Shown here in pieces: positions 1 through 64,000 of a stretch of 64,000 nucleotides of DNA. A program made the translations under genes and the position numbers. This DNA comes from Proteinivorax tanatarense (lineage in GTDB: Bacteria; Bacillota; Proteinivoracia; Proteinivoracales; Proteinivoracaceae): NCBI RefSeq assembly GCF_040267685.1, contig NZ_CP158367.1, positions 2,914,001 through 2,978,000 on the forward strand, given 5' to 3'. Positions within the stretch are counted from its first letter, which is position 1, and each line of letters begins with the position of its first letter. The notes under the pieces are model-generated. The model searched no databases. It had not been told where the DNA came from and saw only the letters and a list, made by a program, of their open reading frames with translations.

Positions 1-848
1 ACTTTTATAATTTCTCCTTGAGCTTTTTTAAGGACCTTACCTCTATTTTCGCCTTCTTGTTCAACAACCTCTAAGTACATAGGGGTTGTTTTTACTATAT
101 CAGGTTGGATAGCTACTCCTACAGCTAATGGGTCGTGTAGTGCGCATCCTGCTAATTTATTAACATTTTCATATTTGTCTAAATAAAATCTGGTCATTTT
201 TTCTACCGCATCTGATACTTTATTTTTAATGCAAGAAATTTCATCTAATTCTTTAGCAGTTAACAATACCTTTAAAGTCACATCTAAACCTACAAGAGTT
301 TTGCCACATTTTCCAGAAAAAACTATGTTTGCCGCTTCAGGATCAGCATAAATATTAAATTCCGCCTGTTCAGTGACGTTTCCTTTAACATCCACTGCTC
401 CACCCATAATTATAATTTCAGCAATTTTTTCGTCAATCTTAGGGTAGTCTTTAAAGAGCTTGGCTATGTTTGTTAGGGGAGCCACAGCAATTATAGTAAT
501 TTCTCCTGGATATCTATTAATTTGTTCAGCCATAAAAGTAACAGCATCTTGTTGTGCTATATTTTCTTTTATTTCAGGTAGTTCTAAGTACCCTAAACCT
601 GTTGGACCATGTATATGCTCTGCTGTGCGCAAGTGTTTTTCAAGAGGTTTTTCGCTTCCTTTATATACCTTGCACTTTCCTTCTAAAACATCTAGCACAT
701 TAGCTGCATTTTGGGTAGTAGTCTCTAATGGCAGATTTCCTGCTACTGTAGTTATACCGAGAATGTCTAACTTCTCACTTTTGAATGCTAACGCCAACGC
801 CATAGCATCATCTATTCCTGGGTCTACATCTAAAATTACTTTTTTCAT
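1..848 (-). CDS. Inosine/uridine-preferring nucleoside hydrolase, 3' end cut by window edge
   Basis: This gene enters from its ATG at 846-848 and runs off the left edge, so the C-terminus is missing. The N-terminus reads MKKVILDVDPGIDDAMALAL. That is the Asp-rich Ca2+- and ribose-binding motif (D7, D9, D13, D14) of the IunH/Rih family, which splits nucleosides into base and ribose. A second family signature, around 'EFNIYADPEAA', follows about halfway along. A Shine-Dalgarno AGGAGG lies just before the start. The ribokinase gene ends 9 bp upstream on the same strand, so ribose released by the hydrolase would be phosphorylated by its operon partner. The substrate base cannot be told from the sequence. 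Confidence 0.9.
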   Translation of the reverse strand, partial: MKKVILDVDPGIDDAMALALAFKSEKLDILGITTVAGNLPLETTTQNAANVLDVLEGKCKVYKGSEKPLEKHLRTAEHIHGPTGLGYLELPEIKENIAQQDAVTFMAEQINRYPGEITIIAVAPLTNIAKLFKDYPKIDEKIAEIIIMGGAVDVKGNVTEQAEFNIYADPEAANIVFSGKCGKTLVGLDVTLKVLLTAKELDEISCIKNKVSDAVEKMTRFYLDKYENVNKLAGCALHDPLAVGVAIQPDIVKTTPMYLEVVEQEGENRGKVLKKAQGEIIK

Positions 849-857
849 ATTAACCTC

Positions 858-1736
858 CTATTTTGTCACCTCGGCTAGTATTGGCAAAGAAGACTGTGCC
901 CCCATTTTGGTTACAGTCTTTGATGCTACTTTTATAGCAAATTTTATGGATTCATCTAGGTTACTCCCCTTAGATAAATCCGCAGCCAATGCTCCCGAAA
1001 AACTATCACCTGCTGCAGTAGTATCTACTGGGTCAACTTCTATGCCCTGAAATATTTTTTTTGTTGTTTTACTATATAACTTTGCCCCATTCTTTCCTAA
1101 TGTTATAATAACATTCTCCACGCCTTTGTCTAGAAAGAACTGGGCAGCATCATCTATATTATCTTTTTGTGATAACTTTAAAGCCTCTCCTTCATTTGGT
1201 TTAATTATATCTAAATGCTTATAAATGGTTTCTGATAAAGGGCTAACTGGGGCAGGATCTAAAATAACTTTTGCTCCTTTATTTTTAGCTATTTTGACCA
1301 CCTGTTCCACCATTTCAATTGATATTTCCAATTGTAGTAGCACTATATCATTTGTGGAAATTAAGTCTTCCGGCAAATCATTTGGCTCTAAATAATGATT
1401 TGCACCCGGAATTACCACTATTGAGTTTTCTGCTTTTTTATCTAATGTTATAGCCGCTACACCAGTTGCCTCTCCCTTTTGAACTATGTTCTTTGTATTG
1501 ATATTATCTCTCTTTAAATCTTTAACTATGCTAAGTCCATACTCATCGTTACCAACGGCACCTACCATAAAAACAGATGATCCTAAGCGGGCAGCTGCAA
1601 CTGCTTGATTAGCCCCTTTGCCACCGTTATACTGACAATAGGATTTTCCCATCACAGTCTCGCCAGGTAATGGATGATTCTCAGTTTTAAAAACTAAATC
1701 AACGTTTATACTTCCCACAACAATAACCTTTGACAA
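858..1736 (-). CDS. rbsK: Ribokinase
   Basis: A 292-residue PfkB-family sugar kinase that phosphorylates ribose with ATP to ribose-5-phosphate. The N-terminal signature with 'NGGKGANQAVAAARLG' and the C-terminal 'DTTAAGDSFSGAL' (anion hole and catalytic Asp) are both intact. It starts at TTG (1734-1736) behind GAGGAGG. It lies directly upstream of the nucleoside hydrolase on the minus strand and was probably transcribed with it, forming a nucleoside-ribose salvage pair. A related PfkB sugar kinase is possible, but the length and neighbour favour ribokinase. Confidence 0.9.
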   Translation of the reverse strand: MSKVIVVGSINVDLVFKTENHPLPGETVMGKSYCQYNGGKGANQAVAAARLGSSVFMVGAVGNDEYGLSIVKDLKRDNINTKNIVQKGEATGVAAITLDKKAENSIVVIPGANHYLEPNDLPEDLISTNDIVLLQLEISIEMVEQVVKIAKNKGAKVILDPAPVSPLSETIYKHLDIIKPNEGEALKLSQKDNIDDAAQFFLDKGVENVIITLGKNGAKLYSKTTKKIFQGIEVDPVDTTAAGDSFSGALAADLSKGSNLDESIKFAIKVASKTVTKMGAQSSLPILAEVTK

Positions 1737-1833
1737 TGTTATTCCTCCTCATCAGCTTACTAATAGATTACTACTTTTAAATTATTTCTACAAGTATTAT
1801 AATTAAGTGGAAGATAATTTAGGGGGTCGTAAT

Positions 1834-2802
1834 ATGATTAAAGCTGTTCAAAAAAACATTCACTTTTTTACAGGCTTAGGTTATGCAACTATTTTTGGAT
1901 TTTCTTTTATGTTTACAGCTGAAGTGCTGGAGTATATTTCTCCGTATCATCTTTTGAGTTTCAGGTTTATGTTTGCCTTTTTGACTATGACCTTAATTCA
2001 ATTTGCTTTGGGGAATAGACTAAAAGTAAAAAAAATTCCTCTTAGCAAAAAATTATTATTACTTGTATTTTTTCAGCCCTTTTTATATTTTAGCGCTGAA
2101 ACGACAGGCGTAAGAATGACCTCGTCATCAGAAGCAGGCATGATGATTGCCTTAATTCCAATTTTTGTAGCAATTTTTAGCGCTGTATTCCTAAAAGAGT
2201 ATCCCAAAAAGGTCCAAATTCCTTTTATTCTATCCTCGGTTTCCGGGGTGATATTTATCGCTATAATGCAAGGAAGAGCTGAGGGAGAGGTAGTTTCGAA
2301 TTTGGCTGGAATAATGGTATTGTTAATTGCAGTGTTGGCTGGTGCTGGTTTTAATATCACATCCAGAAGCTTATCTGTTTCTCTTACTCCATTTCAAAGA
2401 ACATACTCTATGATGGGAGCAGGAGCATTAATTTTCTCCACAATTGCCGTTATTCAACAAGGTATAAAGGGAGAGCTTAGTTCTTTTTTTGTTCCCCTTA
2501 CTTATACTGAAGTACTAATACCACTTTTATATCTTGGTATTTTATCATCAGTGGTAGCTTTCTTTTTAATTAACTTTACTCTATCTAAGGTCAATGCAGC
2601 TCAAGGGGCAGTATTTGCCAACCTAGTTACAGTTATATCAATTACTGCCGGAGTTTTTATCAGAGGCGAATCCTTTTATTACTATCATGTTATAGGAGCT
2701 TTCTTTATCATAACCGGAGTACTTGGAACTAATTTATTAGGAAAACAAAAGCCTGTATCTTCTAAAGGTATATATGTAAAACAAGAGCCGAAAGCTAGTT
2801 AA
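1834..2802 (+). CDS. EamA/DMT-family membrane transporter
   Basis: About 322 residues with ten hydrophobic segments, in two EamA-type repeats: one begins near 'GLGYATIFGFSFMFTAEVL', the other near 'GIMVLLIAVLAGAGFNITSR'. The family exports or exchanges small metabolites; the substrate cannot be predicted. I chose the ATG at 1834 because AGGGGG sits 7 bp before it. A GTG at 1807 is also in frame but lacks a ribosome-binding site. This is one of only two plus-strand genes in the window. It diverges from rbsK and ends at a bidirectional terminator. Confidence 0.85.
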   Translation: MIKAVQKNIHFFTGLGYATIFGFSFMFTAEVLEYISPYHLLSFRFMFAFLTMTLIQFALGNRLKVKKIPLSKKLLLLVFFQPFLYFSAETTGVRMTSSSEAGMMIALIPIFVAIFSAVFLKEYPKKVQIPFILSSVSGVIFIAIMQGRAEGEVVSNLAGIMVLLIAVLAGAGFNITSRSLSVSLTPFQRTYSMMGAGALIFSTIAVIQQGIKGELSSFFVPLTYTEVLIPLLYLGILSSVVAFFLINFTLSKVNAAQGAVFANLVTVISITAGVFIRGESFYYYHVIGAFFIITGVLGTNLLGKQKPVSSKGIYVKQEPKAS

Positions 2803-2816
2803 GCCAAAGCAAGGCC

Positions 2817-2858
2817 AAAATTCCTGTTAAGAAGTTTACTTCTCTTAACAGGAATTTT
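2817..2858. terminator. Bidirectional terminator between the EamA gene and the unknown gene at 2862
   Basis: A 15-bp perfect stem (2817-2831 with 2844-2858) with A runs on the left and T runs on the right. It lies between two convergent genes and can stop transcription from both sides. Confidence 0.85.
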
Positions 2859-2861
2859 TAT

Positions 2862-3656
2862 TTATTTAAAATAATTGCACGGTCGCTTACATGGACATTT
2901 TTGTTTAACAGCCTCAAGGGGCTGCTCTTTTTTTATTCTCTTTAAGTTATTAAATGCTTCTTTTATCCTTTCATCGTCGCCCTCTAAAACTAAAGAAATA
3001 CTTCCTTGACTATCTCCATTTCCACCAGCTGCAAAAGGAATAGATTTGACACCAAATTTCTCACTTACAGCTTCCACTTCTGTTATTACTTGTCCCGTTG
3101 AAACAGGCACAAGCCCGACAGGCATTCCCAACGAATAATTTATTTCTTCAATTCCCCCTGCTAATGAGGCTTTCCGTACGGATGGAATTAACTTTTCCAG
3201 CCCCACCGGCAAAACTAGGTTTACCCCTTTTGCGATAACAGTTCCTAAAGCCGCCCCAATAGTTCCCCCCTGAGGATGAGCTACCATAATACCTACGTTT
3301 TTATCACTATCTACTGCATTTCCACCCTTGATGAAAACATCGCCCTTCCCCATAGTTTCCAGCGCTTCCAGCCAAGTCAGTGAGGATATTTCCCCCTTTT
3401 CTAATACAATAGGCGATATTCTGTTTTCTTCAGGAGTTATGCACCCCCTCCCCTGACAAATCACTCCAGCTGTGTAAAGCTCCTTGTTAATTTTTTTTCC
3501 TGTTAGTTCTTCTACTATGTATCCGTTAGTTGTCCCTCCAGCTATAACAATTTTCCCTTTGTCCATAGCTTCTACAATTTGTGGAAGCTTTGAAATAGCT
3601 TTTGCAATCAGTCTTTTGCTTTCCGAGACATTTAATGTAATCAATGCTTTTTTCAC
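2862..3656 (-). CDS. Conserved-looking protein of unknown function with C-terminal cysteine cluster
   Basis: A 264-residue soluble protein that I do not recognise. It starts at GTG behind AAAGGAGG. The N-terminal half has Gly-rich turns ('GKIVIAGGTTNGYIVEEL', 'VFIKGGNAVDS', 'GGTIGAALG'). The C-terminal third ('GNGDSQGSISLVLEGDDERI') looks like a small alpha/beta domain. The tail 'KCPCKRPCNYFK' carries three closely spaced cysteines, which could bind a metal or be redox active. It is monocistronic, with the EamA gene converging on it. I assign no function. Confidence 0.75.
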   Translation of the reverse strand: MKKALITLNVSESKRLIAKAISKLPQIVEAMDKGKIVIAGGTTNGYIVEELTGKKINKELYTAGVICQGRGCITPEENRISPIVLEKGEISSLTWLEALETMGKGDVFIKGGNAVDSDKNVGIMVAHPQGGTIGAALGTVIAKGVNLVLPVGLEKLIPSVRKASLAGGIEEINYSLGMPVGLVPVSTGQVITEVEAVSEKFGVKSIPFAAGGNGDSQGSISLVLEGDDERIKEAFNNLKRIKKEQPLEAVKQKCPCKRPCNYFK

Positions 3657-4013
3657 TATTTTTAACCTCCTTTTATTCTATTATATCAAATATGCTCTTA
3701 ACCTGCTAAAACTTATTTTTAAGAGATGGCAAAGATAGTGGTAAACACAGAAGGTTTTATATTACATAATGTCAATTTTTAAAAATAGAGTTAAATTTAA
3801 GAGAAAACCATTATTTCGTTATGAGAGACAACAGATTAAATAGTGGCGATTCTCGTATTTAAGAGCCAGTTAATAAAGAGGATATCTTTGGTATTGCACT
3901 AAAATAAGATAGGCTACAGGTTACAGCAATACATCAGAAAACAGTCATTAAATAAGGGCCTGTCTTAAGATAAGATTTTTAACCTTTTCTTAAGACAGGA
4001 CCCTTACTTTCTT
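3657..4013. other. 357-bp intergenic stretch with no gene seen
   Basis: The stretch separates the unknown gene from arcA. It is AT-rich and has no open frame with a ribosome-binding site. It contains the putative promoter region of the gene at 2862 and, at its right end, the arcA terminator. I see nothing else in it. Confidence 0.5.
3956..4003 (-). terminator. Hairpin downstream of arcA
   Basis: CCTGTCTTAAG and CTTAAGACAGG form an 11-bp perfect stem, extended by three G-C pairs beyond a mismatch. On the minus strand it directly follows arcA and is followed by a weak T-rich tract, so it probably ends the arcA transcript. Confidence 0.6.
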
Positions 4014-5216
4014 CTATAGTGATAGTCTTTCAAAGGGCATTGACATGCAACGGGGTCCTCCCCGGCCTCTAACTAACTCTGAGCCTTCAAATTCTATAAC
4101 TTCTATGCCATTTTTCCTCATTATATCATTTGTTACAACATTTCTGTTATAGGCTATTACTGTACCTGGGGATAATGCTAATGTATTTGTGCTATCACCC
4201 CATTGTTCCCTAGCAGCAGTAATAGGATCATCTCCTCCAGTATAAATAATGTTAACGCTATAACCTAAAGACTCTGAAAGAGCTTTTTTCAATTCCCCAG
4301 CTTTTGTGGCTTCAACTTTTTTAGAATTTTTAGCCGTTAGCCTGTAAGTATAAATTTCGTCTTTTATTCCTGGATAGAGTATAAATTTATCTATATCTAC
4401 CATATTAAAAACAGTATCCAAATGCATGTATGCTCGTTGTGCTGGAATCTGGAGAACTAAAACTTCTTTAACTAACCGTTTATCTATTAACAACTGTTGA
4501 GCTACTGTTTCTATAGCTTGTTCAGTTGTTCTTTCAGAAAGACCTATAATCACTAAATCTTCTGATGCCATGATAACATCCCCTCCCTCAAGTCCACGAG
4601 GGATAGGCTTATCCAGTGCACATTCATAGTCTGAAAATTGACTATGATATTTGCTTATATATTCCATAAATAATGTTTCCCTTTGTCTAGAATCATTTAG
4701 CATTGACCCTAACATTACATTTTTGCCAACTGTAACGCTTTGGTCTCTCGAAAAATACATACTTGGAATAGGGGCCAAGTAAAATGGAAAGGTTTTTGTA
4801 GTTTGATCAGATAATGATTTACATTCTTTTAGAGTTTGTACATAATCTTTTTTTAATCCTCTAATTAGTGTTTTAACTACATAGCTTGCATCTTTTTCCA
4901 TAAGGTAATCATGTACGGCTTGTCGAGTGCTAAGATTGGCTATATGACTTAAATCTAAGTGTTTTATTATAAACTCCTCTTTTAAACTCTCTGTTTGTAG
5001 AACTTCTTCGATTAAATCTGTTAGGTAAAAAACTTCAATTCCTTGAGTCTCTAAGTTTTTAACAAACAAATCATGCTCTTTTTGGGCTCTTCCTAACCAC
5101 GGAATTTCATCAAACAATAGCTGTTCTAAATATTTTGGAGTTAAATATTCCAGCTCATCTGATGGTCTATGAACTATTACTTTTTTAAGTTGACCTATAT
5201 CTGAATTTACAGGCAT
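4014..5216 (-). CDS. arcA: Arginine deiminase
   Basis: A 400-residue arginine deiminase that hydrolyses arginine to citrulline and ammonia, usually the first step of fermentative arginine use. The guanidino-modifying fold motifs are present: 'IPRGLEGGDVIMAS' (substrate Asp/Glu), 'MHLDTVFNMVD' (catalytic His and Asp) and the C-terminal 'RGRGGPRCMSMPF' with nucleophile Cys at about residue 390. Neither arcB, arcC nor arcD is beside it, so the rest of the pathway must lie elsewhere or citrulline has another fate. The leader contains an unusual hairpin that covers the ribosome-binding site. Confidence 0.95.
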   Translation of the reverse strand: MPVNSDIGQLKKVIVHRPSDELEYLTPKYLEQLLFDEIPWLGRAQKEHDLFVKNLETQGIEVFYLTDLIEEVLQTESLKEEFIIKHLDLSHIANLSTRQAVHDYLMEKDASYVVKTLIRGLKKDYVQTLKECKSLSDQTTKTFPFYLAPIPSMYFSRDQSVTVGKNVMLGSMLNDSRQRETLFMEYISKYHSQFSDYECALDKPIPRGLEGGDVIMASEDLVIIGLSERTTEQAIETVAQQLLIDKRLVKEVLVLQIPAQRAYMHLDTVFNMVDIDKFILYPGIKDEIYTYRLTAKNSKKVEATKAGELKKALSESLGYSVNIIYTGGDDPITAAREQWGDSTNTLALSPGTVIAYNRNVVTNDIMRKNGIEVIEFEGSELVRGRGGPRCMSMPFERLSL

Positions 5217-5222
5217 TAAAAG

Positions 5223-5266
5223 ACCTCCTAATACTAATATATTTTCTTATATTAGTATTAGGAGGT
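5223..5266 (-). promoter_or_regulatory. Perfect 19-bp hairpin in the arcA leader covering its Shine-Dalgarno site
   Basis: Positions 5223-5241 and 5248-5266 are exact inverted repeats with a 6-nt loop. In the minus-strand transcript the 3' arm ends in AGGAGGT, the only ribosome-binding site for the arcA ATG 6 nt downstream. The folded leader would therefore hide the site. The 5' arm carries the matching anti-Shine-Dalgarno sequence ACCTCCT. A short T tract after the stem also allows reading it as a terminator-like attenuator. Confidence 0.75.
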
Positions 5267-5283
5267 TTTAAACAAATAATGCA

Positions 5284-5311
5284 AGTATAATTACACTTTT
5301 GTCGCTAACAA
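5284..5311 (-). promoter_or_regulatory. Putative sigma-A promoter of arcA
   Basis: TTGTTA (5306-5311), a 16-bp spacer and TATACT (5284-5289) read toward arcA. The predicted transcript would start near 5277 and fold the arcA hairpin almost at its 5' end. The promoter overlaps the 3' end of the microprotein gene. Confidence 0.45.
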
Positions 5312-5446
5312 GTTAAATATTACCATTAACATGGTGGCAGTAAAAATCACTAGAACTCCTAAAAAAAAGCCCGTAGAAAGATATAATGCCACATTTACCC
5401 CTGTTATTTGATACATGAACTGTGCTATTTCAGTAAATATATTCAT
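5291..5446 (-). CDS. 51-residue membrane microprotein B
   Basis: A small gene read directly from the sequence. The peptide begins MNIFTEIAQF and ends NLLATKV. Residues 18-47 form one long hydrophobic stretch, so it is probably a single-pass membrane peptide. The start ATG overlaps the stop of microprotein A (ATGA), typical of translational coupling. GGGGTG lies 7 nt upstream of the ATG. I know no family for it. Confidence 0.6.
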   Translation of the reverse strand: MNIFTEIAQFMYQITGVNVALYLSTGFFLGVLVIFTATMLMVIFNLLATKV

Positions 5447-5568
5447 TCACTTTCACCCCATTTTATATAAACAAAATTCACTAGGGATTTTATAATATCA
5501 ACTGAAATCCAAGCACCAATCCAAAATCCTAAAGCTAAAAAGAATACAGTTAGGATAGTTTCAACCAT
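5443..5568 (-). CDS. 41-residue membrane microprotein A
   Basis: A second small gene read directly from the sequence. It begins MVETILTVFFLALGFWIGAW and ends KWGESE. Residues 4-26 are a hydrophobic segment and the tail is charged. A strong GGAGGAG precedes the ATG, and a sigma-A-like promoter lies 25 bp further upstream. Its TGA overlaps the ATG of microprotein B by 4 nt. A conserved ribosome-binding site, coupling and two matching membrane segments support real genes. Function unknown. Confidence 0.65.
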   Translation of the reverse strand: MVETILTVFFLALGFWIGAWISVDIIKSLVNFVYIKWGESE

Positions 5569-5592
5569 GCCTATAACTCCTCCCTTAAGTTT

Positions 5593-5621
5593 AAATTAGC
5601 AAAAAGGGCTATATAAGTCAA
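5593..5621 (-). promoter_or_regulatory. Putative sigma-A promoter of the microprotein pair
   Basis: TTGACT (5616-5621), a 17-bp spacer and TAATTT (5593-5598) read toward microprotein A. This suggests the pair is its own transcription unit rather than the tail of the upstream operon. Confidence 0.5.
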
Positions 5622-5725
5622 GTTGTTATTTTCAAATTGCACTTTCTTTTGTTTATTATGCAGGAGTATAAAGTTTATTTTAGCTAGTATTTCTTCTTAG
5701 CTGAACTCTTTTTAAACAACCCTAT

Positions 5726-7411
5726 TTAAATGGCGTATTCTGTAGCTACACCTGGATAATGCAGGATAATTGCTGTAACAAACATCCAAATTACAATCCC
5801 TATAAAGATGTTTAAAGATGTGCTCGGTGGTCTTTTTATTTTATGTAAAAACAAAGCAGTTAATAGTGCCATACTTATCCCAGCCCTCATTTCCATCCCA
5901 TCTGATACAGACATAGTTGTGCTTGTAACTTCCATAGGTGGCATTAAAATCATTAAGCCTAGTATTATCAAAATGAAAAACGCATAGGGTTGTTGGGTTA
6001 GATAATAAAGCAGACCCACTTTGTTAAAAATAGCCATTGATAGCATTATCAGCAAAATATATATACTGTTAGTAAAAAGAAATACTAACCCTCTAAAAGA
6101 AGATATTAACATAAAGAAGCCGAATTGACTAACAGTCCCCCCTCTTCCATACGGGTTTACTCCCACAGCCATCCATTTTGAGTACGGTGCTGGGTCTTTA
6201 TCGTTCTTATACATTGTATTGTGTATGACAAATGAAGAATCTGGGCATTGTCGATACCAAAAAGCATGGGCATACCCATCCACATAGAAAACTTTAGGCA
6301 GCTTAGAGTACTCTCTTTCCCAAGTAATTCTTCTAGGCGTGGATGTCAAAATATCTCCATCTTTATTCATTTTTATATATACTGCCTCGTAGTTTTCAAA
6401 CCTATCATCTGTCCAGGAAACTACTAAATTATTATCGTCAGACATGGTTATTGTAGGAAACCTTGATATTCCCTTCTCATTTGAGAGGACTTTCTTTTTT
6501 TCTATACCTTGACTATAACTATACTTTATATATTTCACATCAATTATATCATCTCCAAATCCATCATAAGTACAATAAGTATAGACTATATGAAGGTTTT
6601 TATCGGAGTCTTGTACAACTTGAGGAGCAATATCATTAACTACATAGTCAGTATTGGTACCATAAAAGCCCATTCTATGGGCTGCTGTATCCAGCTGTTC
6701 AAACTGCATACTACTATCGTTAACTCTAAGTAGCTCAATTAAGTGCTCTCTTTTATAAAGAATGAAAGCCCCACCCTCACCGTCAGGATAAATCTCCATA
6801 TTGGGGATAACTCCTTGATTAGGTGGAAGTTCCACAGTGTAGTGAAAGATCAACTCTCCGTCAGTCTTTCTTTTTTCTATTACCTCTACATCACCAACTG
6901 CTCTCTGTCTACCCCGATATGCTAAATATAAGAAATCTTCCTCTGCACCTATAGCCATATCTCTTATAGAATTAAAATCATTATCTATTTTTTCATCTAA
7001 CTCTATTTCACTTATTTTGTTATTTCCTTGATATACTGATAACGTAGGTAAGATATAATCTTCTTTTTCATTAGCCCATAATATATATTTTTTGCCCTGA
7101 TGTCGCATTAGGTCAATAATAAAGGTATCTTCTTGATCGCTAAATAGTTCGAATTTATCTTCATTTCCATCTATCTGTCCCCTAGAAATTATATAATTAT
7201 AAGTGTCATCTTCATTCTTTTCCCACCAATGGTTATATAAAACCTTTTCTTTATAGTCCCAATCAACATTAGCAGGAAGCTGATGTCCGTACACACTGTT
7301 AATGACTTCCTCTACAGACCAATCAAATCTATGTGTAGTTTGTTCGGCATTAGTAGGTTGGCTTAAAAATAAAACCATCAAGGTTGATATTAGTATAGTT
7401 TTTTTAAGCAT
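5726..7411 (-). CDS. Exported beta-propeller-like protein with C-terminal membrane domain
   Basis: About 561 residues. A signal peptide (MLKKTILISTLMVLFLSQPT, then NAEQ) is followed by some 390 residues of repeated beta-strand blocks with motifs such as 'VVSWTDDRFENYEAVYIKMN' (BNR/propeller style). Roughly four membrane helices follow from about residue 420. The propeller should face outside. I prefer the second in-frame ATG (7411), which has GGGGGT 8 nt upstream. The gene overlaps the permease stop, so the two are translationally linked. The role is unknown; sensing or binding a transported ligand is only an inference from the neighbour. Confidence 0.7.
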   Translation of the reverse strand: MLKKTILISTLMVLFLSQPTNAEQTTHRFDWSVEEVINSVYGHQLPANVDWDYKEKVLYNHWWEKNEDDTYNYIISRGQIDGNEDKFELFSDQEDTFIIDLMRHQGKKYILWANEKEDYILPTLSVYQGNNKISEIELDEKIDNDFNSIRDMAIGAEEDFLYLAYRGRQRAVGDVEVIEKRKTDGELIFHYTVELPPNQGVIPNMEIYPDGEGGAFILYKREHLIELLRVNDSSMQFEQLDTAAHRMGFYGTNTDYVVNDIAPQVVQDSDKNLHIVYTYCTYDGFGDDIIDVKYIKYSYSQGIEKKKVLSNEKGISRFPTITMSDDNNLVVSWTDDRFENYEAVYIKMNKDGDILTSTPRRITWEREYSKLPKVFYVDGYAHAFWYRQCPDSSFVIHNTMYKNDKDPAPYSKWMAVGVNPYGRGGTVSQFGFFMLISSFRGLVFLFTNSIYILLIMLSMAIFNKVGLLYYLTQQPYAFFILIILGLMILMPPMEVTSTTMSVSDGMEMRAGISMALLTALFLHKIKRPPSTSLNIFIGIVIWMFVTAIILHYPGVATEYAI

Positions 7412-8471
7412 AATCATCTACCCCCAATCCTGTTCTGATACCCTCTCCTAATATGTTTATAGATACAATTACTAAGAAAAGTAATAAGCCAGGAAAAAAC
7501 ATCATCCACGGATCATTAAAACCCCATGATGAATACTGTCCCAATATTTCTGCCCAACCTACTCCTCCAAATCCTAAAAAGGCTAAAGCTGCATCCATAG
7601 TTAGTATCTGACCCATGAACAGAGTAGACTGAACAAGTAGTAGACTCCAACAGTTTATAACCATATGTTTAAAAATAACTTCAAACTCACTGCACCCCAA
7701 CGATTCTGCAGCTTGCACAAATTCTCTTTCCCGCAAGCTTAAAAATTGAGCTCTTACTACCTTAGAAAGTAAACATCCACCATATATACTATAGAGCCAA
7801 ATTCTTACATCCATTCTACCAAAACCAACAAATGCTAAGACAGTCATAAATAGAACCAAAGGAACAAAAGCCAAAAAACTATTTACCATCCAACACACCA
7901 AAAAATCAGCAAATCCTCCTAAATATCCAGCTAAAGCACCCAATACCAACCCTAAAACAAAACTGTAAAATGTAGCTTTAACAGGAATTAACAATACATC
8001 TTTTGCCTGAAATACCAATAAGGACCATAAATCTAATCCGTTAAAGGTAAGACCAAAAAAATGTTCTCTAGAAGGTGATCTATCACTTGGCATATCATAA
8101 GGACCATAAACCGGCTGTGGACTATAAGTAGCAAAAAAACTAGGAAAAAAAGCCATGCCAATTAAAATAACCAGTATAGGAACAGCAAACCAAACCAGCT
8201 TATTTCTTCCAAACTTCCTTAAAAATATTTTTGCTGAGCGTTTAGTAGATTCAGAGTCCATAAAAATACTATCTTTAAAATTAACAAAAATTTCTTCTCT
8301 TTGTTTGCTTACATATTTTATTATAACGGCTAGTATCAAAAAAAATGAAACTAATAGAAAACCTTGTCCCTTAGGAAATAAATTAGGTATCGAAGTGTTG
8401 GCCAAAAGTCCATGAGTAAAAATATAAACAAACACACACAGCACCATAATTAGTCCCCAAACTTTTTTCAC
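7404..8471 (-). CDS. Orphan OppC/DppC-type ABC transporter permease
   Basis: About 355 residues with an N-terminal membrane helix pair and a typical peptide/nickel ABC permease domain. The EAA loop is clear ('FVQAAESLGCSEFEVIFKHM'), as is the family C-terminus 'LTMDAALAFLGFGGVGWAEI'. I chose the GTG at 8469-8471 because GGGGAGGGG lies just before it; an in-frame TTG further upstream lacks this. OppC proteins normally work with OppB, two ATPases and a binding protein. None of these is in the window, and the only partner is the propeller gene it overlaps. Confidence 0.85.
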   Translation of the reverse strand: MKKVWGLIMVLCVFVYIFTHGLLANTSIPNLFPKGQGFLLVSFFLILAVIIKYVSKQREEIFVNFKDSIFMDSESTKRSAKIFLRKFGRNKLVWFAVPILVILIGMAFFPSFFATYSPQPVYGPYDMPSDRSPSREHFFGLTFNGLDLWSLLVFQAKDVLLIPVKATFYSFVLGLVLGALAGYLGGFADFLVCWMVNSFLAFVPLVLFMTVLAFVGFGRMDVRIWLYSIYGGCLLSKVVRAQFLSLREREFVQAAESLGCSEFEVIFKHMVINCWSLLLVQSTLFMGQILTMDAALAFLGFGGVGWAEILGQYSSWGFNDPWMMFFPGLLLFLVIVSINILGEGIRTGLGVDDYA

Positions 8472-8551
8472 ATTAACCCCTCCCCATTTGAGCAAATTTT
8501 TTTAATAATACTCTTCTCTTTCTCATAACTCCATACCTCTTTTTTTGACCC

Positions 8552-8583
8552 AAAAAAAAGATTTAGGACTTTTGCCTAAATCT
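8552..8583 (-). terminator. Terminator of the LiaF-like membrane gene
   Basis: A 9-bp stem (8559-8567 with 8575-8583) followed on the minus strand by eight T. It overlaps the end of the gene at 8563 and separates it from the permease transcript. Confidence 0.85.
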
Positions 8584-9147
8584 ATAGTTTTTAATTTTTT
8601 TTATAACTCTCATAACATTATAGTTAGAGATTTTTTCGTGAATCTTTGGAAGCCCTAGCAAAATTCCTCCTACTAAAACTAGTAATAATGGCCAATACGT
8701 GGACAACACTCTTCTAGAAAGTTCGGAGTTAAGCATAGTTAACGCTCCTAAAAAAAGCATGACAACAGCAGGAATTAAAGGCCAAAAGCAGCTCCACTTT
8801 CTCAAGACTAAATAGTGAATTAAAAAACCAACCCCAAAAAATAAAAGAAAAGAAGACTCTCCTCCTTGAGTAAATTGATTATTTAACAGCAAAGTATAAT
8901 ATATTCCCATAGTTGTTAGTAGACTGGCTGCAAGACTAAAAAACCACATTTGCTTGTATAAAAAGAAGAGACCATACATAAACAAACCCAAAAAAAGAAT
9001 ATCGTTATGACCAGTAGGTAATAAGTTGAGTATCAAAATAAAAATTCCTAAAAAGATTGCTACACTTCCCAGCATGTTTTCAAATAAAAACTGTCTATAA
9101 TCTCTTAGTTTCCATGTAATCTTGTCCTTAGACAAATTACTCCACAT
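8563..9147 (-). CDS. Six-helix-type membrane protein, LiaF/DUF5668-like
   Basis: 194 residues, mostly hydrophobic, with about six membrane segments and a basic C-terminal tail (KKIKNYRFRQKS). The repeated pattern 'FWPLIPAVVMLFLGALTML' and 'YWPLLLVLVGGILLGLP' resembles the membrane part of LiaI/LiaF-type envelope-stress proteins. That similarity is by eye and moderate. The ATG follows GGAGGTG. The gene has its own terminator, so it is not in an operon with the permease below it. No confident function. Confidence 0.65.
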   Translation of the reverse strand: MWSNLSKDKITWKLRDYRQFLFENMLGSVAIFLGIFILILNLLPTGHNDILFLGLFMYGLFFLYKQMWFFSLAASLLTTMGIYYTLLLNNQFTQGGESSFLLFFGVGFLIHYLVLRKWSCFWPLIPAVVMLFLGALTMLNSELSRRVLSTYWPLLLVLVGGILLGLPKIHEKISNYNVMRVIKKIKNYRFRQKS

Positions 9148-9226
9148 AGTTACACCTCCAGCTTATTTTATGAGTTATAAAGTATTTTCTAGGAAATAAA
9201 TGTCGAACAAATCCGTAGTAATGAAC

Positions 9227-9250
9227 AAAAGTCACCTGCTGGTGACTTTT
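9227..9250 (-). terminator. Terminator of the membrane gene at 9250
   Basis: AAAAGTCACC and GGTGACTTTT form a 10-bp perfect stem around a 4-nt loop, with a T tract on the minus strand. Confidence 0.85.
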
Positions 9251-9732
9251 TACTTGCTCACAAACCAATCTTTATAATAATAGCTAGCAAAACTAGTAGC
9301 CACCACCCCTATCATACCTGCTATAGAATCTAGGATTAGAGCAAGCACAATAGAGTGTACAGACCATTGATAGACAATAGCAGTAAAAAATGTACTAGCA
9401 GCAACTGCCAGTGCTATTCCCATAAAGGCAGTTTGAACTAATGATTTATTCTCATTTTTACTATATGCGACCTTTATAAAATAGTCAAAAATCAGTATAT
9501 ATATAATTAGCGAAGCTAATAAAACTAGAGCGTACTGATAATCCATAAAGTAGATTGAAAAAGTTGACAGAGTAGCTACTAATATAGACCAGGGCTTACC
9601 CCAGTAAACACATATAAAAGTAACTGTCGCAATTAATACTGTGCTGTAGACATCATCACGCTGATAGATAACAAAAAACGACATTATGTTTAACAAACTA
9701 ATTGCCAACGAAGTAATTACCTTTTTTGTCAT
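9250..9732 (-). CDS. Small integral membrane protein of unknown function
   Basis: 160 residues with five or so hydrophobic segments and a short basic start (MTKKVITSL). I recognise no family. It starts 5 bp after the flhP stop behind GAGGT, so it is probably the last gene of the spoIIID-mbl-flhO-flhP transcription unit. It is closed by a hairpin terminator at its own stop codon. Confidence 0.65.
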   Translation of the reverse strand: MTKKVITSLAISLLNIMSFFVIYQRDDVYSTVLIATVTFICVYWGKPWSILVATLSTFSIYFMDYQYALVLLASLIIYILIFDYFIKVAYSKNENKSLVQTAFMGIALAVAASTFFTAIVYQWSVHSIVLALILDSIAGMIGVVATSFASYYYKDWFVSK

Positions 9733-9736
9733 TATA

Positions 9737-10504
9737 TTACCTCTTTATATTATTAGCTTGACCCATCATCTCATCTGCAGTATGTATTGTTTTTGCAGTG
9801 GCCTGATATGTCCTTTGAGCGGTTATTATGTTTGTTAGTTCTTCAGCTAAGTCTACATTAGAACCTTCTAGAGCACCTTGCTTAATGTTTGACTGAAATA
9901 TTTGTGGGTCACCGGAATTTTCGGTAGCCAATAAAAGATTATCCCCAACTGATAGTAATCCTTCGGGATTATCTACATTATAAGTATTTATATCCCCGAT
10001 TAAGGCTGCTTCTTCTTGACCAGGTAAATTTCCATAGACCTCTCCTTGAGGATTAATTGATATATTTGTCGCTTGGCTTAAATCTTGAAAATCACCATCC
10101 ACCATATATCCACTGGAATTAACTAGATTCCCCTCAGAATCCACACTAAAATTCCCATCTCTAGTTAAGTGGGTTACTCCGTCAACATCTACACCAAAAA
10201 ATCCAGGACCTTCGATTGCTAAATCCCATGTTTCGCCAGTGCTGTTTAAAGCACCTTGACTAAATACTTGTTTGCTTCCAGAAACCATTACTCCGTTTCC
10301 AATTTGAATTCCAGCAGGAGTTTGGCGAAGTTCCCCAACAACAGGATCTATATTTTGCTGTACATTAGCATAAAGCATGTCCTCAAAACTTGTTCTATTT
10401 TTTTTATAACCATTAGTATTAACGTTAGAGATATTATTACCAATATTATCGATATTTGTTTGGTGGGACATAAGTCCTGATCCGCCAATCCATAATGACC
10501 TCAT
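9737..10504 (-). CDS. flhP: Flagellar hook-basal body (rod) protein FlhP
   Basis: 255 residues of the FlgG/FlgF rod family. The N-terminal amphipathic helix 'GLMSHQTNIDNIGNNISNVN' with the 'NIANNIxNxNTxG'-type signature, and the C-terminal 'QGALEGSNVDLAEELTNIIT' helix, are diagnostic. These proteins polymerise as part of the flagellar rod after export. The order spoIIID-mbl-flhO-flhP is the same as in B. subtilis, which supports the FlhP name over a generic FlgG. It follows flhO by 16 bp. Confidence 0.88.
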   Translation of the reverse strand: MRSLWIGGSGLMSHQTNIDNIGNNISNVNTNGYKKNRTSFEDMLYANVQQNIDPVVGELRQTPAGIQIGNGVMVSGSKQVFSQGALNSTGETWDLAIEGPGFFGVDVDGVTHLTRDGNFSVDSEGNLVNSSGYMVDGDFQDLSQATNISINPQGEVYGNLPGQEEAALIGDINTYNVDNPEGLLSVGDNLLLATENSGDPQIFQSNIKQGALEGSNVDLAEELTNIITAQRTYQATAKTIHTADEMMGQANNIKR

Positions 10505-10520
10505 CTTAATACCTCCTTTT

Positions 10521-11294
10521 TTAACGTAGCTGTGCTATTTCATTTACTGCTTTGCCTAAAGTTTCATCTTGTGTATGAATTGCTTTTTGATTTGCTTCAT
10601 ATGCTCTCATAGTAGATATCATATCAACCATTTCTTCTCCTAAGTTTACATTTGACTGTTCTAGATAGTTCTGTTTAACTATAGTATTAGCGCCCACTTC
10701 TACGCTATCATCTGTCAATTGCAAAAGATTTTCTCCCATTTTCAACATAGAGTTAGGGTTTTCCACTCCAGTTATATCCAAAGAGTCCACCAACTCGTTA
10801 TCTACAAAAATTTGCCCCTGTTCATTTACAGTAAAATCATCACTACCTACATTTATTAGACCATTTTGACCTAAGACAAAAGCCCCTTTATTAGTAACAA
10901 GATTCCCTTGAGAATCTACGTTAAACTCTCCATCCCTAGTTAGAAATGTTTCTCCGTCTTGTTGAACAGTAAAAAAACCTTCTCCCACCAAAGCAAGGTC
11001 GGCATTTCGGTCTGTCTGTACTATATTCCCTTGAGTAAAGTTTGTAAATGTTTCATCAACTATAGTTCCTGTTCCTAAGCCTCCTACTCCCGGCATAAGA
11101 TCTCTTCTTCCAAAAGAAGTCTCCATAACTGCATCGTTAAGTCTATGTATAAACATTTCTGGTTTCGCACCTACTACACTTTGATCTTTTTTATATCCAT
11201 TGGTGTTAGCATTAACTATGTTATTTGCGATATTTTCTTGTTTTTTTTGCTGAGCAATCATACCCTGACTAGAGAGTTGCAAACCTCGAATCAT
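10521..11294 (-). CDS. flhO: Flagellar hook-basal body (rod) protein FlhO
   Basis: 257 residues, a paralogue of the adjacent flhP. It has 'QENIANNIVNANTNGYKKDQ' near the N-terminus and 'LEQSNVNLGEEMVDMISTMR' near the C-terminus, the two conserved helices of flagellar rod and hook proteins. The middle contains the FlgG-type beta domain ('DLALVGEGFFTVQ', 'LTRDGEFNVDSQGNLV'). It lies between mbl and flhP as in B. subtilis. The two paralogues probably build the rod together. Confidence 0.88.
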   Translation of the reverse strand: MIRGLQLSSQGMIAQQKKQENIANNIVNANTNGYKKDQSVVGAKPEMFIHRLNDAVMETSFGRRDLMPGVGGLGTGTIVDETFTNFTQGNIVQTDRNADLALVGEGFFTVQQDGETFLTRDGEFNVDSQGNLVTNKGAFVLGQNGLINVGSDDFTVNEQGQIFVDNELVDSLDITGVENPNSMLKMGENLLQLTDDSVEVGANTIVKQNYLEQSNVNLGEEMVDMISTMRAYEANQKAIHTQDETLGKAVNEIAQLR

Positions 11295-11370
11295 TCACTT
11301 CACCCACCTTAAATATTATTATATTAAAAGAATAATCCATAATGCCTAACTAGTCAATGGGCTATTAGCC

Positions 11371-12396
11371 TTAAACCGGTTTTTTACTGCTGGCAAGTGT
11401 ATCCATTATGTTGTCCAACATTTCTAATGCTATACCCGTTCCTCTAACTACAGAAGATATAGGGTCTTCTGCTATAAAAACAGGGCACTGAAGCTTATCA
11501 GTTAAAAAAGTGTCTAAACCATGTAATAAAGCTCCTCCTCCCGTCATTACTATACCCTTATCAATAATGTCAGCAGCTAACTCTGGGGGGGTTTTCTCTA
11601 GTACCATATGAGTGCTTCTTAATATGGAGTTAACCGGTTCTTTGATTGCTTCATAGGCCATTTCCGAATCTACTGTCAAGGTTTTGGGAAGCCCTGTAAC
11701 TATGTCCCTTCCTCTCACTTCCATTGTTTTGTTCCTGGTGCTAGGATCAGCAGAAGCTACCTGGATCTTAACTTCTTCAGCAGACCTTTCACCAATCATC
11801 AAATTATGCTTGTCCCTTATATGTCTTACAATCGCCTCATCCAGTTTATCTCCGCCTACACGAATACTTTCCTTTTTTACTATATCTCCTAAAGAAATTA
11901 CCGCCACATCCGTTGTCCCTCCACCTATGTCAATAACCATATTGCCAAAGGGTTCAAATATATCTAAGTCAGCTCCCAGTGCAGCCGCCCGAGGCTCTTC
12001 TATTAAAAATACATCCTTAGCTCCTATGTTAAGTACTGCCTCTATTACAGCTCTTTGCTCCACCGATGTAATCCCTGCCGGCACACAAACCATAACTCTA
12101 GGCTTAAAAAAAGGAGAATTCCCAGCTGCTTTTTGTATAAAATATCTCAACATATTTTCTGTTATATCAAAATCTGCAATTACTCCTTCTCTTAGAGGTC
12201 TAATAGCAGAAATATTAAGGGGAGTTCTGCCTAGCATACTTCTAGCCTCTTCCCCCACTGCCAAAGTTTTATCTCTATCACTATCTATAGCTACTACAGA
12301 AGGTTCATTTAAAACAACTCCCTTCCCTTTAACAGTAACTAGAACACTGGCAGTGCCTAGATCAACCCCTATATCTTTACCTATTTTAAACAACAT
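11371..12396 (-). CDS. mbl: MreB-like actin, Mbl
   Basis: 341 residues. It begins 'KIGKDIGVDLGTASVLV' (phosphate-1 loop) and has 'MVIDIGGGTTDVAVISLG' (phosphate-2) and 'IVMTGGGALLHGLD' (adenosine motif), the ATPase core of bacterial actins. MreB/Mbl filaments guide cylindrical wall synthesis at the membrane; the N-terminal MLFK is the usual membrane anchor region. GGGAGGG precedes the ATG. Its place between spoIIID and flhO identifies it as Mbl rather than MreB of the mreBCD operon. Confidence 0.92.
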   Translation of the reverse strand: MLFKIGKDIGVDLGTASVLVTVKGKGVVLNEPSVVAIDSDRDKTLAVGEEARSMLGRTPLNISAIRPLREGVIADFDITENMLRYFIQKAAGNSPFFKPRVMVCVPAGITSVEQRAVIEAVLNIGAKDVFLIEEPRAAALGADLDIFEPFGNMVIDIGGGTTDVAVISLGDIVKKESIRVGGDKLDEAIVRHIRDKHNLMIGERSAEEVKIQVASADPSTRNKTMEVRGRDIVTGLPKTLTVDSEMAYEAIKEPVNSILRSTHMVLEKTPPELAADIIDKGIVMTGGGALLHGLDTFLTDKLQCPVFIAEDPISSVVRGTGIALEMLDNIMDTLASSKKPV

Positions 12397-12475
12397 TAAT
12401 TCCCTCCCGCTTCACAATGACTTAGTTTTAAGATTCTACATTTACCTAAAAATTCCTTTATTTTTGTTGCCTATA

Positions 12476-12730
12476 TTAAGCTTTAGAAAACAAATATTTG
12501 TTTTTTGTTGCTATTCCTCCTCTTATGTGGCGTTCTTTTTTATTTTTTTCTAATATTTTTCGAACCTTTTCTGCCAGTTCCTTGTTTATTTCAGGCAGTC
12601 TTTCTGTTAAGTCTTTATGAACGGTACTTTTACTAACTCCATACATTTCCGATACCTTTCTAACTGTTGCTTCAGTTTCTATCACATATGCGCTTATAGT
12701 TAGCACTCGTTCTACTATATAGTCATTCAT
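12476..12730 (-). CDS. spoIIID: Sporulation transcription regulator SpoIIID
   Basis: 84 residues from the ATG at 12730 (GGGGGGAG upstream); an earlier in-frame start adds five residues but lacks a ribosome-binding site. The helix-turn-helix 'ATVRKVSEMYGVSKSTVHKDL' and the basic C-terminal segment match SpoIIID, the mother-cell DNA-binding protein that works between sigma-E and sigma-K. It begins the spoIIID-mbl-flhO-flhP group. Confidence 0.95.
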   Translation of the reverse strand: MNDYIVERVLTISAYVIETEATVRKVSEMYGVSKSTVHKDLTERLPEINKELAEKVRKILEKNKKERHIRGGIATKNKYLFSKA

Positions 12731-12823
12731 TTTTTCTCCCCCCATCTTAAGCTAATTATTTATATTACTTTATAAGGAGGATTTATGACTATAACTAGTA
12801 AAAAGAGCTATAAACTTACAACA

Positions 12824-12876
12824 AAAAAGAAGTTGCTTTAGGTTATTATGGTTTAACCTAAAGCAACCTCTTTTTA
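12824..12876. terminator. Bidirectional terminator after spoIIQ-like gene
   Basis: GTTGCTTTAGGTT (12832-12844) and AACCTAAAGCAAC (12855-12867) form a 13-bp perfect stem, flanked by T tracts on both strands. On the minus strand it ends the spoIID-spoIIQ transcript before spoIIID. Confidence 0.85.
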
Positions 12877-12886
12877 TCTAATAGGC

Positions 12887-13672
12887 CTATTCAAGCAAAG
12901 AAAGTGGATCTATGTATTCACTTTTTCCTTCGCTATTTATCTCAGTTACTTCAAACAAGAGGAAGGATGGCGAAATGTCTAATAGCGAAGAATTTCCTGG
13001 AGTTCCTAAGCTGTCACCTTTAGAAACTTTCTGCCCCTCATTTACCAATATTTCAGAGGATAGACTGGAGTAAACAGTGGTGTATTTTTCATTAGCTATG
13101 ACAACTGTATTTCCATGCATAGGGTCATTATAGACCTGTTCAACGGAACCTGATAGCGCAGCCCTCACTTTACTATCGGTTTCAGCTTGAATTGCAATTC
13201 CTGTTATTGGTTGATGGGTACTATTAAGTGTCCACATATCATTAAATTTTTTAACCACTTCTCCCTGCAAAGGCCATGACAAGTTAGCTATTTCCGTTGT
13301 TACTTCTTCAGATTCTTGTTCTGTTATGGGTTCTTCTTTTTCTTCTCCTTTTTCATCTTCGAAGTCTCTGCTGATTTCCATTTCGTCATAAATGTTATGG
13401 TTCATCTTGTTTTCAACATTAGGTTGAGAAGGTGTATCCTGCACAGAAAAGGATGGCAAGGAGTTTATTCTCCAAAAAGTAAAAGATAGCAATAACACTA
13501 TAAAAACAACATATGCTGAAGCTGTTTTTATATATTTGGGTAGTCCCATAAATTTTTTAAAACCTTGTCTTATACATTTATTTGCTTTTTTTATAAACAC
13601 TACTGTGCTTTCCTTTAACCTTAAGTAAAATTGTAATAAAATCTTTTTCATTTTTATATAATATTTCTTCAT
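12887..13672 (-). CDS. spoIIQ: SpoIIQ-like M23-fold protein without zinc ligands
   Basis: About 261 residues: a long basic cytoplasmic N-terminus, one membrane helix ('YVVFIVLLLSFTFWRI'), an acidic linker, then a degenerate M23/LytM domain. The gene lies directly after spoIID, as in B. subtilis, which supports SpoIIQ (forespore side of the channel with SpoIIIAH). The usual zinc motif HxGxD is replaced by 'ITGIAI' and HLHFE by 'SFLLFE', so it should be catalytically dead. I chose the ATG at 13672, preceded by GAGGAG; a GTG three codons earlier is possible. Confidence 0.82.
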   Translation of the reverse strand: MKKYYIKMKKILLQFYLRLKESTVVFIKKANKCIRQGFKKFMGLPKYIKTASAYVVFIVLLLSFTFWRINSLPSFSVQDTPSQPNVENKMNHNIYDEMEISRDFEDEKGEEKEEPITEQESEEVTTEIANLSWPLQGEVVKKFNDMWTLNSTHQPITGIAIQAETDSKVRAALSGSVEQVYNDPMHGNTVVIANEKYTTVYSSLSSEILVNEGQKVSKGDSLGTPGNSSLLDISPSFLLFEVTEINSEGKSEYIDPLSLLE

Positions 13673-13717
13673 TTTTACCACTCCTCTAAAGGAGTAGCAT
13701 ATCCATTTTTATAATTT

Positions 13718-14695
13718 TTATTCTACTTTTTCATAAATTTGTTTAATTTCAACGTCTTTATAATAAAAATGTAAGATATCCGCAAAGTTCTTTTGTAATT
13801 TTGCCATACCATTTGCTCCATATTGACAAAGACCAACTCCATGGCCATACCCTAAAACTTCAAAAATTATGTCGCTTTCATCGTAGCTCATTTCAAAATT
13901 TGTAGAGTTTAACCCCACCGCCATTCTCACATCGTTGCCAGAGTATGTTTCGTCTTTAATTCTAAAATCTTTAACCCTATTTGTACTACTTCTTTGATCT
14001 ATGGCTATGTCCTTTTCGTAGTTTAAATTTTGCACTTTAACTAAGTCTTGAATCATCTTTAAAAAATCATCTTCAGAGACTTTTACCTTTTGCTCTAACC
14101 TTGATGAGTCACTACAATAATCACACTCAACAGATTTAAGGTACGGTTTAGAACTTTGAAAAACGTCCTCAGAGTTTTCTGTATTCCCCCCGCACGTAGA
14201 ATGATATAGCGCATTAACAGGTTGCCCCTCAAAAGTTAATATTTTCCCCTTTGTTTCTTCAACACTTTTTATAATTTTGTCCCAGTTACTACTTTTTTCT
14301 GAAGTAGACCATTTTGCTTTAGCTTGTTTTTGCGAAATCCAATGTTGACAACTTTGATAATTAGTACAAATATCTGCATCAGGATGACTGGTACATCCCC
14401 CATTTATAATTTGGTTATATGCATATGTGCGAGCAACTACTGCTTGCGCTTTTAAAGCTTCAATGTCAAAAGAAGCAGGCATTTCTCCAGCTACAACCCC
14501 TAGTAGATAGTCCTCCAATCGCATTTCTTTTATCTCCTTTTCTTCATGGAAAAAAACTGAAATAAGTGTATCATCTTCTAACTTTACATCAAGTTCGTAA
14601 GGTGTTACAAACTTGCACCCCTTCACCAAAATAGCTGGCATTATAATAATTATTATAAGTAATGCAATAATGAAAAACATAGCATGCTTCCCCAT
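13718..14695 (-). CDS. spoIID: Stage II sporulation protein D, septal peptidoglycan lytic enzyme
   Basis: 325 residues with an N-terminal membrane helix and the SpoIID/LytB domain. The hallmark 'EDYLLGVVAGEMPASFDIEA' and 'LKAQAVVARTYA' motifs are present, and so is the C-terminal 'GYGHGVGLCQYGANGMA'. SpoIID acts with SpoIIM and SpoIIP as a lytic transglycosylase that drives engulfment. AGGAGG lies 8 nt before the ATG. It is flanked by murA and the spoIIQ-like gene, and a sigma-E-like promoter lies upstream. Confidence 0.95.
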   Translation of the reverse strand: MGKHAMFFIIALLIIIIIMPAILVKGCKFVTPYELDVKLEDDTLISVFFHEEKEIKEMRLEDYLLGVVAGEMPASFDIEALKAQAVVARTYAYNQIINGGCTSHPDADICTNYQSCQHWISQKQAKAKWSTSEKSSNWDKIIKSVEETKGKILTFEGQPVNALYHSTCGGNTENSEDVFQSSKPYLKSVECDYCSDSSRLEQKVKVSEDDFLKMIQDLVKVQNLNYEKDIAIDQRSSTNRVKDFRIKDETYSGNDVRMAVGLNSTNFEMSYDESDIIFEVLGYGHGVGLCQYGANGMAKLQKNFADILHFYYKDVEIKQIYEKVE

Positions 14696-14719
14696 TGATT
14701 CTACCTCCTCACATAGTTA

Positions 14720-14748
14720 ATATTATGTGCTAGGTAAAATAAAAATGC
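14720..14748 (-). promoter_or_regulatory. Putative sigma-E promoter of spoIID
   Basis: GCATTTT (14742-14748), a 14-bp spacer and CATAATAT (14720-14727) resemble the sigma-E consensus KMATATT-N14-CATACAAT. It lies just after the murA terminator and upstream of the spoIID ribosome-binding site, where a mother-cell promoter is expected. Confidence 0.5.
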
Positions 14749-14755
14749 TGAAAAA

Positions 14756-14787
14756 ATAAAAAACGTCTATTTTTTTAGACGTTTTTA
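14756..14787 (-). terminator. Terminator of murA
   Basis: AAACGTCTA and TAGACGTTT form a stem with T tracts; it overlaps the murA stop codon. Confidence 0.8.
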
Positions 14788-16035
14788 TTGTGACCTTTTA
14801 ATGTCAGCCCCCATATTTGCTAGCTTTTTTACTATTCCAACATACCCTCTATCTATATGATAAATATCTGTAACTTCTGTTGTGCCTTCGGCGACCAAAC
14901 CTGCTAGCAGCATTGCTGCCCCTGCCCTTAGGTCTGTAGCTTTTACTTCTGTAGCCGATAGCCTTTCTACTCCTGTTATTAATGCCGAACGTTCTTGAAC
15001 TCGTATTTTAGCTCCCATCCTATGAAGTTCATGAACATGCATAAACCTATTTTCAAATATACTCTCAGTTACTACACTACTGCCGTTCGCAACTGTCATT
15101 AACGTTAATAGTTGAGGCTGCATATCAGTAGGAAACCCTGGATATGGTAATGTTTTAATATCAACTGCTGTTATGGTTTTTGGTGCCATAACTTTTACGT
15201 TTGTCTCTCCTTCAACAAATTTCACCCCTGCCTCCTGTAGTTTTGCCACTACAGGCTTAAGATGGTCCATTATCACGTTCTCTATAGTTATATCTCCTCC
15301 GGTTATAGCAGCGGCTACCATATAAGTTCCCGCTTCAATTCTATCAGGAATTACGGTATAAGTGCAATCGGATAATTTATTTACACCCTTTATTTTAATA
15401 ACACTAGTTCCCGCTCCCTTGATATTAGCTCCCATAGAGTTTAAAAAGTTTGCTAGGTCCACTATCTCCGGTTCTGCTGCAGCATTTTCTATAGTAGTTT
15501 TCCCTTCAGCTAAAGTAGCAGCCATCATAATATTTTCCGTTGCTCCTACAGAAGGAAAGTCTAAATAGATATTTGTTCCAATTAATTTATCTGCCCAAAC
15601 TTTAATGTAGCCACTGCCACACTCCGTTTTTGCTCCTAAAGCCTCAAACCCTTTCAAGTGTAAGTCTATTGGCCTTGTTCCTATAGCACAACCTCCCGGC
15701 AAAGATATTGTTGCCTGCCCCAGTCTGGCAAGCAAGGGCCCTGCGACTAAGAACGAAGCTCTCATTTTCTTTACTAGTTCATACGGGGCCTCAGTTTTTT
15801 TTATTTTTGTGCTGTTAATTTTTAGTTTATCCCCTTTTTCAACAGTAGCACCAAGCTGCTCTAAAACTTGTAGCATTACCTTTACATCTTGTAACGGTGG
15901 AACATCTTCTAAAGTAGAAACACCTTGGCACAAAAGGGAGGCTGCTAAAATAGGAAGTGCTGCATTTTTTGCTCCGCTAACTTTTACTGACCCTTTTAAA
16001 GGTGCTTTCTTCCCTGTAATTAATATTTTTTCCAA
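14785..16035 (-). CDS. murA: UDP-N-acetylglucosamine 1-carboxyvinyltransferase
   Basis: 416 residues of the EPSP-synthase fold. It transfers enolpyruvate from PEP to UDP-GlcNAc, the first committed step of peptidoglycan synthesis. The catalytic loop 'LPGGCAIGTRPIDLHLKG' keeps the reactive Cys (fosfomycin target), and 'VSGAKNAALPILAASLL' is at the N-terminus. It starts at TTG behind GGGGGA. The gene lies between ywmB and spoIID as in B. subtilis murAA. Confidence 0.95.
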   Translation of the reverse strand: MEKILITGKKAPLKGSVKVSGAKNAALPILAASLLCQGVSTLEDVPPLQDVKVMLQVLEQLGATVEKGDKLKINSTKIKKTEAPYELVKKMRASFLVAGPLLARLGQATISLPGGCAIGTRPIDLHLKGFEALGAKTECGSGYIKVWADKLIGTNIYLDFPSVGATENIMMAATLAEGKTTIENAAAEPEIVDLANFLNSMGANIKGAGTSVIKIKGVNKLSDCTYTVIPDRIEAGTYMVAAAITGGDITIENVIMDHLKPVVAKLQEAGVKFVEGETNVKVMAPKTITAVDIKTLPYPGFPTDMQPQLLTLMTVANGSSVVTESIFENRFMHVHELHRMGAKIRVQERSALITGVERLSATEVKATDLRAGAAMLLAGLVAEGTTEVTDIYHIDRGYVGIVKKLANMGADIKRSQ

Positions 16036-16053
16036 TCTTGGTCCCCCTTTCAG

Positions 16054-16770
16054 TTAATAACTGTTTATAATTAATGGAGTAGCTATATTTATGTATTCTA
16101 CATCTGCTGTATTATCAGTAGTTATTGTAATGTGCAAATTAACTTTATCATCATTAACCATAACATAATTGTCTATTTCTTGTGTATAACCTATATAACC
16201 TACATACCCCTCCCCTTTGCTATCAACATTAAAAGTTGAGTTGGCTGCATTAAAAGCTGCCTGTATATTTTTTTCTTTTAAAGTGGAATTAAAGTTGCCA
16301 TCATATATTTTATGTATATTTACAGCTACAAAAGGTTCTCCAAAATGTGAAATTTTGTTATGTAAGTTATTATGCCAATTAATAAGGCATTTTTCATTAC
16401 TTAGTTCTACACTATAAACAATATAGGTATGCCCATTTTCTTCATCAACAACAATAGACAAGCTATTATATGTGTCTTCTGAGTACCACTCTCCATATGC
16501 ATGGTCCTTTGATGTTTCGGTTACCGCCTTAGATAAGTTTTCCCCTAAGAATTCTTTTAAAGTTTCGTTTAGTTCATCTTTATCTAGCTTATCTTCAATT
16601 TTTACATGGGCTTGCCACGAATAAGCAACTACATCTCCATCCATGGCTTCAGAAACCTTTATTAAACTTTTTATTTCGTCAACTCCTCCAGCAGGAGTTG
16701 TTTCTATAGCCAAAGTTATGCTAGCCATAGATAGCAATAAAATAATTATTATACATATAGTTTTCTCCAC
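16054..16770 (-). CDS. ywmB: YwmB-like secreted protein
   Basis: 238 residues with a signal peptide ('TICIIIILLLSMASITLAI') and a globular region that fits the YwmB family in length and in position directly upstream of murA. It starts at GTG behind TAGGAG. The family structure resembles the TATA-binding-protein fold, but its function is not established. Identification rests mostly on context and overall character. Confidence 0.65.
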   Translation of the reverse strand: MEKTICIIIILLLSMASITLAIETTPAGGVDEIKSLIKVSEAMDGDVVAYSWQAHVKIEDKLDKDELNETLKEFLGENLSKAVTETSKDHAYGEWYSEDTYNSLSIVVDEENGHTYIVYSVELSNEKCLINWHNNLHNKISHFGEPFVAVNIHKIYDGNFNSTLKEKNIQAAFNAANSTFNVDSKGEGYVGYIGYTQEIDNYVMVNDDKVNLHITITTDNTADVEYINIATPLIINSY

Positions 16771-16835
16771 TCTCCTACACCCCCTGTATAACTTTAATTG
16801 TTGCCTTAATCCTACTTAGTTATACATGAGAGTTT

Positions 16836-16868
16836 AAAAAAGGGGCTGTCATTTGACAGCCCTCTTTT
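16836..16868 (-). terminator. Terminator of the YueI-like gene
   Basis: GGGCTGTC and GACAGCCC form a tight stem with a short loop, followed by six T on the minus strand. Confidence 0.85.
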
Positions 16869-17433
16869 AACAGCATTTTTGCACACCAGTTATTTTATCT
16901 AAAAATGTGACCTCTTTGAAAAGATGTAAAAGTTCAGGAGCTTTTGCCTCGATATCCTTATAACAGCTTCTACATATCTTTTCCCCGATTAAGTTTATAA
17001 GTTTTGGATCTAACCCAACTTCTACAAACCTTTCAGAAAGATCTTTTACAAAAATATGTTCTTCTTCTACAGCGTCATCTGCAGCAACTATTAAGCCTAT
17101 ATCTGTATCATTCTTTTTAGTACTAACTGTTGTAAAATCCAAGTTCTTATCCCTGGCTAAATTAATGTAATCGGCAGCTCTATCTAGGTTAACTTGACGA
17201 TTTAAAATTAACTTTCTTGCCCTTGAATGTTTTATTGAGTCGGTAACTTCAGGATAAGTTCCCGGCTGATGAACCTGATTTATTGTTAGCGCTATAAGCA
17301 CTCTTTCCCTAAACTGACCTAGATAAATTTTTTTTTCATCAGCCTTTATATCATTTACTCCATGCCCTTTTAACAATGCTTGCTCTAAGGGATCTTTAGA
17401 AGTAATCCTTTTAATTTTTTCTTTCTGATCCAA
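16867..17433 (-). CDS. YueI-like protein (DUF1694)
   Basis: 188 residues. The N-terminal part 'YLGQFRERVLIALTINQV' matches the start of YueI/DUF1694, followed by a conserved 'GLIVAADDAVEEEHIFV' block. The family is of unknown function. The C-terminal half has 'KICRSCYKDIEAKAPELL' and ends in CC, giving four cysteines. It starts at TTG and lies 23 bp after atpC, so it may be the last gene of the ATP synthase operon; a terminator closes it. Confidence 0.75.
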   Translation of the reverse strand: MDQKEKIKRITSKDPLEQALLKGHGVNDIKADEKKIYLGQFRERVLIALTINQVHQPGTYPEVTDSIKHSRARKLILNRQVNLDRAADYINLARDKNLDFTTVSTKKNDTDIGLIVAADDAVEEEHIFVKDLSERFVEVGLDPKLINLIGEKICRSCYKDIEAKAPELLHLFKEVTFLDKITGVQKCC

Positions 17434-17456
17434 CTAGCAAAGCACCCCCAAAAATT

Positions 17457-17858
17457 CTATTTATCCTTTTCAACCACTTCTATACGATTTAAAGCTCTTT
17501 TCAAAGCCACTTCAGCTTTTTTGACATCTGTATCTCTATCTGGGTTTTTTAAACGTTCTTCTGCTCTTTCCTTAGCTTCTTTAGCCCGCTGTATATTAAT
17601 TTCTTCTGGGGTTTCTGCAGTCTCTACTAAAACCATAGTTTTTTCTTTGCTAACCTCTAAAATCCCACCACCAATGGCAATATATTCTTTCTTTCCATCC
17701 TTTTTTATACATAGCTGATCAATAGCTAAGGGAGTTACAATGGGCGTGTGGTTTGCCATAATACCTATATCGCCGTCAATTGCCTTAGCTATAATCATAT
17801 CTACTTCATCTGAATAAACCTTTTTTTCTGGCGTAACCAATTCAAAAAGAAAATTCAT
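17457..17858 (-). CDS. atpC: ATP synthase F1 epsilon subunit
   Basis: About 133 residues. The N-terminal beta-sandwich ('FELVTPEKKVYSDEVDMIIA', 'GDIGIMANHTPIVTPLAI') is followed by a C-terminal helical hairpin rich in Lys/Glu. It forms the central stalk with gamma and restrains ATP hydrolysis. I chose the ATG at 17858, which has AGGTG 6 nt upstream and lies just inside the atpD stop region. Confidence 0.95.
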   Translation of the reverse strand: MNFLFELVTPEKKVYSDEVDMIIAKAIDGDIGIMANHTPIVTPLAIDQLCIKKDGKKEYIAIGGGILEVSKEKTMVLVETAETPEEINIQRAKEAKERAEERLKNPDRDTDVKKAEVALKRALNRIEVVEKDK

Positions 17859-17867
17859 AGGACTCAC

Positions 17868-19280
<1,413 letters not shown>

Positions 19281-20120
19281 CTAATCTAAAGCTTGTGCAC
19301 CACTAACTATTTCAATCAACTCTTGAGTTATCGAAGCCTGTCTAGCTTTGTTAAAGGACAGGGTTAACTCATGGATCATGTCAGAAGCATTATCTGTTGC
19401 AGAACCCATGGCTGTCATTCTCGCACCATGCTCCGATGCTTTAGATTCAACAAGGCTTCGGTAAATTCTACCTGTTAAATACTTTGGTATCAAAGTATCC
19501 AGCACTTGTTGAGCACTAGGTTCATATAGATACACGTTATCTTTACCGTCATTTTCATTATTTTCTACAGGAATTAATTTATCAAGAACAACATTCTGTT
19601 GCATAGCATTTATAAACTCAGTATAAATAATGTTAAGTTCGCTAAATACTCCCTGCTCCAAAAGTTGACTGGCCGTTTCAAAAATACTGCGAGCTTGATT
19701 ATAGCTTGGTAAATCTCCGATATCAGTAAACTCCGCCACAATATTATAATCTTGCCTTTTTAGCGCCTCTTTTCCCTTTTTGCCTACCGCTATCATGTAG
19801 CAATTATCTTTATCTATAGTTAGAGCCTTTTTAATTACATTGGTGTTATATCCTCCACAAAGGCCTCTATCGGCAGTTATTAATATGTATCCAGGTTTAC
19901 CTTCTTGAGATGGTTGTAATAATTTATGCTGCACGTCTCCTCCAGCTGTTAACACCCTGCCTGCTAGTTCTTTTAAGCTCTTTTCATAGGGTCGAGTAGC
20001 ATAGGCTAAAGACTGGGCTTTCCTAAGCTTTGAGGCGGCAACCATCTCCATAGCTTTAGTAATCTGCTGAGTATTTTTGACAGTCTTTATTCTTCTTTTT
20101 ATATCCCGGATTCCTTGCAT
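19281..20120 (-). CDS. atpG: ATP synthase F1 gamma subunit
   Basis: 279 residues. The N-terminal helix 'IRDIKRRIKTVKNTQQITKA' and 'MEMVAASKLRKAQ' and the C-terminal helix 'GARMTAMGSATDNASDMI' form the rotating shaft. It begins directly after atpA and abuts atpD. Confidence 0.96.
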   Translation of the reverse strand: MQGIRDIKRRIKTVKNTQQITKAMEMVAASKLRKAQSLAYATRPYEKSLKELAGRVLTAGGDVQHKLLQPSQEGKPGYILITADRGLCGGYNTNVIKKALTIDKDNCYMIAVGKKGKEALKRQDYNIVAEFTDIGDLPSYNQARSIFETASQLLEQGVFSELNIIYTEFINAMQQNVVLDKLIPVENNENDGKDNVYLYEPSAQQVLDTLIPKYLTGRIYRSLVESKASEHGARMTAMGSATDNASDMIHELTLSFNKARQASITQELIEIVSGAQALD

Positions 20121-20146
20121 AGCATCACCTCTTTACCGGTTGCTTA

Positions 20147-21658
20147 TTACTTAAAAGTTTTTTTAAACTTTTCAATAGCTTCTTTTAATTGAACTTCATG
20201 AGAATCAGTTATCTTGCCTTCTTCTATAATCCCATTTAAAAGGCCGTCGTAACTTTGGTTCATGAATTTTATAAATTCTTCTTCAAACTCTTTAATTTGC
20301 TCCGTCTTTAAGTCATCAAGATGCCCGTTTACACCAGCATATATGATCAGTACTTGGTCAATTACAGACATTGGTTGATATTGACCTTGCTTCAAAATCT
20401 CAGTTAGGCGTTCTCCTCTAGATAACTTTTGTTGTGTCGCTTTATCCAAATCAGAGCCGAATTGAGCAAAAGCTGCCAACTCTTTATATTGAGCTAAGTC
20501 TAACCTCAGAGTTCCTGCTACCTGTTTCATGGCCTTAATCTGCGCACTACCACCAACCCTTGATACAGATAATCCTACATTTATTGCTGGCCTTACACCT
20601 GAGTGAAATAGGTCACCCTCCAAGAAAATCTGCCCATCGGTTATAGAAATTACATTGGTAGGTATGTAAGCAGATACATCACCGGCCTGAGTTTCTATTA
20701 TTGGCAATGCTGTTATCGAACCAGCACCTTCTTCATCATTTAATTTAGCTGCTCTTTCTAATAACCTTGAGTGAAGATAGAAAACATCCCCAGGGTAGGC
20801 CTCTCTACCTGGCGGTCTTCTTAACAGTAAGGAAAGTTCTCTATAAGCTGCTGCATGCTTTGTCAAATCATCATATACAACCAATACATGCTTTCCTTTA
20901 TGCATAAGTTCTTCCGCAATTGCTGTACCGGCATATGGAGCTAAGTATAAAAGCGGAGCTGGATCAGAAGCAGTTGCACTTACTACCACAGTATAGTCCA
21001 TGGCTCCAGCGTCTTCTAGCCTGTTTATAACCCCAGCTACAGTGGAGTTTTTTTGGCCAACTGCTACATAAACACATATTACATCTGTGTCTTTCTGATT
21101 TAGAATGGTATCAACAGCTACTGCTGTCTTTCCCGTCCCTCTATCACCAATGATAAGCTCTCTTTGTCCTCTGCCTATAGGCACCATCGAATCAATGGCT
21201 TTTAGACCTGTTTGTAACGGTTCGTGTACACTTTTTCTAGCCATAACACCCGGCGCTTTTCTTTCAACAGGCCTGTGATTTTCTGCAGAAACTGGCCCTT
21301 TGCCATCTAATGCTTGACCTAAAGGATTTACAACTCTACCAACCATTTCATCTCCAACAGGTACTTCCACTATGCGGTTAGTCCTTTTAACAACATCTCC
21401 TTCTTTGATTGCATTAAAAGGCCCTAGGATTATAGCTCCTACGTTATCTTCTTCAAGATTTTGTGCCATACCATAGACATCACCGGGAAATAACAACAAT
21501 TCACCAGCCATCACCTGATCTAGACCATGTATTCTAGCTATCCCATCACCTACATGAATAACAGTACCGGTGTCAACTACTTCAATTCGCCCCTGAAATT
21601 GCTCAATTTGTTTTTTAATAACCGAGCTTATTTCATCCGGTCTTAAGTTTGTATTCAT
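20147..21658 (-). CDS. atpA: ATP synthase F1 alpha subunit
   Basis: 503 residues with a nucleotide-binding P-loop '[15 protein letters not shown]' and the alpha-specific '[17 protein letters not shown]' signature. It is the non-catalytic nucleotide-binding subunit that alternates with beta in the F1 ring. GAGGTGAG precedes the ATG. Length is as expected. Confidence 0.97.
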
Positions 21659-21679
21659 ATTTACTCACCTCATTTACAG

Positions 21680-22225
21680 TTACTTAATTTGTGCGTTAAC
21701 TAACGATTGTTCAAGGAGCTTAAGACGGCTTTTTACACTGCCATCTATAATTTTGTTACCTATCTTTATTATCATGCCACCAATTAATTCTTCTTTTACT
21801 TCTGTGGATAACATAACTTCTTTTCCTGTAATAGAGGAAATCCTTTCTTTAGTGTTATCCAGCTGTCCTTTATTTAACTTTTGAGCCGATTGAACTTTTA
21901 CCTTAACCAAGCCCTTATAGTCTTCAAAGTTTTTGATATATAATAAACAACATTCCTTTAACTGCTCAGCTCTTCCTTTAGCGACCAACAATTTCATGAA
22001 GTTTAATGTATGCTCATTTATGCTTCCTTGAAAACTTTCTGTTATAAGCTCGTTTTTTTTCTCTTTTGTAATGTTAGGGGTTGTAAGAAACCGAACAACG
22101 CTTTTTTCTTGTTTTAAGAAATCAGCTATTCCACGGCAATCATTATAAATATCCTCCAAAAGGCTATGTTCAAGGGCTAAATCAAATAATGCCTTAGAGT
22201 AACGTTTAGCTATTATCTTGCTCAT
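21680..22225 (-). CDS. atpH: ATP synthase delta subunit
   Basis: 181 residues with 'AKRYSKALFDLALEH' at the N-terminus and the C-terminal 'SSITGKEVMLSTEVKEELIG', followed by 'GGMIIKIGNKIIDGSV', the OSCP/delta signature. It joins the F1 head to the peripheral stalk. The gene overlaps the end of atpF by 20 nt, indicating coupled translation. Confidence 0.95.
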   Translation of the reverse strand: MSKIIAKRYSKALFDLALEHSLLEDIYNDCRGIADFLKQEKSVVRFLTTPNITKEKKNELITESFQGSINEHTLNFMKLLVAKGRAEQLKECCLLYIKNFEDYKGLVKVKVQSAQKLNKGQLDNTKERISSITGKEVMLSTEVKEELIGGMIIKIGNKIIDGSVKSRLKLLEQSLVNAQIK

Positions 22226-22709
22226 AAGCTTCCCCCATTCCTTCGATAACCTCAGAAACTAATCTGTTGCTTTCTTCAGTACTCATGGAATGTTTAACAA
22301 TTTTTTCCGCTACGTTTATAGACATGGTGGAGATTTCATCCTTTAATTGAGCAATAGCTTTGTTTCTTTCAAGCTCAATTTCATGTCTTGCTCTTTTTAA
22401 TAACTTGTTATGTTCTTTTTTACCTTCCTCTATTAACTCTTCTTGCTTTTCTTGGCCTTTTTTGACAGCCTCATCTATTATTGATTGGGCTTTTTCCGAG
22501 GCCTTAGCCATTTTTTCTTCAAACTCTTTTTGTGTTTGCTCAGCATCTTTTCTTTTGGCTTCTGCTGTTTCGATATCCCTTTTAATTCGTTGGGAACGAT
22601 CATCTAACACTTTATTAACTGGTTTAAATAACAGCCATCTTAAAAGTAGATAGATAATTATAACATTGATGAAAATAAACAGAATACTTTCTGGTAAAAA
22701 ATCTAACAC
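22206..22709 (-). CDS. atpF: ATP synthase F0 b subunit
   Basis: 167 residues: one N-terminal membrane helix ('ILFIFINVIIIYLLLRWLLF') and a long charged coiled coil, the peripheral stalk. It starts at GTG behind GGGAGGG and overlaps atpH. Confidence 0.95.
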   Translation of the reverse strand: MLDFLPESILFIFINVIIIYLLLRWLLFKPVNKVLDDRSQRIKRDIETAEAKRKDAEQTQKEFEEKMAKASEKAQSIIDEAVKKGQEKQEELIEEGKKEHNKLLKRARHEIELERNKAIAQLKDEISTMSINVAEKIVKHSMSTEESNRLVSEVIEGMGEAYEQDNS

Positions 22710-22752
22710 CAGTTAGCCCTCCCTTCTATCAGGTAAAACTATATATAATAAT

Positions 22753-22816
22753 AACATCTTTTTGTAAGATGTTTTCTAAATTTACAAAAGGGGAAAATGG
22801 CACGAGACCTTTTCCC
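22753..22816 (-). other. Two hairpins in the atpE-atpF intergenic region
   Basis: AACATCT/AGATGTT (22753-22773) and GGGGAAAA/TTTTCCCC (about 22791-22816) are inverted repeats. On the minus strand the second is followed by TTTTG. In an operon whose c subunit is needed in excess, such hairpins often stabilise or attenuate the transcript after atpE (known in other bacteria; inference here). Confidence 0.5.
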
Positions 22817-22838
22817 CAAAGGTATTTTACCAAATTTC

Positions 22839-23096
<258 letters not shown>

Positions 23097-23126
23097 CTAT
23101 CCCTCCTTTCAAGTTGTCTTTGCAGT

Positions 23127-23813
23127 TTATTCTGCTTCAGATTCCATTGCCAACGCAATAAACACCATTGTTAGCATAACAAATATAAATGATTGTAGTA
23201 AACCTGCAAATAAATCAAAATATAGATGACCTATAACAGGTATTCCAATGGCTAAGTTGCCTAATGCACCATAAATAAGAGCTAATATAATTGTGCCTGC
23301 AAATACATTACCAAATAAACGAAACGCCAGAGAAACTGGTTTTGATAATTCACTTATAACATTTAATGGCAAAAACAAGATTATTGGAGCTCCTAAACCC
23401 TTAATATGGTCAAAACCTTTTTCTTTAAGACCATAGTAATGTATTAGCACAAAAGTCATAAGCGCAAGGGTTACAGTAGTATTAATATCAGCTGTAGGAG
23501 GAAACAGTCCAAACAACCCTGATATATTTGCAATCCCAATAAAAATCAATAAAAACCCCATATAGGGAGCAAAACCCACTTTATTTTCTCCCATATTTGT
23601 TTTAACCATATTATTGATTGACTCGACAACAAATTCAGCAAAATCCTTTGCTCTGCTAGGCTGGTCACTTAATACCTTTGAGCGAAAATATGCGGCAATT
23701 ATAATAATTACGGCGCTGACAATCCACATGGAAATTATTGTTTCAGTAATCTGTAGTCTTCCAATTTCAAAAACTGTTTGGGGCCCTTCAAGCAATTTAT
23801 CCATTTGATCCAA
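23127..23813 (-). CDS. atpB: ATP synthase F0 a subunit
   Basis: 228 residues with five to six membrane helices. The essential Arg is in 'KPVSLAFRLFGNVFAGTIIL'. It forms the ion half-channels facing the c-ring. It starts at TTG behind AGGGGTG; an ATG three codons later is also possible. Confidence 0.95.
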   Translation of the reverse strand: MDQMDKLLEGPQTVFEIGRLQITETIISMWIVSAVIIIIAAYFRSKVLSDQPSRAKDFAEFVVESINNMVKTNMGENKVGFAPYMGFLLIFIGIANISGLFGLFPPTADINTTVTLALMTFVLIHYYGLKEKGFDHIKGLGAPIILFLPLNVISELSKPVSLAFRLFGNVFAGTIILALIYGALGNLAIGIPVIGHLYFDLFAGLLQSFIFVMLTMVFIALAMESEAE

Positions 23814-23855
23814 CGTTCTTTCACCCCTTTCGCATCATAAATAGTTTGTTGCTTT

Positions 23856-24263
23856 TTAAATTTTTCTATTCCCATCTTTCCAATCAGCAACCTTTTGTTT
23901 AAAGCTATGGTAGATTCCTGCTAACAATATAACATATTTAACTAAAAGTAATCCTATTGCTGTTGCAAAAAAAGAAATAGCATCGTTTGTAAATCCCAGC
24001 GCTAAAATTCCTATAGTTAGTATGGAACGTATAAAGCTATGTACTACCCACCAAAACTTTTGTGGCCCTTCTTTATCTAGAAGTATCGTTACACTTATAG
24101 ACATTATACCAAAGTTTGCTATCGCCATAAACCCTCCCAGCAAAATTCCGTATACCATATCCATTTGGTGTTGTAAAGCCAATATAATAACGAGTATTGC
24201 CAGTACTATTAGGGTGGAAAGCGAAACTTTTTGAAATGTTTTCTTTGCTAACAGTGGCAGCAT
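23856..24263 (-). CDS. atpI: ATP synthase subunit I-like protein
   Basis: 135 residues with four membrane segments, at the usual place between atpZ and atpB. AtpI assists c-ring assembly in some bacteria. AGGAGG precedes the ATG. The sequence is poorly conserved, so the call rests mainly on topology and position. Confidence 0.82.
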   Translation of the reverse strand: MLPLLAKKTFQKVSLSTLIVLAILVIILALQHQMDMVYGILLGGFMAIANFGIMSISVTILLDKEGPQKFWWVVHSFIRSILTIGILALGFTNDAISFFATAIGLLLVKYVILLAGIYHSFKQKVADWKDGNRKI

Positions 24264-24278
24264 AGTGCCACCTCCTAC

Positions 24279-24494
24279 CTACTTTAAAATTTTCATTATT
24301 GTGACGTAGACAGACGAAAAACCTGCTATGACTCCACCAACTATTGGAATAATAAGTAAGATCAAGTTGTTTGTTAAGCTTTGCAGAAAAAAACCAATAT
24401 AGTACCCTATCAAAGCACATATAGATATTTGAAGTCCCACAAAGGTTAACAAGGAGAAGTATTTTAGCACTTGTATGATATCGTTATTTTTCAC
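24279..24494 (-). CDS. atpZ: AtpZ/AtpQ-like small membrane protein
   Basis: 71 residues with two membrane helices ('LLTFVGLQISICALIGYYIG' and 'LILLIIPIVGGVIAGFSSVY'). This small protein starts many Firmicute atp operons and has been linked to Mg2+/Ca2+ uptake or c-ring assembly. It starts at GTG behind GGGGTGGAG, 15 bp upstream of atpI, and is probably the first gene of the operon. Confidence 0.8.
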   Translation of the reverse strand: MKNNDIIQVLKYFSLLTFVGLQISICALIGYYIGFFLQSLTNNLILLIIPIVGGVIAGFSSVYVTIMKILK

Positions 24495-24568
24495 GTCTCC
24501 ACCCCGTCATTATACATTATACTCAACAATAAAACAATATTTTTCCAACAAGATAAACTCTTTGAAGT

Positions 24569-25378
24569 TTAAATGGTTAAAATTTCTCTTGCTTGTTCTG
24601 GTGTAGCTACAGGACGGTCTAAAATACCTGCTAAACTTTTTATTCTATCAACTAATTGGCTGTTGGACTTAGCCAGCTCTCCTTTTCTATAGAATATATT
24701 GTCTTCAAATCCAACTCTTACATTGCCTCCTAAAAGAATGGCTAAGTTTGCCATCGGAAGTTGATGTCTACCGATCCCTGCTACAGTCCAAGTTGCATTG
24801 TCGGGAATCTTTTTGGTTAAGAACATCAATTCGTCAAACCCTGCTGGCATAGCTCCTGGAACCCCTAACACAAAATCAAAGTGTAGTGGTTCTTCTACAA
24901 GGCCTTTTTTAACTAAAACCATAGCGTTATTTATCATGCCAGGCTCGAAAACTTCTATTTCTGGCTTTACGTTATATTTTTTCATATCTTTGGCGAAACT
25001 TTCTAGATAATTGTATGGGTTATAAAATACCTCTTTACCAAAATTTACAGTGCCCGTTGATAGGGTAGCCATCTCCGGTTTTAACTTTAATGGAGCTGCT
25101 CTTTCTTCTAGTGGAGTACCCACGGCTCCTCCAGTGGATATTTGTATTATTGGGTTGCATCTTTTTTTAATTTCGTTAATAGTTTCTTCAAAAATTTCTA
25201 CAGATTGTGTCGGTTTTCCATCTTTATCCCTAACATGAAGATGGATAATAGAAGCTCCACTTTGCACGCATTTGTAAGCATCTTCACCGATTTCTTTTGG
25301 AGTTGTAGGGAGGTTGGGATTTTGCTCTTTAGTGGTCTCTGCCCCAACTAGTGCTGCAGTAATTATTAATGGTTTCAC
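24569..25378 (-). CDS. kce: 3-keto-5-aminohexanoate cleavage enzyme
   Basis: About 269 residues of the BKACE/DUF849 family. It condenses 3-keto-5-aminohexanoate with acetyl-CoA, giving acetoacetate and 3-aminobutyryl-CoA in lysine fermentation. Conserved metal and substrate motifs include 'GASIIHLHVRDKDGKPTQ', 'ISTGG' and 'EIEVFEPGMI'. I chose the second GTG (25378), which has AGGTG 6 nt upstream. The gene follows kal, whose product consumes the kce product, so they work in sequence. Confidence 0.92.
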   Translation of the reverse strand: MKPLIITAALVGAETTKEQNPNLPTTPKEIGEDAYKCVQSGASIIHLHVRDKDGKPTQSVEIFEETINEIKKRCNPIIQISTGGAVGTPLEERAAPLKLKPEMATLSTGTVNFGKEVFYNPYNYLESFAKDMKKYNVKPEIEVFEPGMINNAMVLVKKGLVEEPLHFDFVLGVPGAMPAGFDELMFLTKKIPDNATWTVAGIGRHQLPMANLAILLGGNVRVGFEDNIFYRKGELAKSNSQLVDRIKSLAGILDRPVATPEQAREILTI

Positions 25379-25379
25379 T

Positions 25380-25778
25380 TTATTCACCTACCCTTTTATT
25401 TTGCTTATCTTTAGGAACTACGCAGGTTCCCGTAGCTTTACAAACTATTTGAGGCTCAGCTAACACTTCAGCTTGTGAATCATATTTACCATCTTTTACA
25501 GGCGCAATTACTTTCTGAGCTGTAAATTTCATTTTTCTAGAAGTATTGCCTACTTTTATGATTTCCCCATGAGCTTCTATATAGTCACCAGCATAGACAG
25601 GTGCCTTAAACTCTACAGAGTCGTATGCAACAAATAAACCTTCATCACCATCATTCCTTATAAGTAGTTCAGTTGCCACATCTCCAAAAAGAGCCAACAT
25701 CTTTGCTCCATCAACTAATTCTCCTGCATAGTGAGCATCTGATTGATTCATACGCATTCTAATCATTGTCTTTGTCAT
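25380..25778 (-). CDS. kal: 3-aminobutyryl-CoA ammonia-lyase
   Basis: 132 residues of hotdog fold, with '[19 protein letters not shown]' and '[16 protein letters not shown]'. Kal removes ammonia from L-3-aminobutyryl-CoA to give crotonyl-CoA in lysine fermentation. It is directly upstream of kce, with their ends touching. The other pathway genes (kamA, kamD/E, kdd) are not in this window. GGAGG precedes the ATG. Confidence 0.9.
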
Positions 25779-25794
25779 TATTTTAACCTCCTAT

Positions 25795-27183
25795 TTATGT
25801 TAATTTATATTTTTTTAACTTTCTAACCACACTTGTTTGACTAATACCTAGTTCTTTAGCAATCTCTCTTGTGGTTTTATACCGGTTATAAGTTTTTTCT
25901 AATATTTCTTTTTCATAATTTTGTAGTTGTTGCTGCAGCTCTCCAGAATTACTACTATTAGTACCTTCACTTAACTGTAAATCCTGCTTTGTTACTACTT
26001 TACTTTTGGCTAGCACCGATATTCTTTCCATTAGATTCTCAAGTTCTCTAATATTACCAGGCCATTTATAATCTAGCAAAGCCCCCTTTGCGGTTTCACT
26101 TAACTTTAGTGGCCCTAACTTGCTTTTAACCCTAGAAAGAAAAAATTCTGCTAAAGGAATAATATCTTCCTGTCGTTCCCTTAAAGACGGAACCTTTATC
26201 GGTATAACATTTAGTCTATAATAAAGATCTTGCCTAAAGCTACCTTCCTCTACCATTTTATCCAACTCTTTATTTGTAGCTGCTACAATCCTTACATCTA
26301 TTTGCTTTTCTTGTGAACTGCCAACAGGTTTAATCATTTTAGTTTGAATAAAACGCAAGACTTTTACTTGAAGATGCATAGGCAAATCAGCTACTTCATC
26401 TAATAAAAGTGTACCACCGTTAGCAGCTTCAATTAGTCCAATTTTATTAGAGTCTGCACCGGTAAAAGCTCCCTTTGCAAACCCAAAAAGTTCACTTTCT
26501 AAAAGGTTTTCTGGTATTGCTCCACAATTAATGGGTATAAATGCTCCTTCTCTATTACTGTTATTGTGGATTAATTTAGCGATAACCTCTTTCCCTACTC
26601 CAGACTCACCTGTGATTAACACCGTACTAGAATAGCATGCTACTTGTCTAGCTTTTAGCAATAATTCTTCTAATTTACTGCTCTTTCCAATTATTTTTTT
26701 TTCTTCTTTTTTATCTAACAGTTCCAGCTGTCGTTGAAATTGGGCGTTTTTTTTCTTGCTTTCTTTTAGTTCGGATTTTAATTTATTTAGTTCATCCATA
26801 TCTCTAACTGTGGTAACAATAGTTGCAATTTCTTCACCTTTACCTATTATAGGAGTTCCGGTAATCAATACTTCTTTCCCACTTTTTATTCGATGTAGTA
26901 TGCTTACAGGTCTTTTATGCTTCGCTACTAATAAAGAAACCGACTGGTTACATACCCCTTCTTCTACTAATTCCTTCATATGCCTACCTAAGACATCTTT
27001 CTCCTTAGTATTAGACATTTTTTCCCAAGCCGCGTTAACCTTCAAGGTATTGCAACTACCATCAGTTATATATATACCATCTTGAATAGAATCTAGCAAA
27101 CTACTTATTTCATCATATAGTCCGCTATATGGTTTTTCACCTTTTAAACCTTTGTTTAATATGCTTTGTGAGTTAGCGTTCAT
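25795..27183 (-). CDS. PAS domain-containing sigma54-dependent activator
   Basis: About 462 residues. An N-terminal PAS domain (roughly 25-130), a short coiled coil, then a sigma54 AAA+ domain with Walker A 'GESGVGKEVIAK' and the GAFTGA loop ('GFAKGAFTGADSNKIG'). It ends in a Fis-type helix-turn-helix ('TTREIAKELGISQTSVVRKL'). No receiver domain is seen, so a small ligand sensed by PAS is likely. It sits 16 bp upstream of kal and probably controls lysine catabolism. Start chosen at the ATG at 27183; it overlaps the FtsA-like stop. Confidence 0.9.
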   Translation of the reverse strand: MNANSQSILNKGLKGEKPYSGLYDEISSLLDSIQDGIYITDGSCNTLKVNAAWEKMSNTKEKDVLGRHMKELVEEGVCNQSVSLLVAKHKRPVSILHRIKSGKEVLITGTPIIGKGEEIATIVTTVRDMDELNKLKSELKESKKKNAQFQRQLELLDKKEEKKIIGKSSKLEELLLKARQVACYSSTVLITGESGVGKEVIAKLIHNNSNREGAFIPINCGAIPENLLESELFGFAKGAFTGADSNKIGLIEAANGGTLLLDEVADLPMHLQVKVLRFIQTKMIKPVGSSQEKQIDVRIVAATNKELDKMVEEGSFRQDLYYRLNVIPIKVPSLRERQEDIIPLAEFFLSRVKSKLGPLKLSETAKGALLDYKWPGNIRELENLMERISVLAKSKVVTKQDLQLSEGTNSSNSGELQQQLQNYEKEILEKTYNRYKTTREIAKELGISQTSVVRKLKKYKLT

Positions 27184-29170
27184 TATCGCCACTCCAATAT
27201 ATTTCTATCTCATCTCCCTGTTTTATGCTATCACTAAAGTCAGTTGTTTCTTTGTTTTTAGTTAGCACCAGGGTTCCCTTAGGTACAGTTATATCCACTT
27301 GAAGCAAATCAAAAACATCTACAACTTTAGGTTCGTCCTTAACAACAGTTAGCTTCTTTCCATTTGCCAAAACCTCAGTCCCTTTTGGCTGGTGCTGTGA
27401 TTCCTTTATATTTATCTTCTCTATGTGATGTTCTGATATATTTAAAGATTCTTTTTGTTTAGATATCAATTCCATATTTGCACTTATTTGCTCTTCTCTT
27501 TTTAAAGGTGTGCTTTTATAAAGCAAATCGTATTTATCCAAATCCACGTTTAGATGTTGAGCTAAACCAGTTATATTATCAATTCTATTTATTTCAATAT
27601 TATCACCATTATTAATATGGGTAGTTAGATCTGAAACTGTAACTCCATTAATTTTTACACTTTTAATTAAGTTAATCTTTTTTGAATCAACCAAAACAAC
27701 CCCTTTATAGGGGGCTATAATCTCACCAAGTTTAACCCCTGTATGCTGATAATCAGTGACAATCTCAATAGTGTCTTTGCTTTTAATGGGGGTATCTAAG
27801 CTTCCTATCTGTCCATTTAGTTTGATCATACTAGGCATTTTGCGCTTCGCTGTAGCTTGGATTACTTCACCGTTTAGGGTATAGGTGATTTTCTCTGTGC
27901 TGCCCAGAAGTTCTTTAATATCAACTCCAGCATTAAATAGCGCCTGAGCAACTTTAGTTTTTTGAGAGTTAAAAATACTGACCTCTTTATCGTTAACTTT
28001 GACCGTAAAGAAATTAGGGTCGATAGTTTTGTCTGTTACAGAGGCAATCCCCAACGGAGTAATTACTTCAGGTCCTGTCAATTGTCTCGAAGGAAATTTT
28101 ACCCCCTCTAAGCTTTGTCTATCTCGTATTGCTACCCGTTCTTTAGGAAGCCCCAACTTTTCTGCTAAAAACTCCTTGAACATTGGAATTTGACTACCTC
28201 CACCTATGCAAAATATTGCTTTAGGTGCAGCTCTGTTAAGTTTTATTATTTCTTCAGCCACCGATTGGGCTAATTCTTCCACCGCTGGTTTAATTACCTG
28301 GCAAAACTCTTCTTTAGAGACTTCACTTTGTATCCCCAAAACATTTTTAAAAGTTACCTTGTCTTTTTTACCAAATTCCAATTTTATCTTTTCACTTTGT
28401 TGAAAATCTAATAAATAGTAGTCCCCCAGAGCTTCGGTTATCTTATCACCTGCTTTTTGTACCATTCCAAATCCTACCACTGTACCACCTTTAGATATTG
28501 CTATATCTGATGTTCCTGCTCCTACATCTACTAATGCGATGTTAAGCATTCTAAGGTTTTCTTTAATCGCTATGTCCATTGCTGCAATAGGCTCCAATGT
28601 CAACGACTTGATAGAAATTTCTGCTCGCTTAAGCACTTCAAATAGGCTATCTATAACAACCTGTGGCAAATAGGTAGATATTATCTCTAAAGTAACTTCT
28701 GCCCCTTTTTGCCCCTCTAGCTTAGAAATCTGATAACCATCTATTTGGGTCTCTATAACCGAATAACCCACACAGTATAGCTGTTCACCAGGGTATTTTT
28801 TTTGTACTTTTTCTTTACTTTTGCTTACCGCTTCTAACTTTAATTGCTCAATATCTTCTTTGCTGAGAGATTTTTCTTTGCTAATTTTTTTCAAAGATAG
28901 CCCTCTTTCGGTACGAAGAGCCCTACCAGCAGCAGCAATAGAAGCTTGTTTAAAGCTAACTCCCAGTTTTTTTTCCAGCTTTGTTTTAACTTTTTTTACA
29001 GCCAAAGCAACGGCCGGTATATCATGAATCTGACCATCACGCATAGCACGTCCTTGGTGTCCTTCAATTTGGTGAGCTACTACATGTATATCTTCTCCTA
29101 CTTTTTTACAAATTAACCCAATAACAGTTCTCGTACCTATATCTAAGGCAAATATATATTGAGTATCCAT
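27173..29170 (-). CDS. FtsA-like actin-family ATPase with long C-terminal extension
   Basis: About 665 residues. The first 380 or so carry the actin/Hsp70 ATPase motifs 'FALDIGTRTVIGLI', 'NIALVDVGAGTSDIAISKGG' and 'AIFCIGGGSQIPMF'. The remaining 270 residues form small repeated beta-rich blocks ('IQATAKRKMPSMIKLNGQ', 'EIIAPYKGVVLVDSKKINLI'). It is much longer than classical FtsA (about 420) and lacks a clear C-terminal membrane-targeting helix. The start with AGGGTGA is at 29170. It overlaps the activator gene by about ten nt. Its role beside lysine genes is unclear. Confidence 0.8.
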   Translation of the reverse strand: MDTQYIFALDIGTRTVIGLICKKVGEDIHVVAHQIEGHQGRAMRDGQIHDIPAVALAVKKVKTKLEKKLGVSFKQASIAAAGRALRTERGLSLKKISKEKSLSKEDIEQLKLEAVSKSKEKVQKKYPGEQLYCVGYSVIETQIDGYQISKLEGQKGAEVTLEIISTYLPQVVIDSLFEVLKRAEISIKSLTLEPIAAMDIAIKENLRMLNIALVDVGAGTSDIAISKGGTVVGFGMVQKAGDKITEALGDYYLLDFQQSEKIKLEFGKKDKVTFKNVLGIQSEVSKEEFCQVIKPAVEELAQSVAEEIIKLNRAAPKAIFCIGGGSQIPMFKEFLAEKLGLPKERVAIRDRQSLEGVKFPSRQLTGPEVITPLGIASVTDKTIDPNFFTVKVNDKEVSIFNSQKTKVAQALFNAGVDIKELLGSTEKITYTLNGEVIQATAKRKMPSMIKLNGQIGSLDTPIKSKDTIEIVTDYQHTGVKLGEIIAPYKGVVLVDSKKINLIKSVKINGVTVSDLTTHINNGDNIEINRIDNITGLAQHLNVDLDKYDLLYKSTPLKREEQISANMELISKQKESLNISEHHIEKINIKESQHQPKGTEVLANGKKLTVVKDEPKVVDVFDLLQVDITVPKGTLVLTKNKETTDFSDSIKQGDEIEIYWSGDNER

Positions 29171-29241
29171 GGTTATCACCCTATAATTTTGATTTTGTTA
29201 AGATACTTACTTCTCCATCTCTTAAAGAAAATCCTTCTAAA

Positions 29242-30177
29242 TCATTTTAGTTCTTTAGTTGCTATAACTCCCCCCACTATCAAGGGAACATAGTATGTCA
29301 CCATTCTACACAGCAGAATAAAAACAACTAACTCTCCTGCAGGAACATGATTCTTAAAAAGGCTTAAGTATATTAGTTCCACCACCCCGCTTCCTCCAGG
29401 CATGGGCGAAAATGGTAAGGTAGTATAAATTAAAAATTGCTTTATATACAGTTGCAAAAGGTTAATTTGTAAATCCATCTTTATAGCTATAATTAAAGGA
29501 GGGCAAAAATACACCAGCCAATACAGAACAGTAAAAATATAGGCTATCCAAACCTTGTGAGTCATAGCTTTTTTCATCGTTAATGAACTATTATTGCCCC
29601 ATTTGTCTTTTATCTTTTTAGGCATTAAGCAAAGAACTTTTTCCACAAATTTAAAGTTATATATCACTATTATAGAGAAGATTGTTGAAGGTATTATACT
29701 TATAGCTGCTATTTTAAATATCACCTGACCAATAACATCTGTATCAGTAAAGTTGCATAACAGGATGGATGTAACAAAGAAAGAAAGAAAGGCTAGCTTG
29801 GTAAGAAAATTTTTTATCATCAAAATAGAAAACCACTTGTTTATCTTTATTTTTTTACATAATCCCCAAAACATAAAAATGGGGGCGTCCCCTGCGTTCA
29901 TCGGTGTAGAATAACCTCCAAAAGCAGTTATTAGATGGATTTTTGCACCATCTGATAAACTTAAATTTATTTGCAGCTGGGATGTCAACAATTTAATTCT
30001 CATGCTTTCCAAGAGGACTCCCGTCAACGCTACCAAAAATAAAACTAAAATTAAACTTTTGTCAATCCTAGCTAAGCTATGAAAGGTGGATTCGTCAAAG
30101 TACCTATATAGTATTACCCCATTAACTATAATTCCAATAGCTACGGAAATAATTACCCACTTTCTTCTATTTTCCAT
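29242..30177 (-). CDS. Lysylphosphatidylglycerol-synthase-TM/flippase-like membrane protein
   Basis: About 311 residues with eight or so membrane segments. The motif 'LPFSPMPGGSGVVELIYLSL' is characteristic of the LPG_synthase_TM (UPF0104/AglD) family, and 'AFGGYSTPMNAGDAPIFMF' is its N-terminal counterpart. Members move lipids or lipid-linked compounds; this one lacks a synthase domain. I start it at ATG 30177, with GGAGGG upstream. A terminator separates it from the dCMP deaminase gene. Confidence 0.85.
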   Translation of the reverse strand: MENRRKWVIISVAIGIIVNGVILYRYFDESTFHSLARIDKSLILVLFLVALTGVLLESMRIKLLTSQLQINLSLSDGAKIHLITAFGGYSTPMNAGDAPIFMFWGLCKKIKINKWFSILMIKNFLTKLAFLSFFVTSILLCNFTDTDVIGQVIFKIAAISIIPSTIFSIIVIYNFKFVEKVLCLMPKKIKDKWGNNSSLTMKKAMTHKVWIAYIFTVLYWLVYFCPPLIIAIKMDLQINLLQLYIKQFLIYTTLPFSPMPGGSGVVELIYLSLFKNHVPAGELVVFILLCRMVTYYVPLIVGGVIATKELK

Positions 30178-30191
30178 AAACACCCTCCAAA

Positions 30192-30240
30192 AAAAATCAT
30201 TATTAAACGATATTGCTCATATCGAATAATAATGATTTTT
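30192..30240 (-). terminator. Terminator of comEB-type deaminase gene
   Basis: AAAAATCATTATT and AATAATGATTTTT form a 13-bp stem enclosing a second CGATAT/ATATCG stem. A T tract follows on the minus strand. Confidence 0.85.
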
Positions 30241-30247
30241 TAGATGT

Positions 30248-31367
<1,120 letters not shown>

Positions 31368-32600
31368 TTAATATAAAGGATGCTTCTTGCAAAGGGCTAC
31401 TACTTCTTTTTTTACATTTTCTTTTACTTTTTGATCTTCGTGGTTAGTTAAGGTAGTATAAATAAACTCACTAATCTTTCTCATTTCTTCAACACCAAAT
31501 CCCCTAGTTGTAACAGCAGGGGTGCCTATTCTAACTCCACTTGTAACAAAAGGACTTTCAGGATCAAAGGGGATAGTGTTTTTATTTACTGTAATACCAA
31601 CCTCATCTAAAGCTTTCTCTGCCTCTTTTCCTGTTATTTTAAGACTTCTCAAGTCAAGTAACATTTTGTGGGTGTCAGTTCCACTGCCCACTAAATCTAT
31701 ACCTTCTGCCATTAATCCATCAGCTAAAGCTTTAGCATTTTCAACTACCTTTTTAGAATAATCTACGAAGCTTGGTTCCATAGCTTCTTTGAATGCTACT
31801 GCTTTCGCGGCAATGACATGCATCAAAGGACCGCCTTGAAGCCCTGGGAATATTGACTTGTCAATCATTTTTTTATGTTCTTTTTTACAAAGGATCATAC
31901 CTCCACGAGGTCCCCGTAAGGTTTTATGTGTAGTTGTAGTCACAAAATCGGCATATGGAACTGGGCTAGGATGAAGATCAGTAGCTATAAGGCCAGCTAT
32001 ATGAGCCATATCAACCATTAAATAAGCTCCAACTTCTTTAGCTATTTCACCAAATTTAGAAAAATCCAAGGTGTGGGGATATGCACTGGCTCCGGCTACA
32101 ATTAACTTTGGTTTTACTTCATGGGCTCTTTGTCTTATTTCTTCATAATCAACTCTTTGAGTTTCTTTATTAACACCATAGGGATGAAAATTATAATAAA
32201 GTCCAGAAATATTTACAGGACTCCCATGGGTCAAGTGTCCTCCATGGGATAAGTCCATCCCTAAAACATCATCCCCTGGCTTAAGTACAGCTGTATAAAC
32301 CGCCAGGTTAGCTGATGCTCCTGAATGTGGTTGAACATTTGCGTGTTCAGCTCCAAACAGTTCTTTTGCTCTTTTCCGTGCCAGTTTTTCTGCTACATCA
32401 ACATGTTCACATCCGCCGTAATATCTTCTGTTTGGATATCCTTCAGCATATTTGTTGGTTAATACCGAACCCTGAGCCTCCATTACAGCCTCACTAACAA
32501 AATTTTCCGACGCTATAAGTTCAATGTTTTGTTGCTGCCTGTCTAGCTCACTGTTTATTGCATCATAAATTTGTGAATCAACTTTTTTTAAGTTTTCCAT
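31368..32600 (-). CDS. glyA: Serine hydroxymethyltransferase
   Basis: 410 residues of PLP fold type I. The PLP lysine is in '[20 protein letters not shown]', and the N-terminal '[18 protein letters not shown]' is typical. It interconverts serine and glycine with tetrahydrofolate. It follows ywlG by 20 bp and precedes upp by 42 bp. Confidence 0.97.
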
Positions 32601-32620
32601 TTTAAAAACTCCCCTCTTAG

Positions 32621-33178
32621 TTAATATTTTGCCCTTTCTCCTCCTATTAGTTTTGGACGAGTGTTGGCTGCTATTACTGACGCTGCGCCAACTTTATTAT
32701 TATTTAATCTTACAGGAACAACTACTGGTTTTAAGTGCATTCCTATAATAGTACTGCCAATATCAATCGCCGCTTTAGCTTGTTGTCTAAGCTCTTCTAC
32801 CACAACTGGATCCTGAAAACTTTCCATGGCATGCTCAGCCAATGCCCCTCCAGCTTTGCGATGAGGCATTACTGTAACCTGATCAAGATTATATAAACTA
32901 CAAACTCCCCTTTCAACAATCAAAGCCCTGTTTAAATGTTCGCAACACTGTATAGCTAAGTGAATCTTATGCTTTTCTTTAAAATTTAATAAACCCTCTA
33001 AAATCTCAGAAGCTACTTTCCAGTTAGAAGCTTTGCCTATATGCTTTCCCATTACTTCACTGGTGCTACAACCTATAACCATAAGTTCTTTAGAGGATAA
33101 ATTTATCTTTTCCTGTAGTTCATCTAGTGCAGCTGTAACTTGTTGATAATAGATAATATCACCACCTATCCTAAGCAT
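32621..33178 (-). CDS. ywlG: YwlG-family protein (DUF436, TIGR01440)
   Basis: About 185 residues. '[20 protein letters not shown]' and '[20 protein letters not shown]' and '[13 protein letters not shown]' mark the family, which has no established function. It lies between rpiB and glyA as in B. subtilis. The start is uncertain: ATG 33178 has a poor ribosome-binding site, whereas AGGTGG lies just downstream of it, before an ATT codon. It overlaps the rpiB stop region either way. Confidence 0.85.
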
Positions 33179-33179
33179 G

Positions 33180-33626
33180 CTAACTCTTATTTTCAATCTC
33201 ACTAATTTGTTTTATTCTATTTGTGTGTCTCCCACCTTCAAATTCTGTATTTAAAAAAGTAGAAACAATCTTCTTAGCTAAACCTTGACCTACAACTCTT
33301 TCGCCTAAAGTTAATACATTGGCGTCATTATGAAGCCTTGTAGCTTCTGCTGAAAAACAATCATGACAATTAGCTGCCCTAATCCCCTTCACTTTATTGG
33401 CAGCTATGCTTATGCCTATCCCAGTTCCACATACTAAAATAGCATAATCACACTCTTTATTTTTTACAGCTTCAGCAGCCAACTTTGCATATTCAGGATA
33501 ATCCACACTTTCCAGCCCATAAGTTCCGAAGTCTTTAACATCATGGTTAAGCTCTTTTTCTATAAATTCTTTTAGTTCATTTTTTAAACTATAACCACCA
33601 TGATCGCTAGCCAAACCAATTCTCAA
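33180..33626 (-). CDS. rpiB: Ribose-5-phosphate isomerase B
   Basis: 148 residues from the TTG at 33626 (GGAGGG 7 nt upstream). 'IGLASDHGGYSLKNELK' and 'YAILVCGTGIGISIAANKVK' carry the catalytic Cys and phosphate-binding residues of the RpiB/LacAB family. It interconverts ribulose- and ribose-5-phosphate. It is first in the rpiB-ywlG-glyA-upp-comEB group. Confidence 0.92.
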   Translation of the reverse strand: MRIGLASDHGGYSLKNELKEFIEKELNHDVKDFGTYGLESVDYPEYAKLAAEAVKNKECDYAILVCGTGIGISIAANKVKGIRAANCHDCFSAEATRLHNDANVLTLGERVVGQGLAKKIVSTFLNTEFEGGRHTNRIKQISEIENKS

Positions 33627-33757
33627 AATAAATCCCTCCATTTACGTTATTGTTATATCCAAATCTAATTAGCTATTATTATTTTGCCTAAATTTATCTA
33701 TTCTACACAAAGCCAATTATATCCTGTTTTTAATAGTAACTCGTATAATTTAACTCT

Positions 33758-33783
33758 AAAAAAGGGGGCGGAATCCCGCCCCC
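33758..33783 (-). terminator. Terminator after the helical protein gene
   Basis: GGGGGCGG and CCGCCCCC form a GC-rich stem with a short loop, then six T on the minus strand. Confidence 0.9.
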
Positions 33784-33790
33784 AATCCTA

Positions 33791-34723
33791 CTATGCAAAT
33801 ACAGGTCGATGCTCTCGTTGAAAAACTACATCATTTACGTCAGAAGCCCCAGCACTAACCCTCTCCACTACTTCCCTACTGGTATTAGAAACCTCACTTC
33901 TAACAAAAGAAACTGTGCCTTTTACTTCTTGTGCCAAAGTTACAACTCCATCTTTTATGTCAGCTACGTTACTGTTAATAACTTTAATATTATCCATCAT
34001 GCTTTGATATTCACTTCTAATAATATCTCTTCCCGTTGTTAAGCTGTCAGAAATTGTATGGGCCGATTCTTTGATTTCTTTTATTCCTGTTTGTACAGCG
34101 GAAACCGCCCTGACCCTATCTATGCTAGAAGAACTACGCAAAACATTGCCCATTGATCCTGCTGTCCTTGCTACTGAGGCACCAGTTGCCACAACACCTC
34201 TTCCAACAGATATTGCTGTTTTACCGACACTCTTAACAACTTCTGTAGCAGATGTTATCATTTCATTTGCTGTTTTTCTAATTTCAGCTCCAGAGTTTTT
34301 TATGTCACTTACTGTGTTAGACAACGCTGTTCTTGCCTCGCTTATCCTATCTCTGCTTTTTTGTACTGAGCTACCTACAATCTCTCTGACATCATTATAA
34401 GTTCTTTTGGTAATATCTGCAACACTGGTAACGGTATCTTTTACACCTTGAGCTACAGTTGTCACACGCTCACCGACTCTCCTTACTGTATCAGCAACGG
34501 AACTTACCCTATCTTGAACTCTATTATAAAAAGATTTAATTGAGCCTAGAGTAGATCTAGTATTTCTTGTTTGTTCTACTTTAGTTTCCTCTCCTTTTGA
34601 CTGAGCAGAAACTGAGTTTCTGGGCTGTGAATGTGTTTGTTGCTCTTTAATCTGTGGCTCCTTTAAAGCAACATTGTTACTTACAGAAGCAGAACTCCTT
34701 ATATTACTACTAATTGTTAACAT
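33791..34723 (-). CDS. Long amphipathic-helical protein of unknown function
   Basis: About 310 residues from the ATG at 34723 (AGGAGGGG upstream). The N-terminal 60 residues are polar and probably disordered. The rest is nearly continuous amphipathic helix, with repeated short blocks such as 'RVSSVADTVRRVGERVTTVA' and 'GVKDTVTSVADITKR', and no cysteine. It resembles apolipoprotein- or LEA-like helical proteins in style only. A weakly hydrophobic stretch near 'AISVGRGVVATGASVARTAG' may touch membrane. It follows the CBM48-like gene by 28 bp and shares its transcript. Confidence 0.65.
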   Translation of the reverse strand: MLTISSNIRSSASVSNNVALKEPQIKEQQTHSQPRNSVSAQSKGEETKVEQTRNTRSTLGSIKSFYNRVQDRVSSVADTVRRVGERVTTVAQGVKDTVTSVADITKRTYNDVREIVGSSVQKSRDRISEARTALSNTVSDIKNSGAEIRKTANEMITSATEVVKSVGKTAISVGRGVVATGASVARTAGSMGNVLRSSSSIDRVRAVSAVQTGIKEIKESAHTISDSLTTGRDIIRSEYQSMMDNIKVINSNVADIKDGVVTLAQEVKGTVSFVRSEVSNTSREVVERVSAGASDVNDVVFQREHRPVFA

Positions 34724-34751
34724 ATACATCCCCTCCTAGTTTAATAAAAAG

Positions 34752-35435
34752 CTACAATCTTTGTTTTTGTTTTGCTAAATATGAATAAGAATTTTCTTTT
34801 AATATAGTAAACTTATCTTCCAAAACAAAAGCTCCGTTTACAAAAAGTTTCATCTTCCAACTTCCTGGGACTATTTCATTTCTTTTTGATTTTAAGTCTA
34901 ACCAGAACCATAATCTAACTTCATCTTTATCTCCTTTAAAAAGGTTGTTTTCATCATATTGGAAAAGCTCTCCAACGGGATTGTACCAAGCTACTGTGAC
35001 TACATGTATACCCGTTATATTTGTAAACTCAAATCTAGTTACAATTTTCTCATCTAGATATGCGTTATATTCTTTTTTGCTTTTATTTATTTCTTCCTTT
35101 GTTAATACAGAACTTACTCCGTACGACTGTAAGTGAACGCTATATTGCTGGTTATTGTATAACCTTTTTTTATCATTGTTTATAACTAACACAGACCATA
35201 GCTTGTCCTCTTCATCTGGAGCATATATATTCGCTTTTGGATCGTTGATGCTTAAGTTATCGTTTACCAAAAATCTATACTTATATTCTCCTGGTGGAAG
35301 ATCTATAGCAAGTGTCCAATTATCCCCCTTTTTACTCATTTCTCCATTCTCAGGAGCATATTTGCTAAGTTCACCAATTATGCTTATTTTATTTATTTTG
35401 ATATAGTCCGAACTATAGTCTAACTGAACGTTCAT
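34752..35435 (-). CDS. CBM48/AMPK-beta-like two-domain protein
   Basis: 227 residues. The N-terminal 80 or so ('DNWTLAIDLPPGEYKYRFLV', 'INDPKANIYAPDEED') resemble the glycogen-binding domain of AMPK-beta and the E-set of branching enzymes. The C-terminal domain (about 100-215) is a second beta domain ending 'PGSWKMKLFVNGAFVLEDKF'. There is no signal peptide. Key sugar-stacking Trp residues cannot be assigned with certainty. It forms a two-gene unit with the helical protein below it. Function unknown. Confidence 0.65.
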   Translation of the reverse strand: MNVQLDYSSDYIKINKISIIGELSKYAPENGEMSKKGDNWTLAIDLPPGEYKYRFLVNDNLSINDPKANIYAPDEEDKLWSVLVINNDKKRLYNNQQYSVHLQSYGVSSVLTKEEINKSKKEYNAYLDEKIVTRFEFTNITGIHVVTVAWYNPVGELFQYDENNLFKGDKDEVRLWFWLDLKSKRNEIVPGSWKMKLFVNGAFVLEDKFTILKENSYSYLAKQKQRL

Positions 35436-35538
35436 ATTATCACCCCTGATACAAAATTAAATTTATAGTTATATATTACCATATATCGACTCTTTTTTAA
35501 ACAATTTTCTGTTAATTAAGGACTTAAGTCTCATCAAT

Positions 35539-35565
35539 AAAAAACTCCCTTTAAGGGAGTTTTTT
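35539..35565 (-). terminator. Terminator of the chemoreceptor gene
   Basis: AAAACTCCCTT and AAGGGAGTTTT form an 11-bp stem with T tract, directly after the stop codon. Confidence 0.85.
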
Positions 35566-35566
35566 A

Positions 35567-37705
35567 TCATACTTTAAATTTACTCACATATTTATTTAGC
35601 TTAGCAGCCATCTCACTTAAATTGTCTGTAGCCGCTGTAATTTGCTCCAAACTGGCAGTTTGTTCTTCTGTAGTTGCCGCTACTTCTTGACTCGAAGCTG
35701 ATGTTTCTTCGGAAATCTCTGCAACGGTTTCTGACTCAGCAACAGCAGCTTTAACATCCTCCACCTGACTTGATGCGGATTTATCAATGGTTTTTATTAC
35801 TTCTAATGTTTGATTTGCTACTGAGACAATCTCTTTTAGTCCTTGTTGAGAGCTGTCAACCATATCTAATTGCTGTTGTGCATTTTCTGATTGAGAGTTA
35901 ACCAAATCAGATGTTGTAGAAACTTTTTGTTGAACTTGGCCTACAATTCCTTTGATTTGATCTGCAGCTTTTGTTGTTTCTGTAGAAAGCTTGCGAACTT
36001 CGTCAGCTACTACTGCAAACCCACGACCATGTTCACCTGCTCTAGCTGCCTCTATTGCTGCATTTAGCGCCAAAAGGTTGGTCTGAGCTGCTATGTCAGT
36101 AACAACTGTAATAATCTCACCTATCTTTTGGGTCTCTTTTTCTAAGTTTGTTATATCATCTGCCACTTGAACATTTCCGCTAGCAATATCCTTTAAACCA
36201 ACAATAAGTTCTTCTAAAACCATACCATTTTGCTCAACAGTATCCACCATTTTCACATTAACTTCTATAGCACCTTTACTTTTTTCCGCAATATCTTTTG
36301 CAATTTCCTGAACTGCTATAATTTTTTCTAAAACAGTTTGACTAGCAGTAGCTTGATTCTCAGCACCTGTAGACACTTCTTCCATAGTAGTAGAAACCTG
36401 CTGGGCTGCACTTGCCGCTTCATTGGCAGCTATGGCCAGTTCATCGGCAGTTTTTTCTGTGTCTTTAGAAGATTGCACAGTATTTTTCAATAACTCTTTT
36501 AAGGACTTTAACATAAACTCAAATGCCGTAGTTAGTTGTCCAATTTCATCATTACTTTTTTTAATATTGATTTCTTTAGTTAGGTCTCCAGAAGCAATTT
36601 CACTAGCTGCTCTTTCTAACTGTCCTAAAGGTCTAAAAGTCACGGTGACAAAAATGCTTGATATAACAATAACCAATAAAGAGGTAATTCCTATAATAGT
36701 TATTACCATACTTCTTAAAATAGAAGCTGTTGCCAATGCTTCTGCCTCTGACTGATACACCACTACTGTCCAGTCCGATGTAGGTACATGGGCATGGGCT
36801 CCTATATACTCGGTTCCATCATCGATATAAGCCACATGTCCATCTAGTTGTTCCTCCATTTCTGACCATGGAAGCATATCTTTAACATTTAAGTTTTCAT
36901 ATACATTGGCGTTATATCTATGAGCAACTACATAACCATTGCTGTCAGCAATCATAGCCCCTCCAGTTTCACCAACTCGATAATCTTGAGTTTGACTCCA
37001 TGTCTGTCTTAAATTGTACTCAATCCCCAACACCCCTGCTATTGTAGTGGAGCTACCATGGGCATAAACAGGAACCATATGTAATACAATAGGATTATTA
37101 TTCTCATCTAAAATAAAACCGGTGTCATATATTTCTCCTTCTAAAGCCGTTTCAAGGCCTTCTTCAAGCTCAACTTCTCCTATTCGAAACTCAAACTGAT
37201 TTTCTCCATCACTATCGAAATAAGTTACTCCGTTAATTTTATCGTTCCTTAGTGTATAGTTTGTAAAATAAGTCCTCGCTTCGCTAATATTATTACTCCT
37301 TAGAACCGGAAGTTCACTAAGGTCTGTAGTAAGATCATATATATCAGATATATAGTCATCCATATTAGCAGCAAGCCTTTGTGACAACAGCAAAGTATTT
37401 TCCCTATGTTGCTCCATGATACTATCTTCTACTTGTGGCAAAATAAAGATCATTATTACTGCTAAAACCAACATTAAACATCCTACGCTTAAAGACAGCA
37501 CCTTTAGGTTTAAACCTTTAAAAAGTCGAAAGTCCTTAGCTTTTGTCATAATTCCCCTAAAGTCAAGCTTGTTAGATTTTTTTTCTTTAGGAGAAGCAGT
37601 TTTCCCTTGTGATTTACTGTTTTGCTTAGTTGACAGTTTTGCTGCTAAAACTTCTTTATTAGTCTTTAATTTGCTTTTTATCTTAGATAAAAAATTTTTT
37701 GACAA
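35567..37705 (-). CDS. Methyl-accepting chemotaxis protein
   Basis: 712 residues. An unusual basic, Ser/Lys-rich cytoplasmic head of about 70 residues precedes the first membrane helix. A periplasmic-type double Cache domain (about 95-330) follows, then a second membrane helix, HAMP, and the MA signalling hairpin with '[20 protein letters not shown]' and '[12 protein letters not shown]'. It should pass ligand occupancy to CheA/CheW. The ligand is unknown. No che gene is nearby. Confidence 0.93.
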
Positions 37706-37906
37706 TTTTAATGCCCTCCCACACCTATATTTAAATCAAACTATGGTAAAAATATCTATTATTCTGCGCACTACTTAGTATTTATTCGATATTTCCGACA
37801 TTTTTCCCTTTTATTTTTTATTAAAAATTATTATTTCTTTTAAGTATTTAGACCCAATACCTTAATAGAAAGCACCTTTACCAGCTTGCATTTTCTGAGC
37901 TAGACA

Positions 37907-37944
37907 ACAAAAAATAAGGCTGCTATAGCAGCCTTATTTTTTGT
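37907..37944 (-). terminator. Terminator of ywlE
   Basis: AAAAAATAAGGCTGCT and AGCAGCCTTATTTTTT form a long perfect stem with T tract at the ywlE stop. Confidence 0.9.
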
Positions 37945-38393
37945 TATTTTTTTCCCAAGTGCTGTAAGCTCTCTTTTATTTCTTGAAAACATTCCATGTA
38001 TTCTTCCTTTGTTCGACCAAAAGGATCAGTAATATCATAGCTCTTTGACGTCCTTTTATCTTTATTGTACAACATACTATGTTCCTTTAAGGTATAAACC
38101 TTTCCCTTACTTTCTGGAAATGTGTTAAGCAGGGTATTTTTATGAGCTTTAGTCATTGTTAAAATTAAGCCAGCACTTTTAACTAAATTTTGTGTCACCT
38201 GTTTAGATTTATGTTTGCTTATATCAAGGCCTGCCTCTTCCGCCACTTTTTTTGAGTATTCAGAAGCAGGCATATCATCAAAAGCCATTAGACCTGCAGA
38301 TAGCACCTGAACATCTTCGCCAGTTATAGAATCAAGATAAGCAGCAGCAAGAGGACTGCGACACGTATTCCCAGTACACACAAGTAAAATCAT
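37944..38393 (-). CDS. ywlE: Protein arginine phosphatase / LMW phosphatase YwlE
   Basis: 149 residues from the ATG at 38393 (AGGAGGGG upstream). The P-loop 'VCTGNTCRSPLA' has C6 and R12, with Thr at position 10, the residue that gives YwlE arginine rather than tyrosine specificity. The general acid lies in 'DITDPFGRT'. It probably reverses McsB-type arginine phosphorylation. The IS insertion lies 20 bp upstream of the ribosome-binding site region, cutting it off from mntP. Confidence 0.9.
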   Translation of the reverse strand: MILLVCTGNTCRSPLAAAYLDSITGEDVQVLSAGLMAFDDMPASEYSKKVAEEAGLDISKHKSKQVTQNLVKSAGLILTMTKAHKNTLLNTFPESKGKVYTLKEHSMLYNKDKRTSKSYDITDPFGRTKEEYMECFQEIKESLQHLGKK

Positions 38394-38412
38394 TATACTA
38401 CCCCTCCTAAAA

Positions 38413-38423
38413 GAAAATAATCT
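38413..38423. repeat. Target-site duplication, left copy
   Basis: GAAAATAATCT is found exactly here and again at 40060-40070, immediately outside the two IS ends. An 11-bp duplication fits IS4-type elements. Confidence 0.88.
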
Positions 38424-38452
38424 TAGGCGATTGCAAAACTTCACAATGCCTG

Positions 38453-38470
38453 ATATAAAAGCTTTTATAT
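38453..38470. repeat. 18-bp perfect palindrome in the IS left end
   Basis: ATATAAAAGCTTTTATAT reads the same on both strands. IS elements often carry such structures near an end to blunt incoming transcription (inference). Confidence 0.6.
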
Positions 38471-38514
38471 TAATAATCTCAAAGGAATCCCCCCACTTTT
38501 TATCAAATTATATA

Positions 38515-38539
38515 GTAATCAAAATACGCATTTGATTAC
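38515..38539 (+). repeat. Inverted repeat in front of the transposase ribosome-binding site
   Basis: GTAATCAAA and TTTGATTAC, nine bp each, are separated by 7 nt and end just before ATGAAAGGAGG. It could be an operator or an RNA hairpin that lowers transposase translation. Confidence 0.5.
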
Positions 38540-38558
38540 ATGAAAGGAGGAATATCCA

Positions 38559-39962
38559 ATGAAAAAATACGAACAAATTTCTTTTGCTAACTTTAACCAA
38601 GAATTTGATGAGCTGTTAAAATCTAAGCAACCTACCTTAATTGAGCTATTTAGCGATTTCTTAGAAGTGGATGAAATCATCCCGGCTTCGTTTTATGATG
38701 CTTACTATTCATCGTTAGGTAGAAATAGAGACTATTCTTTGTCGTCTATGATATCTGCTTTAATCTTGCAAAAGATTCTCTCATTACCCCACACTAAAAC
38801 TCTTCTAAACATTCTAGCTCTTTCCAAAGAGTTAAGAGATTTTTGTGGGTTTGACGATAAGTTGCCTGATCCAGCTCAATTCACTCGTTTTAAACAGAAT
38901 TTTCTACCACACATTGAGCAGATGTTTCATAATTTAGTGGATGATACTGAGGCTTTATGTCATGATATCAATGATGATCTAGCTGACATCTTAATCTCTG
39001 ATACCACGGGGTTTGAGGCCTTTGTTAAAGAAAATAACCCTAAGTTTTATGAAACGCTTCTAACCAGTGCAAAAAAGTATGCTAAAATTGAAAACTCTGT
39101 TAACCCTCATTCTCTTGCCGCAAGTAAGATGCCTAAAATGGCGTCTGCTAATAACGAGTTTAAGCTATCTCATTTAAACGGACACTTTGGCTATTATCTT
39201 AAAACAAACGTTGTTACTAACGGGCTTGGCATTGTTAGACATATAGATTTTTATGATTTAGACTTAGAAACCATTTCTCCTGAATTAAAAGATGAGTATG
39301 ATTCTAAAACTCTTATTCCCGTTTTAGAAAACTTTTTCAAAAAGCACCCTCTTTTAAAGTACAAGTACTTTCTTGGAGATGCTGGTTTTGACTCTTACGA
39401 TAATTATCGCTATCTTTATTGCGATAAGAATATGATCCCAATTATTCCTTTAAACCAAAGGCGTAAATCTGACTTGCCATCTTCAGGCTTTACAGATGAT
39501 GGCACCCCTACATGCCCTCACGATAGTTCATTAAAAATGAATTATGATGGTGTTGCCAGAGAAAAAGGAAGGGCTGATAGGGTTAAATTTAAGTGTCCTA
39601 AATCTAAAAAAAAAAGAGTAAATGGTAAGCAAAAAAGCACTTTAGATTGTCAAAACCCTTGTACTTCTTCCTCTTATGGTCGTGTAACTTATGTGCCTAT
39701 ACACAAAAACTATAGACTTAATTGTGCTATCCCCAGAGACTCTGAGAAATGGAGTAACTTATATAAGGTTAGAACAATATGTGAAAGAGCTATTGCCCAG
39801 CTTAAACACTCTATGTCTCTTAGATCCTCTAAGCTTTATAATACCAAGACTTTAAAAGCTGATATATTATTAGCGGCTATTACGCAGCTTACTGCGTTAA
39901 CTGTTCTGCATAGAGCGAACAACACATCAGCACCTATGTCAATTAAAAACCTTGTAGCATAG
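38559..39962 (+). CDS. IS transposase, DDE type with YREK motif
   Basis: 467 residues. The N-terminal 'DYSLSSMISALILQKIL' region looks like the DUF772 transposase domain. The catalytic core has 'ILISDTTGFEAF' (first Asp), 'YFLGDAGFDSYDNY' (second Asp) and 'YKVRTICERAIAQLK', an exact Y-x2-R-x3-E-x6-K match to the IS4-family YREK signature. GGAGG lies 8 nt before the ATG. No frameshift or truncation is seen. An IS1182-like assignment was considered, but the 11-bp target duplication favours IS4. Confidence 0.92.
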   Translation: MKKYEQISFANFNQEFDELLKSKQPTLIELFSDFLEVDEIIPASFYDAYYSSLGRNRDYSLSSMISALILQKILSLPHTKTLLNILALSKELRDFCGFDDKLPDPAQFTRFKQNFLPHIEQMFHNLVDDTEALCHDINDDLADILISDTTGFEAFVKENNPKFYETLLTSAKKYAKIENSVNPHSLAASKMPKMASANNEFKLSHLNGHFGYYLKTNVVTNGLGIVRHIDFYDLDLETISPELKDEYDSKTLIPVLENFFKKHPLLKYKYFLGDAGFDSYDNYRYLYCDKNMIPIIPLNQRRKSDLPSSGFTDDGTPTCPHDSSLKMNYDGVAREKGRADRVKFKCPKSKKKRVNGKQKSTLDCQNPCTSSSYGRVTYVPIHKNYRLNCAIPRDSEKWSNLYKVRTICERAIAQLKHSMSLRSSKLYNTKTLKADILLAAITQLTALTVLHRANNTSAPMSIKNLVA

Positions 39963-40056
39963 ACTGCTTATTTTCGCACCTGATTCTTCTTAAAAATACA
40001 TTTTTACATATTTTCGGTTGCTCTATTCTTTTTTAATTAACGCATTTTGCAATTAC

Positions 40057-40746
40057 CTAGAAAATAATCTTTATTCCTAAGCCAATTAATACAAAACCTC
40101 CTATTTTTTCAGCATTGTTTCCCATTACAGCACCTATGTACTTTCCAAAGATAAGCCCAATAGCGGACATGACGCCGCCAAAAAAACCGAAAGTTAAAAC
40201 TACTACTAGGGTTGAAAACCCTAAAGTCCCCAAGCTAAAACCTACAGAAAGAGCATCTAAGCTAACTCCTAAAGCCAGCATCAACAATGACAACCCTGTC
40301 AAGTTATTATTAGAGCATTTATCGCTGTCATCCTCTTTATCCTCTTTTAAAGACTCATATATCATATTAGCTCCAATCAACACTATTATGATACTACCTA
40401 AATATTGGGCTAGCTCTCCTAACATTCTCCCAAAAATCTGTCCAAAAAATAGGCCAATAAGGGGCATAAAAATATGAAAAAGACCGATAACCACACTCAC
40501 TTTGATTATTTCTTTAGCAGGCAACTTTTTCATGCCCACTCCTACACATAAGCTTATGGCATCGGTGCCAAGAGCCATAGCTATCAAAATCAAAGACAAC
40601 AATTCTCCCCAGTTAAAAGAGCTGCTGCCAGTAAAAACTTCAATATTTATTCTGCTTATTAAAAAAAGGGAAACTATCATAATTGGGGTTATTATGGGAA
40701 TTATTTTCTTAGGTGTTAGGTGAAATATAAAAATCCTTTTTGACAT
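40057..40746 (-). CDS. mntP: Putative manganese efflux pump MntP, last codon lost to the IS
   Basis: 229 residues. From about residue 47, 'LLSLILIAMALGTDAISLCV' and 'LMLALGVSLDALSVGFSLG' are the paired Asp motifs of MntP (YwlD). The first 45 residues add an extra basic, membrane-helix-like segment; the ribosome-binding site AGGAGG supports this longer start. The stop TAG at 40057-40059 is part of the IS end. Before insertion the protein would have ended in one more Phe, with the stop inside the ywlE ribosome-binding site. Function should be unaffected. Confidence 0.85.
   Translation of the reverse strand: MSKRIFIFHLTPKKIIPIITPIMIVSLFLISRINIEVFTGSSSFNWGELLSLILIAMALGTDAISLCVGVGMKKLPAKEIIKVSVVIGLFHIFMPLIGLFFGQIFGRMLGELAQYLGSIIIVLIGANMIYESLKEDKEDDSDKCSNNNLTGLSLLMLALGVSLDALSVGFSLGTLGFSTLVVVLTFGFFGGVMSAIGLIFGKYIGAVMGNNAEKIGGFVLIGLGIKIIF
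40060..40070. repeat. Target-site duplication, right copy
   Basis: The second copy of GAAAATAATCT. It encodes the last codons of mntP in the minus direction. Confidence 0.88.
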
Positions 40747-40782
40747 AACCTACCTCCTAAATATTTTTCATGCATAATATAT

Positions 40783-41823
40783 TCAAACTTGAACTATATT
40801 ATGTCCGCACGCTTTTAGAAGTCTATTCATAACGGCGTAGGATAAGTCATCCTTTCCACCTAACCCCATAGCTAAAATCACATCAACATCACTATAGTCC
40901 ATATCATGGAGATTTTTATATAAGCCAGCAGCTATATCTAAAGTGCTATTTAAAGACCCCATGGATATAAGCTTGTCTACATTTCTAAAATGGTGGGTAT
41001 ACTCTTCAAAAGCTAAAACCCCTATTTTTTTTCCTATATTTTTTTCCTGTTTTACTTTATTTTGAAGCACCTTTACTACATTACTGTATTCACCCACAAA
41101 CAGTGTCATAGGCGCTCTAGGGCTATAATGCTTATATTTCGTTCCTGGTGATAAAACTTTACCCCCAACATATTCTTTATGTCCTTCAGCATCTACCACT
41201 GACTTAATTTGCTTTTGAGTTATAAGCCCAGGTCGCAAAATAACTGGCTTTGGGGAGGTTAAATCTAAAACGGTGGATTCTAAACCCATGTCAGTTCTTC
41301 CCCCATCAACAATACAGTCAACTCTGCCATTTAGGTCTTTATAGGCATGATGAAAGCTTGTAGGACTAGGCCTTCCTGATCTATTGGCAGATGGAGCCGC
41401 TATTGGTATATCAGCTTCTTCCAGTATTCTTCTCGCAATTGAATGGGAAGGAATCCTAATAGCGACGGTTTCTAATCCACCACGTACTGTGCTAGGTACT
41501 GTTTCTTTGTTTGCCAAAAGAATAAGGGTTAAGGGGCCTGGCCAAAAATTATGACCTAATTTATCAGCACATTTAGGTATATTAACTGCTAGTTTTCGTA
41601 ACCAGTTAATACAAGGGACATGTATTATTAAAGGGTTATCAGCAGGACGTCCTTTAGCTTTAAATATTTTTTCGACAGCATTTGTGTCTAAAGCATGTGC
41701 CCCCAATCCATAAACCGTTTCTGTGGGGAAAACCACTGTCTTGCCGTCTTTGAGAGATTGAGCAGCAAAACCTATGTCGCGATTATTATTTTTTAGAATT
41801 TTTGTATTAGTATTATAAGTCAT
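40783..41823 (-). CDS. tsaC: L-threonylcarbamoyladenylate synthase
   Basis: 346 residues (YwlC/Sua5 type). The YrdC domain has 'VVFPTETVYGLGAHALD' and 'KGRPADNPLIIHV', followed by 'APSANRSGRPSPTSFHHA', and is joined to a C-terminal Sua5 domain. It makes threonylcarbamoyl-AMP for the t6A37 modification of tRNAs that read ANN codons. Its ATG overlaps the yibE/F stop by one nt. Confidence 0.95.
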   Translation of the reverse strand: MTYNTNTKILKNNNRDIGFAAQSLKDGKTVVFPTETVYGLGAHALDTNAVEKIFKAKGRPADNPLIIHVPCINWLRKLAVNIPKCADKLGHNFWPGPLTLILLANKETVPSTVRGGLETVAIRIPSHSIARRILEEADIPIAAPSANRSGRPSPTSFHHAYKDLNGRVDCIVDGGRTDMGLESTVLDLTSPKPVILRPGLITQKQIKSVVDAEGHKEYVGGKVLSPGTKYKHYSPRAPMTLFVGEYSNVVKVLQNKVKQEKNIGKKIGVLAFEEYTHHFRNVDKLISMGSLNSTLDIAAGLYKNLHDMDYSDVDVILAMGLGGKDDLSYAVMNRLLKACGHNIVQV

Positions 41824-42983
41824 TAAATCTTTTTACTCCTTACTCCTTTATTATGATGAATTAACGCGGCTATAGAAGCAGTAATAGGTATAGCCACAAT
41901 TAGCCCTAAACTTCCCACCAATGCTCTTACAATTTCTGTTGCTATTAAATCAGAGTTAATAATAGCTCCAAAGGGCTGTTCATAAGCTTTAAACAACAAC
42001 AATAGTGGCAAGGCACTTCCCGTGTAAGCAAGGATTAACGTGTTTACCATAGTGCCCATTATATCCCGTCCCACGTTCATTCCAGCAGCAAAAAGTTCCC
42101 CTGCCTTTAGCTTTGGATTAGCAATTTTAATTTCTTCAATTGCTGAAGCAATGGACATAGTTACGTCTAAAATAGCTCCTAAAGCTCCTATAATAATTCC
42201 CGCTAGTAAAATTCCCCTTACATCAAAATCCACACCTTCCTCGATAAACTGTAACATCTGAGCTTCTTCAGAAACGTATCCTGTCAAATTTGCCGCATTA
42301 GCAAACACCCAAGCTAAAATTCCAGATAATAACAGTCCTACTGCAGTACCCAAAATTGCTGCAAAGCTTTTTGAGTTGGCTCCACCAATAATTAACAACG
42401 TAAAAATAGATACCAAAACTGAAAAAGCAACCGTCAACAACAAAGGGTTATACCCTTCCATCATCAAAGGTAAAATAATATAAATAACTGTAAGGCCCAT
42501 TAAAACTAATGTAATTAGAGCTTTTATTCCTTTAAATCCACCGATAGCTAATAGAGCGATAACAAAAATAGCAATCAGTATATAAACAATATGATCTCTA
42601 ATAATTTCATCAACACCTATTGTAGTAATTTCGCCATCTGCTGTTTCAATATAGACCATCACCCTATCTCCAGCAGATAACTCAAGGGTGTTGATTCCAA
42701 AAAGCATGTGCTCAAGTTCAAATTCCTGTCCTTCAAATTCACCTTGAGTAATTTTTACCCTCAACTGTTGAGTCCCCTGCTCCCAGTACTCTTCACCTTC
42801 TACAGGGTCGCTTGCATACAAAATCTCTCCTCTTACTAATTCCACATCTACACCTTCATCGTCAAAGGGGGGGATATCATCTTGGGGCACACCTTCTTCT
42901 CCATCAAATCCTAATGCAAAAACAGGAAAAGATATTAGAACAGCAAGCAATATTATAAAGCTAAAAATCCTCTTAACATTCAT
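41823..42983 (-). CDS. YibE/F-like multipass membrane protein
   Basis: About 386 residues: signal or anchor helix, an exported beta domain of roughly 100 residues ('LRVKITQGEFEGQEFELEHM'), then seven or so membrane helices ('GGFKGIKALITLVLMGLTVI', 'GAILDVTMSIASAIEEI'). It matches the YibE/F family, whose function is unknown. I chose the ATG at 42983 (AGGAGG upstream), which overlaps the end of fur by 11 nt. Coupling to fur suggests a link to metal stress, by inference. Confidence 0.85.
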   Translation of the reverse strand: MNVKRIFSFIILLAVLISFPVFALGFDGEEGVPQDDIPPFDDEGVDVELVRGEILYASDPVEGEEYWEQGTQQLRVKITQGEFEGQEFELEHMLFGINTLELSAGDRVMVYIETADGEITTIGVDEIIRDHIVYILIAIFVIALLAIGGFKGIKALITLVLMGLTVIYIILPLMMEGYNPLLLTVAFSVLVSIFTLLIIGGANSKSFAAILGTAVGLLLSGILAWVFANAANLTGYVSEEAQMLQFIEEGVDFDVRGILLAGIIIGALGAILDVTMSIASAIEEIKIANPKLKAGELFAAGMNVGRDIMGTMVNTLILAYTGSALPLLLLFKAYEQPFGAIINSDLIATEIVRALVGSLGLIVAIPITASIAALIHHNKGVRSKKI

Positions 42984-43419
42984 TGCTACAATCCTCCTGA
43001 CACTGATGACATATTCCATAAAACTTTAGCTGATGGCCTGAAATATTAAATTTATATTTATGTTCTATTCTATCCTCCAAAACTTCTAACAAATCTTCCG
43101 CAACTTCATAGACCCCATCACATGATGTGCAAATCAAATGATGATGATGATGTTCTTCTTCCCAAAGCTCATACCTACTGCGCCCATCACCAAAATTCAA
43201 TTTATGTAGTATTTTTAGTTCTTCAAACAACTCTAAGGCCCTGTAAACAGTTGCTAGTCCTATATCGGGGTTTATCTTATTTGCTTTTTCATGTATTTCC
43301 TCAGCGCTCATATGCTGTTGCCTATTTTTTAATATTATTTCAAGTATGGTTTGTCTTTGGTTAGTTATTTTATAGCCGCTACTTTCTAATAGACTATACG
43401 CCCTTTGTGAAATTCCCAT
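42973..43419 (-). CDS. Fur-family metal-responsive repressor
   Basis: 148 residues: winged helix ('HMSAEEIHEKANKINPDIGL', 'ATVYRALELFEELKIL'), metal site 'EEEHHHHHLICTSCDGVYE', and C-terminal 'CHQCQEDCSNEC'. Which member it is (Fur, PerR or Zur) cannot be decided; extra cysteines at the end are unusual. A box close to the Per/Fur consensus lies 24 bp upstream of its start, which suggests autoregulation. Confidence 0.92.
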   Translation of the reverse strand: MGISQRAYSLLESSGYKITNQRQTILEIILKNRQQHMSAEEIHEKANKINPDIGLATVYRALELFEELKILHKLNFGDGRSRYELWEEEHHHHHLICTSCDGVYEVAEDLLEVLEDRIEHKYKFNISGHQLKFYGICHQCQEDCSNEC

Positions 43420-43442
43420 GTCATAACCTCCTATACTAAATC

Positions 43443-43457
43443 TTATAAAAATTATAG
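43443..43457. promoter_or_regulatory. Per/Fur-box-like operator upstream of the Fur-family gene
   Basis: TTATAAAAATTATAG matches the PerR-type 7-1-7 consensus TTATAATNATTATAA at 12 of 14 defined positions. It sits upstream of the Fur-family start codon where an autoregulatory site would be. Confidence 0.5.
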
Positions 43458-43553
43458 TTTACACAACTTATAAAGTCAAACAAATTGCACAAGTGACTCT
43501 ATATTATAGTTATTTTATACCTAACTATTTAATTTAACACATTTATTATATAA

Positions 43554-43588
43554 AAAATAGGGTGTACAGCAAAACTGCGCACCCTTAA
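43554..43588 (-). terminator. Terminator of the Na/Pi transporter gene
   Basis: GGGTG-C/T-GCAG stem around TTTTG with complementary CTG-TACACCC, then TATTTTTT on the minus strand. Confidence 0.8.
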
Positions 43589-43600
43589 AATCTTATTAAA

Positions 43601-45202
43601 CTAGAACTCACCTAGAACTACCTGAGCTATGTTTGTGGCATGATCCCCAATTCTCTCCATATTACTTAAAATATCCAGATAAACCACCCCAGACATAGGA
43701 TAGCACTTGCCTTTGTTAATCCTTTGAATATGCCTATCCCTTAATTCCTTTTCTAAATCGTCTATATAGTCATCATCTTTAATAACCTCTCTAGCTAACT
43801 GGTGATCATTTTCCTTAAATGCCCTCATAGCTTTATCGGTAATTGCGGACACTTGCTCAAACATACTCTGAATTTCTTCTCTAGCTTGATCTGAAAAAGG
43901 CAAATCATCTTCTATTTTGTGAATACATAAGTCCGCTACATTTTCAGAATGGTCACCTATTCTTTCAATGTCATTAATTGCATGTAATAGCATAGTTAAA
44001 CGTTTAGCATCCACTCCAGAAAGTCCTTTGTTGGACAGCTCAGAAAGATATATAGCTATCTCCTGCTCCAATTCATCAACAACTTCCTCTCTTTGCTGAA
44101 CATCCTTTAAATAATCCTTCTGGTTTTTAAATAAAATATTTAGGGAGTCCTCTAACATTGTACCGGCTATTTCTCCCATCCGGGCAACTTCCTTCTCTCC
44201 AGCACCTAACGCTAGTGAAGGGGTTTTAAATAATCTTCTGTCAATATATTTAATTCCTCTTTCAATGATTAATTCTTCTCCTGGAACAAGTCTGGTAATC
44301 AACATTACAAACCAGCTAACAAAAGGTAAAAACAGTATTGTGTTAGCAATATTAAAAATAGTATGGGCCATCGCTGTTTGCCTAGCCACGGTATCCCAAT
44401 TTGATTCTATAAAAACAGTAAACCATGGTAAAATCAGTAAGAAAATCAATGCCCCAATTAAATTAAAAATTACATGGGATACTGCGGCTCTTCTGGCAGT
44501 TAAGTTTGCCCCTATTGCCGCTAGCATTGCTGTTACGCAAGTGCCTATATTAGTACCTAAAATCAAAGCTAAGGCACTATCTAATTCTAAAACTCCAGCT
44601 TGAGTCATAGATATAATAACTGCCGTTGATGCACTACTACTTTGTACTGCAATTGTAAATAACGCACCAACAAACATGCCTAACAGTGGGTTTTGACCAA
44701 ACGTTTTTAGCATATCTAAAAATGGAGGATAATTTTCTAACACTCTTAAAGAGTCTGACATGATAGTCATACCTAAAAGAAGAATTCCAAAACCTAGTAG
44801 ACCTTTGCCTAGGTGACGGTAAATTCTTTTTTTGACAAAGTAGTGCATCACTACACCGACAGCAATCATAGGTAAGGCAAAGGCATCAATTGCTTGAAAA
44901 GATATTAGTTGGGCAGTTACAGTTGTCCCTACATTAGCACCAAATATAGTGCCAACAGCTTGAGTCAAGTTCATAAGTCCCGCATTAACAAATCCTACAA
45001 CCATTACAGTTGTAGTGCTGCTACTTTGTACAAGTACTGTTAATAACGCACCTGTAAATGTTGCAATAAATCTATTGCTTGTCATCACTTCCAATATTCT
45101 TCGCAATTTGTTACCTGCAGACCGTTGTAACCCTTCACTCATTAGCTGCATCCCCAAAACAAATAGCCCTAATCCGCCAATAGCTCCAAAGAAAGTCTCC
45201 AT
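43601..45202 (-). CDS. Na/Pi cotransporter family protein with PhoU domain
   Basis: About 533 residues from the ATG at 45202 (GGAGG upstream). Two inverted repeats, each with a QSSS motif ('LVQSSSTTTVMVVGFVNAGL' and 'AVQSSSASTAVIISMTQAGV'), form the NptA/YjbB transporter. A cytoplasmic PhoU-like helical domain (about 340-533) follows. It is expected to move phosphate with Na+, in line with the predicted sodium economy of this organism. Monocistronic. Confidence 0.92.
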   Translation of the reverse strand: METFFGAIGGLGLFVLGMQLMSEGLQRSAGNKLRRILEVMTSNRFIATFTGALLTVLVQSSSTTTVMVVGFVNAGLMNLTQAVGTIFGANVGTTVTAQLISFQAIDAFALPMIAVGVVMHYFVKKRIYRHLGKGLLGFGILLLGMTIMSDSLRVLENYPPFLDMLKTFGQNPLLGMFVGALFTIAVQSSSASTAVIISMTQAGVLELDSALALILGTNIGTCVTAMLAAIGANLTARRAAVSHVIFNLIGALIFLLILPWFTVFIESNWDTVARQTAMAHTIFNIANTILFLPFVSWFVMLITRLVPGEELIIERGIKYIDRRLFKTPSLALGAGEKEVARMGEIAGTMLEDSLNILFKNQKDYLKDVQQREEVVDELEQEIAIYLSELSNKGLSGVDAKRLTMLLHAINDIERIGDHSENVADLCIHKIEDDLPFSDQAREEIQSMFEQVSAITDKAMRAFKENDHQLAREVIKDDDYIDDLEKELRDRHIQRINKGKCYPMSGVVYLDILSNMERIGDHATNIAQVVLGEF

Positions 45203-45322
45203 GGCATTATGCCTCCATTCATACTCGATTTTCATACCATAATCCATACTATCACATTTTAAACTGTAGTCAATAAATCTATAACTCTATAAAGTAAACT
45301 TTTTGTTACAAAATTACAAAGT

Positions 45323-45361
45323 AAAAAGGAAGTGCTTTAACTATAGTTTAAGCAACTTCCT
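45323..45361 (-). terminator. Terminator after the selenium/sulfur cluster
   Basis: AGGAAGT-GCTT...AAGC-ACTTCCT stem with one bulge, followed by TTTTTAC on the minus strand. Confidence 0.8.
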
Positions 45362-45371
45362 CAAAAAACAA

Positions 45372-45593
45372 TCAAATATAATGAATACCTTCTACTTCCA
45401 CCTCATTTTCTTTAAGAAATCTTAAGGCTTGCTCTTCGATGTCTAGCTCACACTGTATGGCGAGACCACAGTCAGAACTAATCTCTCTAGGCACCGGCCT
45501 AACTCTCAGAGAGACATCATGTTGTTTAAGCACTTCCTCAGCCTTTATACTGTCATAAGTAGTTGGAAAAGTAATTAAGAGCTTTTTCTTCAC
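45372..45593 (-). CDS. DUF3343 protein, putative Se/S carrier-like
   Basis: 73 residues. 'LLITFPTTYDSIKAEEVLKQ' and 'VRPVPREISSDCGLAIQCEL' fit DUF3343. The conserved Cys sits in 'SSDCGLAI'. The family travels with YedE and YedF-type genes in selenium-using anaerobes. It starts at GTG, next to the TusA-like stop. Confidence 0.85.
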   Translation of the reverse strand: MKKKLLITFPTTYDSIKAEEVLKQHDVSLRVRPVPREISSDCGLAIQCELDIEEQALRFLKENEVEVEGIHYI

Positions 45594-45797
45594 TTAGCAT
45601 TCCACCTTTATTATTATGTCTTCTCCTTCCTCTTCTATTGTATACTTAATTTTATTATTTTTACAGAACCTAAGTATATTTTCTTTTGCAACTTGCGAAT
45701 CTACTATAGCTATAAAATCCTGACCTGTTTCATATTGAGTTTTAAACTCCAAAAGTGGTTGTGGACAATCTAAGCCTCTAACGTCCAATTGATACAT
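45594..45797 (-). CDS. TusA/YedF-like sulfur (selenium) carrier
   Basis: 67 residues. The signature 'YQLDVRGLDCPQPLLEFKTQ' contains the CPxP motif with the sulfur-accepting Cys. It probably shuttles persulfide or selenium delivered by the YedE channel. It overlaps the YedE gene by 20 nt and touches the DUF3343 gene. No YedF C-terminal domain is fused to it; the adjacent DUF3343 may supply that part. Confidence 0.9.
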   Translation of the reverse strand: MYQLDVRGLDCPQPLLEFKTQYETGQDFIAIVDSQVAKENILRFCKNNKIKYTIEEEGEDIIIKVEC

Positions 45798-46854
45798 CCT
45801 TATTCCTCCTAACCATAATTTTTTTACTATGAGCAGCTACTATAACAGCTAATATAAGGAAACTAATCACCAATGCTATTTTCCCATTTATAGGAACTCC
45901 TGCCGGACTAGCCGCTGTTTCAAAGTTATGAACAACAGCCCCGCCTACAATCATACCTAAAACTGTAAAAGCAGCATCTAGGTTGCCCTGTCCCGTTAAT
46001 ATTAACTGTCTCAAAGGACAACCACCAAGTAATATAGCACAAAAGCCAACTAGAGTGAGTCCTAAAAAATTCCAAATATGTTCTGTATGTGCTACATTTT
46101 GTTCAGCGAATCCTAAACTAAAGTTTCCTAAGGCTAAGTTGGTTATAAAAGCCGCAATTAAAATTCCTAAAAACCCTGACACCATATGAAAATCTTTAAT
46201 CATAATTACATCTCTAATTCCTCCTGCCATACAAAGCCTTGAACGCTGTGCTAACATCCCAACTAAAATACCTACACCTAAAGCTATTATAATAGGCGCC
46301 GTAGCGGAACCAGGACCTTCTGTACTAAAGTTTATAAATCCAGGTTTTATAACAACAAATATTAGCAACATAACAAAAAAAGCCGGCATTACGTATCCAC
46401 TAGTTTTATTTTGCTGCTTGGTAGCTTTCCCTAATGAAAATCCTCCTTTTAAAGCTTTCAACCCAAGGTATATACCAAAAATAAAACCAAACAAACCAAT
46501 AATGGCATTTAAGTCTCCTCCCGCTATCCTTAATACCATTCTTAGCGGACACCCTAAAAATACCATTGCACCTACCATCATAAATATAGCTATAAAAAAT
46601 CTTAGTAAAGGTGAAGAACCGGATTCAACCTTAAACTCATTTTTCGTAAGGGATATCATAAAAGCTCCTAATACTAATCCTGCTATCTCAGGCCGTAAGT
46701 ATTGCACAACACCAGCCTGATGCATATTTAATCCCCCTGCAATATCCCTTAAAAAGCAAGCAATGCAAAACCCCATGTTAACTGGGTTGCCTAGCTTTGT
46801 TAAAATAGCACTTATAAATCCAACTATGATTCCCACTGTCAGAAGTTTTTTCAA
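45778..46854 (-). CDS. yedE: YedE/YeeE-type selenium or thiosulfate transporter
   Basis: 358 residues with nine to ten membrane helices. Two repeats with the conserved Cys motifs 'GCPLRMVLRIAGGDLNAIIG' and 'GGCPLRQLILTGQGNLDAAF', and 'QRSRLCMAGGIRD', mark the family. These proteins import thiosulfate or selenium compounds through a cysteine relay. It starts at TTG behind AAGGATG. A promoter with palindromes lies upstream. Confidence 0.9.
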   Translation of the reverse strand: MKKLLTVGIIVGFISAILTKLGNPVNMGFCIACFLRDIAGGLNMHQAGVVQYLRPEIAGLVLGAFMISLTKNEFKVESGSSPLLRFFIAIFMMVGAMVFLGCPLRMVLRIAGGDLNAIIGLFGFIFGIYLGLKALKGGFSLGKATKQQNKTSGYVMPAFFVMLLIFVVIKPGFINFSTEGPGSATAPIIIALGVGILVGMLAQRSRLCMAGGIRDVIMIKDFHMVSGFLGILIAAFITNLALGNFSLGFAEQNVAHTEHIWNFLGLTLVGFCAILLGGCPLRQLILTGQGNLDAAFTVLGMIVGGAVVHNFETAASPAGVPINGKIALVISFLILAVIVAAHSKKIMVRRNKDVSIGR

Positions 46855-46944
46855 CTAATTCACATCCTTTTTGTTTTTTATCCGTATATATTCTTCGACA
46901 ATTTTTTATAAGCTCCTGTTAATATCTATATAAAATTTCCTTAT

Positions 46945-46990
46945 ATGGTATTCTCTACCATGTATATATGGTTACTATATTACCTGTCAA
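46945..46990 (-). promoter_or_regulatory. Promoter and overlapping palindromes upstream of yedE
   Basis: TTGACA (46985-46990), a 16-bp spacer and TATATA (46963-46968) read toward yedE. The perfect repeat ATGGTA-TTCTC-TACCAT (46945-46961) and the near-palindrome CCATGTATATATGG (46958-46971) overlap the -10 and start region. They look like a repressor operator. Confidence 0.55.
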
Positions 46991-46992
46991 AT

Positions 46993-47030
46993 AAAAATAA
47001 CGTCAATCAAAAAGTGATTGACGTCATTTT
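46993..47030 (-). terminator. Terminator of iscU
   Basis: AACGTCAATCA and TGATTGACGTC form a 10-bp stem; TTATTTTTATTTG follows on the minus strand. The yedE promoter lies directly beyond it. Confidence 0.85.
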
Positions 47031-47040
47031 TAAAATGTTC

Positions 47041-47409
47041 TTATTTATTATTTTTTTTGTAGTCTTCTATTGCTGTCTTTAGCGCATCGGCCGCTAAGTT
47101 TGAGCAATGCATCTTAACTGGTGGCAGCCCACCTAATTCTTCAGCAACTTGCTTGTTTGTTAATTCTAAAGCCTCGTCGATAGTTTTGTCTACCGCCATT
47201 TCAGTAATCACACTACTGGTAGCGATAGCGGCGCCACATCCAAAGGTGCGGAATTTTATATCTTTAATAACATTATCTTCAACTTTTAAATATATTCTCA
47301 TGATATCTCCACATTTAACATTTCCTACTTCACCTACACCGTCAGCATCTTCTATTTCCCCTACATTCCTTGGATTTTGAAAATGATCCATTACTTTTTC
47401 TGTGTACAT
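47041..47409 (-). CDS. iscU: Iron-sulfur cluster scaffold NifU/IscU
   Basis: About 122 residues with the three cluster cysteines in 'VGNVKCGDIMRIYL', 'FGCGAAIATSSVITEMA' and 'VKMHCSNLAADAL', plus the conserved Asp after the first Cys. It builds Fe-S clusters with sulfur from IscS. I prefer the ATG at 47409 (GGGGAG upstream). The gene overlaps the iscS end by about 19 nt. Confidence 0.95.
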   Translation of the reverse strand: MYTEKVMDHFQNPRNVGEIEDADGVGEVGNVKCGDIMRIYLKVEDNVIKDIKFRTFGCGAAIATSSVITEMAVDKTIDEALELTNKQVAEELGGLPPVKMHCSNLAADALKTAIEDYKKNNK

Positions 47410-48590
47410 GGACATCCACTCCCCTTTTTAATTTGTTTTCCATACAGCGGTGACATATTTCTTAACCTTTCAACAATCTTAGGAACCCTATCCAAAACAT
47501 AATCAATATCTTCGTCGGTGGTTCCTTTTCCTAGTGTTAAGCGTAGCGATCCATGGGCCGTTTGATGACTCAACCCCATATGCATAAGAACATGAGAAGG
47601 ATCTAACGACCCGGAAGTACAGGCAGATCCACTAGAAGCTGCTATCCCTTCCATATCCAAGCTTAATATTAAAGCTTCGCCTTCAATATACTCAATTGAC
47701 ACATTTACATTGGTAGGTAGCCTCTTCTCTGGGTGACCATTTAACTTTACATCATCCATTTTTAATAACCCTTCGATAAGTCTATCTCTCTTCTTTTCAA
47801 CTTCCTGCATTTCATCTACTGAGTTGGAAGCCATCTCGGCAGCTTTACCCAAACCTACTATCCCAGCTACATTTTCAGTGCCAGGTCTTATTTTATTTTC
47901 TTGTCCGCCTCCATGGGCCAGATTTTTCAACTTAGTTCCTTTTCTTACATATAAAGCTCCAATACCTTTTGGCCCATAGATCTTATGTCCTGAAATAGTT
48001 AGCAGGTCTACCCCTAATTGATTAACATCCACCGGTATTTGCCCAAAGGATTGAACTGCATCAGTGTGAAGATATATATCATGTTCCTTAGCTATCTTAG
48101 ATACCTTTTCTATAGGTTGGACAGTCCCTACTTCGTTATTTGCATGCATTAGGGTTATCAGTATAGTATCTTTACTTATTGCAGATTTTAATTCTTCTAA
48201 GTCTATTACGCCATGCTCATCTACTGATAAGCGGGTCACTCTATACCCTTCTTTAGCCAAGGCATCGCATGTGTCAAGGGAGGCATGGTGTTCAACGCTA
48301 GAGGTGATTATATGATTACCTTTTTCTTTTAACGCAGCAGCTACTCCTAGAATTGCTAAGTTATCTGCCTCAGTTCCCCCAGACGTAAAAATAATTTCTT
48401 CATCAAGATCAGCGTTAATTGACTCAGCCACCTGTTTCCTGGCTTTATCAACGTGCTTTTTAACTTCTCTTCCAAAACTGTGTACTGATGAAGGGTTGCC
48501 AAATAACTCTTTATAAAATGGCAACATAACATCTAAAATTGATGGGTGTAACGGGGTTGTTGCAGCGTGATCTAAGTAAACTCTTTTCAC
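47391..48590 (-). CDS. iscS: Cysteine desulfurase NifS/IscS
   Basis: 399 residues of PLP fold type V. The PLP lysine is in 'VDLLTISGHKIYGPKGIGAL' and the sulfur-accepting Cys in 'SSGSACTSGSLDPSHVLMHM'. The tail 'GSGCPCTQKK' adds a CxC motif. It mobilises sulfur for the adjacent scaffold and perhaps for the TusA-like carrier. It is first after the Rrf2 gene. Confidence 0.95.
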   Translation of the reverse strand: MKRVYLDHAATTPLHPSILDVMLPFYKELFGNPSSVHSFGREVKKHVDKARKQVAESINADLDEEIIFTSGGTEADNLAILGVAAALKEKGNHIITSSVEHHASLDTCDALAKEGYRVTRLSVDEHGVIDLEELKSAISKDTILITLMHANNEVGTVQPIEKVSKIAKEHDIYLHTDAVQSFGQIPVDVNQLGVDLLTISGHKIYGPKGIGALYVRKGTKLKNLAHGGGQENKIRPGTENVAGIVGLGKAAEMASNSVDEMQEVEKKRDRLIEGLLKMDDVKLNGHPEKRLPTNVNVSIEYIEGEALILSLDMEGIAASSGSACTSGSLDPSHVLMHMGLSHQTAHGSLRLTLGKGTTDEDIDYVLDRVPKIVERLRNMSPLYGKQIKKGSGCPCTQKK

Positions 48591-48659
48591 TGTTCAACAC
48601 TCCTTTTAAAATTATATTAAAAATATTTATAACTTTATTATGTTAGTAACAGAAGGTTG

Positions 48660-49106
48660 TCATTCAACTTCAAGCTCTACCTTGCTTAAATCCTTGATTA
48701 TATCAGCAAAAGTTATTTCATCTAACACTTTTGACATGCTATCCCTTAACTTTGCCCATACAAACTTTGTTAAACAACAAGATTCCTTAGAACATAACTC
48801 TTTAGTTTCTTCTTCAGACACACATTCTACGGGAGCCAAAGGCCCTTCTAACACTCTTACAACATCTCCAACAGTAATATTCTCTGGAGACTTTGAAAGT
48901 ATATACCCACCTTTCGGACCTCGTACACTATTTACTAAACCATCTTTCTTTAGCTCTCTAAATATCTGTTCTAAGTATAGTTCCGAAAGGTGCTCCCTTT
49001 CAGCTATTACCCTAAGAGGTGTTGCACCATTTTTGAATTCATAAGCCAAAACCGCCATAGCTCGCACTCCATACTCCCCTTTAGTAGATAACCTCAAATT
49101 TTTCAT
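48660..49106 (-). CDS. iscR: Rrf2/IscR-family regulator
   Basis: 148 residues: winged helix 'LAYEFKNGATPLRVIAEREH' and 'LSELYLEQIFRELKKDGLV', then a cluster loop with cysteines in 'VECVSEEETKELCSKESCCL'. It is likely an Fe-S-sensing repressor of the iscS-iscU genes just downstream. A half-site like the IscR type-1 motif lies upstream of its start. Confidence 0.92.
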   Translation of the reverse strand: MKNLRLSTKGEYGVRAMAVLAYEFKNGATPLRVIAEREHLSELYLEQIFRELKKDGLVNSVRGPKGGYILSKSPENITVGDVVRVLEGPLAPVECVSEEETKELCSKESCCLTKFVWAKLRDSMSKVLDEITFADIIKDLSKVELEVE

Positions 49107-49116
49107 CTCCTTAAAA

Positions 49117-49140
49117 CATAGTGATTTAGTCGGGTAATAT
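49117..49140. promoter_or_regulatory. IscR-box-like site upstream of the Rrf2 gene
   Basis: ATTTAGTCGGGTAAT matches the right half of the E. coli IscR type-1 motif (WWWYAGTCRRSTAT) at nearly every position. The left half is poor. It lies 20 nt upstream of the start. Confidence 0.45.
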
Positions 49141-49143
49141 CCT

Positions 49144-49179
49144 AAAAAAAATAAAACATAGTGTCTTACTATGTTTTAT
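49144..49179 (-). terminator. Terminator of spoIIR
   Basis: ATAAAACATAGT and ACTATGTTTTAT form a 12-bp perfect stem, followed by eight T on the minus strand. Confidence 0.85.
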
Positions 49180-49210
49180 TATAACTATTTTTCGATATTA
49201 TGTCAAAGGT

Positions 49211-49813
49211 TTAAGAAGAAATATTAGTAATCTTTCCCAATAAAGACTTAAAAATATCTATAATTTTTATGCTATATTCAATTTCATTATTTTCGTCTTT
49301 ATCTTTTAAAGTTGTCTGTTTTTTTTCCGCCTCATTTTGAGGAGAATTGGCTTCTCCTACAAAACAAAGCGGAGGAAACATAACACACCACCAATTATCT
49401 CCAGCACCTTCTCCTAACTCAACTTTTACTGCTTGGTAATCCCCTGCAGGGTAAACCTCGTCAAGATACATCCTAGAAGGAAAATTAAATTTTCCTGTGC
49501 TGACTTCAGCAGAATAGCTAAAACCATTTTTTTTAAGAATATTATCTGCTTTTTTTGTAATTTGTTTTATGTTTTTTTCAATAAATGCTTCTAGCTGTTT
49601 AGGACAATTTATATTAGCAAGTTCAGAGCTAAAGTTTTTTATTATTTCATCTCTAACCTGATATTTTATAAACTGGTCCTCTGCAGAGTTACTATTCGCC
49701 AATACATGCAGCCGTATAACTTCATCATTTTTTATATTATATCCATAAGAGTTAGATACAATAATTAGTACTACTGCCAATGTAAGTGTTAAAACTCTAA
49801 CAAATTTACCCAT
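49211..49813 (-). CDS. spoIIR: Stage II sporulation protein R
   Basis: 200 residues with a signal peptide and the SpoIIR motifs 'EVIRLHVLANSNSAEDQFIK' and 'YPAGDYQAVKVELGEGAGDN' and 'WWCVMFPPLCFV'. Secreted by the forespore, it triggers SpoIIGA to process pro-sigma-E in the mother cell. The gene lies 12 bp after sigG. Confidence 0.95.
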   Translation of the reverse strand: MGKFVRVLTLTLAVVLIIVSNSYGYNIKNDEVIRLHVLANSNSAEDQFIKYQVRDEIIKNFSSELANINCPKQLEAFIEKNIKQITKKADNILKKNGFSYSAEVSTGKFNFPSRMYLDEVYPAGDYQAVKVELGEGAGDNWWCVMFPPLCFVGEANSPQNEAEKKQTTLKDKDENNEIEYSIKIIDIFKSLLGKITNISS

Positions 49814-49825
49814 AACTCTTGTCCC

Positions 49826-50602
49826 CTATCCTATATATTCTTTAATAAAATCCAATGCAGCTTTTTCCAATCTAGAAACCTGAGCTTGAGATATCCCTAT
49901 TTGGTTTGCTACCTCTACCTGAGTCTTGCCAACAAAAAAGCGCTTAATTAAGATTTCTTTCTCCCTAAGTGACAACTTTTCTAAAGCTTCGCTTAGTAAT
50001 ATTTTTTTCAGCCATGTGTTATCACATTCTTCGTCCCTTATCTGCTCTTCAATAGAAACAGGGTCAGAACTATCATTGTAGACAGGCTCACTTAATGATA
50101 TAGGCTCATAATTGGCGTCTAAAGCAAAAATTATTTCTTCCGATGGCAATTTTAAAGCATCGGACAGCTCATTAATAGTCGGTTCTCTTTCTAACTCTTT
50201 TGCCATCTGTTCTTTTTTTTGGAGTGCTTTATGGGCAATTTTCCTTACAGACCTACTTACTCTTATTGCGTTATTATCCCGAAGGTATCTTCTTATTTCT
50301 CCCATTACCATCGGTACAGCATATGTTGAAAATTTCACCCCTAGCTTAGGGTCAAAATTATCGATTGCCTTTACAAGTCCCACGCACCCAATTTGAAATA
50401 AGTCATCTAAATTTTCTCCTCTGTTTTTAAACTGTTTTAATACACTGAGAACCAATCGTAGATTGCCCCTTACCAGCTCATCTCTGACGGCTTCATTGCC
50501 ACTTGCCAGTTCTCTAAATAACGCATCCATTTTTTTTGCACTTAACACTGGCAAGTTATATGTGTCTACTCCACTTAATGTGACTTTTTTGTTGCTATAC
50601 AT
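49826..50602 (-). CDS. sigG: Forespore RNA polymerase sigma factor sigma-G
   Basis: 258 residues from the ATG at 50602 (GAGGGGG upstream). 'VTLSGVDTYNLPVLSAKKMD' at the N-terminus is typical of sigma-G; region 2 'NLDDLFQIGCVGLVKAIDNF' and 'VKFSTYAVPMVMGEIRRYLR', and region 4 'TQVEVANQIGISQAQVSRLE', are complete. It runs late forespore transcription. In B. subtilis sigG follows spoIIGA-sigE; here it precedes spoIIR. Confidence 0.9.
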   Translation of the reverse strand: MYSNKKVTLSGVDTYNLPVLSAKKMDALFRELASGNEAVRDELVRGNLRLVLSVLKQFKNRGENLDDLFQIGCVGLVKAIDNFDPKLGVKFSTYAVPMVMGEIRRYLRDNNAIRVSRSVRKIAHKALQKKEQMAKELEREPTINELSDALKLPSEEIIFALDANYEPISLSEPVYNDSSDPVSIEEQIRDEECDNTWLKKILLSEALEKLSLREKEILIKRFFVGKTQVEVANQIGISQAQVSRLEKAALDFIKEYIG

Positions 50603-50693
50603 TGTTTTTGCCCCCTCAATTTTATACCTCACTTCACTGATAATTATTGCCACTTTTTTCTATCCTTAATCTATATCCCAAAAATTAATTAAA

Positions 50694-50732
50694 AAAGCAA
50701 AAAGCTGTTGAGCCTTTTGCTCAACAGCTTTT
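50694..50732 (-). terminator. Terminator of prmC
   Basis: AAAAGCTGTTGAG and CTCAACAGCTTTT form a 13-bp stem with T tract after the prmC stop. Confidence 0.9.
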
Positions 50733-51595
50733 TACTTTTTTTGTCCAACTACAACTCTAGGATGACCACCTAAATCATAAAGAACTTCTGAGTTTTTAAA
50801 CCCCCACTCTTTCAACAATTCTAGGGATGCTTTTTGTTGGTTATATCCAATCTCAAAAGCTATTACTCCCTCTGACCTTAAAACTTTACCAACTTGAGAT
50901 AAAAGTTGTGAGTAAATTTCTAGTCCCGTTTCACCACCTACTAGAGCACTTTTAGGTTCATACTCTTTTACAGTTTTTCCAAGTGATTCATATTCATCTT
51001 CAGGTATATATGGCAAATTAGATAATATCATATCTGCTTTTATCTCTCTGTTAATAATTGGTTCTAGTAAACTTCCGTTATAAAATGTTACTTTGTTTTT
51101 TACCCCTATATCTACAGCGTTGTTTTGGGCAATTTTTAATGACTTCTCAGAAATTTCTGTGGCGTGAACTCTAACATCGGCGCACAATTTAGCTATTGTC
51201 AGTCCTATAGCCCCTGACCCAGCTCCCACGTCTACAACGGTTTTAATTCCATTAGTTAACTCAAGTTTGGATAGTGCCCATTCAATGAGGACTTCTGTAT
51301 CTGGGCGTGGAATTAAGACATCTTTTGTAACTTTAAATTTAATACCCATAAATTCTTTATAACCAATAATATAAGCTACAGGATAATGTTTTGCCCTTTT
51401 ATCAATCATTGCTTTAAATTGAAGCAACTGATCTTTAGTTAAAAAGTTATTATCTTTAGCTATCAAGTCAGTTAGTCTACATTCTAATACATGTTTAAGA
51501 AGTAATTGGCTTTCAAAAAAGGGATTCTCTATGGAGCTTTCTTTTAACAAAGCTGAAGCCCTTACTAGGGCTTCTTTAATAGTAATCTCCTTCAT
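50732..51595 (-). CDS. prmC: Release factor glutamine methyltransferase
   Basis: 287 residues of the HemK/PrmC family. SAM motif I 'VVDVGAGSGAIGLTIAKL' is clear. The substrate motif that is normally NPPY reads NLPY here ('ILSNLPYIPEDE'). It methylates the GGQ glutamine of the release factor encoded just upstream. ATG touches the prfA stop. Confidence 0.95.
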   Translation of the reverse strand: MKEITIKEALVRASALLKESSIENPFFESQLLLKHVLECRLTDLIAKDNNFLTKDQLLQFKAMIDKRAKHYPVAYIIGYKEFMGIKFKVTKDVLIPRPDTEVLIEWALSKLELTNGIKTVVDVGAGSGAIGLTIAKLCADVRVHATEISEKSLKIAQNNAVDIGVKNKVTFYNGSLLEPIINREIKADMILSNLPYIPEDEYESLGKTVKEYEPKSALVGGETGLEIYSQLLSQVGKVLRSEGVIAFEIGYNQQKASLELLKEWGFKNSEVLYDLGGHPRVVVGQKK

Positions 51596-52666
51596 TTATT
51601 CCACCTTTTTCATTTTTTCTAGTTGGTCTGCAGTAATCAGTTCTTCAACAATTTGATCTAACTCTCCAGCTAATATGCCGTCTAACTTGTGTAGGGTAAG
51701 TCCAATTCGATGATCTGTCACCCTGCTTTGTGGAAAGTTATAGGTGCGAATGCGTTCACTACGGTCTCCTGTACCGACTTGACTTTTTCTTTCATCGGCC
51801 AGTTCGCTAGCTTGTTCTTCTTCGTATTTTTCAACTAACCTAGCTCGTAAAACGCGCATCGCTTTATCTTTATTTTTATGCTGTGACTTTTCATCTTGAC
51901 AAGAAACAGTGATCCCCGTAGGTAAATGAGTTATCCTTACTGCCGACTGTGTGGTATTAACACTTTGACCACCTGGCCCCGAAGAACAAAACCTATCCAC
52001 TCTAAGGTCATTTGCATTAATTTCTACATCTACATCTTCCACTTCTGGTAGTACAGCTACTGTTATAGTAGACGTGTGTATCCTGCCACCGGATTCAGTG
52101 GATGGGATTCTTTGCACTCTATGCACTCCACTTTCGTACTTTAAACGACTATACGCCCCTTCTCCTTCTATTACAAAGGTTATCTCCTTTATTCCACCTA
52201 TATCATTATAATGAGAGTTTAACACTTCAGTTTTCCAACCTTTGCTCTCCGCATAACGACAGTACATTTTAAAAATATCGTTTGCAAATAAAGCAGCTTC
52301 ATCTCCGCCAGCACTTCCTCTAATTTCAACAATAACGTTTTTAGAATCATTAGGGTCCTTTGGAAGTAGTAATACTTTTAACTCTTCTTCTAACTTTAGT
52401 TTATCATTCTCCAACTCATTTATTTCTTCTTTAGCTAGTTCAACAAGATCATCATCTGTCTGAGAAGAAATAATTTCCTGAGCCTCTTCATAGGATTGGC
52501 AAACTTTTTTATATTCTTTATATTTTTCGATGGTTCCTTGTAGATCAGAATGCTCTTTAGTTAATTCTTTCCATTTTTTCTGATCTTTTGTTACCAGTTC
52601 TGGGTCAGAAATGCTTTTTTCTATTTCTAAAAAGCGCTCTTCTAATGCCTGTAATTTTTCTAACAC
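51596..52666 (-). CDS. prfA: Peptide chain release factor 1
   Basis: About 356 residues from the GTG at 52666 (GAGGTG upstream). It has the tripeptide region '[17 protein letters not shown]' that reads UAA/UAG stop codons and '[18 protein letters not shown]' with the GGQ that triggers peptide release. It is followed at once by prmC, which modifies that glutamine. Confidence 0.97.
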
Positions 52667-52700
52667 TATATACACCTCATTTTATGTGTAGTTTAATTAT

Positions 52701-53585
52701 CTATATTTGCTCAGACTCAACTTCATCATCAAGCAAAACTGCCTTAAATGATGTAAGAGCCACTTCTAGCTGACCATCGTCAGGCCTTTTAGTAGTTAAC
52801 AATTGAAGCCATAAGCCAGGAAGTAGCAAGGGTTTAAATATCGATGTTTTATAAGCCAGTCTGTTAATCTCATAAGCTAATCCCGCTAAAAAGGGTACAG
52901 CTAAAACTCTAATAACAACTCTGCTTAATATATTCCCCCAAGGAAATAATGAAAAAAACAAGATACTCACTACCATTACCAGTAGCATAAAAGCTGTCCC
53001 ACACCTAGGGTGAAGCGTAGTCATTTCTTTAGCGTTATCCACCGTTAACTCTTTTTCTTTTTCATAACAGTGTATCACCATATGCTCTGCACCATGATAT
53101 TGGAAAAATCTGTGTATCTCTTTTAATCTTGAAATTACCAAAACATACCCTAAGAAAATTATCATTCTAAATAATCCTTCTATTAAATTATAATATATAT
53201 TACTTTGCTCTCCGTCTATCACAAGGCCAGAAAGTAAGGTGGGCAAAACAAAAAATAAGAGGATTGAAAAAAACATCGCAGCAACCATAGTTAAACCCAG
53301 TTCCTTTTTGGATATAGTTTTTTCCTCTTCACCCTCGCTGATATCAGCTGAAAGGGCCAACATTTTCATGCCTGTTTTTAGTGCGTCAAATAGTGTAACA
53401 GCACCTCTAATTATGGGCAGCGAAAGCAGTTTGTGGCTCTTGGTTAGAGGTCTTTGAACATAGCTTTTTACACAGATATCTCCATCCGGCTTTCTCACTG
53501 CCATAGCAGTTTTTTCAGCTCCTCTAAACAGCACACCCTCCATCAACGCTTGACCACCCACAGCAAAATTATGCTTTTCGCTCAT
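52701..53585 (-). CDS. DUF1385 (YqhQ-like) membrane protein
   Basis: 294 residues. 'VGGQALMEGVLFRG' at the N-terminus and 'YHGAEHMVIHCYEKEKELTV' and 'HPRCGTAFMLLVMVVSIL' in the middle are DUF1385 hallmarks; three to four membrane helices. Function is not established. It lies 3 bp after tdk and upstream of prfA, as in many Clostridia. Confidence 0.92.
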   Translation of the reverse strand: MSEKHNFAVGGQALMEGVLFRGAEKTAMAVRKPDGDICVKSYVQRPLTKSHKLLSLPIIRGAVTLFDALKTGMKMLALSADISEGEEEKTISKKELGLTMVAAMFFSILLFFVLPTLLSGLVIDGEQSNIYYNLIEGLFRMIIFLGYVLVISRLKEIHRFFQYHGAEHMVIHCYEKEKELTVDNAKEMTTLHPRCGTAFMLLVMVVSILFFSLFPWGNILSRVVIRVLAVPFLAGLAYEINRLAYKTSIFKPLLLPGLWLQLLTTKRPDDGQLEVALTSFKAVLLDDEVESEQI

Positions 53586-53587
53586 TA

Positions 53588-54169
53588 TTACCGCTCCTTT
53601 GGTACTTCATGACATTTTCTACATCGTGCCTCGTAAGATTCTTTAGCTCCTAGTAAAATAGTTGGATCGCTATGGGTAGCAGGCTTTCCCTCAATTAATC
53701 GCTGTGTTCTACTAGCAGGATTTCCACATACAACACAAATAGCCTGTAGTTTATCTACATACTCAGCCATAGACATTAGTAAATTGGTATATCCAAAAGG
53801 CTTACCTCTAAAGTCCATATCTAGCCCTGCCACAATAACTCTCTTACCACTGTCAGCTAAATCTTTGCATATATTTACTATTTCTTTATCAAAAAACTGA
53901 ATTTCATCAATAGCAACTACTTGCACTTGTTGCGAAATAAAATCTTTAATTTCCGATGCATTTTCAATATTAGTAGCCGTAATTTTATCACCGTTATGGG
54001 AAACTACACTTTCTCTACAATACCTAGCATCTATCCTAGGTTTAAAGACTTCAATTTTCTTTTTCCCATATCTAGCTCTTTTTATCCTTCTAATGAGCTC
54101 TTCGCTTTTTCCCGAAAACATACTACCTGTAATTACTTCAATCCAACCCATATTTTTAATGTAGTGCAA
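53588..54169 (-). CDS. tdk: Thymidine kinase
   Basis: About 193 residues. P-loop '[20 protein letters not shown]', catalytic '[11 protein letters not shown]', and zinc cysteines in '[20 protein letters not shown]' and 'YEARCRKC' are present. It phosphorylates thymidine. I prefer the TTG at 54169 (GGGGAG upstream), which gives the usual short N-terminus; GTG 54184 and ATG 54151 are alternatives. Confidence 0.95.
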
Positions 54170-54247
54170 AGCCTCTCCCCTCACTTATAAAAAAGTATAA
54201 TATCATTACTAGGTTATCATAACTTAATATAGAACTCAATACATAAA

Positions 54248-54273
54248 AACAGAGCCCCTTTTGGGCTCTGTTT
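54248..54273 (-). terminator. Terminator of rpmE
   Basis: AACAGAGCCC and GGGCTCTGTT form a 10-bp stem with T tract right after rpmE. Confidence 0.85.
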
Positions 54274-54472
54274 ATTTCATGCCGTATTTACGACGGAATC
54301 TATCTACTCTACCACCGGAATCTACAAGTTTCTGTTTCCCAGTATAGAAAGGATGACATTTCGAGCAGATTTCTACTTTTAAACCTTGTTGTGTTGATTT
54401 TGTAGGAATCTCCGCACCGCACGCACAAACTATAGTTGTTTTTTTATATTCTGGATGAATAGCTGCTTTCAC
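54272..54472 (-). CDS. rpmE: Ribosomal protein bL31, zinc-binding form
   Basis: 66 residues from the GTG at 54472 (AGAGG upstream), beginning '[20 protein letters not shown]'. Cysteines in CAC and CSKCHP form the zinc site of the C+ type. It is a protein of the large ribosomal subunit. Confidence 0.95.
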
Positions 54473-54560
54473 TCTTTTCACCTCTTTTCAACATGATGTT
54501 CTAGACAATACTTGAATTGTATCAAATTTAAAAGAGGTAGTCAAGAAAAATCTAAGTATC

Positions 54561-55472
54561 TTACGGTAGGAAGTTTTTAGGATCTACTGTTCTGTCGGCG
54601 CTATTTTCGTCGATTCTAACCTCAAAGTGTAAGTGGGGCCCTGTGGCCATACCTGTAGCTCCAACTGTAGCAATAACCTCCCCTTTCTCAACCCACTGTC
54701 CTTCTTCTACTTTTAGCTTATGAGCATGCGCATATAATGTAAAACTTTCGCCATGTTTTAGAATAACCGTATTACCATAGCTACTACGATAACCACTATA
54801 CACAACTTCACCTGACGCAGCAGCAAGTATCGGCGTTCCTCTTTTAGCCCCAATATCAATACCTCTATGAAAACTTTTGACATTTCGTATTGGATGCATC
54901 CGGTAGCCATAAGAAGAGGTAATCGCCCCTGTTACTGGCCAAGTTAGCGTTGCTCTTTCACCACCTCTGCTAGCTAGCTGAGTATAGGAAGGAGTTACAT
55001 CTGGTAAAATTAATTTAGTTCCCACTTCTAATTTTTCAGATTCTAAAATATTGACTTTAACAATTGAATCTTTATCAATATTATAGCTTTCAGCTATCTC
55101 TTCCAATTCAACGCAGTCATCAACAGTGTAAATAAAACCATCTACTGTTGGAAAAATCAACTTTTGACCTGGCTTAATTAAATGCTTATTTTCTATTTTG
55201 TTGTTGTGTAAAATAGTAGCAGGTTTTATTCCGTTTTCCCTTGCAATGGAGCTTATTGAATCGCCGCTTTTAACCTGATATTCTATTATTTCTTCTTTTT
55301 CTTCCTTTTCTTCTAGGTGTTTTTCTAATCTTTTATTAATGTTTTCTTTTTTCTCTTCCCAAGTTTCCCTATCTGGATTAAGAAAATCCATGGAGCCCAG
55401 GCCTGTTGCTTCTGTAATCCCTAAACTAAATACTAAAATTGATACAAGAAGCATAGCACTGAGTTTTCCCAT
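54561..55472 (-). CDS. LysM-M23 cell-wall endopeptidase
   Basis: 303 residues: a signal peptide, a charged coiled segment, two LysM modules (about 60-165: 'YQVKSGDSISSIARENGIKP' and the one after), and an M23 peptidase with all zinc ligands ('FHRGIDIGAKRGTPILAAAS', 'GPHLHFEVR'). It should cut peptide cross-links in peptidoglycan while held to the wall by LysM. It contrasts with the degenerate M23 protein at 12887. Confidence 0.93.
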   Translation of the reverse strand: MGKLSAMLLVSILVFSLGITEATGLGSMDFLNPDRETWEEKKENINKRLEKHLEEKEEKEEIIEYQVKSGDSISSIARENGIKPATILHNNKIENKHLIKPGQKLIFPTVDGFIYTVDDCVELEEIAESYNIDKDSIVKVNILESEKLEVGTKLILPDVTPSYTQLASRGGERATLTWPVTGAITSSYGYRMHPIRNVKSFHRGIDIGAKRGTPILAAASGEVVYSGYRSSYGNTVILKHGESFTLYAHAHKLKVEEGQWVEKGEVIATVGATGMATGPHLHFEVRIDENSADRTVDPKNFLP

Positions 55473-55550
55473 TTTTAATCACCTCAATTTAAATATTGTG
55501 GAAACCTTGGTTATTATATCCTTTATATTCTATAATATTCATTCTCCAAT

Positions 55551-56546
55551 TTAGACAGCCACTCCCAGATTAAATAATATAAAGGCCGCCATAACATAAC
55601 CTATAATTATTGCCCAACTATCAAGTCCCAAAGTTAAGACACTTTTTTTACTCCTATATATTAGCCCAATAATAGCTATGCTAGTTAATGATATGCCAAA
55701 AAGAGCAGCAATGGCGTTATCAGTAGAAACATTAGCTAACACCGGCTCTCCAAAATAGAACAAGTCAGCAAAAAATATTATTACGACATTCATTATATTC
55801 GCTCCTAAAATATTGCCTATCGCCATATCAAATGCACCTAATCTTGCAGCAGCGAAAGTAGCTACCAGTTCAGGTAATGAGGTGGTTATAGCAATCAGAA
55901 AGGAACCTACAAAAGAGCCTCCTAAGCCAGTTGCTGTAGCAATTTCATCTCCAGACAATGCTAAAAAGCGCCCAGAAACAACTATAAAAATACCTGCTAC
56001 AATAAAGATAAAAATAGACTTTTTTAAGCTTTCCTTTTTATACTTATGCTCTTCCTCGACTTCATCTAATTTACTTTCAGAGTCCTTTTTATCATATCTG
56101 ATTAGCAGCCTAAGTCCTATTAAGTAAATAACAACTATGATTATAGTATCAAGACCTACACCAAAAATGCCTATGTCTAGCTGAACCAAAATAAAGATGG
56201 CAGCTAAAGATGACAGCAACATACCAATTCCTGCTGTAAGGATATGTCCTAGCTTTACATGTAGCAGCACAGGACCTCCTCCCTGAGCTATATCTACCAC
56301 GGCAATTATTAATATATTAAACATATTACTACCAAAAACATTTCCTAATGCAATATCAGGATTATCTATTAGGGCTGATTGTATACTGGTGACTATTTCA
56401 GGTAGCGATGTAACTATAGGTAGCAATAATGCTCCCACTAAAGCCCCTGACAATCCAGTTTTAAAGGCAATTATATCTGCATTTTTAGAGAGTTGCATGC
56501 CTGCTACTATTATTACAGCAGCGCTTATAGCAAAAGTTATCCACAT
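55551..56546 (-). CDS. CaCA-family cation exchanger (YrbG-like)
   Basis: About 331 residues with ten membrane helices and the two alpha repeats 'ALGNVFGSNMFNILIIAVVD' and 'AIGNILGANIMNVVIIFFAD', each with 'TSLPE'. It exchanges Na+ or H+ for Ca2+ or a related cation. A TTG one codon upstream of the chosen ATG is equally possible (AAAGGTGGG upstream). Confidence 0.93.
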   Translation of the reverse strand: MWITFAISAAVIIVAGMQLSKNADIIAFKTGLSGALVGALLLPIVTSLPEIVTSIQSALIDNPDIALGNVFGSNMFNILIIAVVDIAQGGGPVLLHVKLGHILTAGIGMLLSSLAAIFILVQLDIGIFGVGLDTIIIVVIYLIGLRLLIRYDKKDSESKLDEVEEEHKYKKESLKKSIFIFIVAGIFIVVSGRFLALSGDEIATATGLGGSFVGSFLIAITTSLPELVATFAAARLGAFDMAIGNILGANIMNVVIIFFADLFYFGEPVLANVSTDNAIAALFGISLTSIAIIGLIYRSKKSVLTLGLDSWAIIIGYVMAAFILFNLGVAV

Positions 56547-56620
56547 CAATTCTAATCCCACCTTTACGGTTATTGTTTCCTAACGGATAGTATATCATCT
56601 TCCCGTTAAAAAACACTTTA

Positions 56621-56656
56621 AAAAAAGCTGTCGGCTTCTACCGGCAGCATTTTTTA
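56621..56656 (-). terminator. Terminator of the first glpX
   Basis: GCTG-CCGG...CCGACAGC stem with one mismatch, then seven T on the minus strand. Confidence 0.75.
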
Positions 56657-56694
56657 TTATTCCAACTTTTTAACAAACCTATAAATAAAGTTTT

Positions 56695-57687
56695 TTATTT
56701 TTTGTAACCTACAAGTTTTTGAAAAACTTCTGGCTTTTTATCTAATCTATGGTTTGCATCCACAGTTCTAACTGTTCCAGTTTGAGACCGCATAACCACA
56801 GACTGAGTTTGGGCTATTTCTTTAGTAAATCTTACTCCCCGCAGCATCCCACCATCAGTGATACCCGTTGCCGCAAAGATGACATCATCACCTTTAGCCA
56901 AATCATCCATGGTAAGAATTGGCTCTCCTTTATGAGCATCCCAGTTAATTTCTTCTTTACTTTTAAACTTAGATGGATCGATTGGTAACAATCTCCCCTC
57001 CATTTTACCTCCTAAACACTTTAAAGCGGCAGCAGCTAAAACACCTTCAGGAGCTCCTCCAATACCCATAGCTATGTCCACACTAGAGTTTGGTTGAGCT
57101 GCTGCTACAGCTGCAGCTACATCACCATCAGTGATTAACTTCACTCTAGCCCCTGCCTCTCTTACCTCTTGAATAAGATTTTTATGCCTAGGCCTATCCA
57201 AAATCACTGCAACTAAATCGGAAACATCCTTTTGCATAGCATCAGCTAGTCGGTTTAAGTTTTCTGTAGCTGATAATTCTATGCTTATAACATCCCTACC
57301 TATTGGTCCCGTAGCTATTTTGTTCATATAGTAGGCTTCGGGGGCATGTAGCAAGCAACCTTCTGGTGCAATAGCTAGAACAGCTAAAGCATTGGGTAAC
57401 CCTTTAGCTACAAGATTCGTTCCTTCCACTGGGTCAACAGCCACATCCAGTTTAGGCCCATTACCTGCGCCTAACTTTTCACCTATATACAACATAGGGG
57501 CCTCATCTTTTTCCCCTTCTCCAATCATTACCTTGCCTTCCATCTGAACAGTATCAAACATTGCTCTCATAGCAGAAACAGCCGCTTGATCAGCTTCGTT
57601 TTTGTTGCCTCGTCCCATAAGCCTAGCAGATGCCAGGGCCGCTGCTTCTGTAACTCTAACAAACTCTAGGGCCAATTCCCGTTCCAT
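56695..57687 (-). CDS. glpX: Fructose-1,6-bisphosphatase class II, paralogue 1
   Basis: 330 residues from the ATG at 57687 (AGGAG upstream). The lithium-sensitive phosphatase motifs 'MIGEGEKDEAPMLYIGE' and 'VAVDPVEGTNLVAKG' and 'GIGGAPEGVLAAAALKCLGG' are intact. It hydrolyses fructose-1,6-bisphosphate, or sedoheptulose-bisphosphate in some members. It is one of two copies flanking tal. Confidence 0.92.
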   Translation of the reverse strand: MERELALEFVRVTEAAALASARLMGRGNKNEADQAAVSAMRAMFDTVQMEGKVMIGEGEKDEAPMLYIGEKLGAGNGPKLDVAVDPVEGTNLVAKGLPNALAVLAIAPEGCLLHAPEAYYMNKIATGPIGRDVISIELSATENLNRLADAMQKDVSDLVAVILDRPRHKNLIQEVREAGARVKLITDGDVAAAVAAAQPNSSVDIAMGIGGAPEGVLAAAALKCLGGKMEGRLLPIDPSKFKSKEEINWDAHKGEPILTMDDLAKGDDVIFAATGITDGGMLRGVRFTKEIAQTQSVVMRSQTGTVRTVDANHRLDKKPEVFQKLVGYKK

Positions 57688-57788
57688 TTTAAACACTCCT
57701 TATTTTCGCTCTTTAATATAATATTATTATATCATAGAGTAGAGTATTTAGTATATCTTTTTCCACTTGTAATGGTTAATAGTATGTC

Positions 57789-58436
57789 TTAATTCTGCTG
57801 GAATTGCTCCCAATCTTTCATAAAAGCTTTAATTCCTTTGTCAGTTAAAGGATGGTTAAACATCTTTTGAAAAACTTCGTAAGGAATGGTGGCTATATGA
57901 CTTCCCACTTTCATAGCATCTAAAACATGTTGTGGATGTCTTATGCTAGCTGCAATTACCTCTGTATCAAACATATAGTTGTCAAAAATCTCCACCATCT
58001 CACCTATTATATCCATGCCATTATGACCGATATCATCTAATCTGCCTGCAAATGGACTTACATAAGTAGCTCCTGCTTTAGCAGCCAACACTCCCTGATT
58101 TATTGAAAATACTAACGTAACATTTGTTTTGATATTTTCTTTGCTTAATATTTTTACTGCTTTAAGACCATCTTCAGTCATAGGGATTTTAACAACAACA
58201 TTTGGCGCTAGTTTAGTTAATTGTCTTGCTTCTTTAAGCATACCTTCCCAATCCAGCGAAATTACCTCTGCACTAATAGGTCCATCAATAATTTCCGATA
58301 TTTCTTTTATAACCTGATGAAAGTCTCTGCCTTCTTTAGCTATTAAACTGGGATTAGTAGTAACTCCATCCACTATGCCTATTTCATTTGCCTTTTTTAT
58401 TTGTTGGATATCGGCAGTATCGATAAAAAATTGCAC
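57789..58436 (-). CDS. tal: Transaldolase / fructose-6-phosphate aldolase-like
   Basis: 215 residues of the small TalC type. '[20 protein letters not shown]' and '[16 protein letters not shown]' lead to the Schiff-base Lys region '[20 protein letters not shown]'. It starts at GTG behind AAGGAGG. It sits between the two glpX genes and links glycolytic and pentose phosphate carbon. Confidence 0.93.
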
Positions 58437-58451
58437 AATTTAGCCTCCTTA

Positions 58452-59393
58452 TCACTTTAAACGATGTATAGCCTTTATATATCTAACTGTTCCCGTTTTA
58501 GCTCTCATAACAAGTGAATGAGTACTTGCAGTATTACCTTTAAACCTAACACCTTCTAAAAAGTCTCCACCTGTTATTCCTGTAGCCGCAAAGAAAATAT
58601 CATCACCTTTTGCAAGTTCGTCAATAGTTAGTTTTTTATCTATTTCATTGATTCCCATATCAGCAGCACGCTTTACTTCATCTCTGTCTCTAGGTTTTAG
58701 TCTAGCTTGAAAATCACCACCGATGCATTTTAAGGCTGCAGCTGCTATGACCCCTTCAGGAGCCCCACCTATACCGGTCATTAAGTCTACTGTATTATCC
58801 TCTGTTGCTGTAGCTATGGCCATCGCAACATCTCCATCTGGGAAAATTTTAATTCTACATCCTAAGCTTCTGATTTTAGCTATCTTTTCTTTGTGACGGG
58901 GTTTGTCTAAAATAGCGATTGTCATATCCTGAATGTTTTTACCTATAGCTTGAGATGTCCTTCTTATGTTTTCTTCAATTGAAAGATTTAAATCAATTAC
59001 TCCTTTAGCTTTAGGTCCTACAGCTATTTTATCCATATACATATCCGGTGCATGCAAAAAAGAACCTTTTGAAGCAGCAGCCAAAACAGCAATTCCATTT
59101 GGCTGCCCTTTTGAAACAATTGTGGTTCCTTCTACAGGATCTACAGCTATATCTACTTGCGGATCCTTACCCCCTCCAACTTTTTCACCTATATATAACA
59201 TTGGAGCGTCATCTATTTCCCCTTCACCAATTACAACTGTGCCACTGATGTCAACATTATCGAAAGCATTTCTCATAGCTACTACTGCAGCGTTATCTGT
59301 CCCTTCTTTGTCACCTCTGCCCATAAAAGGAGCAGAGGCTAGCGCTGCAGCCTCTGTTGTTCTTACAAACTCTAAAGCTAATTCTCTATCCAT
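58452..59393 (-). CDS. glpX: Fructose-1,6-bisphosphatase class II, paralogue 2
   Basis: 313 residues, clearly related to paralogue 1 ('RELALEFVRTTEAAALASAP', 'VIGEGEIDDAPMLYIGE', 'IAVDPVEGTTIVSKG') but diverged over its whole length and shorter at the C-terminus. It lies 15 bp upstream of tal. Motifs are intact, so both copies look functional; they may differ in substrate or regulation. Confidence 0.92.
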   Translation of the reverse strand: MDRELALEFVRTTEAAALASAPFMGRGDKEGTDNAAVVAMRNAFDNVDISGTVVIGEGEIDDAPMLYIGEKVGGGKDPQVDIAVDPVEGTTIVSKGQPNGIAVLAAASKGSFLHAPDMYMDKIAVGPKAKGVIDLNLSIEENIRRTSQAIGKNIQDMTIAILDKPRHKEKIAKIRSLGCRIKIFPDGDVAMAIATATEDNTVDLMTGIGGAPEGVIAAAALKCIGGDFQARLKPRDRDEVKRAADMGINEIDKKLTIDELAKGDDIFFAATGITGGDFLEGVRFKGNTASTHSLVMRAKTGTVRYIKAIHRLK

Positions 59394-59417
59394 AGTTTGC
59401 TTTATCTCCTTTTTTTA

Positions 59418-60272
59418 TTATGCTTTATTTGAGCACCCAAACAATCTCATTTTTTGTTTTACTATTTCCTTCATTTCTTCCTTAGCTGGACCTAAAATTT
59501 TTCTTGGATCAAATTCTTCTGGTTTATTATTAGTTACATCTTGCACTCCGCGAGTAAAAGCTTGACGTATATCAGTATCAATGTTTATTTTTGTAATTCC
59601 TAATTCTATAGCTTTTCTAATGCTATCTTCTCCAACACCAGAAGCACCGTGTAATACTAATGGTGTAGATACAAGGGATCTAATTGTTTTTAACCTATCA
59701 AAATCTAGCTTTGGTTGTCCTTTATAAGGGCCATGAGCTGTCCCAATCGCTATCGCTAAAGCATCTACATTAGTTTTTTCCACAAAATACTTTGCTTCTT
59801 CAGGGTTTGTCATCATTGCATCTTCTTCAGATACGGTAATATCATCCTCTGTACCGCCGATTTTGCCAAGCTCCGCTTCTACAGACAGTCCAGCAGCTTG
59901 AGCCACTTCTATAACCTTAGCAGTTTTTTGGATGTTGTCCTCAAGTGGATGTTTTGAACCGTCAAACATCACAGAAGAAAAACCAGCCCTTACACATTTA
60001 ACAATTTGCTCAAAAGAAGTGCCATGATCCAAGTGTAGTGCCACAGGAACGGTGGCATTCTTTGCAGCAACCTCCACCATAGCCACTATATACTCCAAAC
60101 CGGCATACTTTAGCCCACCTTGACTTGCTTGCAATATAACAGGAGAACGCTCCTCCTCAGCAGCTTCAATTATTGCCTGTATTATTTCCATATTATTTGT
60201 GTTAAAAGCACCTACTGCATAATTTCTTTCCTGCGCATCTTTTAATAGCTCTCTTAATGTTACTAATGACAT
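59418..60272 (-). CDS. fba: Fructose-bisphosphate aldolase class II
   Basis: 284 residues. Zinc ligands are in 'VPVALHLDHGTSFEQIVKCV' and 'AIGTAHGPYKGQPKLDFDRL' and 'LVLHGASGVGEDSIRKAIEL'. It interconverts fructose-1,6-bisphosphate with triose phosphates, next to glpX and tal in one likely operon. Confidence 0.95.
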   Translation of the reverse strand: MSLVTLRELLKDAQERNYAVGAFNTNNMEIIQAIIEAAEEERSPVILQASQGGLKYAGLEYIVAMVEVAAKNATVPVALHLDHGTSFEQIVKCVRAGFSSVMFDGSKHPLEDNIQKTAKVIEVAQAAGLSVEAELGKIGGTEDDITVSEEDAMMTNPEEAKYFVEKTNVDALAIAIGTAHGPYKGQPKLDFDRLKTIRSLVSTPLVLHGASGVGEDSIRKAIELGITKINIDTDIRQAFTRGVQDVTNNKPEEFDPRKILGPAKEEMKEIVKQKMRLFGCSNKA

Positions 60273-60395
60273 TAACTTTCCCTCCTAGTTTATCTTTAAT
60301 TTATTTTATCCTTTTATGCAAGGACTTAAACCAACAAATCCTATCTAAAAAATCACATGAATATATATATTTCTAGAATTATTCCCAAAACCCTT

Positions 60396-60767
60396 CTATT
60401 TTTTATTAAACAGATGTTTTTCTACTACTTCTAAAACATATTCTATATCAAAAGGTTTGAAAATATGAGAGTTAGAACCTAACTCTTTTGCTTCAGTGGT
60501 AAGTCTATCTTCACCATATGCGGTCATAAAAATAACATCTACTTTTATTTCTTTCTCTTTTAGAACTTTTAATGTAGATAAACCATCTAGGTTAGGCATT
60601 TTCATATCCAAAAGCATTAAGTCTACCGTATGCTTATGCAACTTTTCTATGGCCTGCAAGCCATCTGAGGCTTCTAATACAGTTATTCCTCTAGATTCAA
60701 ATACTTCTTTTAACAGCCTTCTAATTCCATATTGATCATCTGTTATAAGTATTGTTTTTTTATCCAC
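60396..60767 (-). CDS. spo0F: Sporulation response regulator Spo0F
   Basis: 123 residues, a stand-alone receiver. D10, D11, D54, T82 and K104 occupy exactly the Spo0F positions, and 'DDQYGIRRLLKEVF' and 'MTAYGEDRLTTEAKELG' and 'KPFDIEYVLEVV' follow B. subtilis Spo0F closely. It passes phosphate from kinases toward Spo0B and Spo0A, or acts directly if Spo0B is absent. It starts at GTG behind GGGGGGA. A sigma-H promoter lies upstream. Confidence 0.95.
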   Translation of the reverse strand: MDKKTILITDDQYGIRRLLKEVFESRGITVLEASDGLQAIEKLHKHTVDLMLLDMKMPNLDGLSTLKVLKEKEIKVDVIFMTAYGEDRLTTEAKELGSNSHIFKPFDIEYVLEVVEKHLFNKK

Positions 60768-60789
60768 GCTAATCCCCCCTCAGTTTTGA

Positions 60790-60818
60790 TTATTCTACAA
60801 CTAGAATAAAATTCCTTC
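60790..60818 (-). promoter_or_regulatory. Sigma-H promoter of spo0F with overlapping dyad
   Basis: GAAGGAATT (60810-60818), an 11-bp spacer and GTAGAATAA (60790-60798) match the sigma-H consensus RNAGGAWWW-N11/12-RNNGAATWW at all defined positions. The dyad ATTCTA-CAAC-TAGAAT overlaps the -10 and includes TGTAGAA, one mismatch from a Spo0A box (TGTCGAA). Confidence 0.7.
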
Positions 60819-60847
60819 TTCTCCTAAGTTTTTACTGCTTATAAATA

Positions 60848-60876
60848 AAAGGTGATGGATTAAACCCATCACCTTT
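60848..60876 (-). terminator. Terminator of the M3-like gene
   Basis: AAAGGTGATGG and CCATCACCTTT form an 11-bp stem with T tract; it overlaps the stop of the gene at 60869. Confidence 0.85.
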
Positions 60877-62344
60877 GCATTATATCTGTAAACTGTTCTA
60901 TTAAAATTTCAGCAAGTTCTTCATAAGTATAGCCTAGTTTTTTTATTAACTTTTTATGGTTATATTTTGTTCCATTGTGCCATAAATTCTGTAAAAATTT
61001 TCCCGATTCTTTATTGTTAAACCAGTCATCTCCAAAATTATCACAAAGATACCTTTTTAAACAATTTTCCAGTACCCATGCTTTTAAGTACTCTGGGGTG
61101 TTAAACCCTAAGTCTAAATCTAATAGGTAGTTATTTTTACTTACTTCTACCTTAACTGCGTCACTCATAATGTTTTGATATAATTCTTCTAGTTTTTTAT
61201 CATTGCACTCTTGAGAAAATAGCTGAGCCTCATATATGAGTTTCCCACAATACCTCCTAAGCACATACAACTTGTAGGACCATGCAAATTTTAAATAACT
61301 ATTTTTTTCATCTTCGAAATTTAAAAACTTGTCAATCCATTTTTCATTTAAAGTTAAAAATTGAAATAATAGTCCATAACTCTCCCTAATAGATTTTTCT
61401 CCTATTCTTCTAAATTCCATTGGCAGTTCTTTATCTACGTGAGCAAGAAATTGACTTTGCCCCGCCTCATGTAGTGAGTTTTGGAAATCATCAATCCCAC
61501 CTTTAGGGTTGAGAACCAGGTAAATCTCCTCAGGAACTCTAATAGGACAACAAAAAGGGTTGGGAGATTTTTGCTCATTTTTCTCAAAGTCAACTTTAAG
61601 ATTATCTTGCTGGTTAATATTGATTCCTAAGGAAAAAAATGTATCTTCAATGCAAGGAACCAACTCTAATTCTGGGAAAAAAGAATCAAAGCTGTTTGAC
61701 TTAAATATATAAGCTATATCTGACTTCCTTATAGGATGTTTGCCATTCCCTATGTACTTTTTCAAAAAATCTAAAGATTGACAGTACACTTCTTCTGTTT
61801 TGTCCAAAAATTTAGAAGCTGCTTTCACTAGTTCTTCGATATCAACCTGCTCGACATCTTCAATTAAATTTAAGTAGTTTTCATACCCTAGCTCATTAGC
61901 ACATTCTTTTAGCTTTTGCATCCTTTTTCTCCGCAGATAGTTAAACTGGGCCTGTTTCTGGGTAACAAGCTCATCTAATTGCAATCTCTTTTCTCTGTCT
62001 TTTTCAACAGATAGAAGCATTTGTCCAAACCTTAGCGATGTAGCCTTTCCTTGATATAACATATTAGCAGTTAACTCTGTATCATAAATTTCTTTAGTTA
62101 TAGAGTGAAGATTTTTACCCAAGTAACCTTTAATTAAAAAGGATAACAAGTAAACATCCTCTATGCAGTCTTTTCTTCTTTGGTTCTGCACCGTCTTTAC
62201 CGTTTCTAAAGTAAATAATTCCTTATACTCTTCGTATAAGTCTTGAAAGTCTCCTCTTCTTTTTTTGCCAGTTCCACCATAGTAATAGTCTTTTCCTAGC
62301 TTTGTAAGAAATTCTTCTCCTGTTTTTTTAATCTCTTCTAAACC
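60869..62344 (-). CDS. M3-like metallopeptidase homologue with altered zinc motif
   Basis: About 491 residues, mostly helical. Around residue 310 'NSLHEAGQSQFLAHVD' sits where M3/thimet-type peptidases have HExGH, and 'EKSIRESYGLLFQFL' holds the third-ligand Glu in the expected place. The second His is Gln, so zinc binding and catalysis are doubtful. The start is uncertain: TTG 62344 has GGGGGTGA upstream, and an ATG lies six codons earlier. It is monocistronic, between pyrG and spo0F, and has its own terminator. Confidence 0.75.
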   Translation of the reverse strand, partial: GLEEIKKTGEEFLTKLGKDYYYGGTGKKRRGDFQDLYEEYKELFTLETVKTVQNQRRKDCIEDVYLLSFLIKGYLGKNLHSITKEIYDTELTANMLYQGKATSLRFGQMLLSVEKDREKRLQLDELVTQKQAQFNYLRRKRMQKLKECANELGYENYLNLIEDVEQVDIEELVKAASKFLDKTEEVYCQSLDFLKKYIGNGKHPIRKSDIAYIFKSNSFDSFFPELELVPCIEDTFFSLGININQQDNLKVDFEKNEQKSPNPFCCPIRVPEEIYLVLNPKGGIDDFQNSLHEAGQSQFLAHVDKELPMEFRRIGEKSIRESYGLLFQFLTLNEKWIDKFLNFEDEKNSYLKFAWSYKLYVLRRYCGKLIYEAQLFSQECNDKKLEELYQNIMSDAVKVEVSKNNYLLDLDLGFNTPEYLKAWVLENCLKRYLCDNFGDDWFNNKESGKFLQNLWHNGTKYNHKKLIKKLGYTYEELAEILIEQFTDIMQR

Positions 62345-62445
62345 CAATTGGGTCACCCCCATTTGTAGGAGAACATTTTGTATCTTTTAAATAATTATTC
62401 TATTAACTTCTTAATATTCCTGCAAACAGAGCTTATTTTTATAAG

Positions 62446-64000
<1,555 letters not shown>

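Follow-up and report, generated by a model that had tools for sequence, protein, structure and literature searches.

In the leaders of the phage T4 genes e (lysozyme), soc, 49 and I-TevI, a hairpin locks the Shine–Dalgarno (SD) sequence in long read-through RNA (PMC3014915). At gene e, late promoters lie in the DNA of the structure's 5′ strand, and late RNAs, which lack that strand, are translated, the effect being about 100-fold (PMC3014915). For sigG (spoIIIG) of Bacillus subtilis, a hairpin longer than 20 bp has been suggested to keep read-through RNA of the upstream operon from being translated (PMC5942855 and references therein), and this hairpin cannot form in RNA made from the gene's own promoter (PMC5942855). 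Here we describe a hairpin in front of arcA1, an arginine deiminase gene of Proteinivorax tanatarense, which, if our preferred reading is true, would extend to a cellular metabolic gene the kind of read-through filter seen in T4 and sigG. The window, that is, the whole stretch of DNA analysed, comprises 64,000 nt (contig NZ_CP158367.1, positions 2,914,001 to 2,978,000). The source genome (G000) was compared with a congener (G001), a member of another genus (G002) and a member of a third genus of the same family (G003) and, for SD pairing and one neighbouring gene, with a further family member (G004).

On the minus strand, positions 5266–5223 read ACCTCCTAATACTAATATA-AGAAAA-TATATTAGTATTAGGAGGT, in which two perfectly complementary 19-nt arms flank a 6-nt loop; the 19 pairs sit within a 22-nt inverted repeat with one mismatch (Table 1). 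The 3′ arm contains the sole SD-like site of the gene, AGGAGGT, 6 nt from the ATG (5216–5214). The initial annotation had reported both the repeat and this overlap, and had proposed that the folded RNA blocks translation; all three points hold up. On RNA folding, the stem came out at −27.5 kcal/mol; shuffled sequences averaged −8.8 (z = −7.0), and none of 200 did as well. When one RNA carries both arms, folding predicts complete pairing of the SD with the upstream arm, as in the gene e and sigG type, at an SD accessibility of 0.0002. The hairpin has no second copy in the genome, which discards a repeat element, and a search of the window against Rfam at gathering thresholds returned nothing, which discards a riboswitch or other curated RNA family. 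It is a real feature, species-specific in its perfect form.

Table 1. Features at the arcA1 locus, in window positions
Feature	Position	Strand	Basis
Sigma-A-like promoter of the smORF pair, TTGACT-N17-TAATTT	5621–5593	minus	Counterparts in G001 and G002
smORF1, putative membrane protein of 41 aa	5568–5443	minus	Conserved together with smORF2
smORF2, putative membrane protein of 51 aa	5446–5291	minus	Conserved beside arcA in the family
Promoter of the initial annotation, TTGTTA-16-TATACT	5311–5284	minus	Not conserved, not above chance
Decayed remnant of a terminator-like hairpin after smORF2	5305–5281	minus	Comparison with G001, G002 and G003
Hairpin 5′ arm (anti-SD), ACCTCCTAATACTAATATA	5248–5266	minus	Inverted-repeat search, folding
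Hairpin loop, AGAAAA	5242–5247	minus	Inverted-repeat search, folding
Hairpin 3′ arm, with SD AGGAGGT at 5229–5223	5223–5241	minus	Inverted-repeat search, folding
SD–ATG spacer CTTTTA, U-rich, terminator-like tail	5217–5222	minus	Pattern scan, folding
arcA1, arginine deiminase, 400 aa, intact	4014–5216	minus	PF02274, E 3e-107; PRK01388 above cut-off

The predicted locking of the SD in RNA that holds both arms is what arcA1 shares with T4 gene e, and a Firmicute host and a large hairpin that would block translation of read-through RNA are what it shares with sigG. The differences are that arcA1 is a bacterial metabolic gene, neither a phage gene nor a sporulation sigma gene, and that the transcript starts of gene e and the promoter of sigG are mapped, whereas for arcA1 no promoter of a known class was identified in the 5′ arm.

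An RNA thermometer, another suggestion of the initial annotation, is contradicted by calculation. Stems of the ROSE and FourU families have internal loops and mismatches. The arcA1 stem covers the SD, as theirs do, but it is perfect, free of such interruptions and far too stable: predicted SD accessibility is 0.001 at 53 °C, 0.007 at 75 °C and 0.011 at 80 °C. In this model the SD is still more than 98% paired (about 99%) at 80 °C and does not open within a growth temperature range, so that a thermometer is very improbable.

The protein encoded by arcA1 has an arginine deiminase domain along its whole length (Pfam PF02274, E 3e-107), which places it in the ArcA family; among NCBIfam models, PRK01388 scores above its cut-off and TIGR01078, with 447 bits, below its cut-off of 489. 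A scan of genome contigs returned distant arcA relatives only. With dN at 0.06 and dS saturated, sequence comparison indicates strong purifying selection on arcA1, which must therefore be translated somehow. Directly upstream on the same strand lie two overlapping small reading frames, smORF1 and smORF2, which the initial annotation of the leader did not mention. They are 73% and 65% identical, respectively, between the source genome and the congener, their dN is well below dS, and the order smORF1–smORF2–arcA is kept in G000, G001 and G002, that is, in two genera. Neither has a Pfam or NCBIfam match, and a search of 199 genomes sampled from the phylum found smORF2 in only 3, each a member of this family.

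Between smORF2 and arcA, G001 and G002 have a terminator; G003 has a hairpin at this site, with arcA1 there a broken remnant. Among the genomes compared, the terminator has decayed in the source genome alone, and it is only in this genome that the perfect hairpin, a U-rich SD–ATG spacer and a decayed terminator occur together. The spacer is CTTTTA in the source genome, TAACTA after an identical AGGAGGT in the congener, and AGGAGGAAAAAAAT in G002. The arcA1 hairpin might then be no more than an intrinsic terminator for the smORF operon, a substitute for the lost one that overlaps the SD by chance. Our scan does call it terminator-like (1 found against 0.2 expected) and its flanks are A-rich and U-rich, but the strong stem is AU-rich and is followed by a weak U-tract, with a tail score of 2.0, where the G001 terminator scores 4.4. 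A clear terminator fused with an SD occurs elsewhere in the same genome, after a udk-like gene (G000:941199–941235, L124). The 3′ arm of that perfect terminator serves as SD for the gene that follows, which encodes a 477-aa penicillin-binding-protein-like product (both genes named by inspection), and the U-run of the junction, GGAGGG-TTTTTT-ATG, is the SD–ATG spacer. The two hairpins have in common a perfect stem, a CCTCC/GGAGG base and a U-run spacer, but at arcA1 the U-run is shorter and preceded by C and the stem is AU-rich. This precedent speaks for a plain terminator, as does the loss of the old one in G000 only; the congener's counterpart speaks against it, having no U-tract and yet keeping the SD pairing. 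On balance we consider a terminator with no further role rather unlikely.

The promoter with which the initial annotation placed the hairpin at the 5′ end of the message does not survive comparison. TTGTTA-16-TATACT is one of 5 promoter-like matches in a scan for which shuffles give 5.0; it lies partly within the 3′ end of smORF2 and has no conserved equivalent in G001 or G002, the corresponding G001 sequence being taken up by the last part of a small unannotated gene and by the terminator of that gene. The 5′ arm was scanned as well, and no convincing sigma-A promoter was found and no known class stood out. By eye, the 5′ arm offers an attractive match to a forespore (sigma-G/F) promoter, GCATT-N18-AATACTA in G000 and GTATT-N18-AATACTA in G001; this candidate was dropped, as the arcA site has two mismatches to the literature consensus and 49 of 229 genes (21%) have an equal or better match. 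By folding, RNAs that start past the 5′ arm have an SD accessibility of 0.38, against 0.0002 with both arms present.

A permanent 19-bp lock would silence arcA1, yet the gene is under selection; either its message lacks the 5′ arm, then, or the lock gets opened. Given the lost terminator, the U-rich spacer and an SD that an internal start would free, the simplest account is that the hairpin acts as an insulator between the smORF1–smORF2 operon and arcA1. We favour this terminator-like, insulating version over the other options of the initial annotation, namely a switch opened by a protein or nuclease and an attenuator, and hold it tentatively, as a reading that may well be wrong. Its starting points are seen directly: the hairpin, its overlap with the SD, the gene order, terminator decay in G000 alone of the genomes compared, and an intact arcA1 under selection. 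From these we infer read-through, a start inside the hairpin and termination, as follows. Read-through RNA from the smORF promoter would hold both arms, fold and hide the SD, so that little or no arginine deiminase is made from it, and the hairpin with its U-rich tail may also end part of these transcripts. The functional arcA1 message would be without the 5′ arm, starting inside that arm or the loop or being cut there; alternatively, some factor would open the hairpin on a full-length message. Also in favour of this reading are the terminator-like scan call, the terminator–SD fusion after the udk-like gene, the conservation of the 5′-arm block described below, and the precedents of gene e and sigG. 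Against it stand the low tail score and the promoter scan of the 5′ arm, which gave no convincing sigma-A site. The perfect form occurs in one genome only, and its coincidence with the other two changes could be fortuitous. If the insulator reading is true, this pair of closely related species makes it possible to compare how a terminator was lost and an SD lock acquired, and an SD hairpin seen in DNA may be absent from the translated mRNA.

Length alone does not set the arcA1 stem apart. Perfect stems of at least 15 bp are no rarity in this AT-rich genome (about 22 in 424 kb, mostly terminator-looking); what is unusual is placement over an SD. Among 202 SD-bearing genes from 424 kb of G000, three have a perfect stem of at least 8 bp over the SD, compared with 0 of 2,020 shuffles, a count that is only partly independent because arcA1 and the gene ranked second had been identified beforehand. 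The longest is that of arcA1 (19 bp), followed by that of a ylxY-like deacetylase gene (15 bp). Mean SD accessibility across the genome is no lower than in shuffles, so the SD stems are exceptional cases at the edge of the distribution and do not reflect a genome-wide tendency. A genome-wide SD-hairpin system was considered and rejected: the pattern CCTCC...GGAGG...ATG occurs 18 times in G000 against 5 in a composition-matched control, and 9 against 8 times in G001, a weak trend in which many matches are not hairpins. We also think it unlikely that a wider scheme applies, in which, after a terminator decays, the leader of the next gene evolves a perfect hairpin that ends and silences stray transcripts, with a promoter in its 5′ arm, and the genus reuses this device at several genes.

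Individual stems over SDs were noted at further genes. The ylxY-like polysaccharide deacetylase gene, which follows pnp, has a perfect 34-nt palindrome over its SD (G000 about 1461372–1461405; L008, 1499–1532) that is weakly kept in G001 (L096). An SD-hiding hairpin of changed sequence is present in both G000 and G001 at a gene for MTQKVIGVFSSRQQAEE..., general-stress-like by inspection (L042, 12997–13569; L119). In both genomes, too, the SD of a gene for a small acid-soluble spore protein is covered by CTTCTAGG...CCTAGGAGG (L142, L144).

The arcA1 pairing is kept in part among relatives. The arcA of the congener is 91% identical, with 48% identity at third codon positions (saturated), and its leader, AACCTTCTAATACTAAGATAAGAAAGAGAGCTATATTTCTATTTTAGGAGGTT, forms the SD-proximal 11 bp with one G–U pair, the upper stem being broken. 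An equal degree of SD closure is reached by 4% of shuffles in G001 and 20% in G002; SD pairing is weak in G002, and none was found in G004 or in arcA2 paralogues. Conservation of the pairing, on which the initial annotation had staked its proposal, gives a mixed picture: in the congener it extends to the lower 11 bp and not to the perfect 19 bp, and in the other family members it is weak or absent. A conserved RNA structure was also sought by covariation and rejected, there being no compensatory changes and fold z values of −1.4 (G001) and −1.1 (G002).

These comparisons bear on a regulated translational switch, in which messages would normally carry the full leader and the hairpin would be opened, when arginine deiminase is needed, by a protein, small RNA, nuclease or ion. 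Complete sequestration of the SD suits such a switch, as does retention of the SD-proximal 11 bp in G001, whose SD closure exceeds that of 96% of shuffles. Against it are the lack of an Rfam family in the window and of compensatory change between G000 and G001, the weak or absent pairing in G002, G004 and the arcA2 paralogues and, for a switch operated by temperature, the excessive stability of the stem. We judge a switch to be quite improbable.

The stem may instead be a mutational by-product, a quasipalindrome perfected by templated repair whose RNA hairpin has no role, with arcA1 transcripts starting inside it. The imperfect version in G001 suits this history. Where G001 has TCTATT, G000 has AGTA, a replacement that makes the 3′ arm the exact complement of the 5′ arm, and after ATATT, G001 and G002 agree against G000; the perfect form is for this reason probably derived, perhaps through templated repair. 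The absence of any role is harder to reconcile with the recurrence of perfect SD stems in G000 beyond shuffle expectation and with strong conservation of the 5′-arm block. In a 36-nt block that spans the 5′ arm and loop, from TTTGTTT to AAGAAA, G000 and G001 agree at 30 of 36 positions, compared with 48% agreement at third codon positions (P about 1e-5), so something within it is under selection. That block would suit a promoter or operator as well as a hairpin, between which two sequences cannot discriminate. A functionless by-product seems to us an unlikely explanation.

Several features of the surroundings were also recorded. Between the flagellar/mbl cluster and smORF1, at 5726–8495 of the window, lie genes for an OppC-like permease and a 563-aa protein, both missing at the corresponding G001 site. 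A conserved gene without a Pfam or NCBIfam family follows arcA1 at 2862–3656 on the minus strand (MKKALITLNVSESKRLIAKA...). In G003 (L147), arcA1 is without its 5′ part, and smORF1, smORF2 and the start of that following gene are intact; the gene adjoins arcA1 also in G002, G003 and G004.
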